64,000 nucleotides of DNA from Isoetes taiwanensis (taxonomy: Eukaryota > Streptophyta > Lycopodiopsida > Isoetales > Isoetaceae), in contig JAJEKV010000047.1 in NCBI GenBank assembly GCA_021234155.1, forward strand, positions 5,297,071 through 5,361,070, written 5' to 3'. Under the pieces are notes generated by a model. It was not told the origin of the DNA, did no database searches, and saw only the letters and a program-made list of their open reading frames with translations. The translations under genes were made by a program, and so were the position numbers. This document shows positions 1-64,000 of this stretch, piece after piece (positions within the stretch are counted from its first letter, which is position 1; each line of letters starts with the position of its first letter).

Positions 1-966
1 GATCTACAAGAGCATAACATGCAATCCTCCCTTTTCTGGTCTCCTGGCTTCAAAGATTCTGATGGTAATCTTTTGGCTTTGAAGCATCCTAAGGCTTACA
101 GGAAGTGGAGCTCCTATGGAATCATTTCTGTCAAGAATCTCTTCAATAATGGTCAGTTAATTACATGGACAAATTTAAGGAGGCTAATAGGTGGCACCTC
201 GACTGATAAAATTATTTTCTTCCATTTCAAGAACATCCTTGCTCAATGTACTAATCTTCATAGCTGTGATAACAGTCTGCTCTGGAAAATATATGGTAAT
301 AGTACATACAAGGTCAGTAAGGTATATGCCAAAATTAATTACAAGGCCTCTCCTGTGAAAGCCAGAACGAAATGGTCTATCTCTGCAGATGAGTGTAAAA
401 CTTTATTCAGAAATACCTGGAAATCTTACTGCCCCCCAAAAGTCAACTATTTCATCTGGTTGATTGCTCAAAATAGTCTTCCTAATCTTGCCTCCCTATC
501 TAAGAGAAATCCAAATATTGCTCCAGCTTGTCTATCAAACTGCCATCAAGATGAAACTTTGCAACATATTTTTAATTGTTCTAAATTGGTTACATTTTGG
601 AATTGGTTTTACAGTAAATTTGATCAATATTTCAATGTCAATATTCGAGGTAATTTGCTACAGAGTATTCAAAGTAATGATGCTTTCAAAAATACTGTCA
701 TGTTTACTGCCCTATGGAGTATTTGGAAATCCAAAAACAGGATTATTTATGGTCATAAAAATTTCTCATCTTTCTGGATCAAGAAGAGTTTCCAACTAGA
801 TTTAGAAGCTTATGTTACTGCTCACAAGAGTAAATATGCTGACACTTATGATAGAAATTGGGACCAAATTGGTAATTTCTTTAGTGGCTTCAATATATTT
901 GTTTCAAATTTACATGTAGTCAATTCTAATGCTCCTTTCTCTGTTTTTTTGGATAGAATATCTTGA
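1..966 (+). CDS. LINE ORF2 C-terminal part: post-RT region and zf-RVT zinc-binding domain (partial)
   Basis: The frame is open from base 1, so this is the 3' end of a longer ORF2; the ATG at 19 is internal. Recognisable parts are the plant-LINE linker after the reverse transcriptase and a zf-RVT domain with CPPKV followed by a Cys/His cluster (CLSNCHQDET...H.FNC) in the middle third. In plant LINEs this domain follows the polymerase and is thought to help bind the template RNA. The reading ends in ...DRIS-stop at 964-966, inside the start of the next ORF. The same domain in LINE-B (10350-11054) has similar CPPKI, zinc-cluster and FWNW features. No stop or frameshift is seen in this part. Confidence 0.88.
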   Translation, partial: DLQEHNMQSSLFWSPGFKDSDGNLLALKHPKAYRKWSSYGIISVKNLFNNGQLITWTNLRRLIGGTSTDKIIFFHFKNILAQCTNLHSCDNSLLWKIYGNSTYKVSKVYAKINYKASPVKARTKWSISADECKTLFRNTWKSYCPPKVNYFIWLIAQNSLPNLASLSKRNPNIAPACLSNCHQDETLQHIFNCSKLVTFWNWFYSKFDQYFNVNIRGNLLQSIQSNDAFKNTVMFTALWSIWKSKNRIIYGHKNFSSFWIKKSFQLDLEAYVTAHKSKYADTYDRNWDQIGNFFSGFNIFVSNLHVVNSNAPFSVFLDRIS

Positions 967-1426
967 ATTTCTAAGAGGGGAGGGCAGTAACAAATTTGAC
1001 TCTATGCTGAGCTACCATGAAGCCACCCTGTACTACAACAACACTGGTGTTACAGATCTGCAGCCACCAGGGCCAGATGCATCAGAGGATGATATCAAGC
1101 TGTACGAGGTCAGGAGGAATAGCAGTGAGAAATCTTGGGCCAAAATCTATTGCAGGGAGGTTGTGCAGATGTACTGCCTCTTCAACTTTCTGTTTATGTA
1201 TCACTATTCCTTGACAGATAGGCAGTTGAGCAGATATAGAGAGTTGTATTACTCTCATAAGATGTTAGCAGACCTTTATGGTACTCTACTGATTTTGATG
1301 GGGAAGGAGGATATACATCACTTGCTCATGGAAAGTGGATCCGAGTATAACAGTTATAAGTTTGGAACAGACAAGGGCTTTTATTGGGTGTACAACAGAA
1401 TTTTCGACCACATCATGCACCAATGA
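929..1426 (+). CDS. LINE ORF3: unrecognised 165-aa protein overlapping the ORF2 end
   Basis: I do not recognise this family. It starts at an ATG 38 nt before the end of ORF2, in the +1 frame relative to it, and encodes a hydrophobic N-terminus (MLLSLFFWIEYLEFLRGEG), a variable acidic middle, and a block around residues 70-125 with CREVVQ, RQLSRYR, YYSHK and ADLYGTLLIL. LINE-B carries the equivalent ORF at 9893-10384 with CREMVQ, RQLTRYR, YYNHK and ADLYGSLLIL, in the same relative frame and with the same ATG context (ATTCTAATG). I see no RNase H signature (no D-E-D-D pattern), the usual extra domain of some plant LINEs. Conservation in two otherwise diverged copies argues for a real product; how it is translated (reinitiation, frameshift or splicing) is unknown. 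Confidence 0.72.
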   Translation: MLLSLFFWIEYLEFLRGEGSNKFDSMLSYHEATLYYNNTGVTDLQPPGPDASEDDIKLYEVRRNSSEKSWAKIYCREVVQMYCLFNFLFMYHYSLTDRQLSRYRELYYSHKMLADLYGTLLILMGKEDIHHLLMESGSEYNSYKFGTDKGFYWVYNRIFDHIMHQ

Positions 1427-1573
1427 CTCTGCAATTTCCTGAGGAGAAACCTCATTCTTCATCTCATCCTCCATACATTAAACCTCAAATCATGAACCAG
1501 TCATATCTGCTGATGCTCAATAATTTGTCTTCTTTGTTTAACATCAAACTTAGGTACTTGGAAAGTTATAAGG

Positions 1574-1768
1574 TTTTTGCAGGTGTTTCTGGATCTCATT
1601 GTTGGAATCTCGGACTGTATAAAATGGAGCTCTCTCATAGGGGGCAAAGCAGAACTTTATATACATTTTGACAACTCCACTGATCTGCTACTATATTTTG
1701 ATCTGGTTGCTATTCTTATTGCAACTATTATTTTCTTTTCGGGATTACTATACCAAATCCTTTGCTAA
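1574..1768 (+). other. Conserved acceptor-like motif followed by a short hydrophobic reading frame
   Basis: TTTTTGCAGGTGTTT at 1574-1588 is identical in LINE-B (9811-9825, minus strand). From the AG the frame starts VF and runs to a stop at 1768, ending in a ~24-residue membrane-like segment (YFDLVAILIATIIFFSG). The LINE-B counterpart also starts VF and also ends in a hydrophobic stretch. This could be a 3' exon joined to ORF3, or only a shared 3' UTR. No clear shared donor site was found. Confidence 0.4.
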
Positions 1769-1845
1769 TGTGGAATTTTCCATTCCCTTTAGTAAGACTA
1801 TTGTATGGCTTTAATTAATTAATGGAAAAAACATCTCTCACCTTC

Positions 1846-1869
1846 AAAAAAAAAAAAAAAAAAAAAAAA
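1846..1869 (+). other. Poly(A) tail of LINE-A
   Basis: A run of 24 A follows TTAATTAATGGAAAAAAC and marks the 3' end of the plus-strand LINE copy. Confidence 0.9.
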
Positions 1870-4800
1870 TAATTTAATGGGTTGAGAAACATAGGGTGTC
1901 AAATAGAGGATCAACGTTAGAGAAGCAAGAGGGACTTAGATAAAAAGGGGTCAAATGAATATTTGTAAATGAGCATGCAGATAATAGAATAAAAGGATTC
2001 CAATAAGCAAAAATGTGAATGGTGATATACTGAGCACCTAATTAAATGCAAATACAGTTCCCAAGCCCCATGAACAAGGTTCGAATAATAGTGATGCTGG
2101 GTATCTATCTAACCAAATTTCATGACAAATCCCCTGGAACAATGGTCTAGAACAAACTTGTTAAAGCTAAGGGAATGGTATGTAGTTACAGATGGGTAAG
2201 TGGCATGTACTAACCCAGAGCCTAAAGGCAAGTTCGCCAATCGAAACCCCAACTAAAAGAAAGTTAGCAAACGCAAATCATGTATGAAAAACAATATCTT
2301 AAATAAGTAGATGGCAGACCAGGAGGATGTGCAGAAAAACCGTTTAAGGCAAAAAGGAGATAGTATGTCTCAAAAAACGACATCAATAAATGAAGCCCCA
2401 AGGGTAGAAAATAAAAATAAGAAGAATAACGAACTAGGAGGGATAAGCGGTGAATGGAACCTCTAAGGTAAATCAATAAAGGGGAGAAAGGAACAAGCCA
2501 GTCGTATTAGGGGCATGGAGAAAGGCACAGGCCAGAGATGGAGATGGCAACGGAGGTTACAGAAGTGAAGTGTAGCAACTACAAGGGAGCAAAAGCACTC
2601 TAAAGGTGGAAAGCCATAAATAACTTAAGAGTTGATATTGAAATGAAAATGATAGTAGAAAAGGATAACAAATGTCAGGTAGGAAAATGTCATCCATATG
2701 GTAATTAGAAGCGACAAATATAATTGTGTTTGAACGCATAGCAAGACTTTTAACAATTTATTCCTAGGCATTGGTTCCATTTCTTGGTTGTTTCAAAATT
2801 ACACAAAAAACAACAATGTAAGTTAGAGATTGAAAAGGACAAAACTAGGTGAGACAGGGTTAAATGGGTTGTAGTTGTGCAAGAAATCCAGCTTAAGATC
2901 CAGGAATGTGGCCTTTGGGCAAGGGGTTTCTATAATCGCCACTACCTAGAGGATATCGGAACTGACTATTAACTTACTCCCTATGGAAATGACTATGTAG
3001 AAACTGTAGGCGTTCAAGTTGTGTAACAGAGTTTGAGCTGCATAGGTCCATGGTTTGAGTCTGCAGATACATTCGTCTACAACCAAATGGGTTCATAAGG
3101 AGCAGAGGTAGAAAAAATGGCATAACCTTGCATAGGTAAATGTGTGATCTAAGACTTGCCGACTAAATCAGAGGTGTTCCTCGATTGTGCGTTCAAGGTT
3201 AATTAAGCAAGTAAGAGTGAGGATGTGGCATGTTGATATTGGCTGGGCCAATTAAAGCCCATCGAAAGGGCAAAGCCGATCAGGGAATAGAGGCAGATGA
3301 GCGATTGGCAACTGCCTGCTCTCCAAGCAGAAGCAGTCGCATCAAGAACGCAGATAGACTCTCTGATAACATAAAGTGCAACTCAAAGGCAGAAATGAGT
3401 GATCATAAAAGAATTAGGAAGCAAGGCCTCAGAAGCGAAATCCATATCATGCAAATCCACCAGAAACAATCCGTATTTTGTCAGATCTCCTGGTGTGTAG
3501 AAGGACCTTTGCATATTGAGAGAAACTCATAACTCATAAGCAATACCGCATAAGCTATACCTTGCATGCATCATAAGCTGATAAAAAACAACATACCTGT
3601 CAAACGGCCAAATTGAGGAGGATGAGCAAAAAAATTGTTACACAAGAGCAGGATGATGGCGGTGTAAGACAACATATGTGAACATAAGGTTAGAAGGAAA
3701 AATGAAGAATCTGTGATGGTAAGACAGGAGGGAAGCAATGGGAATGAAAAGAAGTGCTGCTATGAGAAGACACCGATAACTGGTCTCGAATGTGGAGTGC
3801 ACTTATATAATGGCTCATCCCTGCCCAGAATGGTGATCCGAGGGCTCGGATCGATGCGAATATGTATAAGCACATGCAATTCTGAGCTTGGAATTGAAAA
3901 CCCAAGGATATACTTCTCAACTAAAAATCTATAGTGCAATAATTACATTAATAGATCTTCTGATCGAGCACAAATCTTATGATCCAAAAACCTAGTTCCA
4001 CTAAATTTTTGCAGGAAAAAATCCTTTCCTTCCAGCTCACACATCTTTTTTCGACATAATCATTTCGAGGACGTTACAATGCATAAAGGTATTAGGTACC
4101 GTGCACAAAGGTATTAGGCTGAAACGAAATCTAATGCAAGAGGTCGTTGCAAAGATGGTATGTGCTGATCCCTCATGTAATATGAAGGGTAGAACAAAGT
4201 GAAGACGTGCTCTTATAGTTGAATAATAGAAAAGCATATTGTTTGATATGCACTTCAATGATGCTGATTGCAGCATGCAAGAAAATTCTCTTATAGACAA
4301 AGGACTATAGCAATAGACCTGTTCAAAATGCAATAGCACCAGCTAAAAAGCTAAAGCTGCAAACTACTGAAATCCATTCTCTAAAGTAATATTTAGACGC
4401 CTCATGTACGGGTTATCACCACTAACCTAATCACAACAGATCCTGTGATGATCAAGCAACTGAAACCAAAGAAACCTGAACTCACCAAATTCATGATGTA
4501 ATTTTTCCTTAGAATGTTGGATGATCCTTTAATTTGAATTAGGAAGTCCTTGTTCTCACATATGCCCCCAACACCAAAACCCAACCCAATGTAGGAAGGG
4601 ATATGTAGCAGTAATGCAGTAATCGAAGCTGTTACATTTAAACAAAACATATAATATATTTATGTAGAGAATAATGCATTTGTTTACTAAAGAACACATG
4701 ATCATTACTATAATTGAAGCACAATGCATAATGGGCAAATTGTTACTCTCCTGTACCATGTACAGCGGCATCAGGCTAGTTTCCCTGGATTAAACCATGA

Positions 4801-7800
4801 CACATTGAGTCCTTATTTCTTGTTGCAACTGAGAAAGATGAATATGACAAACCTTGAAAACATTGTAGATTATCTGAGTTCCATCACTATTCCTTTGAAG
4901 CACAATGCATAGAATGGCAAAGTGTTGCTTATCATGTTGCAACAGCATATTATTCGTCCAGGACAGTAAAACCCAATGCAAAACCATTTGGATTGCTCTT
5001 CTAAGACACTAATAACATGCTTTGTTATATCTATATATCTTCAGGTTTAATCCTTTGGTGGCATGCTTTCCTCAATTAACACGAGGCATGGCCTGCAATA
5101 AAGACATAGAAGATTGAATAATAATTGTGACATCTGGCAATTCTATCTTGCATTAAGAAATGCTGGATTTTGGGCACTTAGCACGTACAAAATATTATAG
5201 GCTTCCAACATTCTCGCTCCCTATCTAAGAAACCTAAAATATACAAAAGGGAAAGATGGTATAATGGCTGTGCACAATGCATTAGATTTTAGCACTATTT
5301 ATCCTTTGTTCCTACCGGCATAATGCTTTAGATAGATAGATAGATTGTATTTAGAGAGAGGCACTTTAAATATAAAGGCACCCAAAATAGACTTCAACAT
5401 CCTGCTCTCATGCTATTAGACAAATTTGGATAGTCTTATAGAACTTAGGCAATAATACACTCATCTGGTATAATAATTGATTATTAAGAAATAGCAAATT
5501 TTATAGGGTAAACTAAAATATGCACAAAGTTTTGTTGTGAACCTGTTTAGCGTGTTTTCTAGAAACCCAAAAATTCCATCACATAGATCTTGCAAGGAAT
5601 TGAGCTAAGCCAAACAAACAATCAAACAGTGGCAGACTTAGAGTAAGCTTCCCACGCTAGACCTTACCTTACCATATGCACTTGTTATTAGTGCATTGAG
5701 GATTAAATGTCATAACCTGCTACAAATGGTTATTCAATCAAAAAACTTCATCATGTGTTTAGACATGAAACCCAAGTATATTTCGTGCATATTTAAAAAA
5801 GATATGTAAGTTTCTTCTACTGCAATGAAACAAACATAAAAGGTCAAAACATGCAATGCAATAGATAGATATGCTGCAATGTTTGATTTATGTAGCCAAA
5901 AGAAACAACCATAAAATGTATGAAGATGCAATGCAATATGTAGATAAGTATTTACCTGATGAAAGTGATATTCGTTTTCATTGTACACTAAGAAATGGTG
6001 CCTATAACATATAAATCGAAAAGAAGATGAGAATGTCAGATTCATATTACTGATCAAGGCATTATGGAAGGAAACAATATTTAAAAAGATATGGCAAGAG
6101 ATGTTTTAGAAATTCTTAAATCTAAATACTGATTCAAATATGTCATGTAGGATGGAGTTAGTTCTTACTGAATCACATTTCCAATTAGACACCACAACGG
6201 ACTCAAATTTCAAAACAAAGAAAATGAGTGTCGTTATAATCTCTGGCTACCCAAATTGGTCGGAAATATAGGCAATTTTCATGCATAGAAGGAATTTGAA
6301 TGCAATAAAAGCAATAGAAAGTAAATGCAAATATCTCCTACATGAATCATAGCCCTTGCTTTATGCTGCCGATTCAAAGGGATATTCCATGATAGACCTA
6401 TGATCAGAGGAAATCTATTTAATGCAACAGAATAATTCAAATCAACATTAGCATTCAGCATTGGCTTACATAAATTGAATGACCTGGTCCCTGTAGGATG
6501 AATGAAAGGATACATGGTCATGAAGGCTGGACAGTTGAAAAGTGCCTAAGATTTATGCTTTTAGCTGCAAAGTACTTTCTCTCAGGGTTTATGGTCAAGC
6601 TTTTCTATATAGAGCAGTAGAATGACTATAGAATCCGTCTAAATGGTGAGAACTGAATTCTAATGATGGCACACAGTGCTCTAGTTTGCTATACTTTCAG
6701 TCTTGAGCTTTAATAAAAGTACTGAAAAATATAGCTATATGGCTACCTACTTTAACAGGGAATAAATTTTTGATGAATGCTCCCCTTCAGGAATTTATTC
6801 ACGTCTCTAGTTGCAAAGAGATCACTTGTTTGACCATAGGCCCAATCCTATGTTTGATAAAATTCTCACCCTAGTGACGTTGGAAGATTGAATCACCTTG
6901 CAAATGTAAGATGGGTGGCACAGTAAGATGCCTGCTCTTCCTGTTCCTGCTAAAGAAAGAAATGATTAGCAATTCGAAATGAAGACTTTGATATGATAAA
7001 GTTGTTATGTATTCTTCAGGGTGCAAATAATAGCAGGAACATACGATTATGGCTGGGAAGATGGCCTGCACAGCAAGTTGCTTTCTGTTGCTGTTTTTGC
7101 ACCAAATTTATAAAAGAAGAAAAAATACAGTGAACCTTAGAGACGATTCACATCAGCAAAAAAATGCTCTTATAAGCTTCAATGTGCAGCATATTATAGA
7201 ACATTATAGCCTTCTATCTTTTCACAAACACTCTAGAAGCCAAAATTTGAATTTTAGAAGCTGCAACCAATCCTGAAAAGTAAAACAATCGTACTATTAC
7301 TTCTTGCATCATGTTTTGCATTTCAAGTTTTTCAATTCTACTCACAATCATGCACATGCCGCAGCTAAGCTCAAGAGCTATTGACGCAACTGGGAGAGAA
7401 AGTTTCGTAGGGGGAGGCAGCGAAGAATCTTAGTTGTGCCATTGACTAACAATGGCCAATTCAAATTTTGGCATTCAATGCCAGCTACTACACCCCGCAA
7501 GCAGACCACAAGGGGAGAGAGGAAACACCGCATCCGGTGTTACATGCGGCGTTCCATGCACATTTCCCAATCCCTTGCCATTTTAAAAAAGAAGATAATT
7601 TGAAGAGTCCAACTCCGCTTAAGACGATCCTATTACGTTTGCAAATGGTTTTTACAAGTTTTTTGTTGGGGGAAAAAGTTTTATTCAAAAATTGGAGATT
7701 TTTGTGCGGGAGAACCATTAGAAGTTCATAAAAATAAAGGAAACGTTGCAGCTAAAAATAAAAAGGAAAATACAAAAGCTTCTTTTACATTAAGAACCAA

Positions 7801-7883
7801 ACAGGGCCTTGTATTATTTTAGCATTTGCACACATAATTAAAGCCAGGTTTAAACCCTGAATTTGGATTTTTGCAGGTTAAGA
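1870..7883. other. 6-kb stretch with no recognisable gene
   Basis: All reading frames here are short and resemble nothing known. I see only minor structure: a (GATA)n run near 5330, an imperfect ~55-bp direct repeat at about 4714 and 4896 (both start GAAGCACAATGCATA), and a short doublet of AAAGGTATTAGG near 4085-4115. It may be decayed repeat sequence or a long intron; nothing decides this. Confidence 0.5.
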
Positions 7884-7923
7884 TTTGGAGCAGATAGAAG
7901 GTCGAATCTTGCCAACACCGACT

Positions 7924-8480
7924 ATGGCTATTACCTTCCATGATCTCTCAATTCCCGAAGACTTAAAGCATCTTGATTCGTATCGCCTCAACAGGACATA
8001 TATTTTGGGCTATGAAGTATCTAGCGATGATCGGGCTGTATTTTTGGCTTTGAAGAAAAAGCCTTCTGCAAAATTTTGTTATCTTTGTTAGGATCAAAGA
8101 TTTTCAGGTGTTGGGGTTAGTGTCGTAGTTGAGGAAAGTGCTGTTAGCAGTGGGGCTTCTTCAGAAGCGACTCCTCGAACCCTTGTACCTTCTGTCAACA
8201 AGATAACAGTGGAAGAAGATGATGATGACCTTGACCTATTTGGTGAATAGACAGAGGAGGGAAAAGCAACAGTTGCAGAAATGGAGGAGGCAGCGAAGAA
8301 AAGTTCTAAAAAGAAAGAATCTGGGAAGTCACTTGTACAGCTGGATATCAAATCATGGGATGATGAAACTGATATGAAGAAGTTAGAGGAAGCATTCGAG
8401 TCATAAAAAAGCCTGGGCTTATCTAAGAAGCCTCCAAGCTGGTTCTTATTGAATATGGAATCAAGAAATTGCAAAATAAC
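7924..8480 (+). pseudogene. Elongation factor 1B beta/delta-like pseudogene
   Basis: The frame starting at ATG 7924 reads like the N-terminal domain of plant eEF1B (MAITFHDLSIPEDLKHLDSY), then the acidic linker ending EEDDDDLDLFGE, then the conserved central part (KKKESGK, LDIKSWDDETDMKKLEEA). In living cells eEF1B is the nucleotide-exchange factor that recharges eEF1A with GTP. Here the frame has in-frame stops at 8089, 8248 and 8403, lacks the usual segment between the N-domain and the linker, and after a frameshift near 8420 shows only the start of the exchange domain (EASKLVLIEYGIKKLQ). The C-terminal catalytic end is missing. Because N-domain, linker and exchange domain lie close together in almost one frame, an mRNA-derived (processed) copy is likely; no poly(A) was found. 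Confidence 0.82.
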
Positions 8481-8698
8481 GATGATGATGCACCAGATTT
8501 TGTTGTAGGAGGACACAATGATGACAAGAATGCCCTTTCTTCTGGCATCAGATGCAAAACTCAAGAAGCTTGTGATTTCTACTAACTGGCCACTAACGCG
8601 AATGCAGTTGGGCAGAATACTGGCAATAGTGGCCAAATTGCTCAATTCCTTCATGAGAATGCATTTAATAACTTATTTCATCATTCCTGTGGCCAGAA

Positions 8699-9381
8699 AA
8701 AAGATCTCATACGCTTGCAACTGATGATGTAGCAGTAGATGAAGTTGAACAAGTTCTCAGCTCAGACGAGGAAGATCGTGTACTATACACAGGCCCTAGA
8801 AGAACAGTACAGCAAGAAGCTAGAATATCTGGAAATACTTCAGAAATACAAAAGGGAATGCTGATGTTTTGGCTGACGATGATGAGGAAGGCCGAATGTT
8901 TTGGTTGGCAAAAGTCCTTGATGTTGTTTGCGAGGAGGGATTACCCACACAATTAAAGGTGCATTGGATGATAACTACATCAAAAAATGCATTTGTTGGA
9001 CGGTATGACTTTGAGATGATGAAATCCAACAGAGGCAAAAGAGCAAGAAGCACAACAAGAACGGATATGCTTCATCTCTCAGAAGTAAAAATCCTTGCAT
9101 ATGACTTTACCCTCGAAGCCAACAACAGACTGCGCGAGACTATTAAAAGGCTACTAAAATCTGCTTGTGGTCTAGGTGAATCGTCAAAAAATGTTGACAA
9201 TATTGCTGACAGAGAAGATGACATTTTACTAGTGGACAGTGATGAGGAGGACCGTTCCAGCACATCCACATCTGACAGCGAGGCACTAGACACAAACAGT
9301 GATAATATCGACCATGGTGTCAACGAATCTGACGATGAGATAGATCCCGTACTAGCAGCGAAATCAAATTACGTTCGATAA
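8699..9381 (+). pseudogene. Unrecognised acidic protein fragment, frameshifted
   Basis: From about 8720 a frame reads VEQVLSSDEEDRVLYTGPRR, then shifts near 8850 into a frame open to a stop at 9381. The second part (about 170 residues) has FWLAKVLDVVCEEG...LKVHWM...YDFEM, which looks like a small beta-barrel reader fold (Tudor/agenet-like), followed by a helical part and a Ser/Asp/Glu-rich tail. Such modules occur at the C-terminus of some plant transposon-encoded and chromatin proteins, but I cannot assign a family. There is no ATG at the head of the second part (the frame opens at a TTG), so this is the 3' end of a larger gene. Spacing to the EF1B pseudogene gives no functional link. Confidence 0.5.
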
Positions 9382-9569
9382 CAGTTATTTTCAAGATATA
9401 GTCTATTCTTGATAGTTGCAAAGTCATGCTACATTTCATAATTAATATGTTTTGTGTAACTGTTGTAGTATCTCTTATAAAATTCTATTTAAAACTACTT
9501 TGTGCGTCATGTCTCTTACTTATAGATCTGAGATATTTTCATTCTACTACCATTAGGAGTTAGCGTGCT
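9382..9569. other. AT-rich spacer
   Basis: No reading frame or repeat is recognised between the acidic fragment and the inferred LINE-B 3' end. The plus strand carries T-rich stretches near 9570-9586 that could be the decayed poly(A) tail of LINE-B read in reverse. Confidence 0.4.
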
Positions 9570-9666
9570 TTTTTATTTTCTTGTTCCATATTTTGTTGTT
9601 CCAATTTAGGTTATAGCACATGAAAAAAATTGAAGACCATCTTAGAGCTTCATATTATTATGAGCT

Positions 9667-9825
9667 CTAGAGCAACAAGCATAACAATATATCAGCAGGA
9701 ATGAAATAACAGTATGCCAATAAGCCAGTAATCAAAATGATCCAAGATGTGAACAACTCGAAGAAGTCTGAAATCACGTGTTTAGGAAGGTAAATCTCTG
9801 TTTGAACTGTAAACACCTGCAAAAA
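9667..9825 (-). other. Hydrophobic 3' reading frame of LINE-B behind an acceptor-like motif
   Basis: After the shared TTTTTGCAGGTGTTT motif (9811-9825) the frame starts VFTVQTEIYLP and ends at 9667 with a ~25-residue apolar stretch containing WIILITGLLAYCYFIP. It is the positional counterpart of 1574-1768 in LINE-A. It is in a different frame from ORF3 here, so a joined product would need splicing. Confidence 0.38.
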
Positions 9826-9892
9826 GGCAATCTTTCCCGAAAAATAAAATAGATCAAGATTAGATAAGAGCAAGAGTGTGTTTGATAGATGG

Positions 9893-10384
9893 CTATGAAG
9901 GAGGAAGTCCATGACCAGTGAAGAAGACATCATTGAAGTAGGCATTGAAGGGATCAGTGGATCCGAAGAAGTATTGATTTGGGCCCCAATTATTGGTGAA
10001 GAAAAGTCTGAATTTATCCTTGTCCTCCAGTAATATCAGCAAGGAGCCATACAGATCGGCTATAAGTTTATGATTGTAGTACATGATTCTGTACCTTGTC
10101 AGCTGCCTTTCAGTGAGAATGAAATTATGATTGGCCAAGAAAGCCCAAAGGCAGTGAATCTGAACCATTTCCCTGCAAAAGATAGATGCCCAAAGGTCTT
10201 CACTATCTTTCAGAAATCTCATGTGTCCTCTCTTCATAAGGAAAGATTCCATAGATGTTGCCAAGTCATTCTTCATGACCCGATCCTCTGAATGTTGGCT
10301 GAATGGCGAGCTGTCATCAAATTTCCTTGCCCCCTCTCCACGCAGGAAATCAAGATATTCTAGGATCATCAGAAAGGAAAACAT
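9893..10384 (-). CDS. LINE ORF3, second copy
   Basis: This is the counterpart of 929-1426. The frame opens at an ATG at 10399, but the ATG at 10384 is the one aligned with LINE-A (both ATTCTAATG), so I start there; it overlaps the ORF2 stop by 35 nt and lies in the +1 frame, as in LINE-A. It begins MFSFLMILEYLDFLRGEG, has a diverged middle, then the conserved block with CREMVQ, LTERQLTRYR, YYNHK and ADLYGSLLIL. Both copies share a 12-nt stretch (AGAATATCTTGA) that contains the ORF2 stop. No catalytic motif is recognised. The product, if made, would be about 164 residues. Confidence 0.7.
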   Translation of the reverse strand: MFSFLMILEYLDFLRGEGARKFDDSSPFSQHSEDRVMKNDLATSMESFLMKRGHMRFLKDSEDLWASIFCREMVQIHCLWAFLANHNFILTERQLTRYRIMYYNHKLIADLYGSLLILLEDKDKFRLFFTNNWGPNQYFFGSTDPFNAYFNDVFFTGHGLPPS

Positions 10385-11054
10385 TAGAATCCACAACATT
10401 TAAATTGGAAGCAAATAAATTATAATAACCCCTATAAGCGCCATAAAGCTCCCATTTCCTGTCATGATTAGTTCCAAATTTATTTTTATGAGCAGTGGCA
10501 ATAGTTTCAAAGTCAAATTGAAAGTTCATTTTAATCCAGAAAGTAGAGGGTCTTTTCTTCCCATATAAAACACGATTTCTAGCCTTCCAGATATTCCAAA
10601 GAGCAATGAAAATAACTGTATTTTTAAAACTTTCATCATTTTGGATCAAGGAAACCAAATTTCCATCATATTGAATCTCAAATTTTTCTGCAATCCAATT
10701 CCAAAAACTATTCAACTTAGTACAGCAGAAAATGTGAGACATATCTTTAATGTCATTACATCTCAAAGGGCAATCTGGCATAATGTTAGGATACCTTTTA
10801 GATAGGGAGTGTAAATTATTTAAACTGCCATTTGCAAGAAGCCATATACAATAGGAAATTTTTGGAGGGCAGTAAGAATCCCAGACATTCTTGAAGAGAT
10901 CTTTTAATTGAGCATGATTAATACCCCATTTGATCATTGCCTTGTTGGTATAAGGACCAGAGGATAGGGAAATATAGACATTTTTCACTTTGTAATCAAA
11001 CTTGCCATTCAGAGACCAATCTCCTTTCCCTGAGTTAGGAGAAAGATTTGACAA
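10350..11054 (-). CDS. LINE ORF2 C-terminal part with zf-RVT domain (after a frameshift)
   Basis: This continues the polymerase ORF after a one-base frameshift near 11050; the ATG at 11054 is incidental. It has the KVKNVY linker, CPPKISYCIWLLA, a Cys/His zinc cluster and FWNWIAEKF, as in LINE-A. It ends at 10350 in ...DPRIS-stop, inside ORF3. Confidence 0.85.
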   Translation of the reverse strand: MSNLSPNSGKGDWSLNGKFDYKVKNVYISLSSGPYTNKAMIKWGINHAQLKDLFKNVWDSYCPPKISYCIWLLANGSLNNLHSLSKRYPNIMPDCPLRCNDIKDMSHIFCCTKLNSFWNWIAEKFEIQYDGNLVSLIQNDESFKNTVIFIALWNIWKARNRVLYGKKRPSTFWIKMNFQFDFETIATAHKNKFGTNHDRKWELYGAYRGYYNLFASNLNVVDSNVFLSDDPRIS

Positions 11055-14000
11055 AAAAGGCTTGATGAGGAGACCTTTCTATCAGAGGAGGTACCTCTGA
11101 AGATATTTTTGAGAGCAGTCCAAGAAATTAGTCTACCTCCAACAAAAAGATCTCTTATGTAATATAGACCAGCATCATGCCATTTCTTACAAATCCTTGG
11201 GTGTTTGATGGCCAGAACATTGGAATTATGATTAGCTAGGATAGGGTTCCAAAAGATAGGCATATCAGAGTGCAGTTTATCTGAGGAGATGAACTGGAAA
11301 TGGGGAGAAATCGAGTTCCAAGCCTTAATCAGATTGCTCATCAAAGGAGAGATATTTGGAGCAGTTTTCAAATGAATAAAAGCAGAGTTTGGTAACAAGT
11401 GGTGAACAGATGGGTGACCAGAAGGATGACTATGATTTATCCAGAATCTGATGAATTTGTAAGCAGGAGACTGACTCCCATATATGGCTTTCCAGACAAA
11501 TTTACCTGCAAGGGATTGGGCTTGGAGGAATAGGTTTTTACAGCCAAGATCACCTGCTATTTTAGTTTTGCAGATAGAATTCCAATTAACCAAATGACTG
11601 CCTTTCCAAATGAAATTTCTGATTATTTTCTCAAGCTCTAGATAAATACACTTAGGAGCAACAAGAGCAGTAGAAAAGTAAACATGTGAGCTTGCAAGAA
11701 CAGAGTTAGCTATGATAGTTCTGCCAGCTAGGGTGAGATAATTCCTGTAATTATTCAGCTTTTTTTTAATTCTTTGAAGAATAGGATCCCAAAGCCCTTT
11801 TAAGCTGTGGTCTAAAGATAAAGGCATGCCTAAAAGCTTAGTAGCTTGACCAGAAGGGAGAACATTAATACCAAGTAACTGTTGATGAGGAATATCACCA
11901 ATAATTAGACTTTTATTGACATTGAGATAAATACCAGAAGCAGCTGAGAATTGATTAATGACTTTTAGAAAACAATCAATATTAGCCAAATCAGCTTCCA
12001 GGAAGGAGAAAGTGTCATCAGCATATTGAAGCATAGTGAGGTACTCATCTGAGTCAGGGAGTTTAAGACCCTTGATTAGGCCATTTTCTTGATAATAGGA
12101 GATGACTTTTGTGAGCAAATCAGCTGCTACTAGGAATAGATAAGGAGCAAGAGGGCACCCTTGTCTAACACCACAGGATAGGGAGAAAAAACCAGAGGGC
12201 ACACCATTTATTAGAACAGCTGACTTTGATCTAAGATTTAGACCAAGGATAAGATTAATAAGCTTGGGATGAAAACCAAGCTTGGCCATGGCAAATTCTA
12301 GAAAATCCCATCTGACTGAGTCAAAGGCTCTTTTGAAATCCAATTTGAGAAGAATGCAATTTTGGTTTGAAATTTTGTTCCAATGCAAACCCTCCATAGC
12401 TGCCACATAATTATCAAGAATGTATCTCTTAGGGAGGAAAGCTGACTGATTAGGACTGATATTCCTTTGAAAGTAGCTATTAATTCTGAGAGCAATGATT
12501 TTGGCACATAGCTTATAAGAAGTATTAGTAAGAGAAATAGGTCTCCAATCTTGGAACTTATTAGGATGATCAACTTTTGGAATCAGAGCTATGAAACCAC
12601 TAGCAATAGAAGTCTGGAGGTAATCATTATTCCAGAAGTCATGAATCATGGAAGTAAGATCATCTTTAAGAATATCCCAGAACTTAACATAGAACTCAGC
12701 TAGCAGCCCATCCGGACCAGGAGATTTTCCCTTGCTAAAAGAAGAAAGGGTAGAAAGGATTCCAAGCTGAGAAGGAGGATCAGTTATAGAATCATTCATC
12801 ACTTCAGGAGCACCAGGCAGGATATTATTGACGAAATTTTTAAATTCATCTGCCTTTGCCATGTCATTGGAAGGGATAGGCTTGTTCATAAAAATGTCCA
12901 TATATTTGTCTTTGAAGAAAGAGGCAATGTCAGAGTGTGAGGAATATTTATTTCCACTGTCATCCTCAACTTCTGTTATAGAATTCCTGGGGACTCTGCT
13001 TTTAGCTACCCTGAAGAAAAATTTTGAGCTACCAGAATCCATCTGATTAGAGTATTTAATCTTACATCTGATAGCAGATCCTTTAGCCTCCATCTCCTCA
13101 ATGTTTCTAATCTTCCTTTCCAAAATTTCCTCTCCAATTTGCAGGTTTAAATTTGAAGGATCTTGTTGAAGTAAAGATCTAACGTCCTTCATGAACATGA
13201 GAAGCTGATTCTTTTCCTCACCACAATGGAGATGCCTATCTTTGGACCATTTTTTGATCCAAGATTTAATAGCTTTAATTTTAGAATAGAAATGATTTCT
13301 CTGATGCATACCTATGTTATCAGGAACGAGATTATCCATTCTCACAGAAAGATCCTCATAGAAGGCAATAAATTGAGAGCAAAAATTCTCATTATCCAGT
13401 AGAGATGTGTTGAACTTATAGGGGGTACTTCCTTGCCTTTGAATTCTGGTGACATGAGAAGTGTGAAGAAACTGAGGCTGGTGATCAGAAATAGAAGTTC
13501 CTTCATCACTAGAGACATAACTGTTGTCCCAAAAAGAAGTGGATGGGTTAGAGACATAAAATCTGTCCAAAGTACAGTAAACTCTAGCTTTATCTTTTTG
13601 TTTATTGGACCAGGTATAATTGGCAGTTGAAGAGGGGATATAAATCAGACCATTATCTGTTAGAAGAGAGTCCCAGGCATGTTTCTCAGATCTAGTCATA
13701 TTGATTTTGTTCCCTAATTTCAAGTCCCAGGAAGGAGTGTTATTGAAGTCCCCAGCTAGAATCCAATTATCTAAATTTTGAGAGGCTAACCAAGAATTGA
13801 TCTCTTTCCAAACAGGTTCTCTATCATTTGGATTAGTTGGAGCATAGATATTGACAATACCAAAGACAGAGTTGGATATAGAAAGAGTAACAGCTTGCCA
13901 AGTTTTGGAGGGACCATTATAACAAGAGATATGGCTGAGATCTGCCTTCCAAATGATAGCAAGACCACCACTAGCCCCAACAGAATCAATCCAGATAGAG

Positions 14001-14167
14001 GAGGAGTTGGGATAAATCCATTCACCTAAGTTGCTAGATTCAAAGGAAAGAAGTTTGATCTCTTGAAGAAGAATTATATCAGCATTGTATAATCTGATTT
14101 GAGCAATGGCTCTTCTCCTTTTAAGAGGACCTTTAATTCCTCTAAGGTTCCAGGATAAGATCTTCAT
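11009..14167 (-). CDS. LINE ORF2: endonuclease and reverse transcriptase
   Basis: The frame is open upstream to 14206, but the natural start is the ATG at 14167, giving MKILSWNLRGIKG, the usual start of plant LINE endonucleases. The first ~230 residues are an AP-type endonuclease with LLQEIK, NIYAPT, LAGDFNNTPS and a final SDHQP. The reverse transcriptase follows: FIALIPKVDHP, WRPISLTN, LDFKRAFDSVRWDF, the SCGVRQGCPLAPYLF motif and the catalytic YADD. The enzyme nicks target DNA and copies the element RNA from the nick. The frame ends early at 11009 because of a frameshift near 11050; the remaining domain lies at 10350-11054. All core catalytic motifs I looked for are present, so this copy is young or only lightly decayed. 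Confidence 0.92.
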   Translation of the reverse strand: MKILSWNLRGIKGPLKRRRAIAQIRLYNADIILLQEIKLLSFESSNLGEWIYPNSSSIWIDSVGASGGLAIIWKADLSHISCYNGPSKTWQAVTLSISNSVFGIVNIYAPTNPNDREPVWKEINSWLASQNLDNWILAGDFNNTPSWDLKLGNKINMTRSEKHAWDSLLTDNGLIYIPSSTANYTWSNKQKDKARVYCTLDRFYVSNPSTSFWDNSYVSSDEGTSISDHQPQFLHTSHVTRIQRQGSTPYKFNTSLLDNENFCSQFIAFYEDLSVRMDNLVPDNIGMHQRNHFYSKIKAIKSWIKKWSKDRHLHCGEEKNQLLMFMKDVRSLLQQDPSNLNLQIGEEILERKIRNIEEMEAKGSAIRCKIKYSNQMDSGSSKFFFRVAKSRVPRNSITEVEDDSGNKYSSHSDIASFFKDKYMDIFMNKPIPSNDMAKADEFKNFVNNILPGAPEVMNDSITDPPSQLGILSTLSSFSKGKSPGPDGLLAEFYVKFWDILKDDLTSMIHDFWNNDYLQTSIASGFIALIPKVDHPNKFQDWRPISLTNTSYKLCAKIIALRINSYFQRNISPNQSAFLPKRYILDNYVAAMEGLHWNKISNQNCILLKLDFKRAFDSVRWDFLEFAMAKLGFHPKLINLILGLNLRSKSAVLINGVPSGFFSLSCGVRQGCPLAPYLFLVAADLLTKVISYYQENGLIKGLKLPDSDEYLTMLQYADDTFSFLEADLANIDCFLKVINQFSAASGIYLNVNKSLIIGDIPHQQLLGINVLPSGQATKLLGMPLSLDHSLKGLWDPILQRIKKKLNNYRNYLTLAGRTIIANSVLASSHVYFSTALVAPKCIYLELEKIIRNFIWKGSHLVNWNSICKTKIAGDLGCKNLFLQAQSLAGKFVWKAIYGSQSPAYKFIRFWINHSHPSGHPSVHHLLPNSAFIHLKTAPNISPLMSNLIKAWNSISPHFQFISSDKLHSDMPIFWNPILANHNSNVLAIKHPRICKKWHDAGLYYIRDLFVGGRLISWTALKNIFRGTSSDRKVSSSSLFCQIFLLTQGKEIGL

Positions 14168-14202
14168 ATCCAGAAAGAGATGAAAAGAATGAAGAAAAGA
14201 AT

Positions 14203-16053
14203 TCAACTTCTGGATGTTTTGGATTTCTTCTTGCTCCTTGTATTTTGAGCAGGAGTCTTATTCAAACCTGATAAGAACTTCCCTTTGTTGTTCCGAGCCT
14301 TTTTATTAGATTTATTGGATAGATGATCCCTTTCAGACTTAGAAGATTTGGTAGAATTTTCTATAAGATATTCTTCCTTACCCAAGTTCTCTTTATCAAC
14401 TATATAATCCTCACAGTCACTATGATCACTATGATCAGAATAACCACCAGGATAAAATTGAAACATAGAGTTATTATCAAGATTATTTAATGGAGCAGAA
14501 TGTTTTACTTGCCTGGAATTTTCTTGTAGCTCCAGTTGTTGTTCTGCAACATCTTTATCTTGTGGAGTCTCAGGGACAAAGTCTGAAGTATCCAAGTCAT
14601 TGAGCTCATTTTCCTGTGAGAGATCCTTGTCTTCTGAGCCAGGCACCATTTGCAGGGAAGCTAGCTGATCTGCAATTTTGCTAGATATTCTTGGAGGACT
14701 GAAGGGCACATTCATAATGGGATAGTCCAAATCAATTAGGGATGGCAGAGTTGGCTGAACAGTAGAGGTGAGTGGAGGCGGGTTATGAAGTGTGGGGATC
14801 TCAGATATTTGTGGTGCAGGAAAGATATGTGAGGAACAACATACTTTGCTCGTATCTAAATCAAGACCTAGATTATTATTTAGGCCAGATAATACCTGGA
14901 ATGTGTTTTGACAGTCAATATGCAGCTTATCTTGAAGTTGAATCATGTTCTCTTGTTGCTGATTATTCTCACTAGACTTAACTTCAATGATAGAGCATAC
15001 AGATTTGGTCGAATACAAATCTGATTGACCTTGAGGCACATTAGAAGTTATGTTTTGCTGAATTAGGCTTGCTGGAGTAGTAAAAGAGGTCTATGAATTC
15101 TTTTCAGTAGAATTCATCTTCTGCTTAGCTTTACCCTGAGATTTCATAGTTAATGATCCGTTCTTGCTCACATTTTTGATTGGGTAGTCCATAAGGCTGT
15201 AAGAGCATTGATCCTTATCTTGATTTCTAGCATCCTTGATAATGTTGGTCAAAGTCAAACATAAATCATGAGAAACATGATTTGGTTTTTCTGGAATAAT
15301 TCCTTTGACCAGAAGTTTTGGCTCCCCAATTGTTATACCATTGCTTTTCTTATGTCTGAAAGAGTTGTCCTCATAGAATTTTTCCTTGACTTTTATCTGC
15401 TCCCTTACTGCTTTCTGTTTCTGAATCCTTTTGTAACTGCCATTAACTTTTGTCCATTTGAAATTATCACTTTCTGGTAATTTTTGAAATGTATCCAGAT
15501 CCTTGGACTTGTTTACTTGAGTCACACCCTCATTGGCAGAGTGTTCCCTTGTATTATCTCCTGAAATTTGATGAGCAGAGACTCCTACATTCTCACCTGC
15601 AACCATATTTGTTCTGCTATCTTGATGTGAAACTGTAGAAGATTTACAATCAGAGTACCAGAAATGTCTGTGGAAACATTTTTGGCATTGGGAAGGCAAT
15701 CCAGACCATCTAAGAGCTAAAGATGATTCTACTCCAAAGGCATCTTTGAAAGGAATGGAAAGAGGAATTTCTTTGGAAAGGTCTAGCTGAACAAAGGCTC
15801 TTGGTGGTCTAGATGGAGAGTATTCAGTAGAGATATAGGTGCCAATAGTATTAAAGAGAAGTTTGAAACACTCTTCATCCCAGTAGATAGGATTAAGTCC
15901 GAAAAGAGAGGTTGAGGCAATGCAAAGATTATTCATTTGGTCAATATCGAGTTTCGGATGCCATTTTAGAAAGGACAGCTGAGTGGTTTCAAAGGTCAAG
16001 GGACCATAGTTGATCAAGAAATTAGTTGATCTTGCATTTCTGCATTCAAGCAT
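14203..16053 (-). pseudogene. LINE ORF1: DUF4283-like zinc-knuckle protein with one amber stop
   Basis: One frame runs about 617 codons with a single in-frame TAG at 15091-15093. The N-terminal part has LSFLKWHPKLDIDQ and a following stretch typical of the DUF4283 region of plant LINE ORF1 proteins, then a Cys/His knuckle (CQKCFHRHFWYSDC). The C-terminal half is low complexity: Asp/Glu/Ser-rich around DHSDHSDCEDY, then Lys-rich. Such proteins bind the LINE RNA in the ribonucleoprotein. The ATG at 16053 may not be the original start: the frame stays open upstream to a stop at 16099-16101, so the N-terminus is truncated. The ORF ends with TGA at 14203, 36 nt before the ORF2 ATG. Confidence 0.8.
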
Positions 16054-16080
16054 GATGTAAGGACCCCAAAACCAAAGGGG

Positions 16081-16928
16081 GTTTAAGGGGGATTTAATTT
16101 AAATGTGTTGGAGACTCAATGGTTGTGTTAATTAATGTCAATGGTAGTTATGTGTTGGTTGTTAATGTCAATGGTTGTTATGTGTTGGTTGTTATGTGTT
16201 GGGGGATTTAATTTTTATATGTTGGATGTTAATGGTTTGTGTTGCAAAAAACTTTTTTTGGCCCTTTCGGAGCCTTAGGGACACCTTCCCCCCTGGTGTG
16301 ACAAAAATTTTAGAATTAAAACCAGAAAAAAACTAGAATTCATTTGAGGCTTTCATCACCTATAGCTTTTGAATTTCATCACAATAAAACAAATAGAACA
16401 TAAATAAAAGTTACCATAAAGATAGAGCAGATTAATCCCATTATTCTGAAAGTCATAAAGTTTGCAACACCCATACACAAACATTTTTCAACTGGAATTT
16501 AACAACAGCCTTTGGCCTCCATGGATTCTTGTGGTGAGAAACCAAAGTGGGAAACTTTTCTGCTTGTTAGCACAAGGATCTAGAAGCCTTGGAATTTGCT
16601 TAATAACTGCCTCAAAATCTAAAAATGCATGGTAATTTTTTGCAAGCTTCATTCGGAATGAGCCATAAAATAATATCCAATAGCGCAATCCTGTATTAAT
16701 CAGCTGGTAGGATGTGAAAGCCTACCAAATCCGGCCGAAAAATTGCTGTTTTAGCATAGATAACTTAACCAAACATATCCATATCATACACTATCAAAAA
16801 GATCTCGGGGAGAGCTTTCCAACGCAATAAAAATCATCTGAAACAGAGCTCTGGATCAAAAGTTATGATAAGAAATGTGTTGTCGGCGGGGAAACTGCAC
16901 TACATGCGCCCTTCAAGCCCTTCATGTG
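16081..16928. other. Non-coding stretch with degenerate short repeats
   Basis: At 16107-16215 the words TGTTATGTGTTGG and TTAATGTCAATGG recur several times. The rest resembles gypsy LTR-type debris (for example GAGAGCTTTCCAACGCAATA near 16812) but no boundaries can be drawn. No coding region is supported. Confidence 0.45.
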
Positions 16929-17047
16929 CCCATTATGCACCACATACACAAAAAGAGGGCTTTTGTTGTGAGCCATTAGTTGTTGACCATTATGCACCAC
17001 ACACACAAAAAAGGGCTTTTGTTGTGAGCCATTGGTTGTTGACCATT
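16929..17047. repeat. 57-59-bp tandem duplication
   Basis: Two units start CCATTATGCACCACA and end GAGCCATTrGTTGTTGA, differing at a few bases. It lies in non-coding sequence. Confidence 0.85.
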
Positions 17048-17186
17048 GAAAAAAAAAGGCTAAAATCAATGGCTCAGAAATGGTGCACTCTAGATGTACG
17101 CATTAGTACATCCATTTGAATACATCACGAAATCATAGAAAAACCTTAGTGAAAAGCGTACAAAAACACAAAGAAAACCCCCTGTT

Positions 17187-17552
17187 ATTATGCTACATAT
17201 TCTTCATCCGATCGCAGCTCCTGGTGTCTTCTCGAAACTCCATAAGGACGTGGGATTTGAGTACTTGGGTTAAGGGGATGAAGAATGCCCCTGTGATCAG
17301 GATCAGCGGAAAGATTACCCCAGAAAGGGACTTCATGCGAAATAGGATCCATATCAGAGATAGATGATGGCAAATTTGCAAAATTTCCAAAGAGGATAGT
17401 TTCTTGTGGCTTCTCTTGGAAGGAATTAAGCTTTGGAGAACAGAGGCTCGCTCTTGAGCGGGAATTTTGGCGAAGGAGTGAAGAAAGGCTAAAGTTTTAG
17501 GGTTTTCCGAGAAATTATAGGCCATTGGAAAAGGCTCAGGTTGATACAGCAA
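17187..17552 (-). pseudogene. Small unknown gene, frameshifted
   Basis: On the minus strand, after a pyrimidine-rich leader of plant 5'-UTR type, the frame has ATGs at 17552 and 17525; the latter (MAYNFSENPKTLAFLHSF) looks like the natural start. It runs about 50 residues with LHSFAKIPAQERASVLQSLI, then sense moves to the frame of 17188-17373 (ISDMDPISHEVPFWGNLSAD ... SDEEYVA-stop). The combined product would be about 110 residues. No domain is recognised. Its 3' end, including the stop codon, coincides with a ~25-bp word (17178-17202) that ends each unit of the ~440-bp repeat elsewhere in the window. It may be the 5' end of an element related to that repeat. Confidence 0.42.
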
Positions 17553-17639
17553 AAGAACGCGGACGAAATTGAAAGACCAAAAAAGGGGGAAAGTGAGAAA
17601 ACAGGGGAAAGAGACAATTAGAAAGGATCAAATTTAACT

Positions 17640-18150
17640 AAAAGAGATCGGATTGCCAATCCAAAAGCCATGTTTGTTCGATTCATGGATTCTTGCGAAG
17701 AGAAACATTCAATTTCTGTGCAAATCACATCTTACTAGCACAAGAGTTAATGTGCAGAGATTGACTTCTGGCCCGCCAAAGTTAATAGGGCATGAAGTGC
17801 CCACTATGACGCCTCAACGATAACCTTTGATATGCCACCCGATGTGGGTCCTAGCTAAATGGAGTGTTCCAGACGCAATGGCAGAAAAATCACCTTCATC
17901 TGAGTCTCCTACCGAAAGTTATGGCCTTCGAAAGCAAGAACCTTGTTCTGCCAAAAACTCAACATGGGCCGACTCTTACATCCTACAATTTACCTACTAA
18001 TCCTCTCATTTTTTTTCACCTACCTAAGCTAAATGGCTCAATACCTAAAGATTTAGGGTGAATTTCCTACATCATAGATTCCCTATCGACTAATCGATCT
18101 AACAAGTTAGAATTTGGCCAGGGCTATGATCGGGATTTACCAAGATCATC
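17640..18150 (-). mobile_element. Gypsy 5' internal remnant next to the primer-binding site
   Basis: On the minus strand this lies directly downstream of a primer-binding site (18151-18162), where the leader of an LTR element belongs. No gag is readable. The remnant shows that the adjacent LTR also served as a 5' LTR. Confidence 0.5.
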
Positions 18151-18162
18151 GCTCTGATACCA
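18151..18162 (-). other. Primer-binding site, initiator tRNA-Met type
   Basis: The minus strand reads TGGTATCAGAGC, one base after the LTR end (...CATCACA). It pairs with the 3' end of plant initiator tRNA-Met and primes minus-strand synthesis in many plant LTR elements. Confidence 0.85.
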
Positions 18163-19002
18163 TTGTGATGGTCCCTGAACTTATACGATGCTCCCATCAT
18201 ATAAATACGGGAAATTTCCATCCATGGTGACTTCCTCACCACGAAAAGGCCCTCCGTTTGACTCGGACCACTTGTGATGGCCAAGTGTCCGGTGAAGGAC
18301 ACAGAGGTGTTATTCGTCCCACGCCTTCTATGTGAATCCTATATAGCGGAAGTGTACATACATGTTAGCACCTAGCAACAATACACATAATAATATGTCA
18401 CCACGAATGGTGGCCCATCCATCAACGAGACAACATCAACATAGAACTAATATAACATAGGAATTGCGTCATATATGGTGGTTCTAACCCAGGGTAGACT
18501 CAAGGGGGTCAACTGACAGTTAGGGCCTCTGGATAACAACAGACGGAATCATGATAATGTCATTGACTGGCATTGAACAATGGCTAGGATAGTCCATTCC
18601 ATCCGCCCCTCATGTGCACACTTTGCAGATAGGCTGAAACATGCTATGACGTGAATGTAGCCTTCCAGAGATGCAATCTTCGGGATTCACCCTCTGAGAC
18701 TACGTTGGTTTGCATCTCCCCGGTCGCACCTATCGAGCCCAGACTGTCCTTTCAGGACCGGCTCTGCGTCTAGGAGGTGTCAGACTCATACCCAGCCCAC
18801 ACATAATGACCGACTATAAGCCTAAAAACTGTAGGAGCCCCAGTAGCCACGCTCAGCAAGGCTCCATCCCCACTTCACCAATGTGGCCGTTATCTGGTGC
18901 TCATTCTTGACATAGCTTCCACAGCCAGGTGGGCTCTTGTGTACAGGCCACATTTTTTTGGGATTTAAGGGATCTAGCTAGAAGCATATCTACTACTAGA
19001 TG

Positions 19003-19205
19003 GCCTTTAGATCTCTACCCCCCTTAATCCTCACAACACAGGAGGAACAGAAAGAGAACAACCACTATACATACATCGATTCATCCATAACCTTAACTAA
19101 AGCATGAAATAGAGACTAATCATAGAATTACACATACAAGGGTTAGCTAGAAGCTCAAGCTATCTAAGTACTAATTGGTATCTTGGCTTGATCCGTTATC
19201 TTTTA
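19003..19205. repeat. ~200-bp direct repeat inside LTR-A, copy 1
   Basis: It starts GCCTTTAGATCTCTACC and ends near TTGATCCGTTATCT, and recurs about 1.23 kb away at 20237-20440 with a few differences. LTR-B has this region once. Confidence 0.85.
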
Positions 19206-20236
19206 AGGGTTCAGGTCAACGGTGGCTGAAAGGCTCACCTACAACATGCTAGTCTCTCTAAGTGAGCGATATGGCTCGGGCAGTATTAATAGAGATCGAA
19301 AAAGGGGGGAGGGAGGGGGGTCCAATACTCTACACGTGGAGTAACTTGGGCGGCTCTAGACTCTAGCTCCTTTCTAGATATCCTGATAATAGGGAGTGTC
19401 AATGTGGCAGCTAAGTCAAACTCTATTGGAAAGACAACAGAATTAGGTCAAGGTTTATGCCTTTGGCATGGGCAGAGGTGTTGTACCAACACTTGAGCTT
19501 GGGTTGCTATGCTGAGGGTCTAGCTGACTATATAACAAAGGGATGTTCTTGAGCGCTTATATCTAGGAGTAATGCATTAGCTTCGAGCTAAGGTCAAGAC
19601 TTGTGAGGTCCTAATGGGGGTATGCTTCTATTTATAAACAAATTCTAGTTTTAAAAATTTTAAGGTTTGAGCAATTTTGGTCGATTTGAGGTGGGTTACA
19701 ATATTTCTAACCTAATTTAGATTATATATGAGTTATGCACTATCTAATGGTCCTATTACAACATCCAAATTTCATCTGATTTGAACCTATCTAGGTCAAG
19801 TTATGAAGGTTCAAAGTTTTGACTGCTCACAACGTGCGCCACAGGCCCAAGTGAAATTCTTCATTGTGCTTCAGGCACATGGCGTGAGTACTGGCAGCCT
19901 GTTTGGATTCCAGAGGTCGGCACATTGATGAAGTGAGGGCATTTTCTTGCCCTACTCGCTGAGTAGAGCCTGGAAACATCCTTGTTTGCTCAATTTGGGG
20001 TAGTTTTGGGGTAGATCAAGGGTCGACTCTCACAGTGTGTGCCACAGACCTGAGTAAGATTTTCAGTCGTGCTCTTGGCGCATGGCGTGAGTACTAAAGG
20101 CCTATTTGGTCATATTGAAGGTTCAAATCCTTCTTGAATCCTGAAAGAGAATTATACATCTTGCTTAATAGATTAGCGCGCATAAAAGATTACACCATTA
20201 TCACACTAGCTCAAATGGTAAATAGAGTTGGCTGTG

Positions 20237-20440
20237 AGCCTTTAGGTCTCTACCTCACTTAATCCCATGACACAGGAGGAATAGAAAGAGAACAACCACT
20301 ACACATACATTGATTCATCTATAACCTTAACCAAAGCATGAAGTATAGACTAATCATAGAATCACACATACAAGGGTTAGCTAGAAGCTCAAGCTATCTA
20401 AGTATTAACCGGTGTCTTGGCTTGATCCGTTATCTCTAAG
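20237..20440. repeat. ~200-bp direct repeat inside LTR-A, copy 2
   Basis: Partner of 19003-19205; between them lies ~1 kb absent from LTR-B, itself with a ~90-bp imperfect doublet (around 19825 and 20025, both ending GGCGTGAGTACT). Confidence 0.85.
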
Positions 20441-20784
20441 GTTTTCCATGGTTGGTTGGTTGGGCAGGTATGAACAAGCAGCTACTCCTTCTCATTTTCT
20501 CCCAAATCAACACACTTGATTACTTCCCAAATGGGTAAGTAGCCTGGGCCAATCGAGCTGGGTCAGATAGCTTTACCTTATTGGTCCTAATTATACTCAT
20601 TAAGCTAATTTGTATAATTAGCTAATTAGTTAATTATACTATCTAGTTATTAATTAGCTTAATTGACTGGTATTTTAGCATAGCTAACTTAGATCCCTTT
20701 GGTTTAGTCCATAATGCCCAAAATACCCATGGTGACATGTCATGATATTTATACGTATACCACATAAATACATGGAACGTCACA

Positions 20785-20797
20785 TTCTTCCCCCCTT
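20785..20797 (-). other. Polypurine tract of gypsy element A
   Basis: The minus strand reads AAGGGGGGAAGAA directly before the LTR start TGTGACG. It primes plus-strand synthesis and identifies LTR-A as the 3' LTR of the pol remnant at 21420-23822. Confidence 0.8.
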
Positions 20798-21419
20798 AGA
20801 AGAATGATGTCCTCATCAGCATTGGGGTTAAGTGGTTAGATAATAACAACAATTAGATTGTAAAAGAGCTAATATATTTAGGCAGGTAATACAGGAGATA
20901 CATAAGTAGATCATGGATGATCATAATTCTGGATGTCAATCCTTCATATAAAACCTAAAGACAATACATATGTGATTACAACTGTGGTCCTCAGTGGACC
21001 ATACTGGTAAACGACAACACACTGAAAGGAAGAAAGATATGAAAACAAGAAGCCGCAGGTCCCACAACCACCGCTACTGGCCAGCAGATTCAGAGTACAT
21101 CAATATGTACAGGATAATAAAAAAATTGTGGTTAAAGGATCCACTTCTTTTTTAAAACAAGAAAGGAAAAAAAAAAAGGGTGTCCTATCATGCCTAGGTC
21201 TTACTATTCGTCTCGGCATAGGGAATGGCATCATTCCCATTATAACCATAGGCGAATGCATTCTATCATTGCCTAAATGCTTGCCAATTCTAGGATGCAT
21301 CTATTCACAACCCCTGCATGATCCCTGCTGGATCGGACACTCAATTACTTACCATTGGAGTTGGAGTCGATAGCATCGTGGATGGTCCGGCCCTGGCACT
21401 ATCACATAAAGTCTGGGTA

Positions 21420-23822
21420 AGCCTTATCAAGATCCCCCTTAAGAACCCATGTAGCATCTTCCATTGGTAAGTGCTTATTGTAAGATTTGAGTCCGTCGGG
21501 TTTGCTTATATACGCGATCAAGAAGAGCCTCTGGAACGATTTCCAATTCTTCATCAGTCATTTCCAGAAGTGTTGGTATATCAAGGATCTCTTCTAGATC
21601 GGGTGTACGCTTCTTCAAGAGGCTTATGTGGAAAACTTTATGGACCTTTAGATGCACATGCAAATTCAACTTATAAACCTGAGGGCCTATTCATTGGATG
21701 ATTTCAAAGGGACCCATCCATCGTGGAGCCAATTTCTTACAATTGCCAATCTTGAGCTTAGCTAGCTTGACTTTAATCTTTAGCCATACAGATTCGCCCA
21801 CTTGAAATTTGTGTGGCGTGCGATGCTTGTCTGCAACACTCTTGTGTCTACTTTTGACGGCCAATAAATAGCCACGGACTTCCTCCACCAAGGCTTACAT
21901 GTCTGTAAACAACTGTTGAGACACTTCCACCTTGGAAACAGGATTGTGCCATGTGTCTGGAGTAAGACATTGGTACCCATGATTAATCATCACTGGGGAC
22001 ATTCTAGACGAATCCTGTTTGATGCTATTATAGGAAAATTCCACAAAATGGATATATTCTGCCCATTGTGATTGCTTATTCCAGACATAGTTACGTAGCA
22101 TATCTTCAATAATTCTATTAGCGCGCTCCGTCTGACCATCTGTCTAAGGGTGATATGTGATACTCATGGCAAGTTTGGTTTGAATAGTGCCAAAAACTCC
22201 TTCCAAAAAGCCCTAACAAACACAGGATCGTGATCTGAGATGATGGTGCATGGCATACCATGAAAGCAAAACTCTCCTTGGAGAACAATAGCACGGTGTC
22301 CAAGGCGGTATCCGTAGTGCGACATAGCAAGAAGTGTGCCATCTTAGAAAGCTTGTCCACCACTACCATCAATGTGTCAAATCCCCTAAGAGTTCTCGGG
22401 AGACCCACGATGAAATCCATAGTTATAACTTCCCATTTAGCATGAGGAACTTCTAACGGTTCTATCCGTAACTGTTCTGCTTTTGTCTGCCAGCAAAGTT
22501 GACACTATTTAATGTAACAGACAATATTTTTCTTCATTCCCGATCAAAAGTAGCTGGATCTGATCTTAAAATAGGTTTTCATGAACCCGGCATGTCCAGC
22601 TATCGGATTATTATCTGTCATGGAGGATAAGCTTTCGAACCCCTGATATTTCTGACACACATAATTTATTCTTATAACAAAGGAGCTTGCCTTCTTTTTT
22701 GTAATGACGAAAAGCCTCACGCGCTATATCCGTCCTAGCTTCCTTAGATAAATTTTGCCAAGCCTCATAAAATTCAGGATTGGTCAGTAGAGCTTGCTCA
22801 ATTGTCTTCCCAAACTCACTGGTGAGTGTGGAGATAGCATTACAATGCATGAGGGGTGATAAGAGGGTGACTAGAAAGGGCATCAACAACAACATTGTGC
22901 TTGTCTAGCTTGTACACAACCTCAAAATCATATTCCTCCAAGAATGCCATCCATCTACGTTGACAAAAATTGAGATGGGGTTGCGTGAAGATATATTGGA
23001 GACTTTGCTGATCTGTGCCCAATTGGAATCTCCTTCCAAGAAAGTAATGTCTTCAAATTCGCAAAGCACACACAATTGCAAGCAATTCTTGGTCATGTGT
23101 TGGGTATCGCTGTTCAACTTCATTCATCCTTTTGGAGTCATAGGCAATAACCGCCTCCAGTAGCTATCTTACTGGCATCAATGGCAACCCACTTATCCTT
23201 TTGAGGATCTAACAAGGTAAGAACTAGAGCAATGGTCAATTCTTTCTTCAATTGCTGGAATCCGGACTGGACTTTCTCCTTCCAATGGATCATCCAGCCC
23301 TTGACTTTCTCATTTTTTTGTGAGATCAGTAAGGGGGCCAGCTATCTTGGCAAAATCCTTAATAAATTTTCTATAATATCCCGCCAAATGCAGAAAACCT
23401 CTGACCTCTGAAACATTTGTAGGAGCGGGCCAGTCTTTAACTGCCTCAATCTTAGCTGGATTTGTGGAAATACCATCAGCAGAAACAATATGTCCCAAGT
23501 ATTCCACTTTAGTGGTGGCAAACTTACACTTGGAGAATTTAGCAAATAGCTGATGGCGTCGCAACTTCTGTAAGGGCAGCCGAAGATGGCGTTCATGGTC
23601 TTCCAAAGTCTTACTGTATAAGTATGTCGTCAAAGAAAAGGATAAAAAACTCATCCAAATAGTCACGGAAGACATCGTTCATTAACGCGTAAACGTGGCA
23701 GGGACATTGGTTAGTCCAAAGAGCATAACCGTAAATGCCCATAGCAAGTTTTGAAAGCTGACTCGTGGATATCTTCTTCCTTACATTGGACTATGTAAAT
23801 AGAATAAGAGAGCTCACTCCAG
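21420..23822 (-). pseudogene. Gypsy pol remnant (RT, RNase H, integrase, chromodomain side), broken
   Basis: Fragments in different frames follow the Ty3/gypsy order from high to low coordinates: reverse transcriptase (LMNDVFRDYLDEFF, FFDDIL, then YLGHIVSADG and GFLHLAGYYRKFI) at about 23310-23820; RNase H end (LQYIFTQPHLNFCQRRWMAF) near 22840-23022; integrase core ([27 protein letters not shown]) at 22118-22420; and the post-integrase region (VWLKIKVKLAKLK) to about 21475. Frameshifts and stops separate them, and the zinc-binding part of integrase is damaged. The element ends abruptly at the T-run at 23831, so the N-terminal RT, protease and gag are lost. It is closely related to the pol ORF at 29924-31612 and to the gypsy at 36050-38200. 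Confidence 0.85.
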
Positions 23823-23830
23823 ACCGGTCC

Positions 23831-23855
23831 TTTTTTTTTTTTTTTTTTTTTTTTT
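23831..23855 (-). other. Poly(T) run, likely the tail of a minus-strand retroposon
   Basis: 25 T on the plus strand abut the broken gypsy pol. This fits a poly(A)-tailed insertion read in reverse, but the inserted body (23856 onward) is not recognised. Confidence 0.5.
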
Positions 23856-25390
23856 AACTATTTTGCTTCGATTAAGCAATGTCGGAACATTTGTTGCAAT
23901 AATGGACTATTTGTTGCAATGTCGGAACATAAGCAATGTCGGAATATTTGTTGCAATAATGGCATAAATATAAAATGCAATCTTGTATAAGGTACTGTAT
24001 AAGGTACTGGGTAGCCTATGACTGTACAAAATATTGCCTGCTCAAAAAGCAAGGTACATATACACTAAATTGGGTGCATAATAGGCTAATGACCACTAAA
24101 TTATATTATGTTGAAATTAAAGCCCTTTAAAATTCTTTCTTTATCTTATTAATGGATTCAATATAGGGTTTAGAAATCCTTTTACGATGGATGGCATGGC
24201 AGTACCAATAGCGCCAAACCGGCCGCCCAAAAGGGGCAGAACAGATCGATGGATAAAGGCCCAATGCAGCTGCACTCTACAATCTTCTTCAGGCCGTCTA
24301 TGCGTAGCCTCAGCTCTATTTCATGTATTCTTGATAGTGATGACTGCAAAATGATCAAAACTTGGAGCAAAATCATGTGGACAAACTAATGCCAGGAACT
24401 TGGCAACACAAAAGGTTTTTATGATTTGATTTTTCTGATTTCTGCCATGGGAATGTTCAAGACATACTACATTTAGGTCGGAATACAGAAATCATTTTCT
24501 GACAGAGCAAAATTCGTCAGAACTTGACTGTTTTTTATTGAAAAGATAGAGCATATCATGCCATTTCCAAAACATATAATTAATAGAAAAACAGAGCTTT
24601 GTGCTAAAAGTTATGCATGTTTTCGTAGAGGCTGTTTTTTTATGGCAGCAAGTACTTATCCTACTTTTTTGACATGCTTAGACTTAAAATTTGATATTGA
24701 TGCACCTAATAAATTGTGGACTTAGGAAAGGGGCTTCTTTTGCTTCTATTCTTGAGAATTTTGGTTGCTTATATCTCTTACTATCGCCACGTAATAGATT
24801 TGATGTTTGGCTAACTTGATATTTTACTAGATCCTTGAGTCGAATTTCAGACATCATTCTGACACAGCAAGTCTCGATAAAACTTGACCGTTTTTTCTTA
24901 AAATTATAGAGCATATCATGCCATTTCTGAAACATATAATTAATAGAAAAACAGAGCTCTGTGCTGAGAGTTATTCCAGTTTTAGTAGAAGCTATTTTTT
25001 ATGGCAGCAAGTACTTATCCTACAATTTTTGCATCTTTCCATATCATTCCTTATGATACCGAGGCTTTTAAAGTAAAAAATGCTTCTCTGGGATAATTCT
25101 ATATAATGCTAGATGGATAATATATTGCTATGTGCTGAGATTATAAGACTTAAAGGTGGATAATTCAATCATTTGAGGTTGATTCGGGAAGAACTATATG
25201 TCTAAAAATCCTATACATTATGATACAAAACTCAAGATTAATTTGGAACTTTATAATACTAAAACGTTGATATTCCAGTTTCCATTCTTGTTAATGTTCA
25301 CCTCAGGGCAAAAGGATACAATTGGTGATCAGTGATAAACTGAGAGACCCAATGTACCTTTTGGCCCTTGCACAATTACCATTATCATGC
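23856..25390. other. Non-coding stretch with short repeats
   Basis: At 23870-23960 the word GCAATGTCGGAA(C/T)AT recurs with TTTGTTGCAATAATGG. A ~187-bp imperfect direct repeat lies at 24478-24664 and 24838-25023 (both contain TAGAGCATATCATGCCATTT and end near AGTACTTATCCTAC). No gene is recognised. Confidence 0.6.
24478..24664. repeat. ~187-bp direct repeat, copy 1 (copy 2 at 24838-25023)
   Basis: The copies share GCCATTTC, TATAATTAATAGAAAAAC, CAGAGCT and TATGGCAGCAAGTACTTATC and are 360 bp apart. Copy 2 has small substitutions and a few indels. Confidence 0.8.
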
Positions 25391-26099
25391 TAATTGTGTA
25401 TTGATTGGCTGCAGGTACGGGTTCTCTCCTCCAATTGTGTTTATTTTGCTGTTAGAGTTGGCTTTAGCTTGAAGGATGTGGAATATCGAAAAAAGACATG
25501 GACAGTGGTTTGGAGTTGTCTATTCATTGGAATATGGGCTGCAATGTTGATGGTCTACGTAATCAAAGCGATTTAGTAAGACAACTATTTTGGATTACTG
25601 ATACATCTGGTAAGGTCCTTTTGGTTCAGTCGTATCCATGCCAAGTTCTAAGCATAATGTTCAAACAATGGTACATAGAGTTCATAGTCTATGTAAATGC
25701 ACATAATTCAAATTGATGATTGTATTACTTCTAATATATAATGATTTTAGTGAGTAAATAATGGTCTTCAAATTATTTAGGCTTTGGGAAAAGAGGTACT
25801 AGTCTAGGCTGACTTGCTCAGCTTAGATATTAGGATGATAATACTGCCAAGGGATTGACTGAGGCAGATGCTGGTCTAGCGTTTGCTAGTTCAGGCCGGA
25901 TTTTTTTTTTTTTAGCTATGCAACAGACAGAGAGGCTGGCTGGTTTAATCAAGTGGTCAACTGGGAAGAAAGGTGGAATATTATGGAAGATAACTGGCCA
26001 GATAATCCAATTGATGTTAGGCAGTTTTTGCAAACCAAAGTGCTAGAAAGCTTTGGACATTGCGAACAGATGGAGATGCCAAGAAGAAATTTTACAAAA

Positions 26100-26414
26100 A
26101 TGAAATAAATGTTATGAATATGTATGAAGAGCAAGAATATCTAAAATGTGATATCAGAAGGGGATTTATGCAAATTAATCTCCCAAATTAGGCTGAGCTC
26201 TCATCATGTTGCAATAGAGACAGGGAGATGGCAAGGCATTCCCCGCTGCGAACACTTTTGCCCATGTTGCATAGCAGATCCGTGTGTTGAGACCGAACAA
26301 CATACATTTCTAGCATGTCCAGCATATGAACATATCAGGGAGTGCTTTGGTATACCTATGATACCCTACAGAGTCTACTACATCACTCACCCAGTCACCT
26401 CGGAATGTACATAA
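26100..26414 (+). pseudogene. Non-LTR retrotransposon C-terminal zinc-finger remnant
   Basis: The frame from 26148 reads RLSSHHVAIETGRWQGIPR, then a Cys cluster (CEHFCPCC) and TEQHTFLACPAYEHIRECF. This IETGRW...PR...C..C...E.H.L..C pattern is the end of the polymerase protein in several non-LTR families, of a type different from the zf-RVT LINEs in this window. The preceding ~150 bases contain a matching helical stretch in another frame (YEEQEYLKCDIR). Only the C-terminal domain is visible; no RT is found upstream. Confidence 0.6.
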
Positions 26415-26449
26415 GAGATGTGTTAAAAAAAAAGGCTTGTTAGATTTAG

Positions 26450-26600
26450 AGAGCTTAGATTTCCACCAGTAGTATTTGTGTCTCTATTTTTTATGCTGCT
26501 TTTCTAACCCATGTCCCCCTAACAGTTAAGAGAAGTTATTCTAATTCAAGGCCAATTTTCAAGGGTTCAAACCTCTTTATATTATTGTAGCCCCATATAG
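26450..26600 (+). repeat. SINE-like copy 1 with B-box match
   Basis: It aligns with 27035-27135 (shared GTATTTGTGTC, ATGCTGCTTTT/ATGCTACTTTT, CCCCCT, GTTAAG). GGTTCAAACC at 26564-26573 fits the Pol III B box. The A-box region is degenerate here but good in copy 2. Confidence 0.45.
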
Positions 26601-27034
26601 TGGACGTATAATGAATCCCCCTCCCCCCATGGGCAGTTCATTCATCATTCCGTCAATAGTGGGACTAGTTTTGGTTCTCTATAATCATATATCTTCATTC
26701 TAGCAGTCATAATGTCTCTATTCTCAATTCAATTTAACACGAAGTCTTTTCTAGCCATATGGGTCCAGCTTTACGTTTCAGTCAGGTAGTAACAATTCTG
26801 TAGTATCGAAAGTTTCTCCATAATCATTTGTCTTCATTCTAGCAATCCCAATGCTTCTATTCCCTATTCAATCTTTTTAAATTACGTCTATAACTATGCC
26901 TTTGTGCTTATCGACGTTATATATACATTCTGGTACCCCTCAATTTCCTACTAGGAAAACTAGGACTTTACCAACATAGTAAGATGTAGTTTCTTTTTTT
27001 TTTTTTTAAATTCTTCTTTTGCTAGGTTTAAATA

Positions 27035-27135
27035 GTTCGATTTCCATCAGCAGTATTTGTGTCCTTATTTTAGATGCTACTTTTTCAACCCTTGCCCCCT
27101 TGGCCTAATGGTTAAGGCAAATTGTTCCAATTTTC
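27035..27135 (+). repeat. SINE-like copy 2 with A-box match
   Basis: TGGCCTAATGG at 27101-27111 fits the tRNA A box at 10 of 11 positions and is followed by TTAAGGC as in tRNA D-arms. Homology to copy 1 stops near CAATTTTC (27130). Confidence 0.45.
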
Positions 27136-27429
27136 TCTGGGGACCAAGTCTCGTGGCCAGAAGACCACCCCTCCTAGTAGCTCATGTCCAGCGCACTCAT
27201 AGTCAATTGGCCTAGGAGGTTGATAAATTCTTCCGGACAGATCTTGAATTTTTGTGGACCTGCTCAAAGCAGGGCCTTGAACGGAGGATTCAACGGTTGG
27301 ATAGGGGAACCGAGCTCCAGGAGGGTGGTCATTAGCATATAACCCCCCCCAGCGCTTCCAGGAAAGGCTACCTCGGAACTTTTCTGGGGCTCGCCTCCTA
27401 GGGTCCGGACTCTCCTCTTCGGTGAGGCG

Positions 27430-29025
27430 TGTGACGCTCCCTACAAATATCTGGGCCCGCCGCACACTCCGTAGGGAACCCCCGGTCCATCGACCGCACG
27501 GGCCCTCCGTCTAGCCTGCACTACAGGGTACCCCTAGTGCGGGAAGGGGACACGAAGGTGTCTTGCGCACCCTTTCCCTATGGGCTCCTATCACAGCGGA
27601 AGCACAAACAACGTCAGAACTAGCAATAACAGTGCATCTAACTACCTCGAAGGGTAGCACATCCATACATCCATAGATACAATAGAGATGAACATATGCC
27701 ACAAAACATGAGAACTCCTACCCAAGGCTCAGACACATGGGGAGGAAGACTGATGGCTATGCCACAAGATAGAGCAGACCGAGTCATAACAATGGCAGGG
27801 CTGGCTATAGACAATGGCTAGGGTTGACCACTCCATCCGCCCCTCCTGTGCATACTTTGCAGATAGGCTAGATCGGCCTCTGGTATGACTCTAGCCTTCC
27901 AGATACGCAATCTCATGGCATCACCCATCAAGACTACTCCGGGTTGCATCTCCCCGGTCTGTTGAGCATCTCCCCTTCCAGGGGCCTAGAGGTTCCACGG
28001 GCGGCTAGAGAATCGTGGTCTCACACGATTCTTTCTTGACTTAACCCCCCAAAACAAGAGCCAGTCCATCACCTGCAACTCTTGAGAGGCAAGACAGCAC
28101 CATTGCCCCAGGAGGTGTCGGACCCATGCTCGGCCCACTCTAAGTGACCGGCCATAAGCCTAGCCCGCTATGGGGTCCCCAGTAGCCATGCTCGGCAGGG
28201 ACCTCCCTCCGTCTCGCCTCTAGCCCCGTTATGTAGTGCTGAGTCATACCATAGCTCCCATAGCCCGGTGGGTTCCTATGCACAGGCCGCATAATAATAG
28301 GAACTAAAGGGTCTAACTAGGAGCATTACTAAGTAATGGATACTAGATCTCTACCCCCCTTCCCAATACAAGAGGAGCAAACATGATCAACCAACATCAC
28401 ATATCCACATAACGTAATCATAATGAGAAGAACATCTAAACCTAATCATACATATCTAACTTACAGTTAGGGTTCCTTGATTAGGGTTCAAGAAGTTGAC
28501 TAAGTGTTCTAGGAAGGCTTTACTAGAGACACGAAATGCTAACCCATCTGGAGTCTTAACTTCCAGATGATCTACCAAGAACTCTAATCCAAATACCCGC
28601 TCCCGAGGAACTCCCTCCTGCCCCTGGCGTCTCCATGATCTTCGAGGTGGTCGAAATAGTGCTCACTCCACGATCGTGCACACGCTCTGGGGGCTGCTGT
28701 GCTAGCGACTCTCGAAACGGAGTTTCGAGTGCGAAGAAGGTTCCCAAGGTGTTGGAGCCAGAAAAGAGGCCTAGGGTTAGGGTTTAGGCCTATATAGGTT
28801 AGGGTCCACATGTCATGCCATGTGGCTCCAATGGGATAAGGCCGTGAGGCAGTTGCCCAATAGGATAAGGCCACGTGGAAATTGGCCTTGTCTAAGTTAT
28901 ATAATTAGCTTAGATATGCACCCTATGCCACTACCTAAGGTATACAAGGCTACAAAGGTAGACTTGTATAGTGACGGACCTGAAAATGTACATATTTATA
29001 GCGTATATTTCCCTGGAACGTCACA
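27430..29025 (-). mobile_element. Gypsy LTR (LTR-B), 3' LTR of element B, 1.6 kb
   Basis: It runs from TGTGACG (27430) to CGTCACA (ending 29025), next to a polypurine tract. Long parts match LTR-A (18164-20784). No primer-binding site follows on its low-coordinate side, so it is a genuine 3' LTR or a solo end. The partner 5' LTR is missing because the element is cut near 31695. Confidence 0.82.
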
Positions 29026-29040
29026 TTCTCCCCCCCTTAG
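29026..29040 (-). other. Polypurine tract of gypsy element B
   Basis: The minus strand is purine-rich (AAGGGGGGGAGAA-like) directly before TGTGACG. Confidence 0.78.
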
Positions 29041-29923
29041 GATAATGCCGTCCTCAGCATTACGCTACGGTGACTAACCTACACCAAACCTGCAAAACCA
29101 CATAAAGATACAAGCTGATTTTACTGAAATGATCAACTTCATATTAAGCAATTAACATGTAACATAGGCTATATTTGTACCTAAACAAAATTATATAGCC
29201 TTGAGAAGGTTACTCATTATAGAAGTTCAAAACATTATCACAATAGTTATTAGGGTTCATAATTTAAGTCTAAATCATGGTCCCCCATCTCCACGTAATG
29301 CGCTCCTCGTCTATGCTCCCCTATCACTGGCCTGCACAAGTAGCACATTACGTCAGTTTAGTTAACAAATTTGTGGTTTTAGGGGACCACCCCCCTAACT
29401 ACCTCCTTGAGCCGAACTACTAGCTCAAGGTTACCCTACTACCTTGCACTCGATCATGGCCACATAAGAATTTGAGCTTAAGGACCTCATTGCCCATGAT
29501 CAAGTGCTACCTTGTACACGATCCCCTTGATCGAGTACACCCGCAGTGCCTCATTCCCTTGGGGATTTAAGCTAGGGAATGTCTCACGATCCCATCATCG
29601 CGCATGATCACCCAAACCTCACCATGACCCCCCTATGGTCAGATGCGCGTGCCCCGCATCGTGGCATAGAGATCATCCGAAAGATGGTCTCATCATCGCC
29701 CACCATGCCTTTCTTCCTCTCACATGACCCTTCTGGCCATGCGCACCCTTGGTGCGTGTTGGCCTAGAGAATGCCTTTAAAGTGTATCTCATCACTGCCT
29801 ACACTTCCAAGACTTTGGCACATGCACTCTACTGGCTGGAATACATATGCCCCATTCAAGCTAACTAAGCGACACACTTAGCTAAGCACATGGCAACTCG
29901 GCGTCGTCCAGCTCGGAGATGAC
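29041..29923 (-). other. 3' untranslated part of gypsy element B
   Basis: This ~880-bp stretch between the pol stop and the polypurine tract has no supported reading frame. Confidence 0.55.
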
Positions 29924-31612
29924 TCAGCTGTCGAACTCCTTCATAAAGTCCGGGTATTGCTTCTCTAGATCCTGCTTCACTACCCACGCTGCGTCTTCCA
30001 CAAGCAAGTGCTTCCACTTAACCAAATATTGGAGGAACTGGGACCTTCTGGTCTTCTTGAATGCCTTATCAAGGATCAATTCGGGCACTATTTCAACTTG
30101 TTCCTCCGTCATTTCTAACAAGGTTGGAGTTTTCAAAACCTCTTCGGGATTTAGATTGTGCCTTTTCAACAGGCTTACATGGAAGACCTTATGGACTTTA
30201 AGCTGTGCAGGTAAATCGAGCTTGTAGGCCTGGGTGCCTACGCGCTCTAATATCTTGAAGGGACCTGCCCACCTAGGAGCGAGCTTCTTGCAGTTCTCGA
30301 TGCGAAGCTTGGCTTGCTTCACTTTAATCTTGAGCCACACACTATCTCCTACCTGGAATTCTCTTACGGTCCTATGCCTGTCGGCTACACTTTTCTGCCG
30401 ACTCCTTGCTGCTAGAAGGTATCCCCTCACCTTTTCCACCAGCTGCTGCATATCCGAAAGCATTTGCTGGGAGATTTCCACTTTTGACACTGGGTTGTGC
30501 CATGTATCTGGGGTCAGACACTGATACCCATAATTAATCATAAAAGGGGACATCTGGGACAATTCTTGCTTCGTGTTGTTATAGGCGAACTCCACCAAGT
30601 GGATGAAATCATCCCACTTAGACTGCTTGTTCCAAACATAATTCCTTAGCATGTCCTCTATGATTTGGTTGGTTCGCTCCGTCTGACCATCCATCTGAGG
30701 ATGATATGCTGTACTCATGGAAAGCTTCGTCTGAATTGTGCTGAACAAGTCTTGCCAGAATGTGCTCATGAACTTTGAATCTCTATCTGAAATTATTTCT
30801 CTTGGCATCCCGTGGAGTCGGAAATTCTCCTTAGTGAACAATACGACAATATCTAGCGCCGTGTCTGTGGTTCTACAAGGCACAAAGTGTGCCATCTTGG
30901 ACAACTTGTCCACTACCACCATCAAAGCATCTTTGCCTCTTATAGTTCTTGGGAGCCCGGTGATAAAGTCCATGCTAATCACTTCCCATTTCGCATTCGG
31001 CACAGGCAATGGCTCTAAAGCTCCAGGAATTCGGAGTCGCTCCGCCTTCGTCTGCTGACATAGCTGGCACTCACGAATATACTTAGCTATTTGCTTCTTC
31101 ATGCCGAGCCAGAAGTAACTACGCGCGGCTATTGGGCTCTTGTGTGTGTCATGGAGTATCAACTTCCTAACTCCTGATGACTCTGGCACACACAATTTAT
31201 TTTTGTGGTACAGTAGGTTACCTTCTTTCTTAAAATGTTTGAAGGTTTCCCTCTCTTTGTCTCTTCTTGCCTCCTTGGAGAGGCTTGCCCACACTTCCTT
31301 AAAGTCACCATCTGACGGCAATGTTTCCTCAATCCTCTTGCCATACTTACTAGTGAGCGTCGATATGGCATTGCAATGGACTCTTGTCTCTAATGGCCTC
31401 CTAGAGAGCGCATCCGCAACTACATTCAACTTGCCAGGTTTGTAGATTATCTCGAAGTTGTACTCCTCAAGAAATTCCATCCACCTCCTTTGTCTTAGAT
31501 TTAGGAGTGGTTGCGTAAAGATATACTGGAGGCTTTGGTGGTCTATGTCCAATTGGAACTTCCTACCCAACAAATAATACCTCCAGATCCTTAGGGCTCT
31601 CACTACGGCCAA
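29924..31612 (-). CDS. Gypsy pol fragment: RNase H end, integrase, chromodomain-type C-terminus
   Basis: A 562-codon frame. Residues 1-75 are the end of RNase H (DIDHQSLQYIFTQP, VVADALSRRP). Around 150-195 is the integrase zinc-binding region ending in [10 protein letters not shown], then the catalytic core with MDFITGLPRTIRG, IISDRDSKF and GQTERTNQ, which supply the D, D and E. It ends with the SVWLKIKVKQAKLR stretch and a chromodomain-like tail (FLQYLVKWKHL...DAAWV). Integrase inserts the cDNA into the host genome; the tail may steer it to chromatin. The usual GHPG step of the zinc finger seems deleted (HKSPIA runs straight into ARSYFW), so the enzyme is probably impaired. The ATG at 31612 is internal: a frameshift near 31625 cuts it from upstream RNase H, and the element stops near 31695. 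Confidence 0.88.
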   Translation of the reverse strand: MAVVRALRIWRYYLLGRKFQLDIDHQSLQYIFTQPLLNLRQRRWMEFLEEYNFEIIYKPGKLNVVADALSRRPLETRVHCNAISTLTSKYGKRIEETLPSDGDFKEVWASLSKEARRDKERETFKHFKKEGNLLYHKNKLCVPESSGVRKLILHDTHKSPIAARSYFWLGMKKQIAKYIRECQLCQQTKAERLRIPGALEPLPVPNAKWEVISMDFITGLPRTIRGKDALMVVVDKLSKMAHFVPCRTTDTALDIVVLFTKENFRLHGMPREIISDRDSKFMSTFWQDLFSTIQTKLSMSTAYHPQMDGQTERTNQIIEDMLRNYVWNKQSKWDDFIHLVEFAYNNTKQELSQMSPFMINYGYQCLTPDTWHNPVSKVEISQQMLSDMQQLVEKVRGYLLAARSRQKSVADRHRTVREFQVGDSVWLKIKVKQAKLRIENCKKLAPRWAGPFKILERVGTQAYKLDLPAQLKVHKVFHVSLLKRHNLNPEEVLKTPTLLEMTEEQVEIVPELILDKAFKKTRRSQFLQYLVKWKHLLVEDAAWVVKQDLEKQYPDFMKEFDS

Positions 31613-31695
31613 GAGCTCTTGGTCGGAGTCGGGTAGCGCTGCTCGGCGTCGTTCATCTTCTTCGAATCATACGCAACTACCCTTCCTTCTTGCAT
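31613..31695 (-). pseudogene. Frameshifted RNase H upstream remnant of element B
   Basis: In another frame this reads QEGRVVAYDSKKMNDAEQRY, the RNase H stretch just before the main ORF. The homology ends abruptly near 31695, the truncation point of the element. Confidence 0.7.
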
Positions 31696-32173
31696 AACAA
31701 CAAATTATCTAGAGAGAGAATCCTCCTTTATATTAACTTGCTCCACCTTCATGTGAAAAAAGAATAGAATAGAGATAAGTATATGGTAAAAAAATAGTGA
31801 GCACAACGAAAACATTAACAATTACGAGAGGCATCCATAGTAGAAGAATATAGCATTATGATGAATCTACATAATGAAGGCATAAGCCAATTATGATGAA
31901 GCTATATAATGAAGGCATAAGCCAACTGCGGCTAGGAACAACGTTCATAATTGAATGCACTAATTTTGATGAAATGCACTTCAGAAGGAATATTCCAAGG
32001 ATTCCCCTAAAAATAAGAAATTTCTTGCTATTTTTGTGGTAATATTAATAATTTAGACATTTTTACAAATTTTTGTACCCTATTTTGGGTTTGTATAAAG
32101 CACAACCATTCAATGTACCTGAGATTTTATAATTAATGATAAAACTGACTCTTGCTATCAAAAAAAAAAAAGA
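31696..32173 (+). other. Non-coding stretch ending in poly(A), probable retroposon 3' end
   Basis: A plus-strand A-run at about 32161-32172 follows AATGATAAAACTGACTCTTG, like the 3' end of a plant LINE. Upstream, a ~35-bp word (ATGATGAA..CTA.ATAATG) is tandemly doubled at 31857-31923. No coding part is seen. Confidence 0.5.
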
Positions 32174-32307
32174 GAGATGTGATTTGGCCATTGCTGCCTT
32201 GGATCACGACATCGCCACATGGATGAGCATGAAGTTGCTTGTGGCAGCACCCTTGGCCATCGTCTTTTCGCCAGAGGTTGCGTCCGCGGCTGCTCTCACC
32301 ATCAGCC

Positions 32308-32646
32308 TGTCGAGATATATGATATCGAGATCTTCATCTTGCTGCTTGACAGCACTAACAGCACTCAGCACATAGGTGCTGACTATGTGCTGAATCAACA
32401 CTTCATCAGCACCTACACCAGCCTATCCACTTGCCTTAATTAGCTAGAGCATCCACTTGCCTTAATTAGTTACGACATAATTAGGTGTGGTTGGTAACGG
32501 GAGCAGTTATTATTTACTGCCCCTTTTTATATCTTGTATTTATACATACGTTTAATACAATTCCATTTTGCCTTTGTTTTGGGAGCTTGTGCTCTCGGAT
32601 ATCGGTGTGCATCCCCTTCTCTCCTTTTCTTGGTGCAACCTTGACA
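32308..32646 (+). repeat. 5' LTR of copia C (339 bp)
   Basis: It starts TGTCGAGATATATGATATCG and ends CAACCTTGACA directly before the primer-binding site. TATATCTTG-type promoter sequence lies near 32528. It differs from the 3' LTR mainly by a small indel (TATTTATACATAC is missing in the 3' copy) and several substitutions. Confidence 0.92.
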
Positions 32647-32658
32647 TGGTATCAGAGC
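32647..32658 (+). other. Primer-binding site of copia C
   Basis: TGGTATCAGAGC abuts the 5' LTR and matches initiator tRNA-Met. Confidence 0.9.
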
Positions 32659-32696
32659 ACTAGGTGTGCTGAGATTGATTCAAGATCAACACAACA

Positions 32697-33520
32697 ATGG
32701 AGAAGAATGCAAGCTACAACCAGATTACCTTCCCTGGCGGTCGTGTGATTCAAATCTTCGATGGCACAGGTTTCCAGCAATGGAAGAGAAGAATGACTCT
32801 CATTTTTAAGGTTGAAGGAGTTTGGGGAATTGTTAGTGGCTAAGAACCAGCACTCGAGCTTGCATCAGATGGCAAGAATAAACCTGTTCTTGATGCTCAG
32901 CAAAGGCTATGGCTATGATTGGGCTTTTTATTGCTGGATCTCCTCTTGATGAGGTTCAGAAGGAGAACAAATATGATTTATGGAATGCTCTCATCCAAGA
33001 GCATGAAAAGAAGACCCATACACAAATTGGGCATTTGTATGCTGAAGTGGTGAATATGCGCTGGGAAGAGACCGAGAGTCTTGACAAATTCGCAGACTGC
33101 ATGAAGAATACCTTTCGGCAGATTGAAGCCTCTGGAGAAGAGAATAAAATCTCTCCTTCATTGCAATTATTCTTCTTTCTTAGATCCTTACCCAACAATT
33201 TCCATGCTTTGCACAGCAATCTCATGCAAATTGCCGATATGGATCTTAATCGTGCAATCACTTCTGTCAAGGAGGATATCATGATGAGGAAGGATGCTGG
33301 GACAAAGACGAGCACAATGCTTTCTTTGCAGGTCATTCTGAGCCTAAATCCTATGCAAAAGGGAATGAAAAAACTAAGAAAAAGAAGAATAACAGTAGCA
33401 GCAATGTCTTCAATGGTGCTGACAGCAAAGGCACAGCATCCAAGCAGCAGGTTTGTGACTATTGCAAGAAAGGCAATCATACTACAGCAAAATGTAGGAA
33501 GATCAGATTCATTTTCTGAT
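32697..33520 (+). pseudogene. Copia C gag, broken
   Basis: It starts at ATG 32697 (MEKNASYNQITF, then the FDGTGFQQWKRRMTL stretch typical of copia gag), has a stop at about 32840 and a frameshift, and continues in the frame open from 32909 (LWNALIQEHEKK, LRSLPNNFHALHSNL). A further frameshift near 33318 moves sense to a third frame that ends in a CCHC knuckle, CDYCKKGNHTTAKC, near 33460-33500. Gag forms the particle and packages RNA. Downstream the reading returns to the 32909 frame with Pro/Ala/Val and Asp/Pro repeats. Confidence 0.82.
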
Positions 33521-33784
33521 ATTCCAGCATCTGCAGCAGTTCCAGCACCTGTAGCAGTTCCAGCACCTGTAGCAGTCCTAGCACCTGCAGTGCTTACAAC
33601 ACCCTTGTTTCCTGATCATGGCGTAGATCTTGACACATCTGATCCAAGAGGAGATCTTGACCCATCTGATCCAGGAGGTGATTTTGATCATCTTGATCAA
33701 GGAGGAGTTGAAGAAGAACTTGGTCGAGGCAAAAGGAAACGTTTTCCTTCTATGCTGAAATTATACCCAGCATTATGAAGTTTT
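33521..33784 (+). pseudogene. Junction of the deleted protease/integrase region
   Basis: After the knuckle come PAPVAV repeats and three imperfect DLDxSDPxG repeats, then GRGKRKRFPS, the kind of linker found after integrase and before reverse transcriptase. No DSG protease or integrase motif is present, so about 2 kb of a standard element is missing. Confidence 0.65.
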
Positions 33785-35191
33785 GTGGTGCTGCTATTAT
33801 CAGTGAACCCACCAGCTATCGCAAAGCTATTTCATGTGCTGCTGCATCTCATTGGCAACAGGCAATGGACCACGAAATGGGTTCTCTTTGTTCAAAATGG
33901 CACTTGGGATTTGGTTCCTCTTCCTCATGATCGGAAGATCGTTGGTAACAAATGGGTCTACAAATGCAAGCTCCATCCTAATGGCACCATCAGCAGCTAC
34001 AAAGCACGCTTGGTTGCACAGGGTTTCAGCCAGCAATATGGCATTAATTACTTGGAAACATTTTCTCCAGTGGTCAAAATGATGAGCATTCTCATTCTTC
34101 TTGCATTTGCTGCTTATTATAGTCTTGAGGTTCATCAGACAGATGTCAAGACAGCATTTCTTAATGGCAAACTTGATGAAGAAATATATATGAAGCAACC
34201 TCAGGGTTATGTCAAAGCTGGTGCTGCGCATTTAGTATGCAAATTGACGAAGGCACTTTATGGGTTAAAGCAAGCATCACGTGCTTGGTACAAGACCATA
34301 GATTCTTTCTTCAAAGACCAAGGATTCCAGCCTATTGAGGCTGATTCTAATGTCTACATCCGTCGTCAAGGCAAGTTCTTACTTATCATTGCTTTGTATG
34401 TAGATGATTCCTTGCTCATTGGCAACAATAATGAGCACATTGCTGAATTCAAGACAAGGCTTGCTGCTAAGTTTCCAATGGTAGACTTGGGTGTAGCTCG
34501 TTATTGTTTGGGTTTGCAAATTGCAAGAGATCGGAACAACGGGATTCTTCATATCTCTGAAAAGAAGTACATTGAAGAAATGCTTGAGCGCTTTGGCATG
34601 GCTGATTGCAATCCATCTAAAGTTTCTATGAATCCAGGTACTCTTCTCACCAAGAAATATTGTCCACAATCTGATGTTGAACGTCTTTCTATGACAAAAG
34701 TTCCATTTCTGCAATGGATTGGTAGCCTCATGTATTGCATGGTTTGCACAAGACCCGATATTGCATTTGCTGTTATAGCTCTCAGTCAATTTTCAGCAGA
34801 TCCAGGTCACAAGCATTGGGAAATGGCCAAGCACATTCTCTGCTACTTAAAGGGTACTACTGATTATGACCGTACATATCGCAGCAATAGTGATGCTTTT
34901 TCATTGCTGACATATAGTGATTCCTCACTTAGCGATGTGATAGACAACTCCAGGTCCACATATGACATTTGTTTTCTGCTTGCCAATGCTGCCATTGCTT
35001 GGATCAGTAAGAAACAGGGGCATGTATCTGTTTCATCCACTGAAGCGGAGTATGTTGCAGCATCTACAGCAGCCCGTGAGATCATTAGTTTGAAGGACTT
35101 TCTTCCCGGCATTGGGCAACGCATTCCTGGACCAGCAAGGATGCTCATGGATAATAAAGGTGGCATTGATTGGTGCTCCGCTGAAGTTTGA
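33785..35191 (+). CDS. Copia C reverse transcriptase and RNase H
   Basis: A 468-codon frame with NGTWDLVPLP, VGNKWVYKCK, YKARLVAQGFSQ, ETFSPVVKM, QTDVKTAFLNG, KALYGLKQASRAWY, the catalytic YVDD, then RNase H with SWISK-like AWISKKQGHVSVSSTEAEY and DNKGGI. The ATG at 33785 is not a native start; in life this is part of a gag-pol polyprotein. Stops at 35189-35191 and near 35256 cut the C-terminal RNase H tail, which continues in the same sense (VPTRDNTTDLLTKPLA) to about 35320. The polymerase motifs themselves are complete. Confidence 0.9.
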   Translation: MVLLLSVNPPAIAKLFHVLLHLIGNRQWTTKWVLFVQNGTWDLVPLPHDRKIVGNKWVYKCKLHPNGTISSYKARLVAQGFSQQYGINYLETFSPVVKMMSILILLAFAAYYSLEVHQTDVKTAFLNGKLDEEIYMKQPQGYVKAGAAHLVCKLTKALYGLKQASRAWYKTIDSFFKDQGFQPIEADSNVYIRRQGKFLLIIALYVDDSLLIGNNNEHIAEFKTRLAAKFPMVDLGVARYCLGLQIARDRNNGILHISEKKYIEEMLERFGMADCNPSKVSMNPGTLLTKKYCPQSDVERLSMTKVPFLQWIGSLMYCMVCTRPDIAFAVIALSQFSADPGHKHWEMAKHILCYLKGTTDYDRTYRSNSDAFSLLTYSDSSLSDVIDNSRSTYDICFLLANAAIAWISKKQGHVSVSSTEAEYVAASTAAREIISLKDFLPGIGQRIPGPARMLMDNKGGIDWCSAEV

Positions 35192-35422
35192 CATCCAAAA
35201 TCTAAGCATGTTCCCAAGTATTATCATTTTGTAAGGGACCTTGTGGCTGATAAATAGGTTCAGATTGAGCATGTTCCTACACGGGACAATACCACAGATC
35301 TCTTGACTAAGCCTTTGGCTCGCGAGCTCTCTTTGAGCGACATCGACTTGGTATTGGTCTTGATAGATTCCAGATCTCATCTCCAGGAGGAGGAGGTTGA
35401 GCATGGAGATGGTGACCTCTCA

Positions 35423-35433
35423 TCAAGGAGGAG
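35423..35433 (+). other. Polypurine tract of copia C
   Basis: TCAAGGAGGAG abuts the 3' LTR start TGTCGAG. Confidence 0.85.
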
Positions 35434-35760
35434 TGTCGAGATATATGATATCGAGATCACCATCTTGCTGCTTGACAGCACTGACAGCACTCAGCACATA
35501 AGTGCTGACTATGTGCTGAATCAACACTTCATTAGCACCTACACCAGCCCATCCACTTGCCTTAATTAGCTACGGCATCCACTTGCCTTAATTAGTTATG
35601 GCATAATTAGGTGTGGTTGGTAACGAGAGCAGTTATTATTTACTGCCCCTTTTTATATCTTGCGTTTAATACAATCCCATTTTGCCTTTGTTTTGGGAGC
35701 TTGCACTCTCGGATATCGGCGTGCATCCCCTTCTCTCCTCTTCTTGGTGCAACCTTGACA
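35434..35760 (+). repeat. 3' LTR of copia C (327 bp)
   Basis: It repeats the 5' LTR from TGTCGAGATATATGATATCG to CAACCTTGACA and is followed by the target duplication CAGCC. Confidence 0.92.
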
Positions 35761-36049
35761 CAGCCCAGTCATTACCTTACTCGGGCACCGACGACCACTT
35801 GAACCTCCAACTCCCATGGAGGAAGATGCAGGACCCAGTTCTTGAGCACATTTAGGTGTAATAATTGTATTAGCCTTCGGGTATTAATCCTTGTATAGCC
35901 ATGATTGGCATTCTTCTAGTATTATACAATACAATTTTGATGCCTTATAAATTGCTAGTCTACTTAACTTGGATGATATTTGTGTATGTTAAATCAGTCT
36001 TTTGATTCATACGCACATTTCATATATAATCTATTTTTCTCTCTGATAT

Positions 36050-38200
36050 AGATGGCATACGAAATCCACCTTGGGCAACCCTAGTGGACCCTAGACGATT
36101 GACGCCCGAACACGAGTTAGTCATTATAAAGCGTCAAATGGCCGAACTTCAGGCATGCGTTGTCCAAAGACACCCTCCACCCAGAGTATGGCTCTAAAGC
36201 ACCTGCAGCTGAAGTCAACCAGGTACCCTCACCTGCACCAACAAGGGCTACTACTGCCCTAGCACGATCTAAGCGCGTCCATAGCTCTTCTCCATCTGAT
36301 TCCAGCTCAAACTCTTCATATTCTTCAGCTTTAGAAGTAGATCTTGCCAAAACCAGTAAGAAGGATTATTAGAAGACGGTTGATTCTGCCATTACTAGTA
36401 TCTGGAAGAACCGCAAACTTGCTCAATTTTTGGGAAAGTCTAGGTCTGGTATTGATGCAAAGTCATGGCTAGACGAAATGCATGGGTTTGGAGAATCCTA
36501 TGGCATGACGAAGAAGGATATTGGCAAAGTTGAAACTACCGACCTTACAGGTTCCACGCGTATATAGTGGAAGGGCTATGCTAGGACTCATGGACTGATA
36601 AGGACCAAATGTAGGTTCAAAACATTTGCAAAGGCATTTAAATCTCATTATGTTCCACAGGCATATCGATGTCAACAGATATAAACCTTTTACCGCCTGG
36701 AACAGAAGAACGTGATAGTCCAAGCCTATATGGATGAATTTATGTGGTTACACCTCTATGTTTCCAGTATTATTGAGCGTCATGCAGTTGAAGGGTATCT
36801 CAAAGGGTTATCTCCCACCCTGAAGAAACATCTACATGCCATCGACACAAAAACCATTGCAAAAGCTGAGGCTAAGACTTTTAGCCTAGAAGAGAGGCAC
36901 CAAAATATTCATAACAGTGCCCCTCAACTACTAGTGGGGCCAGAGCCTATACGCCTTATAAGGCACGTTCACCTAGTCCGGGACCTCCGCAGTACTCTTC
37001 CTACCCGAAGAATGACAAGAATATGAGATTTAATGTCCTAGACAAGCCATCAAATTCTACTGGAACTATGCAGCAGATTCTTCAATCCATCCCCAAGGAA
37101 GCCCGATAACAGTTAAAGAGGGACAGAGCATATTTTTCCTGTCTTCGATCAGGGCATCGCATGCAGGAATGTCCCTACGTGACTCAAGCAGCACAAGCCG
37201 CATTAACAGAAGTTGAATGGAATGAGTTATCAGCTTTGTGTGACCTTCCAGCCCTTACCGATGAGGAGGCACCTAACTACATACAAGGTGAGTCCCATAT
37301 TTTTGCTGCAATTGAAACAGGCAATGCGGATAGTTATCCTACCATCATACCCTTTGTTATTCTCATGGATACGTGTAGTACATATAATTTTGCATCTCCT
37401 AGACTGGCTGAGGCTTTACACCTCACCCTTTTGAAGTCTAAGCCATGTCCAGTTACCTTGGCTAGTGGAGTTGTTTGGCACACACAAGGCCATCTTGTTA
37501 ACCTGAATATTCAGTTGCCAGAAGTGTCGTTGCTTTAGGTACAAAAATTATGAACATTGTTAAATATGACCTTATCATTGGCATGGAGTTTTTGGCCGCT
37601 GCAAAGGCCAATATTGATTGTGAGCTCGAGAGGTCACATTCAACGCATTTAAGGGGCTCGTATCACCATAAGCTAGACATGCCAGGTTCATGATAACCTA
37701 TTTTAAGATCAGATCCAACTACTTTTGGTCGAGAATGAAGAAAAACAGTGCCCGTTATATTAAGCAGCGTCAACTTTGCCAGCAGACAAAAGCAGAACAG
37801 TTATGGATACCAGAAGAGCTAGAACCATTGAAAGTTCCCCATGCCAAATGGGAACCATGGATTTCATCGTGGGTCTCCCGAGAACTCTTAGGGGATTTGA
37901 CGCATTGATGGTAGTGGTGGACAAGCTTTCTAAGATGGCACACTTCTTGCCATGTCGCACCACGGAACCGCCTTGGACACCGCGCTATTGTTCTCCAAGG
38001 AGATTTTTTGCCTTCATGGTATACCACGCACCATCATCTCATATCGCGATCCTAAGTTTGTTAGTGCTTTTTAAAAAGATTTCTTTGGCACTATTTAAAC
38101 CAAACAATACACCATGCAATATCAGCACATATTTTCCCTTCTTGAGAGCAACCAAGACATTTAGGAGGTGAGCATTACCTAAATCCATGGCTAAATTTCT
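36050..38200 (+). pseudogene. Gypsy element D: gag, protease and integrase remnants without RT
   Basis: The plus-strand order is a gag region (36150-37026; IIERHAVEGYLKGLSPTLKK is clear), a zinc knuckle near 37140 reading YFSCLRSGHRMQEC in which the first Cys is Tyr, an aspartic protease region with ILMDTCSTYNF (the usual DTGS is DTCS) at 37300-37538, and then, after a deletion of the whole RT-RNase H, the integrase zinc region ([11 protein letters not shown]) and core ([19 protein letters not shown]) to about 38170. Many stops and frameshifts are present. It is related to elements A and B but on the opposite strand. No LTR could be placed at either side. Confidence 0.82.
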
Positions 38201-38576
38201 TTAGAGCGATGGGCGCACTATTTGATTCAGCTCTATGACCCTCACAAGATCCCGAGTACCGTGCCAACATAGACAGGAAGCCTTCCTCAATAAGCTTGGG
38301 GATGTCGATGCCTTGGAGATGGTCAAGACATCACATTACAAAATTAGTAAGCATTTGTATTGTATGAAAGGTTGAATTTAATCAATATATCGTGTAATTT
38401 AAATCTAATAAAACCAAAGGTATCTAGAGCAATGGTACATGCTTATTCCTGGAGATGGGGCGTAGCCTGGGGATCAGTGGACTAGGGTTACCGACAGTTG
38501 CGGTCATAAGACCTTGTAGGTTTTGAGGTTCAAGACTCTGCATTTAGCTATAGAAGTGGATTTCTTTATCCTTCCT
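38201..38576. other. Spacer, nothing recognised
   Basis: No reading frame or repeat is supported between the gypsy D remnant and the ~440-bp repeats. Confidence 0.4.
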
Positions 38577-39456
38577 AAATGAGGTGCACCCTGGACTACC
38601 ACAGTCGTCGGATTCGTCGATCCTACGACCCAGATTGTATGTTGGGCCTGTGGGCACCTCTCGTTTCGCTTATAGTCATTTATGATTGGAGCCGCCTATG
38701 ATTTTGAAATATGAAATACAATTTCACCTATGGTTTTGAGGGAATATCAAACCTCTATACGGCTTTGCCTAAGATTTTAGAATATGAAATACGGAGGCTT
38801 GAACCTCTACCAAAATAACTCAATAACTTAATAAGACTACTTTAACCAATATACCTAGTGAGTAAATGTGATTATTTTTTATCTTGAATCTATTTGTTTT
38901 TATAACAACACATTCAATTGTTTTAGGGGTATATGGTCTATAGTTTCAGGAATTGTTATTTTTACATCGATATTAAATCCCCCTGGAACCCCCTGTTATT
39001 TTCCTACATATTCTAAAAGAGGTGCACCCTAGACTACCACAGTCGTCGGATTCGTCGATCCTATGACCCAGATTGTATGTTGGGGCCTATGGGCACCTCT
39101 CGTTTCGCTTATAGTCATTTATGATTGGAGCCGCCTATGATTTTGAAATATGAAATACGATTTCGCCTAAGGTTTTGAGGGAATATCAAACCTCTATATG
39201 GCTTTGCCTAAGATTTTAAAATATGAAATACGGGGGCTTGAACCTCTACCAAAATAACCCAATAACTTAATAAGACTACTTTAATCAATATACCTAGTGA
39301 GTCAATATGATTATTTTTTAATCTTGAATCTATTTTTCTTTTTTTTATAACAACCCATTGAATTGTTTTAGGGATATATAGTCTATAGTTTTAGGAATTG
39401 TTATTTTTACATCGATATTAAATCCCCTTAGAATCCCCTGTTATTTTGCTACATAT
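38577..39456. repeat. Two tandem units of a ~440-bp repeat
   Basis: Units start near GAGGTGCACCCT (38581 and 39019, 438 bp apart) and end with CCCCTGTTATTTTGCTACAT. Within a unit GAGGTGC and GCACCTC form an inverted pair ~80 bp apart. The minus strand carries a tRNA-like B-box region that is degenerate in these units. The same unit occurs at 58869-60040. Confidence 0.9.
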
Positions 39457-39620
39457 TTGTGTTTCCTTTTCTAGTTTTTTTTTTTTTGTTTTATTCTTCC
39501 TTACTTATTATAAGGACGTGACACGTATGCAGATTTAGGTTTTTTGCAATGGTCGAAATCTAGGCAATGCTCCTTGATGTTTTATCCTTCCTATGTAAAG
39601 CACTATTAATTTTTTGTTCT

Positions 39621-39895
39621 CACTCATTTTCTTCCTTACAAATTAGCTAAGTATGAACACGTGTACATTCTCATTTAATATAGAGTACTTCGTGTACAGG
39701 GTCATTTATTACATAGCATTTATTACAAGTTATTATTGTAATATTTTTTATTTAGTTACATATATTCTATGTTTGTAATACTTTTTGTGTGGTTACGCAT
39801 GACTCATTTTCTTGCTTACAAATTAACTGAGTATGACACGTGTACAGTGCCATTTAATACAGAATATTTCGTGTACATGGTCATTTATTACAAGC
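39621..39895. repeat. ~92-bp direct repeat, two copies 184 bp apart
   Basis: Both copies contain CTCATTTTCTT.CTTACAAATTA, CACGTGTACA, CATTTAATA and TTCGTGTACA.GGTCATTTATTACA. The surrounding 39457-40097 is AT-rich and non-coding. Confidence 0.8.
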
Positions 39896-41158
39896 TATGA
39901 TTGCATGGATTTGAAATCATGAATAGACACATGGCCTATTTTGGTATAAATCATGATCTATTTTTTTCTAACATGTGCCTTATTGCATTTACTATATCTT
40001 TATTGTAATAATTTTGAATGATTACATCCATCATCATCAATGATATTATCCATTATATGTGGATTAGAATGCAAACGGGTGGCATTAAAATAATTGTTGA
40101 TTCCTAGGATGGGTCCTGAGATACAATCAAGTGGTCGAAGTGAAGTGGTGTTCTCATTGAGCTTTGTAAAATCATTGAGTACAAAATGATTTCCCTATTC
40201 GGGGTAGAACTTCTGAAAAAACTTGAAATTTGAGTGCTCCAAAACTAGACAATCATCGAGAGCACAACGAAATAAGGACCACACGATAAAAAATGATTCA
40301 TCCATCGCTTAGTCTATGCAAAAATGAGAAAAATTGGCGACCGCTTCTCACCGGGATGAAAAACCCCGCCCTTTCGGGTTTTCGAGGAAAACTCTAATGA
40401 GAAATCGATTAACGCAACGCCTCCTCGAAGAATGCCCCTAGCAACAAGATGGCTCGCCGAGATAAATTAGGAAATTTTAAATTGTAAACAAACTTGGATT
40501 GGCTATACTTGCATGGAATTCCTCTAATTTCTAACCATAACTAAAGTTTCTAGAGAAAAAAACCAAAACTTTAGAAATTTTGAGTTTTATTGGAATTTGT
40601 GAAAAAATTGAAAAGTCCTAAAAGAAGAAATGACCCATTAGAAAAATTGTAGATACTTTGGCATCTTTCAAAAAATTTGAAGAACCTCATTTAGGTTTGG
40701 CAAAGTTCTTTATTTTTTGAGAATATTTATCCTATTAAAAATCTCTAAAACCCCTAAGGTCAAGCCCAAAGTTTAGCCAAATGGCGAAGAATAGCCACTA
40801 ATTTAACCATGGGCTCGACCGGCCGGAGAACCGTTGACCTGCAATGAAAAGTCTGAAAAAAGAATGACCCATTAGAAAGTTAGAAGCTGGGCATAGGCAA
40901 AAAACATCCAAGAATATAATAGCACTTTCCTCGGCTCCAGGCCCGCAAGGAAGAAACACAACACAGTACCGCCGGTGGGAACCGAAAAAACCAAAAAAAC
41001 ATCCGACAAGTAACTCCCGGAGGCTACAATTAGAGGCTTAAATAACAAGCTACAACGCCACGCCGAGAGAGAATGAAAAAGAAACAATAACTTCGGAGGC
41101 CACAGCGGTGCGCCGAGAAAAAAATGAAAAATAAGAACACATGTATTTGCAAAAGAAC

Positions 41159-41217
41159 ATGGAGGATACATCGCAAAGAAACAATGGAGGATACATCGCA
41201 AAGAAACAATGGAGGAC
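41159..41217. repeat. ~25-bp tandem repeat
   Basis: GGAGGATACATCGCAAAGAA is repeated twice with a partial third unit, inside the purine-rich block. Confidence 0.85.
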
Positions 41218-41650
41218 TAACAAATAAAAAACGAGCAACTACAACAATGGAACGGAATAATGGAGAATGAAAAAGAAGAATGCCTTGGAGGCTACAGTGC
41301 CACGCCGAGAGAAATGAAAACATAAGAAGATATGCACTTACAAAGAACATCGAAAGAAAACATGGGAGATGCCAGTAGCTGCAGAGCAGCCCGAGAAGTA
41401 TAAAAAATAGATAGAAACTAAAGATGGTCCGCCAAAGAAGGAGATGCAGGAAGCTAGATGAAACCAAAAAGAACACGAATAACTATTGTCTCAGAGGCGA
41501 CAATGTCACGCCAGAAAAGAAATGAATAATCAAATATGTAGGTCCCAAGACTGCATTAGTGAGAAAACAAAGATAAGTAAAATCCAACTATCCGAGTATA
41601 AAGCAATAGAACCATCCAAACCCATTACACGAAGAAGGGCAGGGAGGGCG

Positions 41651-41808
41651 AGAAGCTGAATAGAGCCAAAGCATGAACAATAGGAAAGCTCAAGAGAACG
41701 CCGATAAGGAACAAAGAGGAAAAAATGGGTATAAATAGGAGGGCATGATGAAGACGTCCCCATCCAAGGAATGTCGGTTCTATTGCTATCGCAATAGAAC
41801 CGTGGCAT
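41651..41808 (+). repeat. Direct repeat 1 of the purine-rich element, with TATA and hairpin
   Basis: It runs from GAAGCTGAATAGAGCC to CGTGGCATT and recurs at 46934-47131 with few changes. It contains TATAAATA at 41730-41737 and an 11-bp perfect stem at 41776-41801. Confidence 0.8.
41730..41737 (+). promoter_or_regulatory. TATA-box candidate
   Basis: TATAAATA preceded by GGG and followed by GGAGGGC, repeated in the second copy at 47052-47059. A start ~30 nt downstream would fall at the foot of the hairpin. Confidence 0.5.
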
Positions 41809-41820
41809 TCCTAGGATGGG
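41758..41820 (+). other. Long imperfect hairpin
   Basis: The core is GGTTCTATTGC, loop TATC, GCAATAGAACC (41776-41801). The stem extends outward imperfectly: CCCATCC-AAGGAATG on the left against GCATTCCTAGGATGGG on the right, giving about 27 paired positions with two small bulges. The copy at 47080-47130 keeps the core with one mismatch but lacks the outer right arm. Confidence 0.75.
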
Positions 41821-42170
41821 TCCTGAGATACAATCAAGTGGCCGATAGAAGAGGAACCTATCTCAACATCAAAGTGGCGAGACCTAATGAAAAGGATGGA
41901 GTTAAAGGAGCAGAAAAGCAGGTGAAAGAGCCAGATAGAACAAAGCAGCCAAAAAAGGAAAAGGACACAGGAGCGGCATAGATCAAGCAGAGTAGGAGAA
42001 CCAAAGCCACTAAAGTTAAGAGACCAATAAAGAGAAACCAGGACAGAAGACAAAGCTAACTAAAGAAGGGGGTGACCAAGGATGGAGCAACGCGAAAGGA
42101 ATTCAAGGAACGCACGTGAGTAGAAGCCAAATGAAGAGGCAAGAGCACGAGAACCAAGCCGAAGAGAACT

Positions 42171-42308
42171 AAAAATGGCACCAAGCATAGAGAGGTAAGA
42201 AGAATCCTAACCATCAGGACTCGAAGGGCAAAAGTAACTGAAAATGGCACCAAGCATAGAGAGGTAAGAAGAATCCTAACCATCAGGACTCGAAGGGCAA
42301 AAGTAACA
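42171..42308. repeat. 69-bp tandem duplication
   Basis: Two nearly identical units contain GCACCAAGCATAGAGAGG and CATCAGGACTCGAAGGGC. Confidence 0.9.
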
Positions 42309-44294
42309 CGTAGAATGCAAGGGCTGAGGTGACTGCAACACATAGAAACCATGAATAATCGAAGAATTGTGATAAACAAAGTAATAGGTGTGAATTTAAG
42401 AAAAACATGCGGTCTTATATAGGCTGACGGGAACAGTGGACTAAATGAAACCAATGAACGTAAGGAGCTGGATGACGTCAAGGAGTAAAGGGAACAACTG
42501 AGTACACACTACAATAATATAAAGGAATCCATATGACAACCTATAAACCTAAAATAAAGTTCTGAACCTAGAACCCCACATAATCTGCACAACACTGAAT
42601 ACCTCAAAAGCAATAGAGGTGAAAGAGAATACGAAGACGTAGGCGAAACCAGATAGAGAGATCAAATTAACAATGCAGAGTGTATCAAAAATAAAGGGAC
42701 AATGGAAAAAACAGGTCATATCAAGTATAAAGGAGTAGCATAAGGAATGCAAGAAGACTAGATGAAATTGTTAAGAAAAACAAAAACGAGAAAAAAGGAG
42801 CCAAGCAGGAAAATGGAGGAGCGCAAGCGTGTATGAATGGAAAGCAGAAGCAAGAGGAATGGAGAGAAAAGAACCATGGAGGCAAAAGAGCGAAGGAAAT
42901 GGAAAAATGGCGCAGGTTAAACAAGCAACTGGATAAGATGACAACAAATAGGACGTAATGAATGCCAGAATAAAGAAATAATGATAGCAACACATGAAGC
43001 AGACAACTAGAACACCGAAGTCAATCGAAGCAAAGTAAAAACAAATAGCAATTAATGAACCCCAAAATTCACGACTATATCTAATGCAGGTTGAAGAAAC
43101 CATAAATCATACGTGACGTCGAGGAATCTGTCAAAATTGATGCAAACAAAAGAAAAAGAGCTCTATAAGATAAAACATGGCACCATGCATTCTATCTAAC
43201 AACTATGCATCAAATCGTAAAACATGCAACAGATCATATGAACGATCAAGCACCACAAGTGATCCACATAAAATAAGACCAAATATATAACTATAAAGAA
43301 AGGGACCAAATATAGGCGATAACAAATGAGCCACATAAAAAGGAAATCACCTCCTAGGATGGAACCAATATACTGTTGCCCACAATAATACTATCCTTGA
43401 TGGTAAAAAATGGGAAGGCTTCCAAGTGGCAATGTGAAATATGCCAGCACAAACCATCTGTTATGGGGTAGAAAGGCAAAATCCGTTAAGCACAGACGAT
43501 TGATGCACCCGCAAAATAATGATGGAACCAGTGAAGTGAAACAAGAGAAAGGGAATGACGAAATGAAAAGGAAAGTAAAGCACGAAGCAGATGGGAGAAC
43601 TTCGAAAAGCACGCAAAATAGAGAAAGAAAAAATCGTTATGAAATAAGAGAAAGCGAACCAATAGTAATGTGAACTCTACAATTCTAGAGAATAAGGGAT
43701 ACAAATTATATGAGACATAATAATCATGTTGGACCTAATGTGCTAGGCAAGCATCAAGGAAAATCCAGCATAGCCTCCAAGCTGAACATAGCATCAAATG
43801 CAAAAGAGAGACAAAGAACGAAAGGTGTAGAAGGAACAAATGAGAGTAGGCAGAGTAAAGCAAGAGGACCACTTGAGCTAAAGGCGACAACATAACTAAA
43901 CTGACGCCAGACATGGGAGAGCTAGAAACAAATCGGTTGAAACAAATAGGCAAAAGCTGAGAGCAATGAAATTATACAAAATACCGACGGAAAAGAGTAA
44001 CGAAAATAAAGGCACAAAGTACTTGGCAAAATAATCAGACGAACTAAAAAAGAAACAGAATACATAGAATATAAAGTAACTGAAAAGGTGGCATCAAGAA
44101 ACAAAACAGAGCAACATAGAGCAAAAGAACAACTGCCACCAAGAGACTAAATGTAGCAATGGGAAATTAAGTTGAGTGAGGCAACTAGAGCAAAATGTAT
44201 ATGACCAAATATGCATCAAACATACCATGAAGAATGTTGTGGATCAAAAAATGTTATACAAATGAAACTATATAGAGCACCTAAGCCCTCTTCT

Positions 44295-44515
44295 ACCAAG
44301 GCACTCAACCAAATGCAAAAATAACAATATGCAAAATCTGAAGAAACAATGTCCTAATGCCGAATGTCAATATTAAAAGCCTCCATAAAATTGTCTAGCA
44401 CTTCGTCGACCAAGGCACTCAACCAAATGCAAAAGCTCTATAACAATATGCAAAATCTGAAGAAACAATGTCCTAATGCCAAATGTCAATATTAAAAGCC
44501 TCCACAAAATTGACA
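44295..44515. repeat. ~114-bp tandem duplication
   Basis: Two units share ACCAAGGCACTCAACC, CAATATGCAAAATCTGAAG and GTCAATATTAAAAGCCTCCA. Confidence 0.9.
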
Positions 44516-46580
44516 AGGTTTGAAAATCAGAATCTAATTAAAGACCTAAGGGAACTATATGATAAAGGACGGAAGACCACCTAAGCAAGACACGATATCA
44601 CCCCAGATAAATAATGTGAGTTAGAAGCAGTAAAACATAAATAGAGACCCAAAAAGATAGGGGAAAATGAACCTATGGACTTGAAAAATATACATGGATC
44701 CATATCAAAACCTGATGATCACTTGGTAACCAGCGAAGAATTGAGGCTGTAGCGTGGGCCATATAGCCCAATGGTCTACCAAGTATCATTTGATGTCGCA
44801 ATCGCAATTGTTGTGCAAATGGAGAGTAGAGTCGCGCTTCCCCGAACACGAACCCGAACTCCAAAGCACTCAAGCCATAAGTCCCCCTGTGGAAAGTAAC
44901 TCGAGCGAACCCCCGACTTAATGTCCCGTGCTCCGGCTTAAAGGTCACCTGCCAAGCTAGGTGGAAAATAAATGTACAACATAGAACCAACGGAGTTAGG
45001 ATATGTAGGTGATACACCTAAGCTGCTTAGATCACCCTACAAAAATGAAAAAAGGTTAGAGAGGAAACTCAGAGTGAAGGGTGATCGTGAAATTTCTCCA
45101 ATTGAAAACATCTCCATCCAAACCGTAGAACAATAAACAAGCCACAAAGAATAGTAACAGAGGTGCAAAGAAAAAACCAATTCCTAAGACGGGTCCTAAG
45201 ATACAAACAAGTGGCCACAATATTCAAAATAATAAGACACACGCCCGTGTAACCATCGGGCAAGCTAAAAGAACGAAAATATAAAATCTTATGCCTATAT
45301 ATATTATGATGAATCTTAAACAAATAACACTCATGTATACACGATTAAAACTGGTTCATGCAAAATGGGGCACAAATACCTTATTAGCGGTGCTACAAAA
45401 AACAACCATGTCCCTTCGAAAGCTAGACAAACCATACATGGGCAAACCGTAGAAAAAAGGAGAATGAGGAAAGCATAGAAACAAGGGGAGATGGGAAATC
45501 ATAGGAAATAGAAACCCCTAACACATGAAGAAAAGGGGAACAAACCTATAAGTCCACAACGAACAAGCAGGAGAAAGAAAAAATGAAGAAACCATAGAAA
45601 CTAGAACGAGAGAAGGGCAACCATAGGAACAAAAAACACCAAACGTGAAAAACAACAGAGCAAACAGGAACTCTATCCTACCATACTTAAATAAAAACAT
45701 GTCTCATTACGAAAACAAAGCTTGAAAATGCTAAACAACAGAGCAATGAATCGAGAGCTTATAAAGGAAAAATGCAAATACAGACGAGGAACAAAACCAC
45801 TATGAGAAACCACACGAATACTCTGGGATAAGCAAAAACCCACTTTAAGCAAGGAGGATATGGGGCAAGCAACCAAATAAAAAACAATAAAAAACAAGGG
45901 AGCACGATAAAAGAACAAACACAACCATGAAAAATTATAAAAACAGCAGAAAACTGAAAGAAGGGCACAAATTATAAAAAACAACAGAAACTTAACAGAG
46001 GGGCACCGACACGGTAACGCACCCTCAAGCAACTGCGGCAGAGGCCGAGGCTGAGGCGGTTGCAGGCCCCTACCAGGGAATAATCTGCCCGGGATGAAGA
46101 ACCAAACAGAGGCTGGATCGGATCAGAATAGAATGGATGTGAGTAGACTTGGACAACTGAAAAAGCAACAGGGACCTAGCTATGGAGGCAGAAAGCAAGG
46201 CGTGGCAGGAAGCAAATCCGGAAAACTCAAACTAGATAAGGGAGCGGATCCCAGAAAGCAGAGGACTTAAAGAAAAGACTAAAGAAAAACCTTCATGGAA
46301 ACGATGCAAAGAAAGCAGAAGCTTAAGTAGCCCTTTTGCCCGACCATCCTGCAGACGGCAACGCCGAAAAGAGATGATTCCATAACAGAAAACCATGAAG
46401 ACGCGCGAACTAAAACCGGAAGAAACCAGAGAGGTTAATCCAGGAAGGGCGGTTCACCTCAGGCAAAGGAAGGCACAAAAAAGAAGAGGGCAGGGAAAGA
46501 AAGGCAAAGGCACCACAAACCGCCACAAAGAAACCATCGGGATCCATAAGCATCCAAGCAAACAAGTGAAATAGATCCAG

Positions 46581-46784
46581 ATGCATCCCAAAAAACCAGA
46601 AAAAGAGATCCATATACAGCCAGCAATCGAAAATATACCAGAGAAAGAGATCAAAAGGCATCCAAATGACCGAATACCAGAGAAAGAGATCGAGAGGCAT
46701 CAACAACCGAATCTAAGTGAAAGAAATTCAGAGGCACCCATGCAGCCGATAAAACCAGAAAAAGATAAACTAACCGACTCATAG
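46581..46784. repeat. ~40-bp imperfect minisatellite
   Basis: CCAGAGAAAGAGATC-type units recur four to five times. Read on the plus strand they give PEKEI.RHP-like repeats, but the frame has no other sign of coding. Confidence 0.6.
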
Positions 46785-46933
46785 ATCTTCAGAACTAGAT
46801 CGTCAGAACCAGCTGTTTTGTAACGCACGAAACTTCTAAGCACGCCAGAGTCACCAACTATCCAGCAATAATCCAACTGATAAGAAATACACATGAGTGT
46901 GGATGTAAGTAGTGACAGGGTGAGCGTGGGAAG

Positions 46934-47131
46934 GGAAGCTGAATAGAGCCAAAGCATGAACAATAGGAAAGCTCAAGCTGAATAGAGCCAAAGCATGAAC
47001 AATAGGAAAGCTCAAGAGAACGCCGATAAGGAACAAAGAGGAAAAAATGGGTATAAATAGGAGGGCATGATGAAGACGTCCCCATCCAAGGAATGTCGGT
47101 TCTATTTCTATCGCAATAGAACCGTGGCATT
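46934..47131 (+). repeat. Direct repeat 2 of the purine-rich element
   Basis: It matches 41651-41808 but contains an extra ~40-bp internal duplication (GCTGAATAGAGCCAAAGCAT occurs twice). It carries TATAAATA at 47052-47059 and the hairpin core at 47098-47123. Homology to copy 1 ends at GTGGCATT. Confidence 0.8.
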
Positions 47132-48930
47132 GGTGACATGTGTCGACTGTTTAAAGGGTCTTCCATACTATAAATAGAAGGCACTTCCATCACTTCAACA
47201 CATTGAAAGCAATTGAGGTATTGGTGTGAGCGCATTCCTTGCATTCAAGCAAGGTATAAATTTTTCTAATGGGTAACATTGTCGAATTTTGTGTTGTTTG
47301 TTATTGAAGCGACATTTTCCTTTTGTTAATTCTAGTTAGTGAATGTACATTGTTTGTGGTTTGAGTTATTAGGTGCAGTTAAGCTTATATGTTGTCATCA
47401 TCTGATTTTAGATGGGCATTAGCAAAGACTATTATCATGATGTCATCACAAATAAAAAGGTTCCTATACATAGCAAGTGTTAAAGGGAATAACAGTGGAT
47501 TATATCATGCGCGACGTGGATGGTCGTCGAGCTTAGCATCTATATATCATATGGGCAAGGAACATATGGCAATATGGCGGGTTCAAATCTCGTATGTTCT
47601 GAAACTGATGCAATGTTTAATTACATTTTTAGCATGTAATTGGGAAAGGAAAATGCTCACAGCGGCATGTCGAAGGAGACTCGCAAGTTTGGCCTTGTAA
47701 GAGTAATTTGAGGACCGCCGCGATAAGTTTCTTGTATTAAAAAATATAAAACCATAGCTAAGTGCTCTTGTAATAAATAATATTATAGGGTTAGCTTGTA
47801 TTGCCATCAGAAAAATGGAGCACGCTACATCGGCATGTTGGATTGCTGTAAGATCTTCATCATCGAGCTGGTTACCCCAATATAAGTAGGTTGTATGGGC
47901 AACCTCGGCAAGGCGGAAGAGTGTAATGTAGACACTTATAGCATATATGTTATGAAGATCGCATGCCACAGTCTTTGCATTGTCCACTGTTGTCATTGTA
48001 TTTGATGTCTCTTAAATCCTCTAGGGTCGCGCTTCTAGGTTCGGTGGCCTAGATTGCTCTGGCATTCTCATATCATCTGCGTTCTCTGTCTTTGTGCTCT
48101 GTGACACCAGGCATGGCTTCCTCACGGTCGTAGCTTCCTGGTGAGGTTGTGCATCAGCTCTTGTGACTCATGGTAAGAGGCCCTCCAGTGCCAGACGTGG
48201 GCTGGGAAGGGTATGCGCATACGCGGTACACCCCACCAACTCTGCCAACGGGGCTCGGAATGTGAGCTGACTGGGCATGTTTCTGCTAAACAGGGCCTGC
48301 ATGTAGGTTGGTTGAGCTTCCCATTGTCCCGGAGCTATGCTTCTGATGTTTTATTATTTTGGCTATGTTCTTTGCTTTTGTTGCTCAAAGTTTGGTATTT
48401 CCTTGGATCAAGTTGTCCTTGTCTAGCACTATATTCACATAGAATCTTTTGTTTTGCTTGTGCTCATATCTTTATATCCAAGGTTCAAGAGTATTTCCAT
48501 GCAGTGGCAACCAGGGATCCCCACTTAGTCATAAGGACTAATCCCATTGAGTGCATGTGCAGTGAATCCGCAAGGCAATGGTCAAGTTGATGGCAACAAT
48601 GTAGCCAGGAATCGTGGTTGAGTTCCAGAGCGAGAAGCTCCTTCATGATTTGATTAGTTGCTATAGTATACAATGAGAATATTGTGAATAGTAAATCCCT
48701 AGATTTTTGTTGTCTTTAATGGATAAGAATGGATCATTCTCAACTGCGAAATAGAAGATTAAATTCTTCACCAGTATGATAGCTTTTTGTAAAGTTTTAA
48801 ACCAAATCTAGATGTAACCTTAAGTTAGACAAGATTTTGAGTTGCCAGGAGTGTCAACTCGGCACGCTCGTTACATATATCTATTAGGTTGCTCTAGATC
48901 TATATTATCAGTTCCTCTAACAGAATCTAA
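47132..48930. other. Non-coding stretch
   Basis: A further TATA-like site (ACTATAAATAGAAGG, near 47170) lies just past the purine-rich element. Short frames on both strands (for example 47583-47996 minus) resemble nothing known. No gene is supported. Confidence 0.45.
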
Positions 48931-49039
48931 ATTTTTTACTAGGAGTCAATATGCTTGAAGGCTTTTGGACCTAAGTGAGACTTGGATATATGGTTTTTGG
49001 CTAGTCGGCTGGATCTAAGATTGTCATTCTCGAGGAGCA

Positions 49040-50250
49040 AGAGAAGAGCAGTAGGAGTCTTGGATCTCATACATACGGACCTTTGGGGACCATTGAATGT
49101 GCAAGGCAGAACAGGTAAGAACTGTTTCGTCATTTGTTGATGATTATAATAGAAAGGAAAAATGTTACTGTCTAGCTAGTAAAAACCAAGCCTTGGAAGC
49201 CTTTAAATTGTATGTGCAACAAATGGAAAGGGAAACATGCAAAAATTAAAATGCCTGAGATCAGACAGAGGGAGAAAGTTTCTCAACAAGAAAGTTAAGC
49301 ATTTTTGCTCAAAACATGGTATAAGAAGGCAACTCACATGCAAGTACCCCACAACAAAATGGAGTGGTGAACATGAAGAATAGAACTGTACTTGATGCAG
49401 TAAAGCATTCCAGCCTTCCAAGTTATTTGTAGGAAGGGGCAGTAAAAGCAACGTACGTAATACAAAACAGATTGCTACTGCAAGTTTAGACGGGAATATT
49501 CTTGATATGAAATGGTCAGCTTCATAGGACCCATTGAACTACGATATGCTGAAAGTTTACGGATATTTAGGATACGTGCATGTACCAAAAGAAAAAAGGT
49601 AGAAGTTAGATGACAGAGCAGAGATAGCATATCTCGTTGGCTATGACGATGAATATAAAGGATATAGGATCTTTGTACCAGACCAAAATAGGATTCTAAT
49701 AGGCAGGGATGTAGTATTTGATGAGCAGATTTTATATAAGCAGAGAAAGGATGACAAGGCGAGAATTGGTAAAGCCAAGACATCACTGTCAGAAAAATAA
49801 GAAATGATTTTTACATTGATGAAGATGACCAATCATAAAATAATGTTGAGCCTGTACAATAAGAACGTGCAGATTTGGAATATCACATGAGACTGGACAA
49901 ATTGATGAATTAGGGTAAAATGCCCCTGTGTTTGCGAATAAGAGAAGGAAGATTGAAATAGAGAAGCTGGAGAACATGATACGTTATAATAAAGATACGT
50001 ATGGAAGGACAAGTAAAGGGAAAAGCAAAAGAATAGGGCAGTTAATGCTAACACAAGAATTGAGCACCGTGGATGAGCTGGAAGAAGAAGAAATTGCTGA
50101 AGTAACAGGACTGCATGACATGTCGTCATTAATGGCAATTGTTGAAGATGATGTTCCATGTAACTTTGAAGATGTGGTGCAGTCTAAGGATGATGATAAA
50201 TGGTTACAGGCAGCAAATAAAGAAATGGATTCGTTCAAAGACTCAAATAC
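49040..50250 (+). pseudogene. Copia E integrase and start of RT, broken
   Basis: Recognisable pieces are IHTDLWGPLNVQG near 49070, SDRGRKFL near 49260 with KHGIRRQLTCKYP, and the post-integrase stretch VYGYLGYVHVP, LVGYDDEYKGYRIF and IGRDVVFDE near 49560-49720. From 49928 a clean frame carries the acidic linker and the start of RT (DDDKWLQAANKEMDSFKDSN). Many stops occur before 49928. The frame is cut at TYDV (50250-50260) by the LINE insertion. Confidence 0.82.
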
Positions 50251-50260
50251 TTATGATGTT
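50250..50260. repeat. Target-site duplication, left copy
   Basis: CTTATGATGTT, identical to 51596-51606, flanks the LINE insertion. Confidence 0.9.
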
Positions 50261-50435
50261 TTTTTTTTTTTTTTTTTTTTTTTTGAAGAACGTGTTTTTA
50301 CTTCATATTATACACTCAAAATATTACAAAGTACTTCCAGAAGTAAGAAATGTCCCTGAAGCATCAATCACTTTTAGATGATCACTCCATATTGGAAGTT
50401 TAATACGATCAGGCCAATTGGAAATCTGAAAGCAA

Positions 50436-51236
50436 TTACAACTTCTTACGAATTTCTTGAAGTACCACCTGAGAAGAAATATGCTTATCATAAAAGTCCT
50501 TTCTTCGCCTTCGCTTCCATACACTCCATATTAGCCAAGACTTTGCCATGTGAAATGCAATCCTTTTAGAAGCAGTCCACTGATTTGGATAAATACCCAA
50601 AAGAAAGTGCTGACTATCCAAAGATACTCCAAAAAGAGAATGCAGCCAGGACCTAAGACTACTCAGCTCTGCACACAAATATAAACAATGCTCCAATGTT
50701 TCAATGCACCGCTCACATATTGGGCAAAGTGGGCTTACTCCCGGCTTAAAGCGATGAACCATCTCATTAACTCTCAAAGAGCGATGAATCACCTGCCAAA
50801 GTAAAACATTTACCTTTGGAGGATTATATTTAGACCAAACAAGGTTCCAGATGGATTGCCATTGAGAAGGCAAAGTCTGTAAGTGCCATTTTCGAGAAGG
50901 TGATAAAGTACTTGAGGATGTAAGCAATCTGTAGCATGAACTTACTAGCTTCTTGCCTTCTTTAATACCTTGAACAAAGTTCCAGCATCTCTGGTCACCA
51001 ACCTTCTTAATTAAAGGAAGAGCACTTGCTACATAAGCCCATATACTGATATCTTTATCCAACAACCCATATTTCTCCTGAAACCATTGCCAAGGAACAA
51101 TGTCAATACCAAAATACCACTGTTCAATAGAAATAATACCTGCTCTCCTCCACCTTGCTTGGGAATGCGCATGCATGAGTATACAAAGGCAACCACAGAA
51201 AGGGGGAAGATGCCTGAAGACAAGCTTCCCAATCAA
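50436..51236 (-). CDS. LINE-F zf-RVT region
   Basis: A 266-codon frame at the 3' end of the LINE polymerase protein. It has the linker WAYVASALPLIKKVGD, the zinc-binding domain with NPPKVNVLLWQVIHRSLRV and CPICERCIETLEHCLYLC, and the usual end (SWLIWSVWKRRR). The ATG at 51236 is internal; upstream sequence continues in the frame of 51124-51595, so one frameshift lies near 51200. Confidence 0.85.
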   Translation of the reverse strand: MIGKLVFRHLPPFCGCLCILMHAHSQARWRRAGIISIEQWYFGIDIVPWQWFQEKYGLLDKDISIWAYVASALPLIKKVGDQRCWNFVQGIKEGKKLVSSCYRLLTSSSTLSPSRKWHLQTLPSQWQSIWNLVWSKYNPPKVNVLLWQVIHRSLRVNEMVHRFKPGVSPLCPICERCIETLEHCLYLCAELSSLRSWLHSLFGVSLDSQHFLLGIYPNQWTASKRIAFHMAKSWLIWSVWKRRRRKDFYDKHISSQVVLQEIRKKL

Positions 51237-51595
51237 ATGTAATCACCTGCTGGACTACCTTCCAGGCCCGAAGCAAGCCTTTCAGTACTGGAGAGGCATG
51301 TGAATAAGCTTTCAATGGATATAACAATGCCCAAGGGAGCTCAATTCTCACACCTCGCTTATGAAAAACCATACACTTCTTTACTGATTGTTTAAGTAAC
51401 TTCATACCTGGTGATGCACAATCATCTTTCAACAAACTGAACAATAGCTTAGAAGCTAAGACCTTACCCTGTAAAGAAAGATCCAACATACCAAGTCCTC
51501 CTTGTTGTTTAAACAACATACATTTCTTCCACGCCACCTTCACAGTGCCTCCTTTATCGGTACACCAGACAAAATCTCTTACAATCTTTTTATCT
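51124..51595 (-). pseudogene. LINE-F reverse transcriptase C-terminal part
   Basis: It starts at the 5' truncation point and reads KKIVRDFVWC, VAWKKCMLFKQQGGLGMLDL, the conserved post-catalytic part of plant LINE RT. The catalytic YADD region is lost by truncation. The open frame extends to 51735 only by chance through the host copia sequence. Confidence 0.82.
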
Positions 51596-51606
51596 CTTAT
51601 GATGTT
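51596..51606. repeat. Target-site duplication, right copy
   Basis: CTTATGATGTT, identical to 50250-50260. The copia reading continues directly after it (VVDKPENINVVGNKW). Confidence 0.9.
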
Positions 51607-52950
51607 GTGGATAAGCCTGAAAATATCAATGTTGTGGGAAATAAATGGTCGTTTAGGATCAAAACAAATGTAGATGGAATAAAGAGACATAAGGCAAGAC
51701 TTGTAGCATAGGGCTTTTCGCAGAAAAAGGGTCAAGACTTTGACGAGACATTTTCATCTCTAGTCGAACAAACTAGCATTCATGTTTGTTGGCATTAACG
51801 AATAATCTGGACTGGGAACTTCATCAGATGGAAACTGCATTTTCGAATGCAGATTTGAAGGAAGATATATATATGATGCCTGCACCAGATTTTGAAAGTG
51901 GAGTATACAAGGTCTAGAAGTTGAAGAAAGCAGTATATAGTTTAAAGCAGGCATCTAGGCAGTGGTACATTTGCATGGACGGATTCTTAAGAAAACAAGG
52001 TTTCAAGAAACTTCACAATGATGGAAACTTGTATATTTTTGAAGAAGGAGGGAACTGCTGCATCATTGCGCTCTACATTGATGATTGCATATTGGCTGCA
52101 AGCAACATGACTATTTTGAATCATTGCAAAGATGTACCAAAAGGAGATTCAAGATCCCAAATCTTGGTGAATCACAACATTTTCTTAGAATGGAAGCCAG
52201 AAGAAATAGAAAGGAGAAGAGACAAATTTTAACTCAGACAAGAAATCAGCAGAACATTTTAAGGAGATTTAATATGGAGAATACAAAGGAATTGAAGAAG
52301 CCAATGGTTAGTGACCAAAAGTTTTCTTCAGATTTGAGTCCTAAAACTGGAAAGAAAGCAGAGAAAATGCAGCGCATCCCTTACAAGGAGCTTATTGGAT
52401 GTCTCCTTTACATAGCGAATAACACACGTCCCGTAATATGTTGAGTAGGTTTAATGAAAATCCAGGAAAAGCACACTGGATGGCTGCAAAACATATGCTT
52501 AGATTTCTGAAAGGAAGCATGAATTAAGGACTTATGTATAAAGAAGAAGATTTGATTTTGCACGATTTTGCAGATGCAAATTGGAAATCCACCTTAGGCT
52601 ATGTCATCCTTCTTGGCAATAACGTGATATCATGGAGGAGTAAAAGACAGACTACAGTTGCAATGTCATCAACAGAAGCCAAATATGCTGCTGCATCATT
52701 GGCTTCAAAAGAATTTGTTTGATTAAGGTGGTTGCTAGAAGAATTGGGATATAAGCAAGCAGGTTCTACCAAGCTATATAGTGATAGCATGAGCTGTATT
52801 GGAATAGTCAAAAATCCAATTCTACATGATAGAATAAAGCATATAGAATTGAACATTTATTTCATTGTTGATATTATGAAGAAAGCATTACCTAAATCTA
52901 AATCTAAAATATTCAGAAGATCACTGGGAATAAATACAGAGACATGTCAT
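51596..52950 (+). pseudogene. Copia E RT and RNase H, broken
   Basis: RT resumes with VGNKWSFRIK and HKARLVA, then SLKQASRQWY and the catalytic YIDD (ALYIDDCILAAS) near 52070, then PYKELIGCLLYIANNTRP near 52380 and RNase H with DFADANWKS, SSTEAKYAAAS and SDSMSCIGIVKNP to about 52860. Stops and frameshifts separate these. This copy can make no enzyme. Confidence 0.85.
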
Positions 52951-52960
52951 GAAGGGGGGG
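52951..52960 (+). other. Polypurine tract of copia E
   Basis: GAAGGGGGGG directly before TGTGAAATTT. Confidence 0.85.
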
Positions 52961-53430
52961 TGTGAAATTTCAATCATGACATGTTTGTATGTAGTATGAA
53001 TAATTGTGCCTAGGGGAAGCCCAATATTATTGAAGAAATCTCCTTATAAGCATGGAAATGGTTCGATACCATGATTTTAGGCGGCAAAATATTTCAAATG
53101 GATTTTGGATATGTGGCGATGAACTTTTAGACCTAAGCAATTCTTAGATATATGGTCTTCAACTAGTTGGCGGGAGCAGCCGAATTCCACAAAAATAAAA
53201 GAAGTAGCTCCAGAAGAAAAGGAAGAGCAGTTCCGGATGGAGATGGAATATCATCGAATAAATAGCATCGAATAAAATAAGTGCTTGTGTTCTCGGAATT
53301 AATTGGTCATTATTGCTATTGCTACAGTAGTTCTTCTATTAAAGTTTGAAGCTCTATTTTATATTCTCATTGCTTTTTAATTCAATCTTGCAATATTGCT
53401 AAGGGATATCTAACTTATTAGTAAAAATCC
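52961..53430 (+). repeat. 3' LTR of copia E (end approximate)
   Basis: It starts TGTGAAATTTCAATC after the polypurine tract. The end is not clear; a CA near 53430 gives a plausible ~470 bp. No 5' LTR is left for comparison. Confidence 0.5.
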
Positions 53431-53587
53431 ACAATAACTATGGAGAAGCTAGTTCAATGTTCTATAAAATACAAGGAATTGAAATATTGTCTTGGACTAG
53501 CTCGACCTATGTACATGTCGACAACAATATAGAGGGAGAAAAACATAGATATTTATGCTAGCAAAGGCTACTATAGGCCTCCTTCTA

Positions 53588-53900
53588 TTTTTTTTTTATT
53601 GAAGGACGTCGCACTTTATTGAATCAAAGAGTCAAATACAAGTATAAATGCAAAGACAAGAATAAAATCTTAGCGGATAAGCAGAGACGCACCGAGTGAA
53701 ACAACCTGCCTAAGCATAAAAGCACACATCCAAATATTCCTCAAAGATCAATTGCCTCTTATGAGGGGTAAGTGAAGAATAATGGTACAACTTAGCAATG
53801 TGACCTTGAGCTTCTTGGAGAACACAGTTATCTGTCACATCCAAACCTTCTATTTTCATGGTGGCAATGGGGGTAACATGACCTCCCTCCCCTCCAAAAC
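53588..53900 (-). mobile_element. Probable minus-strand LINE 3' end
   Basis: A short T-run (about 53588-53597) followed by CACTTTATTGAATCAAAGAG, read in reverse, resembles the 3' end of plant LINEs. No coding domain is present. Confidence 0.4.
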
Positions 53901-55140
53901 AACCACTAATTTAGATAATGTAGTTCTATACAAACATACTTAAGTGTCCCCTTTTCAAGATTAATGTGATAGAGACTGTAATGATTGGTCTGGCATGATC
54001 AAATCATATAAAATATATGTTAATGGTAAGCCCAGCAAGGACTCGCATGTGAAAGTAGATACTCATTTGGTCACATGTTGAATGGAATCCTGTAACAAGT
54101 ACGTAAGTAATAGAATCTAAATAGAAATAAGATATCTAGCTATAGATAAGTCCGTACTTGCATGTGTGTGAATGTTAAAGATTGGAACATCATTAATTCC
54201 ATAAGCTTGAGGAAACAAGTTTCTTCTATATAAGCATACATTATATAAAGCAACCATGTGACATTTATGTTGCTACATTATGGTTATAGAAGACTTCGAC
54301 AATATACATGATAAAAAAAATAGAGACATGTATACAAAATAGCTGAGCAGTATTTTTTATAATGAAGATTAAAATTTATTATCCTACTAGAATTAGTTAA
54401 ATTGTCCGGTCAATTGTCCATTAATAAAGCTCTACTAAGGATAATAATATGGCATTGTCTTGCACATGAACAAAGATAATTCTACTATGAAAACAACATA
54501 TATCTGGAATTAGCAAATCAACCTTGGGAAATGAAAACTAGGTATAGATGTCAACAAGTCAATCATGCGTAGCTTAAGTAAAAATATATTTTTAGCCAAT
54601 ATGCAGTTTATAGTATATTCAATTGTTGCTAATATAGAAATCAAAGACGAACTTAAGGAATGTTTTTTGTCAACTTTGTATTAGTATATAGAAAATTTTA
54701 GTCTTGTCCTACTTAGATATAGGAAAATATTGTCAATGATTGCTACTATAATCACTTTTTAATTGATCAACTTGCTATTTCAATTGATCACTAAGACCAT
54801 CTCAAGTTTGATAGGTAACTTCGATGTATAAATACAAACTGAAATCAACATATTAGAGCTACCAAAGGTTATCCTTGCTAGAATTGGATGTCTATACCTC
54901 CTCTTTGGACTCGGTTGAGGCTTATGTATATTCACACAATGTAGGAATCTACATGAATGTGATAGCAATTTTATATGCACAGATATAAGGATGCAACTAA
55001 TCCTTAACGTCCTCGAGATATCTGTATAATGAACAAGTGCGTCAGCTCCAAACAAAACAAACAAGCTCAAACATATAAAGGACATGGAATTCAAAATATA
55101 GAACATGGGCATGAACAGATTGTTTAGGGTCTGGGTTCGG
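53901..55140. other. AT-rich stretch, no gene recognised
   Basis: I see no conserved reading frame or repeat. The 171-codon minus frame at 54780-55295 overlaps the inferred LTR of element G and has no recognisable domain. Confidence 0.45.
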
Positions 55141-55681
55141 GATCTCGTGTAAGACAACCCTCTGTGAGGACCCTTAAATCGAACAGGAGAATCCTGGCTG
55201 AGTGTCACGCGGGATTTTGCAAAAGAACAGAAGGAAGGAAACAGAAAAGAACAAACAACAAACAGTGAGAGAAAATAAGACTTCCTTGATATCACTGGGT
55301 GTACATGAGCTCTCGGAAATCGAGAGAAAAACTAGAGATAAGGACTAAAGCTCATCTAAAAACCGAGTTCTATCTCTACTCATATATATAGTACAACGGC
55401 CTTGGGCCCAAAATAGATGTTTGGCAGATCTCGCTGCCAACTCCTGGATCAAAGCCTGATATTCCGGAATTCTGGCGATGCCTTCTTTATGTGCCTGGAA
55501 TCACGCTAGTTGTGGACTGAACTTCTGCAGGGCCGTCATTTATCTATTCTCTGTCTCTTCTTCGGCATGGTCTTCAGTCTTCGACGAGAGTCTACTTCCC
55601 GATGGTTGACCTGCTGCCTTATTCCTGCCCTGATCCGTGGTCTTCATGAATAGTCATGTACCTGGACGTACAGGACTAACA

Positions 55682-55693
55682 CTCCTCCCCACC
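55682..55693 (-). other. Polypurine-tract candidate of element G
   Basis: Minus strand GGTGGGGAGGAG followed by TGTTAG. Confidence 0.55.
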
Positions 55694-58609
55694 AAATGAC
55701 ACTCAGTGGAGAGAAAAGGTGGAACAGATTCAGGAGGCGGGAAACCAGCAACTGAAAAATCATCTTGACGGTTATGTGGGCATGACCCTGAGTGATATGT
55801 CGTGATGAGTCCTTGCTGTTCCTTGAGAGCCTCAGGAGTATTAAGACCAATAGCCTGAGTTGCGTCAATGAGGAAACCGGACTGCACCATGTCTTCAAGG
55901 GCACGGTGAGCCTCCGCCGGAACATATTGGCATTCCGTCAGAAGACAGGTCTGAAGTCCAAAGGCACTTGCACTGGCATTAGGATTGCAATAATAGATAG
56001 GGCACTTACGTGCGAGAGAACACAACAGAAGGCACTTCAAAGTAGCACAAAAATCAGCTTGACGGTGAACAGAAGGATCTGGGGAGGTGGCAGCACGCTC
56101 CAAAAACTGGGTGAGACCCCAGACAGCGTGAGTAGGCGTCTGCCAGCCTCTTTCATTGGGGATATAGAGTCCAATCTGCATGACCTTCCAGAACCTTGGT
56201 CCAAAATGGGAGATGCCAGTCAGAGGTGAGATATCGATGGCGTGGGGGCGCTCCCAGAGAGGCATACGGGTGAGTATCTGGTTGAGGCTGCATCGTGGGT
56301 TTCTGAGCCTGCTCTCGGAATTCCTAAACAAGAGCAGCATCCAAGGTTTGACACCATTGTTCCCAGTCAGAGCAGGGGAGCATGGTATGCACAGGAGGTG
56401 AGACCCATTCCGTGGGAATGGTATGGCTGTCCAGATAAACATGAAGAGTGTTATATCCGCCTAGATGCTACAAATAAATCTGGGCAAATTGAATGCCCAT
56501 TTCTTCCGATAAGTTCTTACGCACTTGTTGCAGAGTCTCTGCAATCCAGAGAGGAAGGTATGAGCAAGCTCTGGCATATACTCCTCTTTGAAGGTGGTGG
56601 CGTGAATTAGATCCTGCAAGTATTTGTTCTCTGGCCACTGAAGACACGGTTGGGTCCATCATCAAACTTGTCCATGATATCAGCCAGATAGAAATCATGG
56701 ATGACATAACCCATCGGCTGAACGAGACGAAAGATGAAGAATTCTGGATCATCACAGGTGAGAAGACCGTAGACCAAGAGAGCACAGAAAAGGCCTTTAT
56801 CTTCAATGGAGAGATCTGGCCATATATTGAGAAGATCAGGGCTGCTGAGGGGCTCATGAATCTTGCCGTTGCTGAATACTATTTAAGAAGGAAAAGATGG
56901 CGGCGTGAGACCACATAGTCCAAATAGCTTGAGGGAGTTGAGAAATTCCGTGGAATGGTCAGAGCTAGCTGAAGGTATGTCTCATGTTGACTCTGAGCAT
57001 CTTCTGCAAACTGGATAGCTTGATGCACCTGATGTCCCAAGTCACGGATTTTGTTATCCTTCTCAGCAAGGAGACGGGACTGGTCACGAATTTTCCTATG
57101 GGAATGCGTACTCTGAAGAGGAAGATTCTTGAGTGGAGAGCTGCAACTGAAGACTGGCAATTTCTGTGTCATCAATGAGCTTCTGCTTTTGAGCTTCTAC
57201 AACCTGGGCCTGTAAGGGCGTGACCTGTGTCTGAAGTGCTGATACTTGACCTTCGAGAAGAGATATACGATCATCTCTGAGGGCAACCTGCTGGAGCTGA
57301 CTGTTGTAATCTGTGGATAGATCTGTATACAAGGTTTGGAGATCAGTAAGAAGCTTATCCTTATCGTTGAGTTGAGCCAGAAGTTCTTGAATTGTGGTCT
57401 GCAACTGACCTTGCTGATCTGCGAGCATTGTGGTCTTTTCCTGTTCAGCCTGAAGGGCCTCGCGGGTTTGTAACAAAGCAACATGCTTACTTTGGAGGCT
57501 GTCTTCTAAGGATTGCACTTGCGTGGTGGCAGCCTGTAGATCACGGTGAACAGCATCTGTGGAATCCATGTAATGCTGGATCCCATTCATAAAGTGCTCT
57601 TGAGATTCTTGAAGTTTGAGCATACATTCTTGGACAACCTGTTCATACTGATAGAGGGTGCGTCGAGACGGGGGAGCTTGCAGGGGTTGAATTTGTAATG
57701 ATTGGTGTGGCCGGGCAGATGGGGTGCGTTGAGAGACTTGCTGAGATTGGAAATTTTCAAGTTCTGTGTAGAGAGGAGGGAACATTGATGACGGGTTCAC
57801 GCTGTGGAACACGAGGGGGAGAAGAGGACGGTTGTGGATGGGAGGTTTCTTCCTGGAGGTTTTTAACAGCAGAGATGATGTTGGATGATTGATGAGTGGA
57901 GACCTGAGAGGTAGTATTCAGATGAGTAGGAGAAACCTGACTGGGAGCTGGAAGATAATGATTTATGATGGCTTGCATATGAGCACCCATGGCAGATTCC
58001 AAACCAGATAGGCGGGAGAGTGGTGGATGCGATCAACTTCATGACACAGATGGTAGAACAAAATCTGAGGCCAAACAATAGGATGCTGAGAGTGAATGGC
58101 CATGATAGCAGCATGAAAGAACTGTTTGTTGATGTGGGTGTTCTTGATGGAGTACCCATAGAACTTGCGCCACAAAAACTTTACAAAGCCTTCATGGGGT
58201 TTAGCAATATTGGTGAGCTTATGAGTGGTGGCCGCATAAGGAGTTTGGCCATACTTGGTGACATCATGATCCTGCAAAGCAGCCCAATTTAAAGAAGGGG
58301 CGCGGATAGGCAATTGAAATACCTGGGCTAGAAGAGCCGGAGTGAGGAGAATACGAGTCTGATCAACCTCTGTCAGATAGCCTTCGTGAGTTTTGACCAG
58401 ATGAGCGACAAACTGCCTGAGTTGAAGCAGATTTGGAGCAGGGAGTTCTTGCCGGGAGAACTCAAATAACCCTGTGCGTTCTGCAACTTCTCGACTTGCA
58501 CCTTCCAAGGGATCTCGAAGAGTAGGAGTGGAGAAAACCACCGAGTCAAAAAGAGTCGGATCCCTGGGACAGTAACTTGAAGGGTAGGGAACTTATGGGA
58601 AGCAGCCAT
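55694..58609 (-). pseudogene. Unrecognised gag-like coiled-coil protein, several frameshifts
   Basis: The likely start is ATG 58609 (GCCATGGC context, pyrimidine-rich leader). A frameshift soon after leads to 57963-58541: a helical domain of ~190 residues (ASREVAERTGLFEFSRQELP, FLWRKFYGYSIKNTHINKQF, ILFYHLCHEVDRIHHS). Then a Ser/Pro/Gln-rich linker (57757-58002), a long Gln/Leu-rich coiled coil (57096-57812, continuing in another frame to about 56890), and a C-terminal region (about 56860-55700) with FDDGPNRVFSGQRTNTC, PTHAVWGLTQFLERAATSPD and ECQYVPAEAHRALEDMVQSG. At least five frame changes and a few stops show decay. The first domain vaguely recalls plant transposon gag-like proteins; I cannot name the family. 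Confidence 0.55.
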
Positions 58610-58868
58610 GGCAATGATCAAAGAGAAAGAAAGCGGAGGACGGAGAGCGGAAGACGGAGAACGAAAGAGATGCGAAAAGTTTTAGGGCGCCCTGCTGTTT
58701 AGGAAAGGTATTTGAGGAGTGGAAGCTGAGCCGTTGATGGTGCCAGATGGCAGCGGATCTGAAAGAGACGATTGGGAGGTAAAAATTTTGGCTAGGTCCC
58801 CAATCGGTAAGAGAAGAGCAAAGGAACGGTGGAGATGAACAAAGATGAACGGTAGGATGGGACAGGTT

Positions 58869-60040
58869 ACGCTTTCACCTAAGGTTTTGAGGGAATATCG
58901 AACCTTTATACGGCTTTGCCTAAGATTTTACAATATGAAATACTGGGGCTCGAACCTCTACCAAAATAACTCAATGTTCTAATAAGGCTACTTTAACCAA
59001 TATACCCAGTGAGCTAATCTGATTATTTTTTACCCTTGAATCTTTTTTTTTTTTATAACAACCCATTCAATTGTTTTAGGGATATATAGTCTATGGTTTC
59101 AGGAATTGTTATTTTTTACATCCATATCAAATCCCCCTGAAACCCCCTGTTATTTTGCTACATATTCTAAACGAGGTGCACCCTGGACTATCATAGTCGT
59201 TGGATTCGTCGATCCTACAACCTAAATCGTATGGAAGCCTGTGAGCACCTCTCATTTCGCTTATAGTCATTTATGATTGAAGGCGCCTATGATTTTGAAA
59301 TATGAAATACGCTTTCGCCTAAGGTTTTGACGGAATATCGAACCTCTATACTACGGCTTTGCCTAAGATTTTAGAATATGAAATAAGGGGGCTCGAACCT
59401 CTACCAAAATAGCTCAATGTCCTAATAAAACTACTTTAACCAATATACCCAGTGAGCTAATCTGATTATTTTTTACCTTGAATCTATGTTTTTTTTATAA
59501 CAGCCCATTCAATTGTTTTAGGGATATATAGTCTATGTTTCAAGAATTGTTATTTTTTACATCCATATCAATTCCCCCTGGAACCCCCTGTTATTTTGCT
59601 ATATATTCTAAACGAGGTGCACCCTGGACTATCATAGTCGTCGGATTCGTCGATCCTACGACCTAGATCGTATGCTGGGGCCTGTGAGCACCTCTCATTT
59701 CACTTATAGTCATTTATGATTGGAGGCGCCTATGATTTTGAAATATGAAATACGCTTTCGCCTAAGGTTTTGAGGGAATATCAAACCTCTATAAGATTTT
59801 AGATTATGAAATACGGGGGCTCAAACCTCTACCAAAATAACTCAATGTCCTAATAAGACTACTTTAACCGATATACCCAGTGAGCTAATCTGATTATTTT
59901 TTATCTTGAATCTATGTTTTTTGTATAATAACCCATTCAATTGTTTTAAGGATATATAGTTTATGGTTTCAGGAATTGTTATTTTTTACATCCATATCAA
60001 ATCCTCTTGGAACCCCCTGTTATTTTACTACGTATGGCTA
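58869..60040. repeat. Array of the ~440-bp repeat (one partial, two complete units)
   Basis: ACGCTTTC.CCTAAGG recurs at 58869, 59309 and 59752 (440 and 443 bp apart). Unit ends CCCCTGTTATTTTGCTACAT at about 59145 and 59588, and a variant at 60014. The last unit is shortened. On the minus strand of the second unit TAGCTCACTGG (59449-59459) and GGTTCGAGCCC (59389-59399) match Pol III A and B boxes 49 nt apart. The unit also occurs twice at 38577-39456. Confidence 0.9.
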
Positions 60041-60455
60041 GCCAACACTGCAATTCAGCCGCTTTTCTAGAATTGGACCTGCATGTGATCCACATATGAG
60101 TTTCTTTTCCCTTTTCATGGTTTCTTTCAATGCTAGATCACTAGGTTCAGGAGAAGATTCATGACTACTGGCATTGCCTGGAATTATTTTCAATTTTATA
60201 GTCAAGCAGCTTGTCCTATTTCTACATGAGAAATCTCAAAGGCGAAGGCATCTGTTAAAAGCGGAATGCAAAGGCATCTATTAAAACTTAAAATTTAATT
60301 ACTTTTAGTATAGAATAGATGTAAAATCTCTCTAAAATAAGATTGTCAACATAAAGAGATAGAATAATGCAAAATATCCCTGAAATAAGATTGACACCTC
60401 AAAGAAATTACCTATATTAAGTTTGTAAAAGACATTCTTATCATGATATTAACCC
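60041..60455. other. Spacer, nothing recognised
   Basis: No gene. An imperfect doublet of ATAAGATTG..A and AGGCATCTRTTAAAA lies at 60240-60400. Confidence 0.4.
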
Positions 60456-60943
60456 TGTGACTAGTATATCATGTCTAGTGGTTGCCTGTCTACCTTAGTG
60501 CATGGTTAAAGAAATTAATAGCTTTTACCATTGCCAATGGTTAAGGGAATATGATCGAAATATTGGAGGGAAACGATATTACTATTTGAAGTTATCAAAT
60601 GGCATTGAGCCATGTTGGTTATGGATTTCGGTGAAGGCTAAACTGTCGGGCAACCTGGATCTCGGTGGCCTAACCGCCGGATCAACAATAATATTAAGGT
60701 AAGAGCTGGGATCTGGTAATATATGTGCCGGATCCGCAATATTAAGATGGAAGAAGTATTGGTCAATACGTAAACAAGTTCGGGTCAATGCTCTCTGCTA
60801 CAGTAAATATTTCTAATGGTTTCTAAGGTTTAAATTGCCTAGTCGTTAATAATATATTGTATGGTGAATGCTTGAATAGACTTGTTGATCAAGGAAGATT
60901 GCTATCACAAAGAGATTGTTTAAACTATTGATCTAACAACAAG
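60456..60943 (+). repeat. 5' LTR of copia H (start uncertain)
   Basis: The right boundary is set by the primer-binding site at 60944. TGTGACTAG at 60456 is a possible start, giving ~488 bp, but the partner LTR is outside the window. Confidence 0.4.
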
Positions 60944-60955
60944 TGGTATCAGAGC
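60944..60955 (+). other. Primer-binding site of copia H
   Basis: TGGTATCAGAGC, 13 nt before the gag ATG; initiator tRNA-Met type. Confidence 0.9.
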
Positions 60956-60967
60956 AGGTTACAAATT

Positions 60968-61552
60968 ATGGCAAGCAGATTTGGTGCAAGTTTGCTTAGC
61001 ACAGTTGAAGTCTATAAAGGGGGACCAGGTTTTCAAATCTGGAAAAGCCAGATTATGCATATCTTGGAGGTAGAGGATCTGTGGGAATTGGTAGATCCTA
61101 ATGGAGAAGATGATGACAATGCTGAAAGCATGTCTGCTACAAGTGCTGCAGCTAGTTCAACTGCAGGAGAGGCTAGAGGAAGTGGTTCATCTGTAAAACC
61201 AGGAGGAGAAGGAAGCTCGTCCAATGTGTCCAAAACAGCAAAGATAAAGGAAGCAAAAGGCATTATTTGCAGCAAAGTTGGACCAACAATCATGCTCAAA
61301 TTAAGAGGTAAGACACCTAGACAAATGTGGAGTTACTTGCTTAAAAATTATGAAGCCAAAACTTCCTCACAAATTGATGTGTTGGAAAGTGAACTAAGGA
61401 GCTTAAAATTTAATGAGGAGGATGATGTTTCAGAATTTTTTAACAAATTTGATAACATCATAGCAGATTTAGATGGAGCTGGAGTAGTCATCAATGAAAG
61501 GTACCAAGTTTTATCTATTGCTAGGGCACCAATGAACACTTATCAGTACTAA
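60968..61552 (+). CDS. Copia H gag
   Basis: It starts MASRFGASLLSTVEVYKGGP with the FQIWKSQIMHILE motif of copia gag, has a Ser/Gly-rich loop (residues ~55-90) and the conserved LRGKTPRQMWSYL and LESELRSLKF. It should form the particle shell. The frame stops at 61552 because of a frameshift near 61520-61550; the zinc-knuckle part lies in the next frame. Confidence 0.9.
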   Translation: MASRFGASLLSTVEVYKGGPGFQIWKSQIMHILEVEDLWELVDPNGEDDDNAESMSATSAAASSTAGEARGSGSSVKPGGEGSSSNVSKTAKIKEAKGIICSKVGPTIMLKLRGKTPRQMWSYLLKNYEAKTSSQIDVLESELRSLKFNEEDDVSEFFNKFDNIIADLDGAGVVINERYQVLSIARAPMNTYQY

Positions 61553-62772
61553 TAAGAAATGTAGCCAAGAATAGGATTAAAGTAGAAAATATGTTGAGGA
61601 CAGAAGTTGAGCAGAGGAAAGTCAAAAGAGAATATGAGGAAGCAAATGAAATTCTTTATGCTGGGGGAAGAGGACGAGTAGGTCCGTGTTATTATTGCAA
61701 TGCAGAAGGTCATGTTAAAGCAAATTGTCCTAAGCTATCAAAGAACAATAAGTGCTTTAATTGTCAAGGTTATGGGCATATTGCTGCTAACTGTTCCAGC
61801 CCAAAGGATCCTAACAAAACCAGGGAACAAAGCATGACTGGTAGAGGCAGGGGATACAATGCAAGAGGAACAAGCTTCAGAGGGAGAGGAAATTTCAGAA
61901 ATAGAGGAAGAGGAAGACCAACTAGTGCAAACATGACTAGAGAAACAAATGAAGAAGAACCTGAGGAAGAAATGGACGAAAATGCAGAGGTAACAATTTC
62001 AAAAGCATTCTCAGTTTCTGAAAATTGTTCTAAGGATGATGATAATCTATTTGTTATAGATAGTGGAGCTGAAAGGAGTGTGATTAAATCCAAATGCAGA
62101 TTGAAGGAGACGACTAGCAGAGGTTCTAGTTTTGTTTCTATGGGGGATGGTAAATTAGAGGTTGAAGAAGAAGGACTTTTGGAGCTCGATGATCTAGATG
62201 GGAAAATTGTCATGCTTGACAAGGTGTTTTGTGTGCCTAATATAGTGAAAAATCTCATTTCTGTTACACAGTTGGTAGATCTTGGATATCAAGTTACCTT
62301 TGAAAGGTTATTTTGTAAGATTTTGATGAATAATAAAATCAAATTTCTTGGGAAAAGAATTGGCAAGCTGTTTGGCTTCTATAATGACATGGTTGAGTCA
62401 ATAAATTATGTTATGGTACCTACATTACAAACTTGGCATGAGAGACTTGGCCACACTCATGCTAACAATATAAATTACATGATTAAAAGAGGAATGATCA
62501 TTGGAGAAGAAAGCAAAGAAAGGCATTTTCAATGTAAAGGCTGCTTGCTGGGAAAAAACAGCAGATTACCTTTTCCAAAACATGCAAAGAGAGCAAAAGA
62601 GATTCTGGAAATCATCCATAGTGACCTATGTGGACCCCTAAATGTGAGAAGTATACATGGAAAAAGGTATTTCATTACCTTCACAGATGATTTGACCAGG
62701 AAAACTAAATGCTACACTCTAAGGACTAAAGACCAAGCATTTGAAGCATTCAAAATATTTCAACAGAGCTGA
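61553..62772 (+). CDS. Copia H nucleocapsid, protease and integrase N-terminal part
   Basis: The frame is open from about 61530 and continues gag. It has two CCHC knuckles (CYYCNAEGHVKANC and CFNCQGYGHIAANC), an Arg/Gly-rich stretch, an acidic spacer, the protease active site FVIDSGAERSV, the pre-integrase region with WHERLGHTHANNI and the zinc CKGCLLGK, and the start of the integrase core (IIHSDLCGPLNVRS, FITFTDDLTRK). The protease cleaves the polyprotein; integrase inserts the cDNA. It ends at 62772 through a one-base shift near 62755; the reading goes on in the next frame. Confidence 0.9.
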
Positions 62773-64000
62773 GAGACAAACTGGTAAGCAAATTAAATGT
62801 TTGAGAACTGATAGGGGAGGTGAATTTGTTTCTTACAGGTTCAACAGATATTGTCAACAACTTGGAATTAAAAGGCAACTCACTTGTTCACATACACCTC
62901 AACAAAACGGAGTAGCAGAAAGGAAGAATAGGACACTGCTTAATGCAGTCAGGTCTATGCTCAAACATGCTGGATTGCCCAATTTTCTGTGGGAGGAAGC
63001 ACTCAAATCTGCTGCTAACATTCAAAACAAATTGCCTACTAGGAGTACAAATGGAGAAGCCCCTGACAAACTATGGTATGGCACTGAACCCTCTTTTGAT
63101 CAATACAAAGTTTATGGGTGTGCAGCCTATGCTCATATTCCAGATGAAACGAGGAAGAAATTGGATGATAGGGCCTGCTTATGTTACCTCATAGGCTATG
63201 ATGAAAGTGCAAAAGGATATAGGCTGTATGAACCTACCAAAAGAAAAATTATATTGAGCAGAGATGTAACTTTTGATGAGCATGCTCTCCATAAAGACAG
63301 GGAAATGCAAAAACAGAAAGATACAGTGATTCCAAAGGGTAATGAACATTCAAAAACAGTTAGTTTTGATGATGACAAATCTGAAATCATGACTGATACA
63401 GAGCAGAGAAGTGAGCAGAAAAATGAACGGAACAATGATGTGGAGAATGATGTAAATGAGGAAGTTAGGCATAATGAGAACCATGGCAATGGCATTGTTA
63501 AAGGTAGGAAAAGGCAAACAGAAGCAGAAAAACTCAGAAATGATATGCAAATAGATGCAAATAAGTATGGCAGAAATGATGAAGGGAAGAGTAAGAGGCT
63601 TACTGAGGAACCAGAACTTGAACAAATCTTGGCTATTTTAGAGCCAAATGTACCTTCTTCTTATGAAGAATCAATGGCAGCTGGAGACTCATTGCACTGG
63701 AAGAAAGCTATGGAAGAAGAATTATATGCTTTCCAAAGAACTCAAACTTATGATCTAGTTCAGAGACCCAATGGAAAGAATATTGTTAAAAATAAGTGGA
63801 TATTTAGACTCAAACCTGACTCTGATGGGAAAGGGCAGAAATACAAAGCTAGATTGGTAGCAAAAGGGTTCTCTCAAAAGAAAGGACTAGATTATGACGA
63901 GGCCTTTTCACCAATAGTCAAATTAGCAAGCTTGAGGATGCTGTTAGCAATTGCAAATGCAAAAAATCTTGACATACACCACATGGATGTAAGCACTGCT
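62759..64000 (+). CDS. Copia H integrase core end and reverse transcriptase start (partial)
   Basis: In the frame of 62795 the sequence is open to the window end: FNRAERQTGKQIKCLRTDR with GGEF, then HTPQQNGVAERKNRT (the D and E of the integrase DDE triad), VYGCAAYAHIP, IGYDESAKGYRLY and SRDVTFDEH. A charged linker follows, then RT with WKKAMEEELYAF, VKNKWIFRLK, YKARLVAKGFSQKKG and FSPIVKLASLR. It lacks its own start because it is part of the gag-pol polyprotein. The catalytic YVDD lies past base 64000. Confidence 0.9.

Follow-up and report, generated by a model that had tools for sequence, protein, structure and literature searches.

Does an extra reading frame behind the zinc finger of a plant LINE polymerase encode a protein, and how would such a frame be translated? 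This question is raised by a stretch of 64,000 nucleotides from Isoetes taiwanensis (contig JAJEKV010000047.1, assembly GCA_021234155.1), referred to here as the window, in which two LINE copies, LINE-A and LINE-B, each carry such a frame (ORF3). A preliminary description had reported a frame of about 165 codons behind the zf-RVT domain in both copies, with the same start and shared conserved blocks, and had suggested that selection maintains either a third protein or an extension of the polymerase. Both frames exist (Table 1), and the encoded proteins show 38% identity over 167 alignment columns (E 6e-35, single comparison), with the described blocks present in both. The LINE-B frame opens at 10399, and position 10384, given earlier as its start, is the second ATG of the frame.

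The ORF2 of LINE-B matched the Pfam families Exo_endo_phos (1.5e-14), RVT_1 (5.9e-31), and zf-RVT (9.1e-09), spread over two frames, and part of its ORF1 matched DUF4283 (E 0.0011) and zf-CCHC_3 (E 0.076), both below the cut-off score. An ORF2 with an endonuclease, a reverse transcriptase (RT), and zf-RVT, together with a 3' poly(A), which in LINE-A is an A run at about 1845-1869, corresponds to the features expected of plant L1-clade LINEs. We regard the element as a variant of plant LINEs. LINE-A starts outside the window; the upstream ORF1 of the same element is a 769-codon open frame in L081. LINE-B is not an intact copy, since its ORF2 (14206-10350, minus strand) lies in two frames, with the remainder at 14206-11009 and a break near 11050. 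Its ORF1 is interrupted (16058-17196, minus strand), with the start at about 17552-17200, the rest from 16053, and ~1.1 kb of other DNA between them; by eye, the middle of ORF1 that is present in other copies is missing at this interruption. Elsewhere in the window, positions 40001-46000 display a strong A-over-T skew on the plus strand (0.34 to 0.48) over 6 kb, the maximum of the window.

Table 1. Features of the two LINE copies in the window; a slash marks the putative exon end or its homologous place.
Feature	Position	Strand	Basis or remark
LINE-A ORF2 3' part (zf-RVT and tail), putative upstream exon	1..871	+	open frame 1-966; zf-RVT E 8.9e-12
LINE-A putative intron, 85 nt, 49% T	872..956	+	in-frame junction; homologous stretch lost in L183, L184, L187
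LINE-A putative intron signals	donor G/GTAATT at 872; branch-like CTAAT 926-930; acceptor TAG 954-956	+	
LINE-A ORF3 frame as marked	929-1426	+	165 aa
ATG marked as LINE-A ORF3 start, probably not the functional start	929..931	+	pN/pS 1.0 to E-Y-L; absent in A2
LINE-A ORF3, read as C-terminal exon of ORF2 (EYLEFLRGEG...)	957..1426	+	156 codons including split first codon, plus stop
LINE-A ORF2 stop (TGA), which would be used under intron retention	964..966	+	sequence, frame list
LINE-A 3' UTR and poly(A)	1427..1869	+	by eye
LINE-B ORF3 frame as marked	10399-9893	-	168 aa
LINE-B ORF3, first conserved codon to stop	9893..10360	-	frame list, alignment
LINE-B ORF2 tail with zf-RVT	10353..11054	-	frame list, Pfam
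LINE-B place homologous to donor: TATG/GCGCTT, not GT	10440..10441	-	
LINE-B TAG homologous to acceptor	10360..10362	-	TAG in 71/71 B copies
LINE-B AUG, 9 nt before E-Y-L, 17 nt before ORF2 stop	10367..10369	-	likely ORF3 start; kept in 70/71 B copies
LINE-B ORF2 stop (TGA), conserved place	10350..10352	-	same place in 69/71 B copies

Searches of the 1.66 Gb genome with the LINE-A and LINE-B ORF3 proteins yielded at least 3271 and at least 3222 first-look candidates, respectively, and the 150 candidates scored for each protein were all strong (weakest E 7.5e-73 and 1.2e-69). We aligned 82 copies, comprising the two window copies and 80 fetched ones (mostly, not only, rows without stops), and refer to copies near LINE-A as group A and to those near LINE-B as group B. 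Counted from the conserved residues E-Y-L, at least 149 codons are open in 82/82 aligned copies, and at least 145 codons in 14 of 20 further copies, which were selected for another reason and are mostly rows with stops. The copies are related by descent, so that copy counts are not independent.

Nei-Gojobori comparisons within the groups, which are descriptive because the pairs share ancestry, gave ORF3 dN/dS values of 0.18, 0.11, and 0.08 for group A in dS bins of 0.1-0.3, 0.3-0.5, and 0.5-0.74 (n = 13, 12, and 21 pairs). For group B, the value was 0.31 at dS <0.1 (9 pairs), followed by 0.14, 0.10, and 0.11 (31, 31, and 33 pairs). Six of the seven bins over the 82 copies therefore lie at 0.08-0.18, and the youngest is the one at 0.31. 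The ORF2 tail showed values of 0.10-0.22 in the 54 copies in which it is open, with 28/82 copies left out. Judged by these substitution patterns, ORF3 is a real coding region under strong purifying selection in hundreds of LINE copies. The dN/dS values, and the pN/pS values given below, support the selection proposed in the preliminary description; against the two refutations considered there, other family copies do keep the frame open, and synonymous and nonsynonymous changes accumulate unequally.

The profile searches and structure prediction suggested at the same time did not connect ORF3 to a known family. The best Pfam matches were NDNF_N (0.14) for the window ORF3s and a match at 0.03 among 61 alignment members, and the best PDB matches had E values of 0.4 (one sequence) and 0.071 (profile). 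PHROGs gave 0.19 at best, and NCBIfam gave TrmB TIGR00091 at 0.018, with 14.4 bits against a cut-off of 112.65. None of these is a credible relative. ORF3-pattern stretches were found in viral contigs (321) and prokaryote contigs (232), and none of them was confirmed. Comparison with the ORF1 and ORF2 of the element itself reached a best E of 0.31 with a negative score, and thus no repeat was visible. Neither of the window ORF3s (E up to 1) nor any of the 61 alignment members (E up to 0.1) matched RNase H, the usual alternative at this position, in agreement with the earlier statement that ORF3 is not an RNase H. Two AlphaFold2 runs produced poor models with mean pLDDT values of 42.7 and 56.6, containing helices only, from which we claim no fold, and a Foldseek search with the second model returned 0/20 matches with E up to 0.001. 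The position of ORF3 after the zinc finger at the polymerase end suggests a nucleic-acid-binding tail, which might help the polymerase hold RNA or target DNA.

The start of the conserved region is sharply defined. A TAG directly precedes E-Y-L, sharing its G, at 142/142 junctions and in 162/162 rows of a larger set, which contains four loci twice. The first 82 copies were located by a motif including TAG; of the junctions added to these to reach 142, the 30 from group A came from a list that required TAG, and the 30 from group B did not. An A-type pattern with TAG occurs at 122 genomic places, and the same pattern with another base for the A at none. A shorter A-type pattern with another base for the T was found at one place (CAG), and a B-type pattern without the A of TAG at one place (L185). 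The locus L186 (C1044:5238300-5239700) is a group A copy with CAG for TAG at the putative acceptor, in which the putative intron is still present.

Variable sites fall on ORF2 third positions before the TAG and on ORF3 third positions after it (71/82 copies; 11 rows dropped). Before the TAG, group A showed a pN/pS of 1.0 in the ORF3 frame versus 0.36 in ORF2 (codons -82 to -12), and pN/pS was 0.11 over ORF3 codons 1-18. Because the selected frame switches at the TAG, with pN/pS of 1.0 before it, the selected ORF3 in group A is, on this substitution evidence, one that starts with E-Y-L rather than with an ATG. A start common to the two copies is accordingly not seen: from the first conserved codon, the ATG at 929 is 27 nt and the ATG at 10399 is 39 nt upstream, the group A stretch before E-Y-L is unselected in the ORF3 frame, and the ATG at -39 is absent in 18/71 B copies. 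The preliminary description had overlooked the putative intron and had taken an ORF2/ORF3 overlap for a shared start. In this overlap, ORF2 third-position changes are fewer than upstream, both in group A (2.93 vs 4.50 per site, p 0.027) and in group B (1.93 vs 3.75, p 0.008), with 15/82 rows dropped from the counts. This scarcity of ORF2-silent changes could be explained by dual coding.

In group A, the region before the TAG resembles a small intron, with GT...AG ends, a branch-like site, and a T-rich body (47% T inside versus 26-27% in the 60 nt on either side). The junction itself looks like a plant 3' splice site, consisting of CTAAT, a T/C-rich stretch, and TAG. Removal of 872..956 from LINE-A yields ..RNWDQI-EYLEFLRGEG.. 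in a single frame to the ORF3 stop; in unspliced form, the same 85 nt also encode the last part of ORF2. At the donor, 75/79 parsed copies have the codon GGT (GGC in 2 and GAT in 2), with 8/87 A rows unparsed, among which L063 and L105 do show GGT. In comparison, GGT accounts for 96/208 Gly codons upstream of the donor. Among the GT columns conserved at 88% or more between -880 and -40, the donor alone (30/33 A copies) has the phase that joins the frames, and group B has no such column. The ORF2 tail within the putative intron is about as constrained as the remaining tail (pN/pS 0.36 vs 0.41), which suggests that a short unspliced product is also used. Counting against the splicing model, the 142/142 junctions have TAG and never CAG, which is more than a 3' splice site requires. 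In L060, L061, and L080, one common deletion before the overlap, with the same edges by eye, has removed the donor region, and a source element carrying this deletion seems to have spread.

Sublineage A2 of group A carries an inserted base before the TAG, and its ORF2 ends at the TAG or just before it. Its ORF3 frame contains a TGA 15 nt before E-Y-L and no AUG thereafter. Nevertheless, pN/pS is 0.05 over ORF3 codons 1-16 and 0.24 over the first 50 codons (17 copies, 136 pairs). A uniform AUG start for group A was ruled out by this sublineage, in which ORF3 is still selected with no in-frame AUG. The AATG is out of frame in A2 yet kept in most copies, and therefore an AUG in group A is not necessarily a start codon. 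Such an AUG stands at -27 in 62/71 A copies, and may be used outside A2. For the ORF3 of A2, neither a start codon nor a single frameshift site appears able to serve, whereas splicing would be indifferent to the inserted base.

An exact search of the genome for the predicted spliced joint of group A (the A joint) gave 0 matches. When up to 3 mismatches were allowed, 9 matches were obtained, compared with 2 and 4 for reversed controls. Six of the 9 were inspected: L183 and L184 are real LINE junctions, L057 is a copy with a small deletion, and L180-L182 have no LINE match. The B joint with up to 2 mismatches gave 35 matches (controls 3 and 5), most of them, by eye, from an unrelated-looking repeat, and the single match fetched (L187) is a real LINE junction. 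Compared with L076, the A-type L183 has a left block reaching 843, with the donor at 844, and a right block from 928; it retains LINE sequence to near the 3' end. The A-type L184, compared with L079, has a left block to 838, 4 bases short of the donor at 843, and a right block from 928. The B-type L187 aligns with L030 in a left block to 858, with the donor at 859, and a right block from 940. Its relatives L030 and L031 do carry a GT donor. L187 also has a second gap inside ORF3, with no GT-AG edges by eye.

A sham joint on the donor side gave 0 matches (reversed controls 1 and 1), and one on the acceptor side gave 47, many from one unrelated-looking repeat and with no usable control. The joint searches sought the exact joint, so deletions with other edges are invisible to them; such deletions do occur among the fetched copies (L035, L057, L060, L061, L065, and L080). 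The three intron-less copies were each found once, and all are diverged from their nearest compared relatives. They stand against 122 (A) and 157 (B) intron-bearing pattern places, numbers that do not form a rate because the strictness of the searches differs. We infer that the same joint arose in at least three lineages and that L183, L184, and L187 are of spliceosomal origin, which would show that splicing happened but not its frequency. Splicing may be rare noise, by analogy with human SpIREs.

On the LINE-B side, the GT donor is missing in 60/66 parsed B copies and present in 6/66 (5/71 B rows unparsed). A start/stop pair is conserved in this group, with an AUG at -9 in 70/71 copies and the ORF2 stop at +8 in 69/71, and the AUGs at -39 and -24 are missing from some copies. 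Codon 3 of the B ORF3 is CTT in 65/66 copies, and elsewhere in the B ORF3s CTT makes up 162/481 CTN codons. The third position of this codon shows no change on the tree, which is a modest signal, as the same is true of 3/65 four-fold-type sites counting it. Restart after ORF2 termination is probably the best reading of the group B ORF3, as a weaker guess than splicing in group A.

We consider it probable that ORF3 is a C-terminal module of ORF2 in a separate exon, reached by optional splicing in group A and probably by restart in group B. The module would be conserved and, according to the poor models, mostly helical. In group A, a small spliceosomal intron (about 85 nt) would separate ORF2 from ORF3. 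Retention of the intron would place the end of ORF2 at the acceptor or a short way beyond it and leave an RNA able to act as template. Upon removal of the intron, the frame would continue from the zinc finger to E-Y-L, giving a longer polymerase, which may be made and needed today. Unspliced RNA would be the usual propagating form, and the intron would persist in this way in nearly all copies examined. In group B, ribosomes would end ORF2 and probably restart at the AUG 17 nt upstream of the stop. With regard to the earlier alternatives, the intron-less copies and the frame of the junction favor a polymerase extension in group A, where the data do not support a third protein initiated at an ATG of its own and, in A2, exclude one; for group B, a separate, coupled protein is the better guess.

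Intron loss is the expected outcome in elements that multiply via mature RNA, because a spliced copy would be an intron-free element. Had spliced RNA been a good template and had the long polymerase sufficed, intron-free copies should have become sources. A tentative explanation, to which we assign somewhat less than an even chance, is that the intron is kept by need: unspliced RNA would provide the genome and the short ORF2, spliced RNA the longer polymerase, and both would be required, while a sister branch would have swapped this arrangement for stop-restart. Because both products would be needed, selection would hold the intron against loss by retrotransposition.

Coupled restart could instead operate everywhere, so that groups A and B alike would make ORF3 as a distinct third protein and the intron-less copies would be accidents. 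The start/stop pair and the CTT kept in group B, the frequent AUG at -27 in group A, and the fewer ORF2-silent changes in the overlap would fit this possibility. We nonetheless regard it as unlikely, since A2 keeps codons 1-16 without an AUG and behind an in-frame TGA, and most A2 copies keep the AATG though it is out of frame. Moreover, the ORF3 frame shows no selection in the group A stretch that follows the AUG, and the ORF2 stop lies 35 or 41 nt past the TAG in 44/71 A copies, far from the AUG.

A programmed +1 frameshift in the overlap would generate an ORF2-ORF3 fusion without splicing. ORF3 does lie in the +1 frame of ORF2 in group A (outside A2) and in group B absent local indels, and a stop follows the switch point in group B and in LINE-A. 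The inserted base of A2, however, alters the frame relation, and ORF2 there ends at or before the TAG; the codon before the TAG varies, and the exact intron-less copies are left unexplained. We judge this mechanism very improbable.

Just as improbable, in our estimation, is the expression of ORF3 from a separate short RNA with its start within ORF2, or through splicing of a distant upstream donor to the TAG. The nearly invariant TAG would agree with such a scheme, as would L185, in which non-LINE DNA is joined exactly at GAATATC, and L075 and L177, which keep only about 7 nt before the joint. However, no conserved phase-correct donor was found within 880 nt, nor was one seen when five 5' ends were inspected by eye. 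Compared with the collected LINE DNA, the sequence upstream of the joint is without a match in L185 and L177, and in L075 it matches only the stretch L095, which simple 5' truncation would explain. In all three loci, no more than about 8 nt of LINE sequence precede the TAG joint, and other or unrelated DNA lies before them, a boundary that may reflect chance truncation or a preferred 5' end. As junctions with other exons, L075 and L177 were rejected, since a LINE part starting about 7 nt before the joint indicates plain truncation.

Finally, a frame kept open by recency with no function, as could be imagined given the many young copies in LINE families, is refuted by the substitution pattern, with mean within-group pS values for ORF3 of 0.74 and 0.70 against pN of 0.12-0.13, and has a negligible probability.

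Parts of the proposed arrangement are known from other elements. Plant Copia elements such as EVD (shGAG) use optional splicing to obtain a second product, Gag, with the unspliced RNA as genome. The likeness lies in optional splicing and a second protein product; the difference is that EVD is an LTR element producing Gag, whereas the present element is a non-LTR element in which a polymerase tail would be gained. LINEs of the SART1 type use stop-restart between ORF1 and ORF2, as may occur in group B, but there from ORF2 to ORF3. Among the open-access papers searched, we found no LINE with a conserved ORF2-ORF3 intron.

In plant L1s of the Ta11 type, ORF2 carries an archaeal-type RNase H at its C terminus (PMC5348765). 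They resemble the present elements in an ORF2 with endonuclease, RT, and zf-RVT and in an extra C-terminal domain, and possibly in ORF1, where the DUF4283 match is weak here; in contrast, the domain added here differs from RNase H, occupies another frame, and would be reached by splicing or restart. In insect R1/TRAS LINEs, ORF2 terminates in a viral helicase domain, likewise a lineage-specific module added to a LINE polymerase (PMC4686597, PMC5563155). Their domain lies within ORF2 and is recognizable, whereas ORF3 has no known match and lies behind the putative intron. Human L1 SpIREs are, as the intron-less copies here probably are, genomic LINE copies from spliced LINE RNA; they derive from 5' UTR/ORF1 splices and have generally been considered dead ends (PMC5860796). 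In the present elements, by contrast, donor and acceptor look conserved, and the join lengthens ORF2. Penelope-like elements also spread with introns kept in their copies, and this retention has been discussed in connection with an antisense template (PMC3846280). They belong to another element class, and optional splicing would take the place of the antisense template here.

The putative intron has been kept over deep divergence, with silent sites near saturation, which indicates that the spliced form does not prevail by itself and opens the reason for this to testing. Two related lineages seem to arrive at one and the same protein in different ways. ORF3 would represent a polymerase module outside the known classes, and the effect of losing it can be assayed. 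In genome annotation, such ORF3s would be overlooked or named as separate genes.
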